DNA from: Lysobacteraceae bacterium
GTDB lineage: Bacteria; Pseudomonadota; Gammaproteobacteria; Xanthomonadales; Ahniellaceae
Length of the DNA stretch: 47,891 nt
Direction: 5' to 3'
Assembly: GCA_021299185.1 (NCBI GenBank)
Contig: JAJTHZ010000103.1
Coordinates: 1-47,891, forward strand
This document shows, piece by piece, positions 1-47,891 of this stretch. The position numbers and the translations under genes were made by a program. The number at the start of each line of letters is the position of its first letter. Position 1 is the stretch's first letter. The notes under the pieces are model-generated. The model made no database searches, had not been told where the DNA came from, and was given only the letters and a program-made list of their open reading frames with translations.

Positions 1-325
1 GGCGGCCTGCGCGCGCTGGCTCGGCGCGCGCGGCCTGCCGGTGGTGGCGCGCAACGTGCGCTGCCGCTTCGGCGAGATCGACCTCGTGCTCGACGACGGC
101 GAGGTGCTGGTGTTCGCGGAGGTCCGCCTGCGCGAGGACGACGCCTTCGGCGGCGCCGCGGCGTCGGTCGACCCGCGCAAGCAGGCGCGCATCGTGGCCT
201 GCGCGCACTGGTATCTTGTGCAGCATCCGCGCCAGGCCCTGCGCCCGTGCCGCTTCGACGTGCTGGCGGTGGGCCGCGGTGGCGCCATCGACTGGATCCG
301 CGACGCCTTCCGCCCATCATCCTGA
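1..325 (+). CDS. yraN: YraN / UPF0102 family nuclease-like protein, 5' end outside the window
   Basis: This is the C-terminal part of a YraN protein. The frame is open from base 2 and reads through the GTG at 41, so that codon is internal rather than the start. Visible family marks are NVRCRFGEIDLV, FAEVRLR and the closing CRFDVLAV...IDWIRDAFR. The Asp of GEIDLV and the Glu of AEVR match the restriction-endonuclease-like PD-(D/E)XK core of the family. Its biochemical role is not settled; a Holliday-junction-resolvase-like nuclease is the usual guess. It lies 17 bp upstream of dolP, as in the yraN-diaA-dolP neighbourhood of other gammaproteobacteria. Family assignment is firm; the N-terminus cannot be seen. 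Confidence 0.88.
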   Translation, partial: AACARWLGARGLPVVARNVRCRFGEIDLVLDDGEVLVFAEVRLREDDAFGGAAASVDPRKQARIVACAHWYLVQHPRQALRPCRFDVLAVGRGGAIDWIRDAFRPSS

Positions 326-342
326 TCCCGCGAGGACATCCC

Positions 343-918
343 ATGCTGCGACTCCTTTCGCTCGTGCTGTGCGTGACGCTGCTGCCCGGCTGCGCCGCGC
401 TGCTGGTCGGCGGGGCCGCGGCCGGTGCCGGCGCGGCCCACGATCGGCGCAGCGTGGGCACCGTGATCGACGACAACAACATCGAACTGACCGCCTACGA
501 CGCGATCAACAAGGACAAGGAGATCGCGCTCAGGAACAACGTCGGCATCGTGGTCTACAACGGCGTGATGCTGCTGATCGGCGAGGTGCGCACGGAGGAA
601 CTGCGGCAGCGCGCCGAACGCCTCGCCTCGGGCCTGCAGGGCGTGCGCCGCGTGGTCAACGAGATCTCGGTCGAGGAGCCGACCGGCTTCGGTGGCGCGA
701 CGCGCGACCGCTGGCTCACCGGGCGGGTGAAGCTGGCGCTGCTCGACATCGTCGACCAGCCGGGCTTCGACCCGACCCGGGTCAACGTCACCACCCAGAA
801 CGGCAAGGTCTACCTGATGGGCCTGGTCAGCCGCGCCGAGGCGGAGCGGGTGGTCGAGATCGCGCGCGGCGTGCCGGGCGTCGAACGGGTGGTGAAGGTG
901 TTCGAATACACCGACTGA
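343..918 (+). CDS. dolP: BON-domain outer-membrane lipoprotein (DolP/YraP-like)
   Basis: A 191-residue lipoprotein. The ATG at 343 is chosen because it directly opens a signal peptide ending in the lipobox LLPGC (Cys17), with a GAGGA ribosome site upstream. Two BON domains follow, roughly residues 45-115 and 120-190. Each has the typical pattern of a short strand, a helix and GxV motifs (GVRRVVNEISV and GVERVVKVFEY). DolP (YraP) is a dual-BON lipoprotein that binds anionic phospholipid and supports outer-membrane integrity near the BAM complex. Length and its place just after yraN agree with that identity. An OsmY-like periplasmic role is less likely because of the lipobox. Confidence 0.87.
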   Translation: MLRLLSLVLCVTLLPGCAALLVGGAAAGAGAAHDRRSVGTVIDDNNIELTAYDAINKDKEIALRNNVGIVVYNGVMLLIGEVRTEELRQRAERLASGLQGVRRVVNEISVEEPTGFGGATRDRWLTGRVKLALLDIVDQPGFDPTRVNVTTQNGKVYLMGLVSRAEAERVVEIARGVPGVERVVKVFEYTD

Positions 919-1009
919 GCGTCACCCGCCGCCGGATGAGGGAATCCGGCGCAGGACCGCGATCTCGTGGGCATGGGCCGGCGTCGCCGGCCGTCCGGGG
1001 AGACCGCCG

Positions 1010-1258
1010 ATGCTGCGCGTGATCGTCGAACGACTGGTGGGCCGGCGGCGCGCGGCGCCGCGTCCGCAGGGCGGCGGCCTCGTCGCCGAGGCGGCTCCCG
1101 GCTCGCGCCGCCACCTTGCCCGCGTCGCGGGCAGCGAGTGGCGGGCGCACTGCACCAGCGTGCCGCGCACCGCGGCCAGCCTCGACGGCGGCCTCGACCG
1201 CACGGCGGTCCTGGTCTGGCGCGACGGCGCGCGCTCCGTGCAGCCGATGGGACGTTGA
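1010..1258 (+). CDS. Small basic protein of unknown function
   Basis: An 82-residue ORF starting at ATG 1010, preceded by a good GGGGAGA ribosome site about 6 bases upstream. Codon third positions are almost all G or C, like the neighbouring real genes. The protein is Arg/Ala-rich, starts MLRVIVERLVGRR, and has no recognisable domain, signal peptide or membrane segment. It lies between dolP and the convergent rnpB gene. It could be a lineage-specific small protein, or a chance open frame in GC-rich DNA. No function is proposed. Confidence 0.42.
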   Translation: MLRVIVERLVGRRRAAPRPQGGGLVAEAAPGSRRHLARVAGSEWRAHCTSVPRTAASLDGGLDRTAVLVWRDGARSVQPMGR

Positions 1259-1264
1259 AACTCC

Positions 1265-1281
1265 CGGGGCGTCGAGCCCCG
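1265..1281 (-). terminator. Possible rnpB terminator hairpin
   Basis: A hairpin with arms CGGGGC and GCCCCG and a 5-base loop lies about 14 bases beyond the 3' end of RNase P RNA on the minus strand. It is followed there by GGGAGTTTC, so the T-run is short. It may end rnpB or act weakly in both directions. Confidence 0.4.
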
Positions 1282-1294
1282 AGGCGTGGAAGAG

Positions 1295-1667
<373 letters not shown>

Positions 1668-1672
1668 GGTGG

Positions 1673-1678
1673 AGTGTA
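1673..1678 (-). promoter_or_regulatory. -10 element of the rnpB promoter
   Basis: TACACT on the minus strand is 7 bases upstream of the 5' end predicted from helix P1 pairing, exactly where a sigma-70 -10 box should be. No convincing -35 box is visible; TTCAAC at 1700-1705 is a weak candidate with a long spacer. Confidence 0.5.
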
Positions 1679-1737
1679 GCGCGTGGGTTACTGCTGGCGG
1701 TTGAACGGCCGGGGGTCGCGGCTTCGGTCGGGGGGTA

Positions 1738-1773
1738 GGGCCCAGGGCCCAGGGCACAGGGCCCAGGGCCCAG
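1738..1773. repeat. Tandem GGGCCCA heptamer array (5 units)
   Basis: Five head-to-tail copies of GGGCCCA, the third reading GGGCACA. The array is in the 422-bp interval between rnpB (ends 1667) and mraZ (starts 2090). The same heptamer appears in reverse orientation at 1910-1938, so the two arrays could pair with each other. Apart from these arrays, the promoter and the operator, I see nothing else in the interval. Confidence 0.8.
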
Positions 1774-1909
1774 CCGACGGTAGGGAAGGGACCGCTGGGC
1801 CTCTGGCTCGGGTGACCCCTGCCGCACTCGGCTTGAACAAGCGTGTCGCGGTCGATGGGCGCCTCGACTTCAAGCCGGCCAAAGACGTCCGCCCGCCGAC
1901 GCTCTTTAC

Positions 1910-1938
1910 TGGGCCCTGGGCCCTGAGCCCTGGGCCCT
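1910..1938. repeat. Inverted TGGGCCC heptamer array (4 units)
   Basis: Four tandem copies of TGGGCCC (one reads TGAGCCC), the reverse complement of the array at 1738-1773. About 135 bp separates the two arrays. A two-unit copy occurs again at 16314-16327, straight after ftsA. Confidence 0.8.
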
Positions 1939-2013
1939 CGCGAACGTCTCGCGACTGCCGGACACATCGACTCCGCGCCTGAATCGACGCCCCGAAACCG
2001 CCACCCCGTGCCA

Positions 2014-2042
2014 TTGACAGTCTCAGACCCCGAGACTAAGGT
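2014..2042 (+). promoter_or_regulatory. Main promoter of the mraZ/dcw operon
   Basis: A perfect -35 box TTGACA (2014-2019), a 17-bp spacer and TAAGGT (2037-2042) form a good sigma-70 promoter. Transcription would start near 2050, inside the MraZ operator, which is the arrangement expected for autorepression. Confidence 0.72.
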
Positions 2043-2084
2043 GGGCGTCGGTGGTAAATCAGGGGAAATCGTGGGTTTTTCTGG
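2041..2084 (+). promoter_or_regulatory. MraZ operator: 10-bp-periodic TGGGN repeats
   Basis: Starting at 2041, each 10-bp step carries a similar pentamer: GTGGG, GTGGT, AGGGG, GTGGG and CTGGC, with 5-bp spacers. MraZ of E. coli binds direct TGGGN repeats separated by 5 nt upstream of its own gene. Here the repeats cover the predicted transcription start. The pattern is seen directly; binding is inferred from the family. Confidence 0.8.
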
Positions 2085-2089
2085 CAGCC

Positions 2090-2536
2090 ATGTTCCAGGG
2101 TGAAACGGCCATCATGATCGACGAGAAGGGGCGGATGAGCATTCCGACCGCCTATCGGGAGACCGTGGCCGGCGCCTGCGGCGGGCAGCTGGTGGCGACC
2201 TACAACCCCTTCGAGACCGGCTGCCTGTGGCTGTTCCCGCCCAAGGAGTGGGAATCGGTGCGCGACCAGGTGGTGGCGCTGCCGACCGCCAAGGCGGTGC
2301 ACCGCAACCTGCAGATGAAGCTGGTCGGCGCGGCCGCGCCGCTCGAGGTCGACGGCAGCGGTCGCGTGCTGCTGCCGGCCAGCCAGCGCGCGGCGGCCGG
2401 GATCGAGCGCAAGGCCGTGCTGCTGGGCATGGGCGCGCGGTTCGAGCTGTGGAGCGAGCAGGCCCACCTCGCGAAGGTGCGGGAGACGATTCTGGAGGAT
2501 CAGGTCACGCCGGAAATGGCGGGATTGCGGCTGTGA
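2090..2536 (+). CDS. mraZ: Transcriptional regulator MraZ
   Basis: A 148-residue MraZ, first gene of the dcw operon. The ATG at 2090 is chosen because the protein then begins [20 protein letters not shown], the normal family start. An in-frame GTG at 2051 would begin inside the operator and add 13 unrelated residues. MraZ has two AbrB/SpoVT-like swapped-hairpin repeats, here around residues 5-50 and 80-125; the second shows [13 protein letters not shown]. It assembles as a ring and represses the operon by binding the TGGGN repeats just upstream. The gap to rsmH is 40 bp. Confidence 0.95.
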
Positions 2537-2576
2537 GCGGACGTCGCGCGGGAGCCCGCGCGACGGGCGAGGAACG

Positions 2577-3506
2577 ATGGAACAGGCGGGTACCCATGTC
2601 CCGGTGCTGCGGGACGAGTCGGTGGCGGCGCTGGCGGTTCGCGGCGACGGCAGCTACCTCGACGGCACCTTCGGGCGCGGGGGCCACGCGCGCGCGGTGC
2701 TCGCGCGGCTCGGCGGCGCGGGACGGCTGCTGGTGATGGACAAGGACCCGGAGGCGATCGCCGCGGCGCAGGCGCTGGCGGCGGAAGACCCGCGGGTCCG
2801 CGTGCGGCATGGATCGTTCGCGCGCATGGATGAGTGGGCCGACGCGCGGGAAGGGCTGGACGGCGTGCTGCTGGACCTCGGCGTGTCGTCGCCGCAGATC
2901 GACCAGCCGGCGCGCGGGTTCAGTTTCCAGGCCGACGGCCCGCTCGACATGCGGATGGACCCGACGCAGGGCGCCAGCGCCGCGCAGTGGCTCGCGCGCG
3001 CCGGCGAGCGGGAGATCGCCGACGCGCTGTTCGCGTTCGGCGAGGAGCGGGACAGCCGGCGCATCGCGCGCGCGGTGGTGGCGCGGCGCGCCGAGGCGCC
3101 GATCGAGACCACCCGCGAGCTGGCCGAGCTGGTGGCGCGGGCCGTGCGGTCGCGCGAGCCGGGCAAGCACCCGGCGACGCGCACCTTCCAGGCCCTGCGC
3201 ATCGTGGTCAACGGCGAGCTCGACGATCTCGCCGCGGGTTTGCAGGCGGCGGTCGCATGCCTCCGGGCAGGCGGGCGCCTGGCGGTGATCAGTTTCCATT
3301 CGCTGGAGGACCGCGTGGTCAAGCGCTTCATCCGCGACGCATCCCGCGTGGCCGCCCCCGGGCGCCGCGGGCTGCCGCCGCCGGTGGACGCACCGGCCCC
3401 GCGGTTGCGCGCGGTGGGTGAGGCGGTGCTGCCGTCGGCGGCCGAGACCGCCGCCAATCCGCGCGCGCGCAGCGCGGTGCTGCGGGTCGCGGAGCGCCTG
3501 CCGTGA
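2577..3506 (+). CDS. rsmH: 16S rRNA (cytosine-1402-N4)-methyltransferase
   Basis: A 309-residue RsmH (MraW), the SAM-dependent enzyme that methylates N4 of C1402 in the ribosomal decoding centre. Visible landmarks are [13 protein letters not shown] at the N-terminus, [16 protein letters not shown] (SAM-binding loop), [34 protein letters not shown] and [15 protein letters not shown] near the C-terminus. Length is typical. The start at ATG 2577 follows GAGGAA. Its last codon overlaps the ftsL start by 4 bp (GTGA), which suggests translational coupling. Confidence 0.96.
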
Positions 3507-3775
3507 GGGCGGGCGCGCTGCTGGCCTGGGCGCTGCTGCTGGGCGCGGCAGTGGCGAGCGCGGTGGGCGTGGTCTACGCCCGCCACGAGAGCCGCCGGCT
3601 GTTCGTGGAACTGAGCGCGCTGGAAGCGGCGCGCGACGAATTGAACATCGACTTCGGGCGACTGCAGCTGGAGCAGGCGACCTGGGGCGATACGAATCGA
3701 ATCGAGAAGATCGCTCGCGGCGAACTCGGGATGGATTTCCCGGCGCCGACGGCGACGCGAGTGATCCGGCGGTGA
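3503..3775 (+). CDS. ftsL: Cell division protein FtsL
   Basis: A 90-residue bitopic membrane protein starting at GTG 3503, overlapping the rsmH stop. One membrane segment covers roughly residues 4-24. A leucine-zipper-like coiled coil ([19 protein letters not shown]) and the conserved end [11 protein letters not shown] follow. FtsL forms a periplasmic coiled coil with FtsB and joins FtsQ and FtsWI in the divisome. The sequence is weakly conserved across the family, but its position between rsmH and ftsI and its topology are diagnostic. Confidence 0.93.
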
Positions 3776-3956
3776 GGGGGAAGACCGAAGCCATGCACGA
3801 ACGGCTGCAGCACGCAGCGGTTTCGAGGGCCAGGGGGTGCCACGGCACCCGCTGCGGCCCGGCGCGGTCCCGTTCCCGCCGGGCCGCCGCCGAACCCGTA
3901 CCGCGCGCGTCCGCGCGCGGTGCCGTCCGTGCGCGCCGGCCGCGGCGGGAGCGCGC
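3776..3956 (+). other. 181-bp ftsL-ftsI interval with an uncertain small ORF
   Basis: The rest of the operon is tightly packed, so this gap stands out. It holds an ORF from ATG 3793 to the TGA at 3958-3960 (55 codons, Arg/Ala-rich), preceded by GGGGGAAG and overlapping the ftsI ATG by 4 bp. The ftsI frame is also open from GTG 3837, which would add 40 Pro/Arg-rich residues to FtsI. Either reading, or neither, may be used. Confidence 0.3.
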
Positions 3957-5738
3957 ATGAGGCCCAACGCCCCGTCCGCCATCAAGACCCCGCAGGTGCG
4001 CACGCGCCTGCGCCTGCACGCCATCGCCATGCTGCTCGCGCTCGGCGGCACCGCGCTGGTGGTGCGCGCGGTCGACCTGCAGGTGGTGCGCAACGAGTTC
4101 TACCAGAACCAGGGCGACCAGCGTTTCGTGCGCGAGCGCGCGATCCCGGTCTCGCGCGGCATGGTGGTCGACCGCAATGGCGAGCCGTTGGCGGTGTCGA
4201 CGCCGGTGGAGTCGATCTGGGCCGAACCGAAGGAAGTGCTGGCGCACCGCGAGCGCATCCCCGACCTAGCGCGCGCGCTCGGCGTCGACGCGGTCGAGTT
4301 CGAGCAGCGCCTCGCGCAGCGCGCCGACCGCGAGTTCGTCTACCTGCGCCGCCACCTGCCGCCCGACCAGTCGGCCGCGGTGCTGGCGCTCGGCGTGCCC
4401 GGCGTCAACGTGCAGCGCGAGTTCCGCCGCTACTACCCGGCGGGCGAGGCGATGGCCCACGTGCTGGGCTTCACCAACATCGACGACCGCGGCCAGGAGG
4501 GCCTGGAACTCGCGTTCGACGAGTGGCTGACCGGCACGCCCGGCATGAAGCGCGTGATCCAGGACCGCCGCGGCGAGGTGGTGGAGAACGTCGAACTGGT
4601 GCGCGAGCCGCAGCCGGGCCGCGACCTGCGCCTGTCGATCGACCGCCGGCTGCAGCACCTCGCCTACAAGGAGATCGTCGCCGCGGTGGCCGAGCATCGC
4701 GCGCGCGCCGGCAGCATGGTGGTGCTGGACGTGCGCACGGGCGAGATCCTCGCCATGGCCAACTGGCCGTCCTACAACCCGAACGCGCGCGGCGCCTCGG
4801 AGGCCAGCGCGCGCCGCAATCGCGCGGTCACCGACGTCATCGAGCCCGGCTCGGTGGTCAAGGTGCTGACCGTGGGCGCGGGGTTGGAGAGCGGCAAGTT
4901 CAAGCCCGAGACCCTGATCGACACCACGCCGGGCTGGATGCCGGTGGCCAACCACGTGGTGCGCGACATCCGCAATTTCGGCGTCGTCGACCTCACCCGG
5001 CTGCTGGTGAAGTCGAGCAACGTGGCCTCGACGCGGATCGCGCAGCAGCTCACCGACGAGCACCTGTACGACATGTTCCGCCGCTTCGGCTTTGGCCAGG
5101 CCACCGGCTGCGGCTTCCCCGGCGAGTCGGCCGGCGTGCTGTCGGCGCCGAACCGCTGGGGTCCGGTGGAGAAGGCGACGCTGTCGTACGGCTACGGCCT
5201 GTCGGTCACCCCGCTGCAGTTGGCGCAGGCCTACGCCGCGATCGGCAACGGCGGACGCCTGCGTGCGCCGACCTTCGTCGCCGGTGCGCAGACGCCGGAC
5301 GCCGCCGTGCTCGACCCGCAGATCGCGCGCACCCTGGTCGACATGCTCACCCACGTGGTCGCTGAGGGCTCCGGCGCCAAGGCATCGGTGCCGAACTACC
5401 ACGTCGCGGGCAAGACCGGCACCTCGCGCAAGGCGATGGCTGGCGGCTACCAGAGCCGCTACATCAGCGTGTTCGCGGGCCTGGTGCCGTCCAGCGCGCC
5501 GCGCCTGGCCGCGGTGGTGGTGATCGACGACCCGCAGGGCGATGCCTATTACGGCGGCCTGGTCGCGGCCCCGGTGTTCGGGCGCGTCATGCCGGGCGCG
5601 TTGCGGCTGCTCGACATCACGCCCGACAACCTCGACGCGACGCTGGCCGGGATGACGCCGACCACGCTGCCGGCCGCGGCGGCCCCCGACGCCGACGCCG
5701 ACGTGCATTCGCCGTTCGCCGAAGGGGTGCAGCCGTGA
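3957..5738 (+). CDS. ftsI: Penicillin-binding protein 3, septal transpeptidase
   Basis: A 593-residue class B PBP. ATG 3957 is preferred because it follows GGGAG and gives a short cytoplasmic tail before the membrane anchor (about residues 22-42). The pedestal domain follows, then the transpeptidase domain. The catalytic motifs are SVVK with Ser299, SSN at 353-355 and KTG at 486-488. FtsI cross-links septal peptidoglycan together with the glycan polymerase FtsW. Length matches PBP3 of gammaproteobacteria. The last bases overlap the murE start (GTGA). A longer start at GTG 3837 is possible but its added sequence is low-complexity. Confidence 0.95.
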
Positions 5739-7210
5739 GCGCGCCGCGCGACCTCGGCATGCTGCTCGGCGACATCGCCGACGCCGGCAGCGCGCGAGTG
5801 CTGCCGGTGGCGGGGCTGGCGCTGGACTCGCGGCAGGTGGGTGCCGGCGACGTGTTCGTGGCCCTGCGCGGCACGCGCGCCCACGGCATCGAGCATGCCG
5901 CCGGCGCGGTCGCGCGCGGCGCGGTCGCGGTGCTGTTCGAACCCCCGGCGGCGGCGCCCGATCTGCCGGTGCCGGTGATCGCGGTGCCCGGCCTGCGCAC
6001 GCGGCTCGGCGCGATCGCGGCGCGCTGGTACGGCGAGCCGTCGCAGGCGCTGCGCGTGGTCGGCGTCACCGGCACCAACGGCAAGACCTCGACCGTGCAA
6101 CTCGTCGCGCAGGCGCTGACCCGGCTCGGCGCGCGGGTCGGCACCATCGGCACGCTCGGCGCCGGCGTGCACGGCACCCCGCTGTCCGGCGAGCGCACCA
6201 CGCCCGACGTGATCAGCGTGCACCGCCTGCTGGCGGGTTTCCGCGCCGCCGGCTGCGACCACGCGGCGATGGAGGTGTCCTCGCACGCGCTCGACCAGGG
6301 CCGCGTGGACGCGGTGCGCTACGCGGTCGCGGTGTTCACCAACCTGACCCGCGACCACCTCGACTACCACGGCACGATGGACGCCTACTTCGAGGCGAAG
6401 GCGAAGCTGTTCCAGGTGCCCGGGCTGGCCTGCGCGGTGGTCAACGTCGACGACGAATGGGGCTGCCGGCTCGCCGCGCGGCCGGGCCAGGCCGCGCGCA
6501 CGTTCACCACCAGCGCGGCCGGCGCGCGCGATGCCGACCTCGCCGCGCACGATGTCGTGCTCGGCGCGGCCGGCATCGGTTTCCTGTTGTACACGCCCTG
6601 GGGCGAGGCGCGCATCGCATCGCCGCTGCTCGGCCGCTTCAACGTCGACAACCTGCTCGCGGTGGCGGGCTGCCTCGGCGCGCTCGGCCATCCGCTGCCG
6701 GCGATCGCCGCCACCCTCGGGGACCTGCAGCCGGTCGCCGGCCGCATGAATCGCCTCGGTGGCGCCGGATCCGCGCCGCTGGTGGTGGTCGACTACGCGC
6801 ACTCGCCCGACGCGCTGGAGCAGGCGCTGCGCTCGCTGCGCGCACACACCGCCGGCCGGCTGTGGTGCGTGTTCGGCTGCGGCGGCGAGCGCGACGCCGG
6901 CAAGCGCCCGCAGATGGGCGCGATCGCGGAGCGCCTCGCCGACCGCGTGGTGGTGACCGACGACAACCCGCGCGGCGAGGACGGCGATGCCATCGTGGCC
7001 CAGGTCCTCGCCGGCCTCGCCGATCCGTCGCGAGCGCTGGTGCGGCGCGACCGCGCGCAGGCGATCGCGCTGGCGGTGGCGCAGGCCGCACCCGGCGACA
7101 CCGTGCTGGTGGCCGGCAAGGGCCACGAGGCCTACCAGGAAGCGGGCGGCGAGAAGCGGCCGTTCGACGACCTCGACTGCGCGCGCCGCGCGCTGCAGGC
7201 CCGCGCATGA
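5735..7210 (+). CDS. murE: UDP-MurNAc-L-Ala-D-Glu:meso-diaminopimelate ligase
   Basis: A 491-residue Mur ligase that adds the third stem-peptide residue in the cytoplasm. The order is an N-terminal UDP-binding domain ([19 protein letters not shown]), the ATP loop [13 protein letters not shown], then [12 protein letters not shown] and the C-terminal domain. DNPRGED near residue 412 is the motif that marks meso-diaminopimelate rather than lysine specificity, as expected for a Gram-negative wall. GTG 5735 overlaps the ftsI stop, and the end overlaps murF as ATGA. One point of family interest is that xanthomonads may feed this enzyme through a MurD2/MurL route. Confidence 0.97.
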
Positions 7211-8586
7211 TCCGCGCGCGCCTGTTCGATGCGGCCGCCGCGATGGGCGGCAGCCTGCTCGGCGCCGACGTCGAATTCGCCGGCGTGTCGACCGACAGCC
7301 GTGCCGTGGCCGGCGGCGCGCTGTTCGTCGCCCTGCGCGGCGAGCGCTTTGACGGCCACGCCTTCGTCGCCGACGCCGCGCGCCGCGGCGCCGCGGCGGC
7401 GGTGGTCGAGCGTCCGCTGGCCGACGTCGCGCTGCCGCAGGTGGTGGTCGCCGACACGCTGGCCGCGCTGTCGACGCTCGCCGCGTCCTGGCGCCGGCAA
7501 TTGCCGGCGAAAGTGGTCACCGTCGCGGGTTCGAACGGCAAGACCACCACGCGCACCCTGGTGCAGGCCATCCTCGCCGAGGCGGGCCACACCGGCGGCA
7601 CGCGCGGCAACCTCAACAACGAGGTCGGACTGCCGCTCTCGGTGCTGTCGCTGGACCCCGCGATGGACTACGCCGTGCTCGAGATGGGCGAAGGCCGGCC
7701 CGGCGACGTCGCCGAGATCGCGCGCGTGGCGCGCGCCGACGTCGCGGTGGTGACCAACGTCGGACCCGCGCACCTGGAGCGGCTCGGCAGCGTCGAGGGC
7801 GCTGCGCGCACGCTGGCCGGCGCCTACCAGGAACTCGCCGACGGCGGCACCGGCGTGGTCAACGCCGACGATGCGTTCGCGCCGTTCTTCCGCGCCGCGC
7901 TCGGCGCGCGGCGGCGGATCGACTTCGGCCTGGTGCTGGACGCCGCGGTGCGCGCCGACGACCTGCGGGTCGGCGAGCGCAGCCACTTCACCCTCGTCAC
8001 GCCGTCCGGCAGCGCGGCGGTCGAGCTGCCGCTGCCCGGCCGCCACAACGTGATGAACGCGCTCGCCGCCGCGGCCTGCGCGCACGCGCTCGATATCGGC
8101 GCCGGGCCGATCGCGCGTGCCCTGTCGACCGCGCAGGGCGTGGCCGGCCGGCTCACGCGCCACGACGCGCCGGCCGGCTGGACCCTGTTCGACGATGCGT
8201 ACAACGCCAACCCCGCATCGACCAAGGCCGGCATCGCGACGCTCGCCGCGACGGGCGGCGAGTGCTGGCTGGCGCTCGGCGACATGAAGGAGCTGGGCGC
8301 GCGTGAGGCCGAACTGCACGCGGACGTCGGCCGCTTCGCGCGCGAAGCGGGGCTGTCGCGAATGTTCGCGGTCGGTCCGCTGGCCGCGCACGCGGCGGCC
8401 GCCTTCGGCCCGGCGGCCCAGGTCTATCCGGACCGCGAGACGCTCGCCGCCGACCTCGCCGCCGCGCTGGTGCCGGGGGTGCGCGTGCTGGTCAAGGGCT
8501 CGCGCAGCGCCGGCATGGACCTGGTGGTGTCGAAGGTGTTGGCCGCGCACGGCCTCGCCCACGCCGGAGGCGCCCATGCTGCTTGA
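7207..8586 (+). CDS. murF: UDP-MurNAc-tripeptide:D-Ala-D-Ala ligase
   Basis: A 459-residue Mur ligase that adds D-Ala-D-Ala to complete the UDP-MurNAc pentapeptide. ATG 7207 overlaps the murE stop (ATGA). Motifs seen are the N-terminal [22 protein letters not shown], the ATP loop [13 protein letters not shown], the [16 protein letters not shown] segment typical of Mur[12 protein letters not shown] and [10 protein letters not shown]. The 3' end runs 11 bp into mraY. Length and motif order are standard. Confidence 0.97.
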
Positions 8587-9658
8587 ACTCGCGCGCCTGC
8601 TGGAACAGCACTTCAGCGGCTTCAACCTGTTCCAGTACCTCACGTTCCGCTCGATCCTGTCGGCGCTGACCGCGCTCGGCGTGTCGCTGCTGCTGGGTCC
8701 GAAGTTCATCCGCAAGCTGGCCGAGATGAAGGCCGGCCAGCCGATCCGCGACGACGGCCCGAAGAGCCATTTCTCCAAGGCCGGCACGCCGACCATGGGT
8801 GGCACCCTGATCCTCACCGCGATCGCGGTCGCGACCCTGCTGTGGGCCGACCTCGGCAACCGCTACGTGTGGATCGTGCTGTTCGTGCTGTTCGCGTTCG
8901 GCTTCGTCGGCTGGCTCGACGACTGGCTCAAGCTCGCGAAGAAGAACCCGAAGGGCCTGTCGGCGCGCTGGAAGTACGCCCTGCAGTCGGTGTTCGGCGC
9001 CATCGCGGCGGTCTGGCTGTACGTCTCGGCCGACGTGCCGGCGGCGACCGAACTGATCGTGCCGTTCTTCAAGCAGGTGGCGATCCCGCTCGGCCTGCTG
9101 TTCCCGGTGATGGCGTACTTCTGGATCGTCGGTTTCTCCAACGCGGTGAACCTGACCGACGGCCTCGACGGGCTGGCGATCGTGCCCTCGGTGATGGTGG
9201 CCGGCGCGCTCGGCATCTTCGCCTACGTCGCCGGCAACAGCGTGTTCAGCGACTACCTGCAGCTGCCCTTCATCCCCGGCGCGGGCGAGATGTCGATCAT
9301 CTGCGGCGCGCTGGCCGGCGCCGGGCTCGGCTTCCTGTGGTTCAACACCTATCCGGCGCAGGTGTTCATGGGCGACGTCGGCGCGCTCGCGGTCGGCGCG
9401 GCCATCGGCACCATCGCGATCATCACCCGCCAGGAACTGATCCTGGTCGTGATGGGCGGCGTGTTCGTGATGGAGACGGTGTCGGTGATGCTGCAGGTGG
9501 CGAGCTTCAAGCTCACCGGCCGGCGCATCTTCCGGATGGCGCCGATCCACCACCACTTCGAACTCAAGGGCTGGCCGGAGCCGCGCGTGATCGTGCGCTT
9601 CTGGATCATCAGCGTGGTGCTGGTGCTGGTCTCCCTCGCCACCCTGAAGGTGCGCTGA
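8576..9658 (+). CDS. mraY: Phospho-MurNAc-pentapeptide translocase
   Basis: A 360-residue polytopic inner-membrane enzyme that transfers phospho-MurNAc-pentapeptide to undecaprenyl phosphate, making lipid I. ATG 8576 gives exactly the usual length and N-terminus [19 protein letters not shown]. Conserved segments are [10 protein letters not shown], the Asp pair in [42 protein letters not shown] and [16 protein letters not shown] near the end. About ten membrane segments are visible. ftsW starts one base after the stop; murD, which sits here in many gammaproteobacteria, is absent. Confidence 0.97.
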
Positions 9659-9659
9659 G

Positions 9660-10865
9660 ATGGCCTTCGACTGGCAGGCATCGGTGCAGGCCCTGCGGCG
9701 CGACGAGCTGCCGGGCGAGTACGACCTGCCGCTGGCGGTGGGCGCGCTGCTGCTCGCGGCGTTCGGCCTGGTGATGGTCGGTTCGGCATCGATCTCGATC
9801 GCCGAGGGCGAAGGCGTCGGCCCGTTCGGCATCCTCACCAAGCACGCGGTGTTCCTGTGCGGCGGCGGCGTGCTGGCGCTGCTGCTGATGCGCGTGCCGC
9901 TGAAGGTGCTCGACGACAACAGCCGGCTGCTGCTCCTGCTGTGCTTCCTGATGTTGCTGGCGGTGCTGGTGCCGGGCCTCGGGCGGCGCATCAACGGCGC
10001 CACGCGCTGGCTCAACCTCGGCGTGATGGGCTTCCAGGTGGTGGAGGCAGCGAAGCTGCTGCTGGTGATCTACCTCGCCTCCTACATGGTGCGGTTCGCG
10101 ACCCAGTTGCGCACCTCGGTGGCGGGCATCCTCAAGCCGCTGGGCGTGCTGGCGCTGGTGGTGCTGCTGTTGCTGCTGCAGCCGGACTTCGGGTCCGCGG
10201 TGCTGGTCTGCGCGATCGTGGTCGGGATGATCTGGCTCGGCGGCGCGCGCGCGCGCGACCTCGGCGGACTGGCCCTGCTGGGCATGCCGGTGATGGCGAT
10301 CGCGGCGCTGGCCGAGCCGTACCGCGTCAAGCGCCTGACCTCGTTCCTCGACCCCTTCGCCGATCCGTTCCGCGACGGCTTCCAGTTGAGCCAGGCACTG
10401 ATCGCGATCGGCCGCGGCGAGTGGTTCGGGGTCGGGCTCGGCGGCTCGGTGCAGAAGCTCTACTACCTGCCGGAGGCGCACAACGACTTCATCCTCGCGG
10501 TGATCGCCGAGGAGCTCGGCCTCGCCGGGGTGGTGCTGGTGCTCGCGCTGTTCACCCTGATCTGCACGCGTTGCTTCCGCATCGGCTTGCGCGCCGTCGA
10601 GCAGGGGCAGGCGTTCGCCGGCTACTGCGCCTTCGGCGTCGGCCTGTGGCTGGCGGTGCAGGCCGGGGTGTCGATCGGGGTCAACCTCGGCGTGCTGCCG
10701 ACCAAGGGCCTGACCCTGCCGCTGGTCAGCGCCGGCGGTTCCTCGGTGCTGATGACCTGCGCCGCGCTCGGGCTGGTGCTGCGGGTCGGCTACGAGGTCA
10801 CGCGGCGCGCGAACGAACTCGCGCTGGAGCGCGTCGACGACGCCGCGCCGGGAGCGACCGCATGA
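9660..10865 (+). CDS. ftsW: Septal peptidoglycan polymerase FtsW
   Basis: A 401-residue SEDS-family membrane protein that polymerises glycan strands from lipid II at the septum with FtsI. About ten membrane helices are visible. SEDS landmarks include INGATRWLNLGVMGFQVVEAAK, LLLLQPDFGSAVLV, SFLDPFADPFRDGFQLSQALIAIGRG, split here over the loop, and HNDFILAVIAEELGL. The closing GLTLPLVSAGGSSVLM matches the FtsW/RodA signature. The divisome context and the neighbouring murG favour FtsW over RodA. The end overlaps murG by 4 bp. Confidence 0.96.
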   Translation: MAFDWQASVQALRRDELPGEYDLPLAVGALLLAAFGLVMVGSASISIAEGEGVGPFGILTKHAVFLCGGGVLALLLMRVPLKVLDDNSRLLLLLCFLMLLAVLVPGLGRRINGATRWLNLGVMGFQVVEAAKLLLVIYLASYMVRFATQLRTSVAGILKPLGVLALVVLLLLLQPDFGSAVLVCAIVVGMIWLGGARARDLGGLALLGMPVMAIAALAEPYRVKRLTSFLDPFADPFRDGFQLSQALIAIGRGEWFGVGLGGSVQKLYYLPEAHNDFILAVIAEELGLAGVVLVLALFTLICTRCFRIGLRAVEQGQAFAGYCAFGVGLWLAVQAGVSIGVNLGVLPTKGLTLPLVSAGGSSVLMTCAALGLVLRVGYEVTRRANELALERVDDAAPGATA

Positions 10866-11932
10866 GCGCGCCGGTGCTGGTCATGGCCGGCGGGACCGGC
10901 GGCCACATCTTCCCCGGGCTCGCGGTGGCCGACGAACTGCGCGCGCGCGGCGTGCCGGTGGTCTGGCTCGGCGGCTCCAGCGGACTCGAGACGACCCTGG
11001 TGCCGAAGGCCGGCCTGCCGCTGGAGCAGGTGACGATGGCCGGCGTGCGCGGCAAGAGAATTCGAACCCTCATGGCGGCGCCCTGGCAGCTGGCGCGCGC
11101 CGTGCTGCAGGCCCTGGCAATCATCAAGCGCCACCGCCCGCGCGCCGCGATCGCCTTCGGCGGCTACGCCAGCGCGCCCGGCGGCGTGGCGGCGCGGCTG
11201 TTCGGCGTGCCGCTGCTGGTGCACGAACAGAACCGCGTGCCCGGGCTGACCAACCGCCTGCTGGCGCGCCTCGCGCGCCGCGTGCTGTGCGGCTTCCCCG
11301 GCACCTTCCGTCACGACGCGGGCGCGGTCGGTAACCCGGTGCGCGCACCGATCGCCGCGCTGCCACCACCGTCCGAGCGTCTCGCCGGTCGCTCCGGCGC
11401 GCTGCGCGTGCTGGTGCTCGGTGGCAGCCAGGGCGCGCGCGCGCTAAATCGCGCGCTGCCGGTGGCGCTGGCGCGGCTGCCCGCGGGCGGCTTCGACGTG
11501 CGCCACCAGGCGGGCCGTGCCGGCATCGACGACGCGCGCGCCGCCTACGCGCAGGCCGGGGTGGTCGCGCAGATCGACGCGTTCGTCGACGACATGGCCG
11601 CGGCCTATGCCTGGGCCGACGTGGTCGTGTGCCGCGCCGGTGCGCTCACCCTGGCGGAGTTGTGCGCGGCCGGCGTCGGCGCGGTGCTGGTGCCGTTCCC
11701 GCACGCGGTCGACGACCACCAGACGCGCAACGCCGAATACCTGGTCGAGCGTGGCGCGGCGATCCTGCGACCGGAAGGCCCGCAACTCGCCGAAGCGCTG
11801 GCCACGACGCTCGCCGACCTCGCCGCCGACCGTGGCGTGGTCCTCGGCATGGCCGAAGCGGCGCGCCGCATCGCCGCGCCCGACGCCGCGCGGCGCATCG
11901 CCGACGCCTGCCTCGAGGAGGCCCGCCCATGA
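10862..11932 (+). CDS. murG: UDP-GlcNAc:lipid I N-acetylglucosaminyltransferase
   Basis: A 356-residue GT-B glycosyltransferase at the cytoplasmic membrane face that converts lipid I to lipid II. The N-terminal domain begins [20 protein letters not shown], the lipid I-binding glycine-rich loop. The C-terminal domain carries [13 protein letters not shown] and the UDP-GlcNAc-binding stretch [17 protein letters not shown] followed by [17 protein letters not shown] 10862 overlaps the ftsW stop; the 3' end overlaps murC by 4 bp. Length is typical. Confidence 0.97.
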
Positions 11933-13368
11933 CCCTGCGCCGGATGGCCGACCACGCCGACCTGATGCGCGCGTACGCGCGCGTGCACTTCGTCGGCATC
12001 GGTGGCGTCGGCATGAGCGGCATCGCCGAGGTGCTGGCCACGCTCGGCTACCAGGTGTCCGGCTCCGACCAGGGCGAGAATGCGACCACCCGGCGGCTCG
12101 CCGCCGCCGGCGTGCGCGTGCACCGCGGGCACGATGCCGCGCACGTCGCCGACGCCGACGTGCTGGTGGTCTCCAGCGCGATCCGGCCGGACAACCCGGA
12201 ACTCGTCGCCGCGCGCGAGCGCCGCATCCCGGTGGTGCCGCGCGCGGAGATGCTGGGCGAGGTGATGCGCCTGAAGACCGGCATCGCGGTCGCCGGCACG
12301 CACGGCAAGACCACCACCACCAGCCTCTGCGCCTCGGTGCTGGCCGAGGGCGGGCTCGACCCCACCTTCGTGATCGGCGGGCAGTTGAACTCCGCCGGCA
12401 CCAACGCGCGCCTCGGCCAGGGCCGCTTCTTGGTCGCGGAAGCCGACGAGAGCGACGGCTCCTTCCTGCTGCTGGCGCCGGCGATCGCGATCGTCACCAA
12501 CATCGACGCCGACCACCTCGAGAACTACGGCGGCGACTTCGACCGCGTGCGCCAGGCGTTCTCCGACTTCCTGCACCACCTGCCGTTCTACGGCCTCGCG
12601 ATCCTGTGCGTGGACGACGCCGAGACCGCGGCGCTCGCCCGGCAGACGCCGCGCAACACGATGACCTACGGCACCGGCGAAGACGCCGACGTTCGCGCCA
12701 CCGACATCCGCCAGGACGGTTTCGCGATGGCCTTCGACCTGCACCTGCCGCAGCGCGCGGCGCCGCTGCCGGTCACGCTCAACCTGCCCGGCCGGCACAA
12801 CGTGCTCAACGCGCTGGCCGCCGCCGCGCTCGGCTGGCAACTGGGCGTGTCCGACGACGCGATCGCGCGTGCGCTGGCCGGCTTCCGCGGCGTCGGCCGC
12901 CGCTTCCACCGCCATGGCGAGATCCGCGTCGCCGACGGCCACGCGATGCTGGTCGACGACTACGGCCACCACCCGCGCGAACTCGCCGCCGTGTTCGCCG
13001 CCGCCCGCGGCGGCTGGCCGCGGCGGCGCCTGGTGGTGGGCTTCCAGCCGCATCGCTACACGCGCACGCGCGACCTGCTGGACGACTTCGCCGAGGTGCT
13101 CTCGGGCGCCGACGTCCTGGTGCTGACCGAGGTCTACCCGGCCGGCGAGGCGCCGATCCGCAACGCCGACGGCAAGGCGCTGGCGCGCGCCGTGCGCGCG
13201 CGCGGCAAGGTCGACCCGGTGCTGGTGAAGTCGGCGAAGGACCTGCCCGCGGCGCTGGCGCCGATCGCGCGCGACGGCGACCTCGTGGTCCTGCTCGGTG
13301 CCGGCGACATCGGTGCGGTCGCCGCCGACCTCGGCCACAAGGGCACGCTGCCGGAGGTGTCGCCGTGA
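11929..13368 (+). CDS. murC: UDP-MurNAc:L-alanine ligase
   Basis: A 479-residue Mur ligase that adds the first stem-peptide residue. The N-terminal Rossmann motif is [18 protein letters not shown], the ATP loop is [11 protein letters not shown], and [21 protein letters not shown] and [10 protein letters not shown] follow in the usual order. ATG 11929 overlaps murG. The stop overlaps the ddlB GTG start, continuing the translationally coupled chain. No unusual residues were noticed. Confidence 0.97.
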
Positions 13369-14306
13369 GGCGGATCACCGACCCGCGCGACTTCGGCCGC
13401 GTCGCGGTGGCGCTGGGTGGCACCTCGTCGGAACGCGAGGTGTCGCTGAATTCCGGCGCCAACGTGCTCGAGGCGCTGCGTGCGCGCGGCATCGACGCCC
13501 AGCCCGTCGACGGCATCCCGGCGCTGATCGAAGCCGCGCAGGCGCGCCGCATCGACCGCGTGTTCAACGTGCTGCACGGTCACCGCGGCGGCGGCGAGGA
13601 CGGCGTGCTGCAGGGCGCGCTGGAGGCGCTGGGCGTGCCCTACACCGGCTCCGGCGTGCTGGCGTCCGCGCTGTCGATGGACAAGATCCGCAGCAAGCAG
13701 GTGTGGATCGCGCTCGGCCTGCCCACGCCGCGCTACGTGCGCCATCGTCCGGGCGACGACGTGCGCCTGGCGGTGAACGAGCTCGGCCTGCCGGTGGTGG
13801 TCAAGCCGGCCAACGAGGGCTCCAGCGTCGGCATCAGCCGCGTGTTCGGCGAAGCCGACCTGCCGGCCGCGGTCGCGCTGGCCGCCCGCTACGACGGCGA
13901 ACTGCTGATCGAACAGCTCGTCGTCGGCGGCGAGTACACGGTCGGCATCCTCGGCGACGAGGCGCTGCCGTCGATCCGCATCGTGCCGGCGGGCGAGTAC
14001 TACGACTACCACGCCAAGTACGTCAGCGACGACACGCAGTACCTGTGCCCCGGCCTGGCTGGCGCCGCCGAGGCGGAGATCCGCGCGCTGGCGCTGGCCG
14101 CGTTCCGCACCCTCGGCTGCAGCGGCTGGGGGCGGGTCGACGTGATGCGCGACCGCGAGGGCCGCAACTTCCTGCTCGAGGTCAACACCGCGCCCGGCAT
14201 GACCAGCCACAGCCTGGTGCCGAAGGCCGCGCGCGCGGTCGGCATCGACTTCGAGACCCTGTGCTGGCGGGTGCTCGAGTCGAGCTTCCGCGGGGAGGGC
14301 GCATGA
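13365..14306 (+). CDS. ddlB: D-alanine:D-alanine ligase
   Basis: A 313-residue ATP-grasp enzyme making the D-Ala-D-Ala used by MurF. Motifs are [17 protein letters not shown] at the N-terminus, [47 protein letters not shown] (ATP-grasp) and [21 protein letters not shown] at the metal and product site. GTG 13365 overlaps the murC stop. The Tyr in the YYDYHAKY loop is consistent with D-Ala-D-Ala rather than D-Ala-D-lactate ligation. The end overlaps ftsQ by 4 bp. Confidence 0.96.
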
Positions 14307-15067
14307 AGCGCGCCGCCGGCAACGCGATGGTGAAACTGCTGGCCTGGACGCTGGCCGCGGCGGTCATCGCGCTGCCGCTGGTCGGTGCACTCAACGGCTG
14401 GTTCGCCGCCGAACGCTGGCCGTTCCGCCAGTTGCGCATTGACGCCGCGTTCGAGCGGGTCAACGCCGAGCAGGTGCGTGCGGCCGTCGCGCAGCGGCTC
14501 GAGCCCGGCTTCTTCGCCACCGATCTCGCCGCGGTGCGCGCGGCGGTGGAGCAGGTGCCGTGGGTCGAGCGCGCCGAAGTGCGGCGCCGCTGGCCGGACC
14601 AGCTGGAGGTGCGCCTCGTCGAGCGGCGCGCGGCCGCCGCCTGGGCCGACGGCCGGCTGGTCGCGGAGGACGGCGCGCTGTTCGAAGTGCCGGGCGACAC
14701 CGTGCCCGGCGGGCTGCCGGTGCTCGACGGTCCCGCCGACCGCGCGGCCGAGATGCTCACCTTCCTGCGCAGCGTGGAGTCGATGATGCGCGGCAGCGGG
14801 CTGGCGCCCGCGCGCCTGTCGCTGAGCGCGCGCGGCAGCTGGCAGCTCGCCACCTACGACGGCGCGGCGATCGTGCTCGGCCGCGAGCAGCCGTCGGAAC
14901 GCCTGCGGCGCTTCCTCGATGCGCTGCGCCAGATCGACGGCAGCGCCGGCCTGGTGCTGGTGCGCGCCGACCTCCGCTACGCCAACGGCTTCGCGGTGGA
15001 GTGGCGGCAGTCGCCGCCGCCGCCGCCGGCTCCCGCCATCCCCGACGAACCCGCGCCGCAGGCCTGA
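14303..15067 (+). CDS. ftsQ: Cell division protein FtsQ
   Basis: A 254-residue bitopic protein. A cytoplasmic tail of about 10 residues is followed by one membrane helix (about 11-32). Next come the POTRA domain starting near [18 protein letters not shown] and the beta-domain with [24 protein letters not shown], the best conserved stretch of the family. The C-terminus ends in a Pro-rich tail. FtsQ links the FtsL-FtsB complex to the divisome. ATG 14303 overlaps the ddlB stop. Confidence 0.95.
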
Positions 15068-15069
15068 GC

Positions 15070-16314
15070 ATGCCCCGCAAGTCCGAACACAAGACGCTCC
15101 TGGTCGGCCTCGACATCGGCACCTCGAAGATCGTCGCCATCGTGGGCGAGCACGCGCCGGGCGAGCCGGTCGAGGTGATCGGCATCGGCACCCATCCCTC
15201 GAAGGGCATGAAGCGCGGCGTGGTGGTGGACATCGAGTCCACCACGCAGGCGATCCAGCGCGCGGTGGAGGAGGCCGAACTGATGGCCGGCTGCGAGATC
15301 CGCTCGGTGTACGCGGGGATCAGCGGCAGCCACATCCGCAGTCTCAACTCGCAGGGCGTGGTGGCGATCCGCGACAAGGAAGTGACCGACGGCGACGTCG
15401 AGCGCGTGCTGGACGCCGCCCGCGCGGTGGCGATCCCGGCCGACCAGCGCATCCTGCACGTGCTGCCGCAGGAGTACGTGATCGACGAGCAGGAAGGCAT
15501 CCGCCACCCGACCGGGATGAGCGGCGTGCGCCTCGAGGCGCGCGTGCACCTGGTCACCGGCGCGATGAGCGCGGCGCAGAACATCTCCAAGTGCGTGACG
15601 CGCTGCGGGCTGGCGGTCGACGACCTGATCCTGCAGCAGCTGGCCTCGTCGTACTCGGTGCTGACCCAGGACGAGAAAGACCTCGGCGTGGCGCTGGTCG
15701 ACATCGGCGCCGGCACCACCGACGTCGCGGTGTTCACCCAGGGCGCGATCCGCCACACCGCCTCGCTCGGCGTGGCCGGCGACCAGGTCACCAACGACAT
15801 CGCCTTCGCGTTCCGCACGCCGACGCCGTTCGCGGAGGAGATCAAGGTCAAGTACGCCTGCGCGCTGGCGCAGCTCGCGCGCCCGGAGGAGACCATCGAG
15901 GTCACCAGCGTCGGCGACCGCCCGCCGCGGCGGCTCGCCCGGCAGATGCTCGCCGAGGTGGTACAGAAGCGCTACGAGGAGATCTTCGAGATGGTGCAGG
16001 CCGAACTGCGCCGCTCCGGCTACGAGGAACTCATCGCCGCCGGCGTGGTGCTCACCGGCGGCGGCTCGAAGATGGAAGGCGTGGTCGAACTGGCCGAAGA
16101 GATGCTGCACATGCCGGTGCGCGTCGGCGTGCCCGCGTTCGTCACCGGCTTGTCCGACGTGGTCAGCAACGAGATCCACGCCACCGGCGTCGGCCTGCTG
16201 CTGTACGGCGCGCGGCAGGGCGTGGGCGCGCCGCGCCCCGCCACCGCGGCGACCGGCGAGGCCGGCAGCACGCCTTGGCACAAGTTCAAGAAGTGGTTCA
16301 GTGGGGAATTCTAG
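15070..16314 (+). CDS. ftsA: Cell division protein FtsA
   Basis: A 414-residue actin-like ATPase that tethers FtsZ to the membrane and recruits later divisome proteins. The start at ATG 15070 follows the ftsQ stop by 2 bases. Motifs are [17 protein letters not shown] (phosphate 1), the 1C SHS2 region around residues 85-160, [15 protein letters not shown] (phosphate 2) and [13 protein letters not shown] (adenosine). The C-terminus [12 protein letters not shown] is the expected membrane-targeting amphipathic helix. It is followed by a 124-bp gap before ftsZ that carries two GGGCCC-type heptamers. Confidence 0.97.
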
Positions 16315-16327
16315 GGCCCTGGGCCCA
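16314..16327. repeat. Two-unit GGGCCCT/GGGCCCA heptamer
   Basis: GGGCCCT followed by GGGCCCA begins at the last base of the ftsA stop codon. It matches the heptamers of the two arrays near 1738 and 1910. It is palindromic and could form a short hairpin in the ftsA-ftsZ spacer. Confidence 0.6.
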
Positions 16328-16438
16328 GTCCAGGGAAAACGCGGCAAGCGACACGCACCACGCAACACGCACCAACGGCAGTCACTAGAAAAAAACGAGC
16401 AGCACACACGCACGAAACGACACACGGAGGATGGGAAA

Positions 16439-17659
16439 ATGTTCGAACTCGTCGAATCGGCCGCGCCGAACGCGGTCATCAAGGTCATCGGGGTGGGCGG
16501 CGGCGGCGGCAACGCGGTCAACCACATGCTCGGGGCCAACATCGAGGGCGTGGAGTTCGTCTGCGCCAACACCGACGCGCAGGCGATCAAGGCCTGCCCG
16601 GCCAAGACGGTGCTGCAACTCGGCGGCCACGTGACCAAGGGCCTCGGCGCGGGCGCCAACCCCGAGGTCGGCCGCCAGGCCGCGCTCGAGGACCGCGAGC
16701 GCATCGTCGCCACCCTGCAGGGCGCCGACATGGTGTTCATCACCGCCGGCATGGGCGGTGGCACCGGCACCGGCGCAGCCCCGGTGGTGGCGCAACTGGC
16801 CAAGGAGATGGGCATCCTCACCGTCGCCGTGGTCACCAAGCCGTTCCCGTTCGAGGGCCGGCGCCGCATGCAGGTGGCGCTCAAGGGCATCGAGGAGCTC
16901 TCGCACCACGTCGACTCCCTGATCACCATCCCCAACGAGAAGCTGCTCACGGTGCTCGGCCGCGAGGTCAATTTCCTCAACGCCTTCCGCGCCGCCAACG
17001 ACGTGCTGCTCGGCGCCGTGCAGGGCATCGCCGACCTGATCACCCGCCCGGGCCTGATCAACGTCGACTTCGCCGACGTGCGGACCGTGATGAGCGAGAT
17101 GGGCATGGCGATGATGGGCTCCGGCACCGGCCGCGGCGACGACCGCGCGCTGGCCGCCGCCGAGGCCGCGGTGTCCAACCCGCTGCTCGACGACATCAAC
17201 CTGTCCGGCGCCTGCGGCATCCTGGTCAACATCACCGCCGGTGCGAACTTCACCATGCGCGAGTTCGAGGAGATCGGCCGCACGGTCGAGGAGTTCGCCT
17301 CCGAGGACGCGACCGTGGTGATCGGCACCGTGCTCGACCCGGACATGCAGGACGACGTGCGCGTCACCGTGGTCGCCACCGGCCTCAACCGGCAGGTCGC
17401 CCAGGTGCGCCCGCCGGTCGTGGCCCCGCGCGAGGTCGCCCGCGAGCCGGTGGCGGAGCGCCCGCCGGTGCGTGTGGTCCGCACCGGCACCGGCGGCGCG
17501 GCCGACTTCACCTATGGTGGCCGCATGGGCTCGACCGGCCGCCCCGGCGGCGCCGCTGCGGCTTCCAGCGCGGCCAGCGAGCCGGCCGCGGTCCCGGCCG
17601 CTTCGCCGCCCGACGACTACCTCGACATCCCGGCCTTCCTCCGCCGCCAGGCCGACTGA
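16439..17659 (+). CDS. ftsZ: Cell division GTPase FtsZ
   Basis: A 406-residue tubulin homologue that forms the Z ring. ATG 16439 lies 8 bases after a strong GGAGG at 16426-16430; a nearer ATG at 16431 is out of frame and too close to the site. Motifs are [17 protein letters not shown], the tubulin signature [13 protein letters not shown], the T7-loop [11 protein letters not shown] and the GTP-binding [13 protein letters not shown] Gly/Ala-rich linker (about residues 320-390) leads to the conserved C-terminal peptide [13 protein letters not shown] that binds FtsA and ZipA. It has its own spacer, so ftsZ-specific promoters upstream are possible. Confidence 0.98.
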
Positions 17660-17701
17660 TCCCGCGCGCGGGCGCCGCCGGCGCCCGCGACGTGCGATCC
17701 A

Positions 17702-17743
17702 CCCCGCCGCGCGAATCCCATCCGCGCGCGGCGGGGTTTCCTT
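17702..17743 (+). terminator. Rho-independent terminator after ftsZ
   Basis: CCCCGCCGCGCG pairs with CGCGCGGCGGGG across a short loop and is followed by TTTCCTTT. It closes the dcw operon and separates it from lpxC. Confidence 0.82.
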
Positions 17744-17778
17744 TGCCGAGGCCCGAACGGCCATTGCAGGCCGTGACT

Positions 17779-17798
17779 TTGTTGCGTCGGCGCAACAA
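17779..17798. promoter_or_regulatory. Perfect inverted repeat upstream of lpxC
   Basis: TTGTTGCG and CGCAACAA flank a TCGG centre, giving 8-bp arms. It is about 30 bp upstream of the candidate lpxC -35 box, in a place suited to an operator or to a small hairpin. No regulator is known to me for this motif. Confidence 0.4.
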
Positions 17799-17825
17799 CT
17801 GTGGGCTTTTCGACCTGTTTACCGT

Positions 17826-17853
17826 TTGCCACACATGACCGCTGTGTTATCGT
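17826..17853 (+). promoter_or_regulatory. Candidate lpxC promoter
   Basis: TTGCCA (17826-17831), a 16-bp spacer and TATCGT (17848-17853), about 42 bp before the lpxC ATG. It is the best sigma-70-like pair after the ftsZ terminator. Confidence 0.45.
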
Positions 17854-17895
17854 GCGGCGCTGTGCCGTCCTCTGCCCCGAGGAATCCATAACAAT

Positions 17896-18807
17896 ATGAT
17901 CAGGCAGCGCACGCTCAAGAACGTGATCCGCGCCACTGGCGTCGGTATCCACACGGGCGACAAGGTGTACATGACCCTGCGTCCGGCCGCGCCCGATGCC
18001 GGCATCGTCTTCCGCCGTGTCGACCTGCCGCAGGCGGTCGAGATCAAGGCCTGCCCCGAACTCGTCGGCGAAACCAGCCTCTCCACCACCCTGGTGCGGG
18101 ACGGCGTGCGCGTGTCGACGGTCGAGCACCTGCTGTCGGCGATGGCCGGCCTCGGCATCGACAACGCCTACGTCGACCTGTCCGCGGCCGAAGTGCCGAT
18201 CATGGACGGCTCGGCGGGTCCCTTCGTGTTCCTGCTGCAGTCGGCGGGCATCCACGAGCAGGAGAAGGCCAAGCGCTTCATCCGCATCAAGAAATCGATC
18301 ACCGTGCGGGACGGCGACAAGTGGGCGCGCTTCGACCCGTTCGACGGCTTCAAGGTCGGCTTTTCGATCGACTTCGACCACCCGATCTTCACCCACAAGA
18401 CGTCCACCGCCGAGATCGACTTCTCGACCACCTCGTTCGTGAAGGAAGTCTCCCGCGCGCGCACCTTCGGCTTCATGCGCGACATCGAGATGCTGCGCGA
18501 GCGCAACCTGGTGCTCGGCGGTTCGATGGACAACGCCATCGTGCTCGACGACTACCGCATCCTCAACGAGGACGGCCTGCGTTACGAGGACGAGTTCGTC
18601 AAGCACAAGATCCTCGACGCGATCGGGGACCTCTACCTGCTGGGCCACAGCCTGATCGGCGCGTTCTACGGCCACAAGTCGGGGCACCAGTTGAACAATC
18701 GCCTGCTGCGGGCCCTCCTCGCCGATGCCTCGGCGTGGGAAGAGGTGACCTACACCGACCCCGGCACGGCCCCGATCTCCTACGCCCACCCGGCGCAGGC
18801 GGTCTGA
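17896..18807 (+). CDS. lpxC: UDP-3-O-acyl-N-acetylglucosamine deacetylase
   Basis: A 303-residue zinc enzyme performing the committed step of lipid A synthesis. Zinc ligands are visible as His78 in [10 protein letters not shown], and His237 and Asp241 in [16 protein letters not shown]. The catalytic His264 lies in GHKSGH. The N-terminus [21 protein letters not shown] is standard. GAGGA lies upstream of ATG 17896. As in E. coli it follows ftsZ but is separated by a terminator and has its own promoter region. Length is normal. Confidence 0.97.
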
Positions 18808-18882
18808 CGCATCACGGTTCGGAATCGACGCCGCCGGCACGACCGGTGGTGCGGGCGGAATCTCCGCCGCGGAAACTGAGGT

Positions 18883-19338
18883 TCAGGCCAGGGAGGCCAG
18901 GCGTTGGAACAGGTCCCGCAGTTCGGGATCGTCAAGGATGGAGGCGGCTTGCCGGAGGTGCTCGGCGGCCGTGCTCGAAAGGGGCTTGCGCGGTGACGGG
19001 TCGTGGGGACGAACCGGCATCGGTGCCACTTTCACGGTGAGTTGGTCGATGGCCGTGCCGGTGAATCGGCTGGCCGCCGCGGTGATCGCGTCCTGCATGA
19101 GGCGGAGGCGCGTGGCCACGGCAGGCGAACTCGCCAGGAAGACGAGGCGCGCGCCTCGGACGTTGGCCAGCCGCACCTGCGGCGCGAACGTCGGCGGCAG
19201 CGCGCCACGCAGTGCCTGGTCGAGCGCCTCGAGGAGGCGAGCGTGCCCGACCAGACCGGCGAGTGCCGGGCCGGCTTTCGTGTCCATCGGGCGCGTCGGC
19301 CGGTCGGTGCTGGCAGGTCGGCGTTGCATGGCTCTCAT
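18883..19338 (-). CDS. dciA: DciA-type replicative helicase loader (DUF721)
   Basis: A 151-residue protein on the minus strand between lpxC and the M23 peptidase gene, the usual place for this family in Pseudomonas and xanthomonads. The DUF721 core runs from about residue 25 to 115: LVGHARLLEALDQALRGALPP, then VRLANVRGARLVFLASSPAVATRLRLMQ, split by a linker. The C-terminal stretch has helices ending ELRDLFQRLASL. DciA loads DnaB in the many bacteria that lack DnaC. The start could also be the in-frame ATG 9 bases in. The assignment rests on fold pattern and context. Confidence 0.82.
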   Translation of the reverse strand: MRAMQRRPASTDRPTRPMDTKAGPALAGLVGHARLLEALDQALRGALPPTFAPQVRLANVRGARLVFLASSPAVATRLRLMQDAITAAASRFTGTAIDQLTVKVAPMPVRPHDPSPRKPLSSTAAEHLRQAASILDDPELRDLFQRLASLA

Positions 19339-19383
19339 TACCGGACGTGGTCAAAACCGGACAAGGCGCAAGGCGAGAACCAC

Positions 19384-20313
19384 ATGAACATCATAATCGT
19401 CGCCAAGCCGCTGTCGTCGCCGAAAGTGGTGCGTTTGGGGGATCGGCGAATGATGGTGGTGGTGGCAACGGCCTGCTTGGCCGTGGCCGCCGTGTTGCTG
19501 GGCGCGGGCGCGCTGCTGGGCGCGACCGTGGTGGGACCGGGCCAGGCCCGGATCGAGATCGCGCAGGCGCGCGAACAACTTGAGCGCCAGGAGGCCGAAC
19601 TGACGCGCGTGCAGCAGTCGGTCGCGCGCGACATGGATGCGCTGGCCGTGCGGCTGGGCAAGCTGCAGGCCGAATCGATGCGCCTCAACGCGCTCGGCGA
19701 GCGGCTGGCCGCGGTCGGCAAGCTGGACGACGGTGAGTTCGACTTCACCGCCGAGCCCGGCCTCGGTGGCCCGAAGTCGGCCACGCCCTCGGTCTCGCTG
19801 TCCGCTGCCGAAGTCGACAGCGCGCTGGAACGCCTCGAGCAGCAGTTCGACCGCCAGTCGGCGCAACTGGGCATGCTGGAATCGGTGCTGTTCGACCGCG
19901 AGGTCGACCTCGGCCTGATGCCCGCCGGCCTGCCGGTCCGCACCGGCTACAAGTCGTCTGGCTTCGGCTATCGCACCGATCCGTTCACCGGCCGTCCGGA
20001 GTTCCACGGCGGGGTCGATTTCAACGGACCGCGCGGCTCCGACGTGGTGTCGGTCGCCGGCGGCGTCGTGTCCTACGCCGGCAAGAAGCCCGGCTACGGC
20101 AACGTGGTCGAGATCGACCACGGCAACGGCTACATGACCCGCTATGCGCACAACGACCGCAACCTGGTCGAGGTCGGCCAGCCGATCCGCGCCGGCGACC
20201 TGATCGCGAAGATGGGCTCCACCGGCCGCGCGACCGGGGTGCACGTGCACTTCGAGGTCTGGCTGAACGGGCGCCTGGTCAATCCTTCCGAGTACATCCG
20301 CGCCATCCGCTGA
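19384..20313 (+). CDS. M23-family (LytM) peptidoglycan metallopeptidase, membrane-anchored
   Basis: A 309-residue protein starting at ATG 19384, divergent from dciA with 45 bp between the starts. The N-terminus has one membrane helix (about residues 25-48). It is followed by a long coiled coil (about 55-110, with EQLERQEAELTRVQQSVARD). The LytM domain from about residue 180 shows SGFGYRTDPFTGRPEFHGGVDF with the zinc ligands His and Asp, and HVHFEVWLNGR with the other zinc and catalytic His residues. The catalytic set is intact, so it is likely an active endopeptidase rather than a degenerate EnvC-like activator. Genes of this type commonly precede secA in related bacteria. Confidence 0.9.
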   Translation: MNIIIVAKPLSSPKVVRLGDRRMMVVVATACLAVAAVLLGAGALLGATVVGPGQARIEIAQAREQLERQEAELTRVQQSVARDMDALAVRLGKLQAESMRLNALGERLAAVGKLDDGEFDFTAEPGLGGPKSATPSVSLSAAEVDSALERLEQQFDRQSAQLGMLESVLFDREVDLGLMPAGLPVRTGYKSSGFGYRTDPFTGRPEFHGGVDFNGPRGSDVVSVAGGVVSYAGKKPGYGNVVEIDHGNGYMTRYAHNDRNLVEVGQPIRAGDLIAKMGSTGRATGVHVHFEVWLNGRLVNPSEYIRAIR

Positions 20314-20441
20314 TCACACGGTGCCCGCCGAACGCGGGCGCCGCACCTTCGGGACCCGGTTCAGCGGAACCAGCGCAGGGCGGGGGCCGCTTCAGCAGAT
20401 CAAGCATACGGCGGCAGCCGCGTCAGCAGACCGAGAACAGG

Positions 20442-20510
20442 GTGGGAGCCGCTTCAGCGGCGACTGCGCCACCCCCGATCGCCGCAGTCGCCGGCAGAGC
20501 CGGCTCCCAC
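20442..20510. repeat. REP/BIME element, type A
   Basis: Starts GTGGGAGCCGCTTCAGCGGC and ends GCCGGCTCCCAC, with inner arms GGCGACTGCG and CGCAGTCGCC, so the whole unit folds into one long imperfect hairpin. The same design recurs at 27343, 29707, 31635 and 32353. Confidence 0.85.
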
Positions 20511-20641
20511 GCCCGCTTGACGCTGTGCCGGTGGGAGGCGCTGCAAGCTGCTTCCCCGCAGCGCCTTGAATCGACCCGCTGCCGCCCCCACCCGTGAAAG
20601 CCGCGCCAACGCCGCCCCGGCGGCCGCAGGCGTTCCGGGGG

Positions 20642-20647
20642 TACAAT
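20642..20647 (+). promoter_or_regulatory. Possible -10 box for secA
   Basis: TACAAT, 38 bp before the secA ATG, in an otherwise GC-rich spacer. No clear -35 hexamer at the right distance. Confidence 0.35.
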
Positions 20648-20684
20648 CCCGCCCTTCCGAACCGCCGTCCTGTCAGGCCCCTCC

Positions 20685-23432
<2,748 letters not shown>

Positions 23433-23609
23433 ACCATCCCTGGTGCGTGGCGCCGGCCCGGACCGTGGCCTACGCATCCAGCTCCGGCCCGACCACGTCG
23501 GCCATCCATGGCCGACGCGTGCGCGCAACTCCCGCATGCGGGAGTTGCACTTCCGCCATGTCCGGGCGCTCGCGGGCGCGCGGCAGTGCCGCGCGAAAGC
23601 CCCGCTCGC
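23433..23609. other. 177-bp insert between the secA tail repeats
   Basis: The segment is flanked by exact 51-bp direct repeats and is 59 codons long. It holds two tight palindromes: GTCGGCCAT..ATGGCCGAC at 23497-23516, and 12-bp arms GCAACTCCCGCA/TGCGGGAGTTGC at 23525-23548. A third inverted pair, CGGCAGTGCCG, is near 23581. It looks like a small palindromic (REP-like) insertion or the filler of a tandem duplication. The hairpins may also stop secA transcription. Confidence 0.6.
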
Positions 23610-23660
23610 CCATGCGGCTCCGGCAAGAAGTACAAGCAGTGCCACGGCAAGCTGGCCTGA
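23610..23660 (+). repeat. Direct repeat, copy 2 (duplicate of secA 3' end)
   Basis: An exact 51-bp copy of the secA end, 228 bp downstream of the original. 228 is a multiple of three, so read-through of the secA stop would enter this copy in frame and end at its TGA. Confidence 0.9.
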
Positions 23661-23685
23661 GCCGGCGTTGACTGCGGCGCCGGCG

Positions 23686-24633
23686 ATGATCGAGGTCGTC
23701 GCCGGCATCCTGCGCGACACGTCGGGGCGGGTGCTGCTGGCGCAGCGCCCGCCGCGCGGGCCGCACGGCGGCCTGTGGGAGTTTCCCGGTGGCAAGCGCG
23801 AGCCCGGCGAAACGGCGTCCGCCGCGCTGCGCCGCGAACTGCGCGAGGAACTCGGCATCGAGGTGGAGCCCGGTGAGCCCGTGTGGCGCGTGCCGTGGCG
23901 CTACCCGCACCTCGCGGTGGCGCTGGAGGCGATCAGCGTGCACCGCCACGCCGGTGCGCCGCGTGGCCTCGAGGGCCAGGCGCTGGCCTGGGTGGACCTC
24001 GACGAGCTGCACCGATGGCCGATGCCGGCGGCCGACGTGCCCATCGCCGCTGCGCTGCGTCTGCCGCGCGGCTACGCGATCACGCCGGATCCGGGGCTAG
24101 AGGCGGCTCGCCTGCTCGCCGACGCGCGCGCGCTGCTGGCGCGCGGCGTCCGCCTGCTGCAACTGCGGGCCAAGTCACTGCCGGCCGCGGCGCTGGCGAC
24201 CGTGCTCGACGCGGTTCGTCCGGCGGTCGAGGCCGCGGGCGCGGAGGTGCTGGTGAATGGTCCGGTCGGCCTCGCGCTCGCCGAGGCCCATCCCTGGATC
24301 GGCGTGCACCTGACCGCGGCCGACCTGGCCCGCGCGACCGCGCGTCCGCTGCCTCGCCCACGCTGGGTTGCCGCGTCCTGCCACGATGCGCACGAGATCG
24401 CGCGCGCGTGCGCGATCGGGTGCGACTTCGTGGTGGTCGGGCCGGTCTTGCCGACCGCGAGCCACCCCGGTGCGGCGACGCTCGGCTGGGCGGGTCTCGC
24501 GCGGCTCGCGCGCGACTGCGCGCCGCCCCTGTTCGCGCTCGGCGGGGTCGGTCCGGCCGACCTCGATCACGCGCGCGCGCGCGGCGCGTTCGGGGTCGCG
24601 GGCATCCGCGCCTTCGCCGACGGCGCGCCCTGA
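23686..24633 (+). CDS. Nudix hydrolase fused to a ThiE/TenI-like domain
   Basis: A 315-residue two-domain protein. Residues 1-130 are a MutT-like Nudix hydrolase with GGLWEFPGGKREPGETASAA and the catalytic REL-REELGI of the Nudix box. Residues 140-315 are a thiamine-phosphate-synthase-like barrel with LLQLRAKSL, GVHLTAADL and the phosphate loop VVVGPVLPT. This fusion is common near secA in Pseudomonas and xanthomonads and is often annotated mutT. In the barrel the usual NDR of ThiE is NGP, and the expected GQ after GVHL is missing, so thiamine synthase activity is doubtful. The start at ATG 23686 lies 26 bp after the second secA tail copy. Confidence 0.88.
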   Translation: MIEVVAGILRDTSGRVLLAQRPPRGPHGGLWEFPGGKREPGETASAALRRELREELGIEVEPGEPVWRVPWRYPHLAVALEAISVHRHAGAPRGLEGQALAWVDLDELHRWPMPAADVPIAAALRLPRGYAITPDPGLEAARLLADARALLARGVRLLQLRAKSLPAAALATVLDAVRPAVEAAGAEVLVNGPVGLALAEAHPWIGVHLTAADLARATARPLPRPRWVAASCHDAHEIARACAIGCDFVVVGPVLPTASHPGAATLGWAGLARLARDCAPPLFALGGVGPADLDHARARGAFGVAGIRAFADGAP

Positions 24634-24646
24634 TGCCGCGCGGCGC

Positions 24647-26272
24647 TCAGCGCCAGCCGCTGCTGATCGGATAGCGCCGCTCGCGCCCGAAGGCGCGCCG
24701 CGACACCTTCGGGCCCGGCGCCGCCTGGTGGCGCTTCCACTCGCTGGTGCGCACCAGGCGCAGCACCTGGTCCACGGTGGCCGCGTCGAATCCGGCGCCG
24801 ACGATCTCCTCGCGCGACTGCTCCTGGTCGACGTGGCGGAACAGGATGGCGTCGAGCACGTCGTAAGGCGGCAGCGAATCCTGGTCCTTCTGGTCGGGAC
24901 GGAGTTCGGCCGACGGCGGGCGGTCGATCACGCCCTGCGGGATGGCGGTGGGTCCGCCGACCGTGTTGCGCCAGCGCGCCAGCGCGTAGACCTCGGTCTT
25001 GTACAGGTCCTTCAGCGGCGCGTAGCCGCCGCACATGTCGCCGTAGATGGTCGCGTAGCCGACCGCGTATTCGCTCTTGTTGCCGGTGGTCAGCAGCAGG
25101 CCGCCGAACTTGTTCGACAGCGCCATCATCAGCGCGCCGCGCGCACGCGACTGCAGGTTCTCCTCGGTGAGGTCGGCCGGCCGGCCGTCGAAGGTCGGCG
25201 CGAGCGACGCCAGCAGGCCCTCGAACGCGGGTTCGATCGGCACCGTGAGCAGGCGCACGCCGAGCGCCGCGCACTGCTCGGCCGCGAGGTCGTTGGACAG
25301 TCCGGCCGTGTAGCGCGAGGGCAGGCGGACCGCGGTGACGTTCGCCGCGCCCAGCGCATCGACCGCGAGCGCCAGCACCAGCGCCGAATCGATGCCGCCC
25401 GACAGGCCCAGCCAGGCGCGGTCGAAGCCGTTCTTGCGGCAGTAGTCGCGCGTGCCGCGCACCACCGCCCGCCAGGCCAGCGCATCGCGGCTTTCGTCGG
25501 CCTCAACCGGCCATTCGATGCGCGTGAAGCGCTGTGTGGCCGGATCGTAGTCCGCCACCAGCCAGTGGTCGGCGAACGCGGCCGCCGCCGGGTGCACGCT
25601 GCCGTCGCCGTCGGCCAGCACGGAGGCGCCGTCGAACACCAGTGCGTCCTGGCCGCCGACCACGTTGAGGTAGGCGATCGCCGCGCCCGACTCGCGCGCG
25701 CGCTGCTCCAGCAACTGGTCGCGCTGCACGTGCTTGTCGCGCTCGAAGGGCGAGGCGTTCGGCACCAGCACCAGTTCGGCGCCGGCGCGCACGGTGGACG
25801 CCAGCGGTTCCGCGAACCAAAGGTCCTCGCAGATGACCAGCCCGCAGCGCACGCCCGCGACCTCGAACACGCAGTCCTCGCGATCGGGGTCGACCTCGAA
25901 GTAGCGCCGCTCGTCGAACACCGCGTAGTTCGGCAGTTCGCGCTTGCGGTAGGTGTGCGCCACGCGCCCGTCGCGCAGCACGCTGGCCGCGTTGTAGACC
26001 ACCGCGCCCGCGCTCTGTGGCCAGCCGACCACGGCCACGATGCCGCGCGCGGCGTCCGCCACCCCGGCCAGCGCGCCCTCGCAGGCGGCGAGGAAGGACG
26101 GCCGCAGCAGCAGGTCCTCGGGCGGATAGCCGGACAGCGCCAGTTCCGGGAACAGCACCAGGTCCGCCCGCCATTCGTCGCGCGCCTGCGCGATCAGGGC
26201 GGCGATGCGGCGCGCGTTGCCGGCGACGTCGCCGACCGGGAAGTCGAACTGGGCGAGGGCGATGCGGAGCAT
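24647..26272 (-). CDS. nadE: NAD+ synthase, glutamine-dependent
   Basis: A 541-residue enzyme that amidates nicotinic acid adenine dinucleotide to NAD using glutamine. The N-terminal nitrilase-like glutaminase (about 1-250) shows its triad: Glu in FPELALSGYPPEDL, Lys in YRKRELPNYAVFDE and Cys in VICEDLWF. The C-terminal synthetase (about 270-541) has the PP-loop LGLSGGIDSALVLALAVDAL, then GNKSEYAVGYATIYGDM. It is convergent with the Nudix-ThiE gene (13 bp apart) and divergent from the TfpX/TfpZ-like gene. Length and domains are typical of the two-domain type. Confidence 0.96.
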   Translation of the reverse strand: MLRIALAQFDFPVGDVAGNARRIAALIAQARDEWRADLVLFPELALSGYPPEDLLLRPSFLAACEGALAGVADAARGIVAVVGWPQSAGAVVYNAASVLRDGRVAHTYRKRELPNYAVFDERRYFEVDPDREDCVFEVAGVRCGLVICEDLWFAEPLASTVRAGAELVLVPNASPFERDKHVQRDQLLEQRARESGAAIAYLNVVGGQDALVFDGASVLADGDGSVHPAAAAFADHWLVADYDPATQRFTRIEWPVEADESRDALAWRAVVRGTRDYCRKNGFDRAWLGLSGGIDSALVLALAVDALGAANVTAVRLPSRYTAGLSNDLAAEQCAALGVRLLTVPIEPAFEGLLASLAPTFDGRPADLTEENLQSRARGALMMALSNKFGGLLLTTGNKSEYAVGYATIYGDMCGGYAPLKDLYKTEVYALARWRNTVGGPTAIPQGVIDRPPSAELRPDQKDQDSLPPYDVLDAILFRHVDQEQSREEIVGAGFDAATVDQVLRLVRTSEWKRHQAAPGPKVSRRAFGRERRYPISSGWR

Positions 26273-26383
26273 GCCGTGCAGCCTAAACGCCCGCGCCCGC
26301 GCAGGCCAGCGTCCCCCTTGAATTGGTCGGCCCGATCCCTAACATGCGCGCGGATGGAAGCCGCCTCTGCCCCCCGGCCACCC

Positions 26384-27121
26384 ATGACGCGCTGGCGCGC
26401 GGCGGGTGCCCACTTCGTGATCAGCGCCGTGGTTGCCGTCGCGGTCGTCGCGCTGCTGCTGCTGGTCTGGTATCCCGGTCCGCTGTACGAAGCCGGCGGC
26501 GGCGAGCGCCTGACCTTCATCCTGGTCGCGATCGACATCGTGGTCGGGCCGATCCTGACCCTGCTGGTGTTCCGCGCCGGCAAGCCGGGCATGAAGTTCG
26601 ATCTCACCGTGATCGCCCTGCTGCAGGTGGCATTCCTGGCCTACGGGCTGTCGGTGATCTCTGCTGCGCGGCCGGCGTACGTGGTGTTCGCCATCGACCG
26701 GTTCGTGGCGGTTGGTGCGAACCAACTCGCCGACCATCGACTCGCCGAGGCTGTCCGCCCGGAGTTCGGTCGGCGCCCGTGGACCGGCCCGGTCTGGGTC
26801 AGCGCGGAACGGCCGCAGGACCCCGACGAGGCCGACCGGGTTATGAGCAGCTTCCTCACAGGCGATGGCGACCTGGAACGTTTCCCGAAGTTCTACGTGC
26901 CGTACGCCGAACAGGCGGCGCAGGCCGGTCGCAAGGCGAAGCCATTGGCGGAACTGAAGGGCAAGCCCGGCGAAGCCGCCGAGCTGGAGCGCGTTCGCGC
27001 GGCATTCCCCGGGACCGATGTTGGCTGGCTGCCGCTGGTCGCCAGAAGCCGCGACATGACCGTGATCCTGCGCCGCGACAGCGGCGAAGTGCTGGAGATC
27101 GTGCGCGTCGATCCGTGGTGA
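26384..27121 (+). CDS. TfpX/TfpZ-like type IV pilin accessory protein (copy 1)
   Basis: A 245-residue membrane protein. Three membrane segments occupy roughly residues 8-30, 42-62 and 72-92. A hydrophilic domain of about 150 residues follows, containing YVVFAIDRF and KFYVPYAEQ. It shares layout and motifs (FDLTVI-LLQ, ARPAYVV, YVPF/YVPY, the closing VDPW/VEGW) with the gene at 33983-34723. TfpX/TfpZ proteins in other gammaproteobacteria are encoded beside particular pilins and help their assembly. This copy has no pilin neighbour. ATG 26354 is an alternative start; ATG 26384 was preferred because it aligns with the paralogue. Confidence 0.75.
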   Translation: MTRWRAAGAHFVISAVVAVAVVALLLLVWYPGPLYEAGGGERLTFILVAIDIVVGPILTLLVFRAGKPGMKFDLTVIALLQVAFLAYGLSVISAARPAYVVFAIDRFVAVGANQLADHRLAEAVRPEFGRRPWTGPVWVSAERPQDPDEADRVMSSFLTGDGDLERFPKFYVPYAEQAAQAGRKAKPLAELKGKPGEAAELERVRAAFPGTDVGWLPLVARSRDMTVILRRDSGEVLEIVRVDPW

Positions 27122-27130
27122 CCTGTGCCG

Positions 27131-27258
27131 TCGCGGGCGCCCGCAGGCGGGCTCTTGTAACCCGATGCCCCGTGTGGGAGCGCGCTTGCGCGCGACCGCG
27201 CGGCAACCACCGCGCCGCAAGGACCCGAGCGTGCGGTCGCCCGCAAGCGGGCTCCTAC
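27131..27258. repeat. REP elements, type B (GTAGGAGCCCGCTTGCGGGC)
   Basis: A half element (CGGGCGCCCGCAGGCGGGCTC, read in two parts) is followed by a full inverted unit. The full unit runs from GTGGGAGCGCGCTTGCGCGC at 27174 to GCAAGCGGGCTCCTAC ending near 27258. It belongs to the family that forms the array at 44162-44757. With the element at 27343 it fills most of the 322-bp gap after the accessory gene. Confidence 0.75.
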
Positions 27259-27342
27259 AGTCCCGAGCCACTCCTTGCGCGCCACAATCGGGGACACTCG
27301 CCGTCGAGGACACGTGCCACAGGGGCCCGCACGCGGACCCCT

Positions 27343-27410
27343 GTGGGAGCCGCTTCAGCGGCGACTGCGCCATCCCCGACCGCCGCAGTCGCCGGCAAAG
27401 CCGGCTCCCG
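27343..27410. repeat. REP/BIME element, type A
   Basis: GTGGGAGCCGCTTCAGCGGC at the left and GCCGGCTCCC at the right, with inner arms GCGACTGCG/CGCAGTCGC. Located 33 bp beyond the sucD stop, where it could also act as a 3' hairpin for the sucCD message. Confidence 0.82.
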
Positions 27411-27443
27411 CCGCGTCGGGTCGTCCGCCGTGCGATCCCGCGG

Positions 27444-28316
27444 CTAGTTCAAGCGCGCCACGATCGCCTTGCCGAGATCGGCCGGCGACTTCACGGTGGT
27501 CACGCCGGCCGCTTCCAGCGCCGCGAACTTGCCGGCCGCCGTGCCCTTGCCGCCCGACGCGATGGCGCCCGCACGGCCCATGCGCTTGCCCGGGGGCGCG
27601 CTGGAGCCGGCGATGAACGACACCACGGGCTTGCTCACGTGGGTCTTGATGAACTCCGCGGCCTCTTCCTCGGCGCTGCCGCCGATCTCGCCGACCATGA
27701 TGATGCCTTCGGTCTGCGGGTCGCCCTGGAAGAGCTTGAGACAATCGATGAAGTTCAGCCCGTTGATCGGATCGCCGCCGATGCCGATGCAGGTCGACTG
27801 GCCCAGGCCCGCGTTGGTGGTCTGGAACACGGCTTCGTACGTCAGCGTGCCCGAACGCGACACGATGCCGACCTTGCCCGGCTTGTGGATGTGGCCCGGC
27901 ATGATGCCGATCTTGCACTCGCCCGGCGTGATCACGCCCGGGCAGTTGGGCCCGACGAGGGTGACGCCCGGCTTGCCCTTGAGCACGTTCTTCACCCTCA
28001 GCATGTCGAGGACGGGAATGCCCTCGGTGATGGTGACGATGACCTTGATCCCGGCATCGGCCGCTTCGAGGATCGCGTCGGCCGCGAACGGCGGCGGCAC
28101 GTAGATCACCGACGCATCGGCGCCGGTGGCCTTGACCGCGTCGGCCACGGTGTCGAACACGGGGCGGTCGAGGTGCTTCGTGCCGCCCTTGCCGGGCGTG
28201 ACGCCGCCGACGAGCTGGGTGCCGTAGGCGATCATCTGCTCGGCGTGGAAGGTGCCCTGCTGGCCGGTGTAGCCCTGCACGATGAGGCGGGTGTTCTTGT
28301 TGACGAGAACGCTCAT
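27444..28316 (-). CDS. sucD: Succinyl-CoA synthetase, alpha subunit
   Basis: A 290-residue subunit of the TCA enzyme that converts succinyl-CoA to succinate with nucleotide triphosphate formation. [21 protein letters not shown] at the start (CoA-binding fold) and VGPNCPGVI are typical. [14 protein letters not shown] near residue 246 carries the phosphorylated catalytic His in homologues; in this sequence the residue before the GG loop should be checked, since the local reading is [12 protein letters not shown]. The ATG at 28316 gives the normal length. It is the second gene of the sucC-sucD operon. Confidence 0.95.
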
Positions 28317-28363
28317 GGGGTCATGATCCTGGTTCGATTCGGATGCGGACAGGGGCGGTGCGG

Positions 28364-28394
28364 AGAAATCGCGGCGCACGCGCCGCTCCTACCA
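28364..28394. repeat. REP element, type C, between sucC and sucD
   Basis: On the minus strand it reads GGTAGGAGCGGCGCGTGCGC followed by CGCGATTTC, with the palindrome GCGGCG/CGCCGC around a short loop. It lies in the 113-bp spacer of the sucC-sucD operon and would form a hairpin in the joint transcript. Confidence 0.68.
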
Positions 28395-28429
28395 AGCTCC
28401 GCCCCGTTCGATGTTCCGGTGGGCCGGCC

Positions 28430-29593
28430 TCAGCCGCGCGCTGCGGCGACCGCCTTGGCGGCGGCGTCGTTGAGGTCGGTGGCGGGGGTGATCTTGAGGC
28501 CCGAGTTGGCCAGCAGCTCGCGACCCTTCTCCACGTTGGTGCCTTCGAGGCGCACCACCACCGGGATGTTGAGGCCCACCTCCTTGACCGCGGCGATCAC
28601 GCCCTCGGCGATCATGTCGCAGCGCACGATGCCGCCGAAGATGTTGATCAGGATCGCCTTCACCTTGTCCGAGGACAGGATCAGCTTGAACGCCTGCACC
28701 ACGCGTTCCTTGTTCGCGCCGCCGCCGACGTCGAGGAAGTTCGCCGGCTCGCCGCCGGCGAGCTTGATCACGTCCATGGTCGCCATCGCGAGGCCCGCGC
28801 CGTTGACCATGCAGCCGATGTTTCCGTCCATCTGCACGTAGTTGACGCCGAAGTTCGCGGCCTGCGCCTCGGTCGGGTCCTCCTGGCGGATGTCGCGCAT
28901 CTGCTCCAGCTTCGGATGGCGGAACAGCGCGTTCTCGTCGGCGTTGACCTTGCCATCCAGCGCGATCAGGTCGCCGCTGGTCACCACCGCGAGCGGGTTC
29001 AATTCCACCAGCGACAGGTCCAGCGCGTTGAACATACGGTACAGGCCCTGCATGATCTTCGTCAGTTGCGTGGCCTGCTTGGCGTTCAAGCCCATCGCGA
29101 ACGCCGCCTTGCGGCAGTGGTAGGGCTGCAGGCCTTCGACGAAGTCGACGTTGATCAGGTGGATCTTCTCCGGCGTCTCGCGCGCGACCTGCTCGATGTC
29201 CACGCCGCCGGCGGCCGAGGCGATGAACTGCACGCACTTGCTGGCGCGGTCGACCAGGATCGAGAGATACAGCTCCTGCGCGATGTCATTGGCTTCCGAG
29301 ATCAGCACCTTGTCGACCGGCAGCGCGCGTCCACCGGACTGGTAGGTCTGCATCGTGGTGCCCAGCATCTTCGCGGCGACCTCGCGGGTCTCGTCCGGGG
29401 TCTTCGTGAGCTTCACGCCGCCGGCCTTGCCGCGCCCACCGGCGTGGATCTGGGCCTTGACCACCCACTGGCTGCCACCCAGCGCGATGGCGGCGGCGCG
29501 CGCTTCGTCGGGGGACGATGCGACCTGCCCCTTGGGCACGGCGATGCCGAACTCGGCGAAGAGTTCCTTGGCCTGGTACTCGTGGAAGTTCAT
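28430..29593 (-). CDS. sucC: Succinyl-CoA synthetase, beta subunit
   Basis: A 387-residue ATP-grasp subunit of succinyl-CoA synthetase, partner of SucD. The N-terminus [22 protein letters not shown] is nearly diagnostic. Other marks are [15 protein letters not shown] (nucleotide binding), [37 protein letters not shown] and [10 protein letters not shown]. The ATG at 29593 was chosen by this N-terminus; the frame is open further upstream into REP sequence that is not coding. sucC is followed by a REP hairpin and then sucD. Confidence 0.96.
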
Positions 29594-29706
29594 GCGGTGT
29601 CCTTGGCTGGGCCGGCCATGCCGGCGGGCACCCGGACCCGCCTCGGGGCCCGGAAAAGGGCGCATATTGTGACGCAAGCGTGAGGAATCGGATAGCGCGG
29701 CCCCCT

Positions 29707-29778
29707 GTGGGAGCCGCTTCAGCGGCGACTGCGCGCCGCACCCTCGCGGTGCCCATCGCCGGCAAAGCCGGCTCCCAC
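29707..29778. repeat. REP/BIME element, type A, plus a degraded half copy
   Basis: GTGGGAGCCGCTTCAGCGGC to GCCGGCTCCCAC, a full hairpin unit. A diverged half copy (GCGAGCCGCTTTCGCGGCGC) lies at about 29820-29850. Together they occupy the 332-bp interval between the divergent sucC and pilS genes; the pilS -10 box is at 29894. Confidence 0.83.
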
Positions 29779-29893
29779 AATCCGGAACCTTCGCCTCGCC
29801 AGCCCCGCGGGCCTCCCCTTTGCGAGCCGCTTTCGCGGCGCCTGCGCGCCGTACTGCGCCGGCGCCGGGTTCTGCCGCGCCCGGATCCGCCCG

Positions 29894-29899
29894 TATACT
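29894..29899 (+). promoter_or_regulatory. -10 box of the pilS promoter
   Basis: TATACT, 27 bp before the proposed GTG start. No convincing -35 box is visible. Confidence 0.5.
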
Positions 29900-29925
29900 C
29901 CGACCATCCACCCGGGGGGCTTGCC

Positions 29926-31605
29926 GTGTCGCGAATGCGTTTGTCCGTCCTGCGACCGGCGGCCGATGCCAACCGCCTGATCGCGCCCGACGCGATCACG
30001 CGGCGCGAGCTGTACTTCTTCGACCTGTACCGGGTGTTCCAGTCGGTGCTGCTGCTGGGCTTCTGCTTCAGCCCGCTGGCGGATCGGATGATCGTGCTGG
30101 TCACGCCGTTGACGGCGCAGATGGCGGCGCTGGCCTACGTGTTGGGCGCGGTCGCGCTGTTCCTCCAGGGGCGGCGCGCGCGCGGCGACCGGCGTCGGCT
30201 GGTCTACCTCGGCCTCGTGCTCGACCTGCTGGCCGCGACCACGGCACTGAACGCCATCAACGGCCTGGACAGCGGCATCGCCGCGCTGACCCTGGTCACC
30301 GTCGCCTGCTCGGCACTGTTGCTCCCGCTGGGCGGCGCGTTCGCCTTCGCGTTTCTCGCCGCGATGGTGGTGCTCGGCGCGCTGGGCCTGCAGGCGGATG
30401 CGACGCCGGGCGCATGGACCGAGGGCATCCTGTTCGGCATCGCCTACCTCGTGGTCACCGGCCTGCTGCAGCTGCTGCGCCGGCAGGTGCACGAAACCGA
30501 GGAGCGGGTGCAGCAGCAGGAGAGCGATCTCGCCAACCTCACCCAGTTGAACGACCTGATCATCCGCCGCATGCGCACCGGGGTGGTGGTGGTCGACGCC
30601 GGCAACCAGATCCACCAGGTCAACGAGGCGGCCTGGACGCTGATGGGCAACCCCGCGCCGCAGCAGCGCGACCTCGCCGCGGTCGCACCCGAGGTGTCGC
30701 GGCGGCTCTATCACTGGCGCACCTTCGGCAAGGCCGACGCCACGCCGATCACCCTCGCCGAAGGCATGCCGGAGGTGATCCCGCGCTTCGCTCGCCTGGG
30801 CGCGGGCAACGAGGACAACACCATCGTATTCCTCGACGACATCTCGCTGCTGTCGCGGCAGGCCGAGCAGATGACCCTGTCCTCGCTGGGACGCCTGTCG
30901 GCCAGCATCGCGCACGAGATCCGCAACCCGCTGGCTGCGATCTCGTACTCGGCCCAGTTGCTCGCCGAGTCGGGCGAGATCGGCGACGCCGACCAGCGCC
31001 TGGTGGAGATCGTGCGTGCGCAGTGCACGCGGGTGAACACCATCGTCGAGAACATCCTGCAACTGTCGCGGCGCGAGCGCTCCAAGCCGGAGCAGATCGA
31101 CCTCTCGGCGTGGACGGTGGCGTTCGTCGACGAGTACCGCGGCACGCAGCCGCAGGAGAACGACGAGGTGCGCGCGGTGGTGCCGCCGCGCCCCGTGCAG
31201 GCCCTGGTCGACCCTGGACAGTTGCAACAGGTGGTCTGGAACCTGGTGCAGAACGCGCGCCGCTACGGCCGGCTGCCGGGCGAGCCCGCGCGGGTGGCGG
31301 TCGTCGCGCGCCGGCTGGCCGAGAACGGTCCGCCCGTGGTCGAGGTCGTCGACCGCGGTCCCGGCATCCCGAAGAAGGTCGCGAACCAGATCTTCGATCC
31401 CTTCTACACCACCAGCGAGCACGGCACCGGGCTCGGCCTCTACATCGCGCGCCAGCTGTGCGAAGCCAACCAGGGCGCGCTCGACTACGTGCCGGTGGCC
31501 GGTGGCGGCAGCTGCTTCCGCATCACGCTGGCATCGGCGCTCGCGCCGGCCAAGGCCGCGCCCGTCGGTGCCCCCCGCGGTGGCGCCGGCGTCGCGGCGG
31601 GATAA
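29926..31605 (+). CDS. pilS: Sensor histidine kinase PilS
   Basis: A 559-residue kinase. About six membrane segments lie between residues 25 and 185, a PAS-like domain near 205-300, then the dimerisation/phosphoacceptor region [21 protein letters not shown] with His330. The HATPase domain follows with [21 protein letters not shown] and [15 protein letters not shown] 29926 has GGGGGG 6 bases upstream; ATG 29935 is the alternative. PilS is the membrane partner of PilR, sensing pilin in the membrane in Pseudomonas and controlling pilA transcription. The two genes are here separated by almost 1 kb of REP and RAYT sequence. Confidence 0.93.
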
Positions 31606-31634
31606 CCGCCCCAGCGCCGCCTCGCGGCCTGCCT

Positions 31635-31706
31635 GTGGGCGCCGCGTCAGGGGCGACTGCCCGCCACACCCTCGCGATGTCCGTCGCCGGCGAAGCCGGC
31701 TCCCAC
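31635..31706. repeat. REP/BIME element, type A
   Basis: GTGGGCGCCGCGTCAGGGGC at the left, GCCGGCTCCCAC at the right. It lies 29 bp after the pilS stop, on the downstream side of the RAYT pseudogene. Confidence 0.8.
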
Positions 31707-31746
31707 AACCTCGAACCGTCCCCTCGCAAGTCCCGACGCCTCCCAT

Positions 31747-31772
31747 GTGGGAGCCGCTTCAGCGGCGACTGC
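31747..31772. repeat. REP half-element, type A
   Basis: GTGGGAGCCGCTTCAGCGGC followed by GACTGC, 10 bp from the RAYT stop codon. There is no matching right arm. Confidence 0.75.
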
Positions 31773-31782
31773 CGATCACACG

Positions 31783-32265
31783 CTAGCGTTGGCCGCCGAA
31801 CCAGATGGCATTCCAGTACGGGTAGTCGCCCAAGCGACGCACCAAGCCAGCGCGAAGCGGATTCGCAACGACATAACGTGCGAAGTCGACCAGATCCTTC
31901 TCGCGTCGGACCGCGTGGTCGTGGTATCCGCGCTGCCAGATGCGCCCGAGGCCGCCACGGACACGCCCGACGCATCGCGCCGACTTCGCCTTGGCGCGCG
32001 CGACCAGTGTCGACAAGGGCACGGTCGCCCCCACCTCGACCAGGACGTGGCAATGGTCGGGCATCAGCACCCAGGCCAGCAGCCGACCGTCTTGCCAGGT
32101 CGCTCACACCCCGATCACGGCGGATGCCGGCGCCGCGAGTGACCAGTCCCGGAACAGCGGGCGTCGATTTGCCGTGGCGAAGGTGAGCAGGTAGACGCGA
32201 CCCGGCTCGGACCAGCGTCCGATTCGGAGGCAATGTTCCCCAGGGGCGCGCATCCGCAGGACCAT
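31783..32265 (-). pseudogene. REP-associated tyrosine transposase (RAYT), broken by an in-frame stop
   Basis: Read on the minus strand from ATG 32265 (or 32253), the frame starts HCLRIGRWSEPGRVYLLTF and continues to a TGA at 32104-32106. It then goes on in the same frame with the HUH motif LMPDHCHVLVEV and the region RIWQRGYHDHAVRREKDL, which holds the likely catalytic Tyr. It ends with ARYVVANPLRAGLVRRLGDY, split here before PYWNAIW. This is the complete layout of a RAYT, the Y1-type single-strand transposase linked to REP elements. Only the one stop (CGA to TGA is the simplest path) breaks it. The gene is bracketed by REP elements at 31635/31747 and 32353. Confidence 0.85.
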
Positions 32266-32352
32266 GGCGAAACAATGCGCCCCGCGCACCGAACAGGAGT
32301 CAGACGGAACGCCCGCCGTGCTGTAGGAATTCGCCCCGTCGTCGCGCCACCT

Positions 32353-32425
32353 TGTTGGGGCTGCTTCAGCGGCGACTGCCCGCCACACCCTCGCGAGGTC
32401 CATCGCCGGCGAAGCCGGCTCCCAC
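32353..32425. repeat. REP/BIME element, type A (diverged left end)
   Basis: Left end TTGGGGCTGCTTCAGCGGCG, right end GCCGGCTCCCAC. It is about 90 bp upstream of the RAYT start, completing the REP-RAYT-REP arrangement. The 330-bp interval between the RAYT and pilR holds nothing else I can identify. Confidence 0.78.
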
Positions 32426-32595
32426 AACACTGAACCCTTACCTCGCAAGCCCGCGCATGCTCCGCCTCCGGGACCGGCCTCAGCGGCGGCCTCGGCGCGC
32501 CAGCCCATGGCGCTGCAACCGCTCCCCGCCCCGCGCACCTTCCGCTAGCATCGGGGCCAACGCCTGCAGGGGCGGCCCCACCGAGCCCGAGAAGC

Positions 32596-33975
32596 ATGAC
32601 GCGGCAAACCGCCCTCGTCGTCGACGACGAACCCGACATCCGCGAACTGCTGGTCCTGACCCTGGGGCGGCTCGGCCTGCTGGTCGACACCGCGCCCAAC
32701 GTCACCGACGCCAAGAAGCGTCTTTCCGAGGGCCACTACGCGTTCTGCCTGACCGACATGCGGATGCCCGACGGCACCGGCCTCGAACTGGTCGAGCACG
32801 TGTCGGCCCACCACCCCAACGTGCCGATCGCGGTCATCACCGCCTTCGGCAGCGTGGACACCGCGGTGACCGCGCTCAAGGCGGGGGCCTTCGACTTCGT
32901 GTCCAAGCCGGTGGACCTCGCGGTCCTGCGCCGGCTGGTCCAGTCGGCGCTGAAACTGCACGAGGAGCGCAAGGCCGAGCCCGTCGCCGCGGCCGCGGGC
33001 GGCAGCCCGCTGGTCGGCGACTCGCCCGCGATGGACGCGGTCCGCGCCACCATCGCCAAGGTCGCGCGCAGCCAGGCGCCGGTCTACATCAGCGGCGAGT
33101 CCGGCGTCGGCAAGGAGGTGGTCGCGCGCCTGGTCCACGAAAGCGGGCCCCGCGCCAGCGGGCCCTTCGTCCCGGTCAACTGCGGCGCCATCCCCGGCGA
33201 ATTGATGGAAAGCGAGTTCTTCGGCCACAAGAAGGGCAGCTTCACCGGCGCCACCGCCGACAAGGACGGCCTGTTCCAGGCCGCCAACGGCGGCACCCTG
33301 TTCCTCGACGAGGTGGCCGACCTGCCGATGCACATGCAGGTCAAATTGCTGCGCGTGATCCAGGAAAAGGCCGTGCGCCCGATCGGCGCGCGGCAGGAAG
33401 TGCCGGTGGACGTGCGCATCCTGTCCGCCACCCACAAGAACCTCGCGCGGCTGGTCGAGCAGGGCGCGTTCCGGCAGGACCTGTTCTACCGCATCAACGT
33501 GATCGAGGTCCGCGTGCCGCCGCTGCGCGAGCGCCGCACCGACATCCCGCAACTCGCCGCGCGCTTCCTCGACCGCATCGCCGCCGACTTCGGCGTCGAA
33601 CGGGCTGCGCTGTCGCCGCGCGCGATGGCCGCGCTCGACCAGCACGATTTCCCCGGCAACGTGCGCGAACTCGAGAACGTGCTCGAGCGCGCCGTCGCGC
33701 TGTGCGAGAAGGGCGTGATCGAAGTCGAGGACCTGCGCCTGATGCCCAAGGGGGCCGGCAACGGCGCCCCGTCCGGCATGCCGGCTGCCGCCCCGCCGGC
33801 GGACCCGACCACCCTCACCGGCAGCGGCCTCGTCGACTACGTCGAGAACCTTGAGCGCGAGGCCATCGTCAAGGCGCTGCAGGAAACCCGCTACAACAAG
33901 ACCGCGGCGGCCAAGAAGCTCGGCATCACCTTCCGGGCGCTGCGCTACAAGCTGAAGAAGCTGGGGATCGAGTAA
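32596..33975 (+). CDS. pilR: Sigma-54-dependent response regulator PilR
   Basis: A 459-residue NtrC-type activator. The receiver domain (1-120) has the phosphoacceptor Asp54 in LTDMRMPDGTG and the signature Lys in VSKPVDL. The AAA+ domain (about 140-375) has Walker A GESGVGKE, the sigma-54 contact loop GSFTGA (a common variant of GAFTGA) and GGTLFLDEVADLP. The C-terminal Fis-type helix-turn-helix reads KTAAAKKLGITFRALRYKLK. It should activate the two pilin genes at 38341 and 38952, both of which have sigma-54 promoters. Confidence 0.95.
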   Translation: MTRQTALVVDDEPDIRELLVLTLGRLGLLVDTAPNVTDAKKRLSEGHYAFCLTDMRMPDGTGLELVEHVSAHHPNVPIAVITAFGSVDTAVTALKAGAFDFVSKPVDLAVLRRLVQSALKLHEERKAEPVAAAAGGSPLVGDSPAMDAVRATIAKVARSQAPVYISGESGVGKEVVARLVHESGPRASGPFVPVNCGAIPGELMESEFFGHKKGSFTGATADKDGLFQAANGGTLFLDEVADLPMHMQVKLLRVIQEKAVRPIGARQEVPVDVRILSATHKNLARLVEQGAFRQDLFYRINVIEVRVPPLRERRTDIPQLAARFLDRIAADFGVERAALSPRAMAALDQHDFPGNVRELENVLERAVALCEKGVIEVEDLRLMPKGAGNGAPSGMPAAAPPADPTTLTGSGLVDYVENLEREAIVKALQETRYNKTAAAKKLGITFRALRYKLKKLGIE

Positions 33976-33982
33976 CGCACGT

Positions 33983-34723
33983 TCACCAGCCTTCGACGGC
34001 GATGATCCCGGCCGGTTGGACCTCGTCCTTGCGGAATACGACGATCATGCTGGCATTCATCGAGTCGATCGGCAGGTAACGCGCACTGGCCAGGTCGAGA
34101 CCGCGCTCTGCCATTCCGGCGCGCAACCGGTCCGCCTGCTCGGGACGCCGCTCGATCAGTTCCTGCACGGGTTTCGCCCGCTGGACCAGCGCATCCGCCT
34201 CTTGCTCGAACGGCACGTAGTACTGCGGGAAGGTGTCGATGTCGCGTCCCTTGAACGCGGATTCGAGCAAGGCGTTTCGGGAGGCGGCATCTTCCGGCGC
34301 GCGGGTTGCGACCAGCCGCGGGCCGTCCCACGGCAAGCGATCGAACGGCGCCTTCGCCTTGGCGAGGTCCTCGGCGAGGATCCGCTTGGCAGGAACGACG
34401 ACGAACTGGTCCTTCAAGGCGACCACGTACGCCGGCCTTGCGTCGGCCGCGACGATGAGTCCGTAGGTCAATGCTGCCGCCTGCAGCAGGCCGATCACCG
34501 TGAGGTCGAACTTGAGTCCCTTCTTGCCCGGTTTGAACACGATCCCGGTGAGGAGCGGTCCGATCGCGAGGTCGACACACAGCAGGATCAGGAACAGGCG
34601 CGGCGCGCCGGTGAGCTCGCCATAGGGATGCGGAAACCAGACCAGCATGACAAGGGCGGCAACGGCCGCCAGTACGGCGGCACTGATGGCGAGGTGGATG
34701 ACAACAGCCTTGGTCTTGCTCAT
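33983..34723 (-). CDS. TfpX/TfpZ-like type IV pilin accessory protein (copy 2)
   Basis: A 246-residue membrane protein starting MSKTKAVVIHLAIS at ATG 34723. Three membrane segments lie in the first 95 residues and a periplasm- or cytoplasm-facing domain follows, including FPQYYVPFEQEAD and the end MIVVFRKDEV...IIAVEGW. It is a paralogue of the gene at 26384. It follows the MFS/spermidine-synthase-like gene by 62 bp on the same strand, probably in one operon, convergent with pilR and close to the pilins. TfpX/TfpZ relatives assist assembly of their neighbouring pilin. The exact step is unknown. Confidence 0.78.
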   Translation of the reverse strand: MSKTKAVVIHLAISAAVLAAVAALVMLVWFPHPYGELTGAPRLFLILLCVDLAIGPLLTGIVFKPGKKGLKFDLTVIGLLQAAALTYGLIVAADARPAYVVALKDQFVVVPAKRILAEDLAKAKAPFDRLPWDGPRLVATRAPEDAASRNALLESAFKGRDIDTFPQYYVPFEQEADALVQRAKPVQELIERRPEQADRLRAGMAERGLDLASARYLPIDSMNASMIVVFRKDEVQPAGIIAVEGW

Positions 34724-34785
34724 GGTTGTGCTCGAAGCGGACGTTCGTTTGTTGAAGGCAGATTGGTGCTGCCGGCCGTTCCCGC

Positions 34786-37700
34786 TCAGGGCCGTCCGGC
34801 GCTTGCGGCCGTTGCCGGACGGGTGGCTTCCGCGGCACGCGCGTCGGCCCACGCCCTGACCAGTCCCTGCACGACACCGAGACTCTCGGTCTGGCGAAGG
34901 CCCTCGCCGTGCGCTTTCCAGATTTCGGCCACGTCGCCAGGGCGACCGGACCCGATCGCACCCAGCGTGGCCAGCATGACCAGCGATTCCTTCGAGGTGT
35001 CCGGCAATCCCCGCGGCGCGGAGTCGAGCGCTTCGATCGCGAGCGCCCGCTGCGCCGCGTGGTCGCGTCGCGACGTGGCATCGAAGAGTCGCAGCAGCAG
35101 TCCCGGGTAGGCCGAGGCGCTCTCTGGCGCATCACAGCGCATCCACGGCGGGGCCGCCCAGAGGCTGGGGCGTGCCGCATCCACCCGATAGTGGGCGAAG
35201 GTCAGCTCGCCGATCTCGAGCGCCGCCGCCGCCCAGGTCGGCGCGAGCGCGTCGGACACGCAGCGCGCGGAAAGCTGGTACAGCCGCGACAGCGAGGCGG
35301 CGACCGGCGGGTTCCCGGACAGCAGCTTTTCCGTGACCAGCGGTTCGCCCAGCGCTTCGACCACGGCGCGGCCACGTTCCTGCGCCTGCACGATGAAGTT
35401 CTGCATGCCGGGGATTCGGGTCGCGGCCTCGTCGACATAAGGTCGAACGCCCAGCGTCTCAAGAACCGGAAACCCCGAATTCGCCACCGCCAGAATCCCG
35501 AACGCAGATACGTTGGCATGCCGCGTCTGCGGCCCCTTGAGCGACACGGTGGGGAAGTAGTCGCTATGGGCCTTCGCACCCCAGACTTCGGTGTATGCGC
35601 GGATCAGGCGTTCGTCCATCAGCTTGCGGACCGTGAAGTCGCTTTGCTTGGCAAGCCCTTGGCGCGCGAGTTCTCCCGCCAACGGCTCGATCGCGACCCG
35701 GTTCCAGTCGGGCGCGGCGACCGGGCCGTGCGGCGATGCGACCATGATCAGGTCCGCGGTGTTCGACACATAGAGGTCGACGTGCGGGAACTTCTCCACC
35801 AGGGCACGCAGCATGGTGGCCACCAGCGGGTCGCTGATTTCGTAGGCCTGCACCCATTGCACGAGGATGCCGCCCGGCTTGAGGTGCCGGATGATGAACT
35901 CGTAGAACTCCTGCGTGAACAGTCCCGCCACCCCGCTGACCCAGGGGTTCGACGGCTCGGAGATGATGACATCGTAGGTGCGCGAGCCCGTCGCAAAGTA
36001 AGTCCGCGCGTCGTCGATGCGGATCTGCGAGCGACGGTCGTCATAGGCGCGTGCCACGTAGGGACCGAACAGCCGCGCCCCCTCGACCATCGCCTCTTCG
36101 ATCTCGATCGTGTTGACCAGTTTGGGTAGCGGACTGCCGAGCACGGTGTGCGTGCTCAGGCCGGAACCGAAGCCGATCACGGCGATCGACTCCGGATTCG
36201 GGTGGACGGCCAGCGGCAGCGCGCCGGCGATCACCATCGTCACCTCGTCGATCGAACGCGGCATCGAGGCGTCCATGCGGATCGACGCATCCGTCTTGCC
36301 GTTGGTGGAGATGTAGGCCTGCGTATCGGACCCTTGGTACACCGCGACGGTGGCGGTCTTGCCGTCACGGAAATAGTGGATCTCCGTCCCCTCCGTCAGG
36401 CTCGCGCGACCGGACCGGAACACGCCGCCCGCCATCACCAGCGGATCGACCCGCGCGAACTGCACGGCAACAACTGCAATCACGGCCGAGGCGAAGCCGC
36501 CGACGATATACACGCGGCGCGCCGCAGACTCACTGAAGAAACGCAGCAGGTAAACGCCCAGCACCGCATCCCCGAGACCGGCCAGCACGAGGGACAGCTT
36601 CACCCCGACCAGCGGGATCAGCACGTGCACGGCGGCGAGCACGCCGGTGATGGCGCCCAGCGTGTTGGCCGCGTAGACCTTGCCGATGACCTGCTCGCCC
36701 TCGCCGTTGCGCAGCAGGGCCGCCGTGAACAGCGGCAGGGTCATGCCAGCGAAGAACGCCGCGGGCAGCATCACCAGGATCGCGAGCGCCGCGCTGCCGG
36801 CGAGGAACAGGAAGTAGCCGTTCTCGCTGCGCTGGACCGCCGACATCACCCACTCCACCCAGTGGAAGGCCTGGGTGTAGACCACCAGCGACAGCAAGGT
36901 CGCGATGCCCATCAGGACCTGGGCAATGCCGGCCAGGCGCAGTGGCTGCGTCAGGTTCGCGGAACGCTTGCGGACGTAGAGGCCACCCAGCGCAAGGCCG
37001 AGGATGAAGGCCGAAAGCATCAACTCGAAGGAATGCACCGTGGTGCCAAGCGCCAGGTTCAACAGGCGAACCCAGCCCACCTCGTAGACGAACGACGTGG
37101 CGCCGGTGATGAAACTCGCTGCGAGCACGGCGGTGAGCAGCGGCGTGCCCGGCCGGTCGGCGGCATCCGGGTTCGGCGCCGGGGCGCGGGCCGGCACGGC
37201 GATCGGAGCCGATACGGATGAAGCGCCACCCTCGCGCACGTAGAAACTGACCGCGGCCGCGGCAGCAGCCACCAGCAGGTTGAGGACACCCGCCGAGAAC
37301 ATGGCGCCGGGCATGCCCACCCAGGGCAGCAGCAGGAAGGTGGCGGCCAGCGCGCCGAAGGCGGCGCCGATGCTGTTGGAGAAGTAAAGGCCACCGAGGA
37401 TGCGACTGTCGTCCGCCGGCGCGATGCGCAGGTAGCCGGCGCTCATCAGGGGAAAGGTGGTGCCGAGCAGGATGCTCTGCGGCAGGATCAGCAGCGCAGC
37501 CGAAAGCCACTGGTAGGTGTGCGCGAGGGCCGGACTGTCGAGCGCGGGCAGGACGGTGCCCTGCGAGACATCGGTGTAGGCGACGAACACCCCGTGGAAA
37601 ACCAACCCCGCGATACCGACGATGCCTTCGATCACGGCGTAGGCCATGATCAGGCGGCGGCGGGATTCGGCCACCCGGCTCGCCAGCAGGGCGCCCAGCG

Positions 37701-37869
37701 CCATGCCGCCCATGAAGATGCCGAGCACCAGTGACTGCGCGTAGGCGGCGTGCCCGAGGGTCAGGCCGAGATAATGCGACCAGACGGCCTGGTAGATCAG
37801 GCCGGCGAAGCCGGAGACGATGAAAACTGCGAGCAGCGCCAGTTCCACGCGGCGGATCTTGTAGGTCAT
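34786..37869 (-). CDS. Membrane protein with MFS-like and spermidine-synthase-like domains
   Basis: A 1027-residue protein. ATG 37869 is chosen because it starts MTYKIRRVELALLAVFIVSG, directly before the first membrane helix. Residues 1-525 hold about 12-14 membrane helices with FYSNSIGA-type transporter-like repeats (TFPLMSAGYL, FYVREGG). Residues 535-770 resemble spermidine synthase and other SAM-dependent enzymes: IAVIGFGSGLSTHTVL (about residue 565), IEIEEAMVEGARLF, IDDARTYF and ISEPSNPWVSGVAGLFTQ. Residues 780-1027 are soluble, helical and unrecognised. The gene is divergent from pilA1 and precedes a TfpZ-like gene. Whether it makes polyamine, methylates or transports something is unknown. 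Confidence 0.8.
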   Translation of the reverse strand: MTYKIRRVELALLAVFIVSGFAGLIYQAVWSHYLGLTLGHAAYAQSLVLGIFMGGMALGALLASRVAESRRRLIMAYAVIEGIVGIAGLVFHGVFVAYTDVSQGTVLPALDSPALAHTYQWLSAALLILPQSILLGTTFPLMSAGYLRIAPADDSRILGGLYFSNSIGAAFGALAATFLLLPWVGMPGAMFSAGVLNLLVAAAAAAVSFYVREGGASSVSAPIAVPARAPAPNPDAADRPGTPLLTAVLAASFITGATSFVYEVGWVRLLNLALGTTVHSFELMLSAFILGLALGGLYVRKRSANLTQPLRLAGIAQVLMGIATLLSLVVYTQAFHWVEWVMSAVQRSENGYFLFLAGSAALAILVMLPAAFFAGMTLPLFTAALLRNGEGEQVIGKVYAANTLGAITGVLAAVHVLIPLVGVKLSLVLAGLGDAVLGVYLLRFFSESAARRVYIVGGFASAVIAVVAVQFARVDPLVMAGGVFRSGRASLTEGTEIHYFRDGKTATVAVYQGSDTQAYISTNGKTDASIRMDASMPRSIDEVTMVIAGALPLAVHPNPESIAVIGFGSGLSTHTVLGSPLPKLVNTIEIEEAMVEGARLFGPYVARAYDDRRSQIRIDDARTYFATGSRTYDVIISEPSNPWVSGVAGLFTQEFYEFIIRHLKPGGILVQWVQAYEISDPLVATMLRALVEKFPHVDLYVSNTADLIMVASPHGPVAAPDWNRVAIEPLAGELARQGLAKQSDFTVRKLMDERLIRAYTEVWGAKAHSDYFPTVSLKGPQTRHANVSAFGILAVANSGFPVLETLGVRPYVDEAATRIPGMQNFIVQAQERGRAVVEALGEPLVTEKLLSGNPPVAASLSRLYQLSARCVSDALAPTWAAAALEIGELTFAHYRVDAARPSLWAAPPWMRCDAPESASAYPGLLLRLFDATSRRDHAAQRALAIEALDSAPRGLPDTSKESLVMLATLGAIGSGRPGDVAEIWKAHGEGLRQTESLGVVQGLVRAWADARAAEATRPATAASAGRP

Positions 37870-38078
37870 GTCGTCGCAGGTCCGAAAGTTGGGTCGAGGC
37901 GGAGGCAGGATATCCGGCTTTGCAGCAGACGCCACGGCGCAGGGCGCTGCAAGGCTCGCCGCTGCACCACGCGGCGCACTCGCATGGGCTGCGCCGGACG
38001 GGTGCAACCTGCGCGCCAGCGGCGCACGCGCCTGAATCCAGTGCCGCGGCCGGGCCCGCGGTCGAAAGGCGACCTGCT

Positions 38079-38095
38079 GCGTCACAATGTGACGC
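38079..38095. promoter_or_regulatory. Palindrome GCGTCAC-AAT-GTGACGC
   Basis: Perfect 7-bp arms around a 3-bp centre. It lies about 150 bp upstream of the predicted sigma-54 transcription start of pilA1, a normal distance for an activator site. It could bind PilR or another factor. Confidence 0.5.
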
Positions 38096-38121
38096 TATGC
38101 GACAGACGGGTATCGAAATGC

Positions 38122-38150
38122 TTGCAGGCCCCGATGCCCGCACGTATTAT
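38122..38150 (+). promoter_or_regulatory. Possible additional sigma-70 promoter for pilA1
   Basis: TTGCAG (38122-38127), 17-bp spacer, TATTAT (38145-38150). The -10 box matches well, the -35 box only half. Confidence 0.3.
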
Positions 38151-38211
38151 CCGCGCGCTGGGGGGCAGCATGTCCAAGGGCAAGCCGTCGCCGAGCGGCG
38201 CCTCGCACCCA

Positions 38212-38228
38212 TTGGCACGGCATGTGCT
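38212..38228 (+). promoter_or_regulatory. Sigma-54 promoter of pilA1
   Basis: TTGGCACG, four bases, then GTGCT. The invariant GG (38214-38215) and GC (38226-38227) are 10 bp apart as required. Transcription would begin near 38239, leaving a leader of about 100 nt. Confidence 0.8.
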
Positions 38229-38340
38229 TTAGCTGCTGGTGCCGACGGGTGCGTTCCCGGTTTTGACGCCGGGGTGGGCCAATCCGTGCGGCGTCTCCGT
38301 CGAAGCGTCCAGACCGTCCATCCACACCACCGAGGTTCCC

Positions 38341-38814
38341 ATGAAGAAGTATCAAGGCTTTACCCTGATCGAGCTGATGATCGTGATCGCGATCCTCGGC
38401 ATCTTGCTGGCCATTGCCATCCCGGCCTATCAGGACTACACGGTGCGCGCTCGCGTTTCCGAGGGCCTGAACCTCGCGGCGTCGCCGAAGGTGGCCGTTT
38501 CCGAGACCTTCCAGGCCACCGGTGGCGCGCTGCCGCTGGCCGGCGGCGGCGCCGGCGGTTGCTGCGGCTACGAGGGCAACGGCGCGACCGACAACCTGTC
38601 GGCCAACAAGATCAACATCGACGCGGATTCCGGCCAGATCAACGTCGTGCTCGACCTGATCCCGGCGCTCGGTGCCAAGAACCAGCTGACCCTGGAGCCG
38701 ATCGTCCAGGGCGCCCCGCTGGCCAAGGGCAAGGTGGGCGACATCGAGTGGAACTGCAATGCCGCCGCCGGCACCACGATCGAAACGCGCTATCTGCCGC
38801 AGCAGTGCCGCTGA
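38341..38814 (+). CDS. pilA: Type IV pilin, first copy
   Basis: A 157-residue prepilin with a 6-residue leader MKKYQG, cleaved by PilD before [22 protein letters not shown], split here before AYQDY; Glu5 of the mature form is present. The head domain has a glycine-rich loop GGGAGGCC with two adjacent cysteines, and a C-terminal pair in WNC and QQC that should form the disulphide-bonded loop. It has its own sigma-54 promoter and is followed by a terminator, so it is expressed separately from the second pilin. Confidence 0.95.
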
Positions 38815-38845
38815 TCGCTCGCGCTTAGCTACATCGCTTGAACTG

Positions 38846-38874
38846 ACGGGGCCCATTGGGCCCCGTCTTCATTT
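38846..38874 (+). terminator. Rho-independent terminator after pilA1
   Basis: ACGGGGCCC and GGGCCCCGT flank ATT, followed by CTTCATTT. It lies between the two pilin genes. Confidence 0.82.
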
Positions 38875-38904
38875 GGGGGTATCGCCTGGCGGCCGCGACA
38901 CCAA

Positions 38905-38921
38905 CTGGCACACCAGTTGCA
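38905..38921 (+). promoter_or_regulatory. Sigma-54 promoter of pilA2
   Basis: CTGGCAC, five bases, then TTGCA: a full match to the sigma-54 consensus, with GG (38907-38908) and GC (38919-38920) 10 bp apart. Transcription would begin near 38932, 20 bp before the start codon. Confidence 0.87.
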
Positions 38922-38951
38922 GTTCGTCACACGTCTCAGCGAGGCATTCGT

Positions 38952-39446
38952 ATGCGAACCCAGATGGCCGTTTCAACCGCGCGCGGCTTCACCCTCATCG
39001 AACTGATGATCGTGATCGCGATCCTCGGCATCCTGCTGGCCATCGCGATCCCCGCGTATCAGGACTACACGGTGCGGGCGCGCGTCGCCGAGGGACTGAA
39101 TCTTGCCGCAGCACCGAAGGTCGCGGTGGCCGAGCGCTGGCATTGGAGCGGCGGCGACCTGCCGTTCACCGGCGGCGGGGCGGGCGGCTGTTGCGGCTAT
39201 GAAGGCCTGACCCAGAACACGGACAACATCAGTGCCGGCAACATCACCATCGACCCGAACTCGGGCGCGATATCGATCGTGCTGGACCAGATCCCCGCCC
39301 TCACCGGCGCCGACACGCTGGTGCTCGCCCCGCGGGTCGACGGCGCGCCGCTGGTCGTCGAGAAGGTGGGAGACGTGACCTGGGATTGCGATGCGGCTGC
39401 GGGAACCACCATCGAGCCGCGCTACTTGCCGGCAGAGTGTCGCTGA
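38952..39446 (+). CDS. pilA: Type IV pilin, second copy
   Basis: A 164-residue prepilin with a longer 12-residue leader [12 protein letters not shown] before [20 protein letters not shown]. The N-terminal 50 mature residues are nearly identical to the first pilin. The head domain differs but keeps the [12 protein letters not shown] loop with adjacent cysteines and the C-terminal WDC...ECR pair. It arose by duplication of its neighbour and has an independent, stronger-looking sigma-54 promoter. It could be an alternative major pilin or co-polymerise with the first. Confidence 0.94.
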
Positions 39447-39516
39447 TCGCCGCCCAGGTTCCACCTCGTTCACAATTTGCTTTTGTGGCCCGATAGATAG
39501 CGTTGCCCGGCGAGAA

Positions 39517-39545
39517 TTCACCTGAGGTCAGGCTTGCGGTAGAGT
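39517..39545 (+). promoter_or_regulatory. Candidate promoter for pilB-pilC-pilD
   Basis: TTCACC, 17-bp spacer, TAGAGT, each matching four of six consensus bases, 33 bp before the pilB ATG. Confidence 0.35.
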
Positions 39546-39578
39546 GGGCCTCCGGAGCGCCTCCCACGGAACACGGCC

Positions 39579-41312
39579 ATGGCGAGCACCCCCAATTCGA
39601 GCGCCCTCGCAGGCCTCACCGGCATTGCCCGGCGACTGGTCATCGAGGGTGCTTTGGCCGAGGACGAGGCCCGCAAGGCGGCTGAAGCGGCGTCACGCCA
39701 GAAGATCCCGCTGGTCTCCTACCTGATCCAGAACGGGCTGGCACCCGCTGGCGTGGCGGCTGCCGCCGCGGCCGCCGAATTCGGCATGCCGCTGTTCGAC
39801 GCCCGCGCGCTGGACCTCAAGAACGCGCCGGTCAAGCTGGTCGAGGAAAAGCTGATCCAGACCCACAAGGCCCTCCCGCTGTTCAAGCGCGGCAACCGGC
39901 TCTTCGTGGGCATCGCAGACCCCACCAACCTGCGCGCGCTGGACGAGATCAAGTTCAACACCAACCACTCGGTGGAACCGATCATCGTCCCCGAGGACCA
40001 GTTGGAGCGCCTGATCGACCAGGCGCTGGCCGGGGCCGACACCCTGGCGTCGGTGGTGGGCGGCGACGACGAGGGACTGGAGAACCTGGACCTCGAGGCC
40101 GGCGGGGGCGACGACGACGGCGACGCCAGCGGCGTGGACGCGACGAACGCCGACGACACGCCGATCGTCAAGTTCGTGAACAAGGTGCTGGTCGACGCGA
40201 TCAAGCGCGGTGCGTCCGACATCCACTTCGAGCCCTACGAGAACGTCTACCGCGTGCGCCTGCGCATGGACGGCATCCTGCGCCCGGTGGCGAGCCCGCC
40301 GCAGAAGCTCAATGCGCGCATCGCATCCCGAATCAAGGTGATGGCCGGCCTCGACATCGCCGAGCGCCGGGTGCCGCAGGACGGGCGCATCAAGCTCAAC
40401 ATCTCCAAGACCAAGGCGATCGACTTCCGCGTCAGCACCTGCCCGACCCTGTTCGGCGAGAAGATCGTCATGCGCGTGCTCGACGCGTCGGCGGCCAAAC
40501 TGGGCATCGAGAAGCTGGGCTACGAGGACGAGCAGAAGAAGCTCTTCCTCGAGGCCATCGCCAAGCCCTACGGCATGGTGCTGGTGACCGGCCCGACGGG
40601 CTCGGGCAAGACCGTGTCGCTGTACACCGCCCTCAACATCCTCAACACCGACGGGGTGAACATCTCCACCGTCGAGGACCCGGTCGAGATCCGCGTGCCC
40701 GGCATCAACCAGGTGCAGCAGAACGCGAAGAAGGGCATGACCTTCGCGGCGGCCCTGCGCTCCTTCCTGCGCCAGGACCCGGACATCATCATGGTCGGCG
40801 AGATCCGCGACCTGGAGACCGCCGAGATCGCGATCAAGGCCGCGCAAACCGGCCACATGGTGCTGTCGACCCTGCACACCAACGACGCGCCACAGACCGT
40901 GGCGCGTCTGATGAACATGGGCATCGCGCCGTACAACATCACCTCTTCGGTGACCCTGGTCATCGCCCAGCGCCTCGCGCGCCGTCTGCACGACTGCAAG
41001 CGGCCGCTGAAACTGCCCAAGGAAGCCCTGCTGGCCGAGGGTTTCACGGAGGCCGAGGCCGAAAGCATGAACATGTTCGAGGCGGTCGGCTGCTCCGGCT
41101 GCAACGACGGCTACAAGGGTCGCGTCGGCATCTACCAGGTGATGCCGATGGCCGAAGAGATCCAGAAGATCATCCTCTCCGGCGGCAACGCCCTGCAGAT
41201 CGCCGAGGCCGCGAAGAAGGCCGGGATCAACGACCTGCGGGCGTCGGCCCTCAAGAAGGTGAGGGATGGGCTGACCAGCCTCGCCGAAATCAACCGCGTG
41301 ACGAAGGACTAA
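39579..41312 (+). CDS. pilB: Type IV pilus extension ATPase PilB
   Basis: A 577-residue hexameric ATPase that powers pilus assembly. The N-terminal MshEN-like region covers about 15-150. Asp/Glu-rich residues of a flexible linker follow (GGGDDDGDASG). The core has Walker A GPTGSGKT with Lys344, the Asp box VEDPVEIRVPGINQVQ, Walker B DPDIIMVGEIRD and the His box LSTLHTNDAP. The zinc motif usual in PilB is incomplete: RLHDCK replaces the first Cys pair, while VGCSGC remains. pilC follows after 3 bp. Confidence 0.96.
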   Translation: MASTPNSSALAGLTGIARRLVIEGALAEDEARKAAEAASRQKIPLVSYLIQNGLAPAGVAAAAAAAEFGMPLFDARALDLKNAPVKLVEEKLIQTHKALPLFKRGNRLFVGIADPTNLRALDEIKFNTNHSVEPIIVPEDQLERLIDQALAGADTLASVVGGDDEGLENLDLEAGGGDDDGDASGVDATNADDTPIVKFVNKVLVDAIKRGASDIHFEPYENVYRVRLRMDGILRPVASPPQKLNARIASRIKVMAGLDIAERRVPQDGRIKLNISKTKAIDFRVSTCPTLFGEKIVMRVLDASAAKLGIEKLGYEDEQKKLFLEAIAKPYGMVLVTGPTGSGKTVSLYTALNILNTDGVNISTVEDPVEIRVPGINQVQQNAKKGMTFAAALRSFLRQDPDIIMVGEIRDLETAEIAIKAAQTGHMVLSTLHTNDAPQTVARLMNMGIAPYNITSSVTLVIAQRLARRLHDCKRPLKLPKEALLAEGFTEAEAESMNMFEAVGCSGCNDGYKGRVGIYQVMPMAEEIQKIILSGGNALQIAEAAKKAGINDLRASALKKVRDGLTSLAEINRVTKD

Positions 41313-41315
41313 GCC

Positions 41316-42569
41316 ATGGCCACCGCAACCGCCAAAGCCGGCGTACAAAGCCGCAGCCAGGTCAGCCAGATGACGACCTTCGTCTGGTCCGGCAAGGACA
41401 AGCGCGGCGTCGTCATCAAGGGCGAGACGCTCAGCAAGAACGCCAACCTGCTCAAGGCCGAACTGCGCAAGCAGGGCATCACGCCCGGCCGGGTGGCGCC
41501 GAAATCGAAGCCCTTGTTCGGGTCCGCCGGCAAGCGCATCAGCCCGCGCGACATCGCCATCTTCGCGCGCCAGTTGGCGACCATGATGCAGTCCGGTGTT
41601 CCCATGGTGCAGGCCTTCGACATCATCGCCGGCGGCGTCACCAACCCGCGCATGAAGGACATGCTGACGGCGATCAAGACCGACATCGAGAGCGGCTCGA
41701 CGCTCAACGAGGCGCTGGGCAAGTTCCCGGTCCAGTTCGACGAGCTGTTCCAGAACCTGGTGCGCGCGGGCGAATCCGCGGGCGTGCTGGACACGGTGCT
41801 GGACACGATCGCGTCCTACAAGGAAAACATCGAGACCCTCAAGGGCAAGATCAAGAAGGCCCTGTTCTATCCCGCGATGGTCATGGCGGTGGCGATCCTG
41901 GTCAGCGCCATCCTGCTGATCTTCGTGGTGCCGACCTTCCAGAACCTGTTCAAGTCGATGGGCGCCGACCTGCCGGCGTTCACGCTGATGATCGTGGCCG
42001 CGTCGGACTTCATGGTGTCCTATTGGTGGCTGGTACTCATCGTTACTGGTGGCGCCTTGTTCGCGCTGATCTCACTGTACAAGCGCTCGGTGCCCCTGCA
42101 GCACTTCATCGACCGCACCTCGCTCAAGATCCCGGTGGTGGGCGGCATCCTGCGCAACTCGGCGATCGCCCGCTTCGCACGCACGCTGGGCGTGACCTTC
42201 AAGGCCGGCGTGCCGCTGGTCGAGGCGCTCGACACCGTGTCCGGCGCGACCGGATCGGTGGTCTATGCCCAGGCCGTGAAGCGCATCCGCGACGACGTGT
42301 CCGTCGGCTACCAGCTCAACATCGCCATGCGCCAGGTCGACGTCTTCCCGCACATGGTGATCCAGATGACCGCGATCGGCGAAGAGTCGGGCGCGCTCGA
42401 CACCATGCTGTTCAAGGTTGCCGAGTTCTACGAGCAGGAGGTCAACAACGCGGTCGACGCGCTGTCCTCGCTGCTCGAGCCGTTCATCATGGTGATCATC
42501 GGCGTGATCGTGGGCGGCATGGTCATCGGCATGTACCTGCCGGTGTTCAAGCTCGCCGCCGCGTTCTGA
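41316..42569 (+). CDS. pilC: Type IV pilus inner-membrane platform protein PilC
   Basis: A 417-residue GspF-family platform protein. Two T2SSF repeats cover about residues 80-200 and 285-405, each ending in membrane helices; three helices are visible (around 183-205, 232-255 and 388-410). Landmarks are FARQLATMMQSGVPMVQAF, FPVQFDELFQNLVRAGESAG and MTAIGEESGALDTMLFKVAEFYEQE. PilC couples PilB action to pilin insertion at the base of the pilus. It is tightly packed with pilB and pilD. Confidence 0.96.
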   Translation: MATATAKAGVQSRSQVSQMTTFVWSGKDKRGVVIKGETLSKNANLLKAELRKQGITPGRVAPKSKPLFGSAGKRISPRDIAIFARQLATMMQSGVPMVQAFDIIAGGVTNPRMKDMLTAIKTDIESGSTLNEALGKFPVQFDELFQNLVRAGESAGVLDTVLDTIASYKENIETLKGKIKKALFYPAMVMAVAILVSAILLIFVVPTFQNLFKSMGADLPAFTLMIVAASDFMVSYWWLVLIVTGGALFALISLYKRSVPLQHFIDRTSLKIPVVGGILRNSAIARFARTLGVTFKAGVPLVEALDTVSGATGSVVYAQAVKRIRDDVSVGYQLNIAMRQVDVFPHMVIQMTAIGEESGALDTMLFKVAEFYEQEVNNAVDALSSLLEPFIMVIIGVIVGGMVIGMYLPVFKLAAAF

Positions 42570-42584
42570 CCACCCGTCCGCGCC

Positions 42585-43451
42585 ATGCTGGATGACGCGC
42601 TGGCCGTCGTGGCCGCCTGGCCGGCCACGACGGGCGGCCTGCTCGGCCTGCTGGTCGGCAGCTTCCTCAACGTCGTCATCCTGCGCCTGCCGCCGCGGCT
42701 GATGCACGGCTGGCGCGCGGACGCGCGCGAGCTGCTGGAACTGCCCGCCGCGACCGAAGCCGCGCCGCCGAACCTGGTGACGCGCGGTTCGCACTGCCCG
42801 AAGTGCGGCCACCGGCTGGCCTGGTGGGAGAACATCCCGGTGCTGTCGTGGCTGGCCCTGCGTGGGCGCTGCCGCGCCTGCGGCACCGCGATCTCGCTGC
42901 AGTACCCGCTGGTGGAGATCGCCACCGCCGTCCTGTCGACCCTGGTCGCGCTGCGCTTCGGCTACAGCGCCGAAACCGCCGTCGCCCTGCTTGTGACCTG
43001 GGTGCTGGTCGCGCTCACCGTGATCGACCTGCGGACCCAACTGCTGCCCGACCAACTCACGCTGCCGTTGCTCTGGCTGGGCCTGCTGTCGGCCGCCATG
43101 GGCCTGTTCCAGTCGCCGGCCGCCGCCATCGCCGGCGCTGCGGCGGGCTACCTCTCGCTCTGGTCGGTCTACTGGGTGTTCAAACTGCTGACCGGCAAGG
43201 AAGGCATGGGCTACGGGGACTTCAAGCTGCTCGGCGCGCTCGGCGCGTTCTGCGGCGTGATGGGCCTGCTGCCGATCATCCTGCTGTCGTCCCTGATCGG
43301 CGCGATCGTGGGCGGCACCTGGCTCGCGATCCGCGGTCGCGATCGCGCGACCCCGATCCCCTTCGGCCCCTTCCTCGCCGCCGCGGGCTGGGTGCAGTTC
43401 ATGTACGGCGACCGCATCCTCGCCCTGTGGCCCGGCATGGCGCCGCCGTGA
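42585..43451 (+). CDS. pilD: Prepilin leader peptidase/N-methyltransferase PilD
   Basis: A 288-residue membrane aspartyl protease that removes the leaders of both pilins and methylates the new N-terminus. The cytoplasmic zinc motif is complete: Cys71, Cys74, Cys96 and Cys99 (CPKC and CRAC). The catalytic Asp residues are Asp148 in LVALTVIDLR and Asp212 in GMGYGDFKLLGALGAF. About eight membrane helices are present. It starts 15 bp after pilC. Its stop codon overlaps the GTG of a decayed duplicate of the coaE start. Confidence 0.96.
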   Translation: MLDDALAVVAAWPATTGGLLGLLVGSFLNVVILRLPPRLMHGWRADARELLELPAATEAAPPNLVTRGSHCPKCGHRLAWWENIPVLSWLALRGRCRACGTAISLQYPLVEIATAVLSTLVALRFGYSAETAVALLVTWVLVALTVIDLRTQLLPDQLTLPLLWLGLLSAAMGLFQSPAAAIAGAAAGYLSLWSVYWVFKLLTGKEGMGYGDFKLLGALGAFCGVMGLLPIILLSSLIGAIVGGTWLAIRGRDRATPIPFGPFLAAAGWVQFMYGDRILALWPGMAPP

Positions 43452-43570
43452 TCGGTGCCACGGTACCGCTGCGCGTTGACCTGATGGTGACGGCAACAGC
43501 ATCCACGGTCCGTTGCCCAGCATGGTGCCGCCGTGGGTGATGCCGCGGCGCCACTGCGCGTCGGGCTGAC
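43435..43570 (+). repeat. Imperfect duplication of the pilD/coaE junction
   Basis: About 50 bp starting at 43435 (GCATGGCGCCGCCGTG) reappears with changes at 43520 (GCATGGTGCCGCCGTG), an offset of 85 bp. After the first copy, GTG 43448 opens a short frame whose residues A..PLRV.L resemble the coaE N-terminus. The first copy looks like a decayed original or duplicate start of coaE. Confidence 0.65.
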
Positions 43571-44165
43571 CGGCGGCATCGCCTCGGGCAAGAGCGCCGC
43601 GTGCAGCCGACTCGCCGCGCACGGGATCGTGGTGGTGGACGCCGATGTCGTCGCGCGCGAAGTCGTGGCTCCCGGTGAGCCCGCCCACGACGCCGTGGTA
43701 GCGCGCTTCGGCCCCGACGTGGTGGCCGCTGACGGCAGCCTCGATCGTGCCGCGCTGCGCACGCGCGTGTTCGCCGATCCGGCCGAGCGACGCGCGCTCG
43801 AAGCCATCGTCCATCCCGCCGTGCGCGAGCGCATGCGCCGCCAGGCGGATGCGGCGACGGGTCCCTACGTGGTGCTGGCGATCCCGCTGCTCGCCGAGTC
43901 CGGGGCCGACTACGGCTGGCTGGACGTCGTGGTCGTCATCGACGTGCCGGAAGCCGTGCAACTGTCGCGCCTGCTCGCCCGCGACGGCAACACCGAAGCC
44001 CTCGCGCGGGCCATGATCGCCGCCCAGGCACCGCGCGAACGTCGTCTCGCGATCGCCGACGAGGTGATCGACAACGGCGGTTCCCTGCACGACCTGCACG
44101 CCGCCATCGACGCCCTGCACCAGCGCCTCCTGCAACGCGCCGCCACCCACCCGCCCGCCCCGTAG
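43533..44165 (+). CDS. coaE: Dephospho-CoA kinase
   Basis: A 210-residue kinase for the last step of coenzyme A synthesis. The P-loop is VGLTGGIASGKSAAC (about residues 10-24). The lid and CoA-binding regions show VVDADVVAREV, HPAVRERM and LAIPLLAESG. GTG 43533 gives a short N-terminus before the P-loop. The gene follows pilD as in many gammaproteobacteria. The stop TAG is formed by the first repeat of the array that starts at 44162. Confidence 0.94.
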   Translation: MGDAAAPLRVGLTGGIASGKSAACSRLAAHGIVVVDADVVAREVVAPGEPAHDAVVARFGPDVVAADGSLDRAALRTRVFADPAERRALEAIVHPAVRERMRRQADAATGPYVVLAIPLLAESGADYGWLDVVVVIDVPEAVQLSRLLARDGNTEALARAMIAAQAPRERRLAIADEVIDNGGSLHDLHAAIDALHQRLLQRAATHPPAP

Positions 44166-44757
44166 GCGCGCGCTTGCGCGCGACCGCCCCATCCGATCTT
44201 GCCGCTGCGCGCGAGGTGCCGGTCGCGCGCAAAGCAGTCGCGCAATTGTAGGAGCCCGCTTGCGGGCGACCGCCCCATCCGGGTCTTGCCGCCACGCGCG
44301 AGGTGCCGGCCGCGCGCGAAGCCGGCGCGCTGTTGTAGGAGCCCGCTTGCGGGCGACCGCCCCCCGGGTCTTGGCGCGGCGCGCGAGGTGCCGGTCGCGC
44401 GCAAAGCCGGCGCGGCGTTGTAGGAGCCCGCTTGCGGGCGACCGCCCCACCCGGATCTTGCCGCCGCGCGCGAGGTGCCGGTCGCGCGCAAAGCCGGCGC
44501 GCTGTTGTAGGAGCCCGCTTGCGGGCGATCGCCCCATCCGGGTCTTGCCGCGGCACGCGAGGTGCCGGTCGCGCGCAAGCGCGCTCCTACGCAAAGGCGT
44601 CGCGCTGTTGTGGGGGCCCGCTTGCGGGCGACCGCCCCATCCGGGTCTTGGCGCGGCGCGCGAGGTGCCGGTCGCGCGCAAGCGCGCTCCTACGCAACGG
44701 CGTCGTAGGGCGACCGCCCCATCCGGATCTTGCCGCCGCGCGCGAGGTGCGCGCCGC
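44162..44757. repeat. Tandem BIME array, about 7 units of roughly 86 bp
   Basis: Units begin near 44162, 44248, 44335, 44420, 44507, 44610 and 44704. Each starts GTAGGAGCCCGCTTGCGGGC or a variant, then CGACCGCCCCATCCGG, then GAGGTGCCGGTCGCGCGC. Forward and reverse REP halves alternate, so each unit can fold. The array fills the convergent gap between coaE and bamD, leaving no room for a gene. Confidence 0.9.
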
Positions 44758-44771
44758 GACGCCGCGCCGCC

Positions 44772-45599
44772 TCAGCCCGCGCGGCGCTCGCCCACGAAGG
44801 GCACCAACTGCCACCACAGGCTGCGCTTGGCCGGCCAGCCGCCGCCGAGGTAGGGGTGGTCGGGGAAGTTCAGGCGCAGCACCGCGAGCGCGTCGTCGGC
44901 CAGCTTCTCCTGGCCCAGTTGCCGGTACGACTCGGCCATGATGGCCAGCGCGTCGCCGGTCTGCGGGGTCTGCGGGTAGGTCTCGATCAGGAACTTCGCG
45001 CGCGTCTGTGCCGCGATATAGGCCTTGCGGCGCAGGTAGTAGGACGCGACGTTCAATTCCGCCTGCGCCAGCCCATTGCGCAGGTGGATCATGCGCTGGC
45101 GCGAATCCACCGCGTAGCGGCTGTTCGGGAAGCGCTGGATCAACTCGCCGAAGTCCTGGAACGACTGCCGCGCGTTGGCCAGGTCGCGCCGCGTGGCGTC
45201 GGTCTGCACGTAGCGCTCCAGCACGCCGTATTCGCGGTTGAAGTTGATCAGCCCGCGCAGGTAGTACGCATAGTCGATGTGCGGATGCGTGGGGTACTGG
45301 CGGATGAAGCGGTTGGTGGTCGACAGCGCCTCTTCGGCATCGCCGGCCTTGTACTGCGCAAAGCCCAGTTCCAGTTCCGCCTGCTCGGTGTAGCGGCCGA
45401 ACGGGAAGCGCGCCACCAGGCGCTTGTAGTAGCGCGCCGCGCGCTCGTAGTTGCTGGCTTCCAGCGACTGCTTGGCCTCGGCGTACAACTCGTCCACCGG
45501 CAGGGTCTCGATGCGGTCGATGCGGGTGTCGCCGCAGGCGGCGAGCAGGGCGAGCAGGACCAGGACCAGCAGGCGGGGAAGCAGGGAACGGGCACGCAT
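44772..45599 (-). CDS. bamD: Outer-membrane assembly lipoprotein BamD
   Basis: A 275-residue lipoprotein of the BAM complex, which folds beta-barrel proteins into the outer membrane. The signal peptide ends in LLAAC (lipidated Cys22). Five TPR-like repeats follow, with [43 protein letters not shown], split at the repeat boundary, and [16 protein letters not shown], all typical of BamD (YfiO). It is divergent from rluD, as in E. coli. Its 3' end is 15 bp from the repeat array. Confidence 0.96.
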
Positions 45600-45661
45600 G
45601 GGAAGGGCGGCGGCGTCCTAGAATGGGCCGTCGATCATACCCCGAAGGCCCGGCCCCGGCC

Positions 45662-46657
45662 ATGAACGGAAACCTTACGAACCCCACGCCCACCCGGGTC
45701 GAACGCAGCGCCCAGGTGCCCCTGGCGCTGGCGGGCCAGCGCCTGGACCGCGTGGTGGCCGAGATCTTCCCGGACTTCTCGCGCAGCCGGCTGGCCGACT
45801 GGATCAAGGCCGGCCACCTGACCGTCGACGGCCGGCCCGCCCGCCCGCGCGACCCGATGGCCGGCGGCGAGACGCTGTCCCTGGCGGTGGACCTCGAGCG
45901 CCAGGTGGAAGCCGCCGGGGAAGCGATCGACCTGGTCCTGGTGCACGAAGACAAGCACCTGTTCATCGTCGACAAACCGCCCGGCCTGGTCGTGCACCCC
46001 GGCGCCGGCAACCCGGCCGGCACCCTGCAGAACGCCCTGCTGCACCGCGACCCCAAACTGGCCGAGATCCCACGCGCCGGCATCGTGCATCGCCTCGACA
46101 AGGACACCAGCGGCGTGATGGTCGTCGCGCGCACCCTGGCCGCGCACACGCGGCTGGTGGAGATGATCGCCGCGCGCGAGGTGCACCGCCGCTACGAAGC
46201 CGTGGTCTACGGCGCCATCGTCGCCGGCGGCACCATCGACGCGCCGATCGGCCGCCACCGCCACGAGCGCACCAGGATGGCGGTGCTGGAAGAGGACGAA
46301 TCCGCGCGCGAGGCCGTCACCCACTATCGCGTGCGCGAGCGCTACCGCGCCCACACGCGCGTGCAGGTGGACCTCGAAACCGGCCGCACGCACCAGATCC
46401 GCGTGCACTTCGCCCACATCCGCCACCCCTTGATCGGCGATCCGGTCTACGGCGGCCTGAAACTGCCCAAGGGCGCTTCCGACGATTTCGTCGCGGTGCT
46501 GCGCGGCTTCCGTCGCCAGGCCCTGCACGCCGAGCGCCTGGAATTCCCGCACCCGGTGACCGGCAAGCCGATCGTCGCCGAAGCCAAGCGCCCGCCTGAT
46601 CTCGATGCGCTGATCGCCGCGCTGCGCGCGGACCTGCGCGAGCATCCCGAGCGGTGA
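45662..46657 (+). CDS. rluD: 23S rRNA pseudouridine(1911/1915/1917) synthase
   Basis: A 331-residue RluA-family enzyme. An N-terminal S4 domain (about 20-80, with [21 protein letters not shown], split here) precedes the catalytic domain. The catalytic Asp146 lies in [16 protein letters not shown]. Further motifs are [35 protein letters not shown] and DPVYGG. The start at ATG 45662 is preferred over an upstream in-frame start at 45623. The rluD-pgeF pair divergent from bamD is conserved in gammaproteobacteria. Confidence 0.95.
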
Positions 46658-46721
46658 GCGGAGCTGCGCACCGCTGCGGCGATGGGTGTCGCGCGCTGTC
46701 CACGCCCACAGTGGTCGGTCC

Positions 46722-47753
46722 GTGATCGACGGCTGGCTCGACGCCGACTGGCCTGCACCGCCCGGCGTGCGCGCCGGCACCACCACGCGCCGCTTCCCCG
46801 GCGTGTCGCAGCCGCCTTACGACCGCGCCAACTTCGGCACCCGCGGTGGCGACGACCCCGCCGCCGTCGCCCGCAACCGCGCGCTGCTGCACGAAACCCT
46901 GCGACTGCCCTCGGATCCGCGCTGGCTGCACCAGGTCCACGGCACCACGGTCGCCTGCTTCGACTCCGCGTCCATCGCCCTTGTGGGAGCCGCTTCAGGC
47001 GGCGATGCTCTCGCCTCCCGACCCCCCGGCAACAATTCGACACCCTCTGTGGGAGCCGCTTCAGGCGGCGATGCTCTCGACTCCCGCCCGCCCGGCAGCA
47101 ATTCGACACCCTCTGTGGGAGCCGCTTCAGGCGGCGATGCTCTCGACTCCCGCCCTCACGGCAACAATTCGACACCCTCTGTGGAAGCCGCTTCAGCGGC
47201 AACTGCGACCTGCGCACGGTCGGTCGCAGCCGCGGATTGCGAGGGCAGCGAACCCCAGGCCGACGCCGCCGTCACCCGAACCCCCGGCATTGTCCTCGCC
47301 ATCCTCACCGCCGACTGCCTGCCCGTCGTCTTCGCCACCGACGACGGCAGCGTGATCGCCGCCGCCCACGCCGGCTGGCGCGGCCTCGCCGCCGGCGTGC
47401 TCGAAGCCACGATCGACGCCATGCGCGCCGATCCCGCGCGCATCATCGCCTGGCTCGGCCCCGCCGCCGGCCCCGCCGCCTACGAAGTCGGCGAGGACGT
47501 CCGCAGCGCCTTCGTCGACCACGACCCACCCGCCGCCGCCGCCTTCACCCCCACGCGCCCCGGCCACTGGCACTGCAACCTGTACGCCCTCGCACGCCGC
47601 CGGCTCACCGCGCGCAATCTCACCCGCGTGACCGGCGGCACACACTGCACGATCACCGATCGGGAACGCTACTACTCGCACCGCCGTGACCAGCGGACGG
47701 GGCGGATGGTGACTGTCGTGTGGCGAGATGATGTCGACGTGACACCGGACTGA
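46722..47753 (+). CDS. pgeF: Purine nucleoside phosphorylase-like PgeF (YfiH) with a repeat insertion
   Basis: A 343-residue copper-laccase-fold protein, about 100 residues longer than E. coli PgeF. Family marks are WPAPPGVRAGTTTR, RWLHQVHGTTVA, ADAAVTRTPG, TADCLPVVFA (metal Cys), AAAHAGWRGLAAGV (metal His), WLGPAAGPAAYEVG and the end YYSHRRDQRTGRM. PgeF hydrolyses mis-made L-Ser-containing UDP-MurNAc precursors and acts on nucleosides. Between VHGTTVA and ADAAV an in-frame insert of about 90 residues, made of REP-derived repeats, replaces a linker of about 11. The stop TGA coincides with the first bases of the IS end. GTG 46686 is an alternative start. Confidence 0.88.
   Translation: MIDGWLDADWPAPPGVRAGTTTRRFPGVSQPPYDRANFGTRGGDDPAAVARNRALLHETLRLPSDPRWLHQVHGTTVACFDSASIALVGAASGGDALASRPPGNNSTPSVGAASGGDALDSRPPGSNSTPSVGAASGGDALDSRPHGNNSTPSVEAASAATATCARSVAAADCEGSEPQADAAVTRTPGIVLAILTADCLPVVFATDDGSVIAAAHAGWRGLAAGVLEATIDAMRADPARIIAWLGPAAGPAAYEVGEDVRSAFVDHDPPAAAAFTPTRPGHWHCNLYALARRRLTARNLTRVTGGTHCTITDRERYYSHRRDQRTGRMVTVVWRDDVDVTPD
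46983..47220 (+). repeat. In-frame REP-derived tandem repeat inside pgeF
   Basis: Units start at 46983, 47049, 47115 and 47181, exactly 66 bp (22 codons) apart. Each begins GTGGGAGCCGCTTCAGGCGG, the type A REP left arm with one extra G; the fourth is a diverged partial copy closer to the genomic REP. The three full units differ at only a few bases and encode peptides beginning VGAASGGDAL. Confidence 0.92.
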
Positions 47754-47891
47754 ACCGCTCCCGATTTCCTGGACACGCCTGAGGGCGTAATTCACGCCGC
47801 CATGCGCTGCATCGCGGCGTGGTGATCCCGGCGCACCTGTGCCGGGCTGCGGTGGCCGTGCCGGCCCACCATCCAGCGCTCGTTGTACACC
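47751..47891 (-). mobile_element. IS3-family-like insertion sequence, right part outside the window
   Basis: The sequence from 47751, TGAACCGCTCCCGATTTCCT, has the look of an IS3-family terminal inverted repeat (TGAACCG...TTTCCTGGA). It is followed 41 bp later by the end of a transposase gene on the minus strand. The other end and the orfA part are not in the window. Confidence 0.62.
47792..47891 (-). CDS. Transposase C-terminus (integrase-core type, partial)
   Basis: The minus strand reads VYNERWMVGRHGHRSPAQVR, then RDHHAAMQRMAA and a TGA at 47792-47794. YNE-W-...GHRSPAQ matches the last part of the DDE integrase core of IS3-like OrfB proteins (the YN...R.P...L.....P motif). The rest of the gene lies beyond the window end. 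Confidence 0.66.
   Translation of the reverse strand, partial: VYNERWMVGRHGHRSPAQVRRDHHAAMQRMAA

Follow-up and report, generated by a model that had tools for sequence, protein, structure and literature searches.

The window, that is, the whole analysed stretch of 47,891 nucleotides, is contig C219 of a 4.84 Mb draft genome in 270 contigs. Two adjacent genes lie in the same orientation near its end, and the second of them contains an unusually long linker:

45623 to 46657, + strand: RNA pseudouridine synthase gene (rluD-like; PF00849, E 3.9e-32, and PF01479), intact, directly upstream of pgeF
46722 to 47753, + strand: pgeF (yfiH; Cu-oxidase_4, peptidoglycan editing factor), 343 aa, putative GTG start at 46722
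46941 to 47327 (approximate), + strand: PgeF linker from QVHG to TADC, 129 aa, holding the insert; residues 92-174 predicted to be disordered

In E. coli, too, yfiH is placed after an rluD-like gene. The PgeF protein of the window matches PF02578 with an E value of 1.9e-72 (244 bits versus the Pfam cut-off of 23) and passes the TIGR00726 PgeF equivalog model (188.4 versus 141 bits); it stays below the cut-off of the narrower YfiH model NF007998 (266 versus 369). The catalytic residues His73, Cys199 and His216 are all present, in columns that are invariant in a 60-sequence alignment, and the structural model of the protein matches the YfiH fold (E 1e-32). A genome search revealed a single copy of pgeF, the frame of which is open throughout, insert included, and the nearest named relatives by PgeF sequence are Lysobacterales. 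Judged by its sequence, the protein is an intact family member with the catalytic His-Cys-His and a predicted enzyme activity. Fold and catalytic residues are shared with YfiH/PgeF (7f3v and 1z9t; PMC8844914), from which it differs by a disordered insert of about 86 residues in the loop that follows the VHG strand.

The size of this insert follows from the length of the segment between VHG and TADC, 129 aa in the window PgeF versus usually 36-45 aa in relatives, the empty-site state of the window species being read from other genera. The first-pass annotation had proposed a gain of about 90 residues between VHG and ADA; its position is correct, and its size is better given as about 86. In the AlphaFold model, the PgeF core is predicted with high confidence (pLDDT 94-98), whereas residues 92-174 show values of about 35-45 and no structure, so that the insert loops out of a confident core. 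Residues 79-177 align with residues 77-85 of YfiH, and YfiH residues 79-85 form a solvent-exposed loop that is disordered in some crystal chains (PMC8844914). By prediction and homology, the PgeF insert is therefore located in a loop whose flexibility had been recognised before, in agreement with the earlier suggestion that a surface loop tolerates it.

The linker is built of three tandem units followed by a separate repetitive element:

46982 to 47047, + strand: 66-bp unit 1, a 24-bp REP arm plus a 42-bp spacer, read as (L)VGAASGGDALASRPPGNNSTP
47048 to 47113, + strand: 66-bp unit 2, read as SVGAASGGDALDSRPPGSNSTP
47114 to 47179, + strand: 66-bp unit 3, read as SVGAASGGDALDSRPHGNNSTP
47180 to 47234, + strand: separate common-type REP and its flank, with hairpins GCCGC-TTCA-GCGGC and TGCGACC..GGTCGCA; fold -30.1 kcal/mol

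Pairwise identity among the three units is 62, 62 and 63 of 66 bases, and TRF reports a period of 66 with 3.4 copies and 93% matches, which confirms the proposed tandem amplification. Every unit opens with the 24-bp REP arm TGTGGGAGCCGCTTCAGGCGGCGA, and all REP arms in pgeF have the + orientation. The arm GTGGGAGCCGCTTCAG, allowing at most 2 mismatches, occurs 10 times in the window versus 0.07 expected. The arms of the pgeF units match REPs of their own genome and the frame remains open, as expected for REP-derived repeats carried in frame. They are, however, not the same as the arms of the intergenic REPs, as had been assumed: the three units carry a minor REP variant with an extra G (GCCGCTTCAGGCGGC), unlike the common intergenic type, and this variant was found at only three other loci of the genome (one pair in contig C35 and single copies in C114 and C230). 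The REP share of each unit is limited to the 24 bp of the arm; the 42-bp spacer had no genomic copy in the stretches searched, its best scores lying within the shuffled range.

The three near-identical units had been described together with a diverged fourth, and this last part could not be retained. Only the 22 bp from 47180 to 47201 resemble the unit arm; beyond them the sequence diverges (29-30 of 66 positions overall versus the units), and what follows agrees with an intergenic REP of contig C239 (L071) at 34 of 36 positions. The REP at 47180 is of the common type GCCGCTTCAGCGGC (also given as TGTGGAAGCCGCTTCAGCGGCAACTGCGACCTGCGC). The linker thus consists of a variant REP plus spacer, repeated three times, and one common REP. 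Since the units differ at 5-6% of positions, with both changed and silent codon positions affected, their expansion is not brand new; their high identity fits the recent expansion suggested earlier, provided that recency is taken as relative.

These elements agree with the general features of REPs. With a strict pattern, 159 REP matches are obtained across the genome and none with a reversed control, and at least three arm types can be distinguished. The pgeF arms are high-copy palindromes in the 20-40 bp range, with hairpin arms GCCGC/GCGGC, and they begin with GTGG, in keeping with the GTRG tag. Elsewhere in the genome, many clusters contain +/- REP pairs about 47 bp apart, i.e. a BIME-type organisation. 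The genome encodes four Y1_Tnp genes, all above the cut-off, as expected of a genome with RAYTs. One of them lies in the window and is a possible candidate for the source of REP mobility:

31786 to 32544, - strand: Y1_Tnp, RAYT-like transposase remnant, interrupted by an in-frame TGA; REPs of two types flank it at 31685, 31747 and 32404

To be regarded as intragenic, a REP cluster had to be spanned by an open frame whose codon use resembled that of coding sequence on either side of it. REP context in this genome was read from stretches covering about 63 of the clusters, and among the approximately 60 clusters tested pgeF provided the only convincing case. L178 was rejected, as the repeat lies upstream of the likely gene start, and so was the REP at C230:13346, where the gene ends inside the REP. 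At this last site (L067, about 2349-2370; C230:13346-13369), the stop codon of the upstream gene is supplied by the REP, as described for GTAG REPs. In two further genomes, G364 and G125, 34 and 27 clusters were tested; they gave one candidate besides pgeF, which had been included deliberately. This candidate, L235 of G364, was discarded as an intragenic repeat: it lies in a long repeat array in which several frames are open and none makes a convincing gene. Across the three genomes, none of about 118 other repeat clusters was convincingly intragenic, a baseline taken from stretches and not from a systematic survey of genes, with two of the three genomes chosen for their pgeF.

When the insert-bearing protein was compared with 398 members of the order, two other genomes matched in one piece. 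A survey with a short-linker PgeF query covered 80 genomes from 32 genera of family f2 and 80 genomes of family f12, and split matches with long linkers were present in 10 and 3 of them, respectively. All 13 of these long linkers, palindromic or not, are in frame and free of stops; the expectation under indifference to frame is (1/3)^13, or about (1/3)^7 if one event per genus is assumed. Clear palindromic repeats were recognised in 11 of the 13, from six further Lysobacterales genera, with copy numbers below referring to the pattern GRGAGGGYYGGGGWGRGG (controls 0-1):

G125 and G364 (genus g58): 62 and 79 copies; the matches listed include sites inside pgeF of both
G244, G279 and G344 (g75): 63, 68 and 15 copies
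G303 (g27): 16 copies; the repeat of the insert itself is a near variant of the pattern
G338 (g77): 12 copies
G277 (g70): a pair of adjacent but different repeats, both present in many copies elsewhere in the genome
G341, G353 and G381 (g93): assigned from palindrome structure by eye and a hairpin scan, not from copy numbers

Together with the window genome, at least seven genera and three families carry palindromic inserts of unrelated repeat types in this linker. The added length ranges from about 18 to 139 aa, and neither sequence nor length is common to the inserts. G334, a congener of G277, has 88 matches to the query in its genome yet a linker of 37 aa, and G224 likewise has a short one. 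The linkers of G308 and G135, which complete the 13, and the smaller extension in G115 contain no clear palindrome and were left out of the count of repeat insertions. Long pgeF linkers lacking a clear genome-wide palindrome were observed at L214, L212 and L216.

The first-pass annotation had named, as evidence that would refute its reading, a same-length but unrelated insert in relatives. Half of this was found: inserts at the same site are indeed unrelated, but they occur in other genera and differ in length. Unrelated palindromic inserts at the same site in other genera, for most of which derivation from repeats of the respective genome was shown, turn a single curiosity into a recurrent pattern. 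In a tree of the cores, from which the linker was removed, 8 changes are required for the 12 palindrome-bearing genes, and well-supported branches force only 3 of these; the unrelated insert sequences are the stronger argument and suggest separate origins more forcefully than this tree does. Tandem amplification is also found in other pgeF linkers, where a 15-bp period is repeated 9.5 times in G125 and 6.1 times in G364. The tandem periods in pgeF linkers (15 and 66 bp) are multiples of 3, whereas the intergenic REP arrays in the window, with periods of 31, 87 and 103, include two (31 and 103) that are not. In the pgeF linkers of two congeneric genomes (L206, 1997-2138, and L215, 1711-1800), 15-bp tandems that differ from each other and encode Gly-rich repeats lie beside palindromic repeats.

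Intragenic REPs as such have been described previously. According to the main text of PMC3733652 (BMC Genomics 2013), GTAG/GTRG REP dimers and clusters occur within ORFs of known proteins, usually adding 20-30 aa and, in the case of clusters, up to 43-82 aa; they were proposed to be neutral on account of their location in flexible linkers or loops, and recB of two Xanthomonas species carries different REPs at about the same site. As presented there, these REPs affect many genes, mostly at different sites, whereas here one pgeF loop is hit repeatedly across genera, and the pgeF inserts further include palindromes of another type and in-frame tandem amplification. Neither YfiH nor laccase is mentioned in that main text. 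The comparison with Rickettsia made in the first-pass annotation holds for in-frame insertion, though the intragenic GTAG/GTRG REPs (PMC3733652) are a closer precedent. The RPEs of Rickettsia (Ogata and Claverie 2000-2003), as cited in PMC6649704 and PMC3733652, are palindromic repeats that have entered genes of functional proteins in frame and are translated with them, and the pgeF insert resembles them as an in-frame insertion in a functional ORF. To judge from these citations, RPEs decorate many genes within one genus, whereas pgeF is the one convincing case among about 60 clusters here; unlike RPEs, the pgeF inserts are unrelated between genera, share one site and show direct-repeat amplification of the inserted unit. 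Palindromic DNA is likewise kept inside coding genes of nematomorph mitochondria, but there it consists of long perfect inverted repeats, whereas the pgeF repeats are dispersed genomic repeats (PMC6649704). A literature search, covering PMC3733652 by its main text, found no report of recurrent pgeF invasion. A known process, intragenic REP insertion, is here concentrated on one loop of one gene, and its recurrence across genera is the new result. This loop amounts to a repeated natural experiment in which non-coding repeat DNA becomes protein, in at least seven genera and always in frame. It makes testable how palindromes enter genes, how they are filtered by frame selection and whether the peptides ever acquire a role, and it cautions annotators and structural biologists that the PgeF linker is not a conserved sequence.

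The best supported explanation, which we consider likely, is a tolerated insertion of REPs into the disordered pgeF loop under frame selection. It is built on the REP identity of the arms, the kept frame, the tandem structure, the intact core and the recurrence with unrelated repeats. REPs would have entered the segment of pgeF encoding the exposed, disordered loop between the VHG and ADA strands, possibly driven by a putative cognate RAYT. Two direct REP arms 66 bp apart would then permit tandem duplication of the intervening 66-bp segment, by recombination or slippage as far as the structure of the array suggests; the array has its end within the arm of another, independent REP, which is what duplication between direct repeats would produce. 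Only insertions and duplications that keep the frame would persist, since Cys199 and His216 belong to the second half of the enzyme, and this half still has to be synthesised. Once translated, the REP-derived stretch of about 86 residues would protrude as a disordered peptide that is in all likelihood neutral or close to neutral. The same tolerant loop would have been entered independently by different palindromic repeats in several Lysobacterales genera, and it seems to accept incoming repeat DNA again and again.

Loop tolerance alone leaves unexplained why pgeF, rather than many other genes with loops, was hit repeatedly. A true hotspot, where DNA, transcription or repeat transposition would direct palindromes to this linker beyond what the loop tolerates, we regard as a tentative, somewhat unlikely alternative. 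It is favoured by pgeF being the sole convincing intragenic case in three genomes against none among the other clusters, by the number of genera and families hit with unrelated repeat types, and by the 8 changes needed in the core tree. On the other hand, a tolerant loop and frame selection already account for the position, the expansions of G308, G135 and G115 without repeats are expected for a loosely constrained loop, and the baseline is neither systematic across genes nor free of genomes picked for their pgeF. That the loop captures unrelated repeats preferentially, keeps their frame and amplifies them, via target preference or favoured disorder, appears rather unlikely. Co-option, with the long disordered linker or mRNA hairpins modifying the activity, partners or folding of PgeF, could explain repeated in-frame retention in several genera and the amplification of translated units more than once; it is nevertheless improbable, as the inserts have no common sequence or length and most relatives manage without one. 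Nor do the inserts show a convincing preference, among the six frames, for the one least prone to order (mean rank 2.7 of 6). The term "domesticated", used in the first-pass annotation, implies a benefit that is unsupported.

Two other readings question whether the insert is translated or real. The draft state of the genome, with its many contigs, might point to a mis-assembly at the repeat or to a decayed pgeF. Such an artefact or pseudogene is very unlikely given the intact frame and catalytic residues of a sole pgeF copy, units told apart by their own differences, and equivalent inserts in genomes of 1-3 contigs (G338, G341 and G277). The hairpins in the mRNA of the insert would also suit translational bypassing, for which PMC6649704 cites palindromes of yeast mitochondria and whereby the insert would be transcribed and left untranslated. 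This seems scarcely credible: bypassing requires neither multiples of three nor freedom from stops, yet the 13 surveyed long linkers and that of the window have both.

Outside pgeF, the window contains several other repeat arrays. Between convergent coaE-like and bamD-like genes, a large intergenic array extends from 44162 to 44705, in which a GTAG-type REP (GTAGGAGCCCGCTTGCGGGCGACC...) is tandemly repeated, with an 87-bp unit present 4.8 times; it is overlapped by an array with a period of 103 bp. A degenerate REP-like tandem of 31 bp, a non-multiple of 3, is located at 20350-20458 between M23-peptidase-like and secA-like genes, and an imperfect direct duplication of 85 bp surrounds the start of the coaE-like gene (43405-43561).
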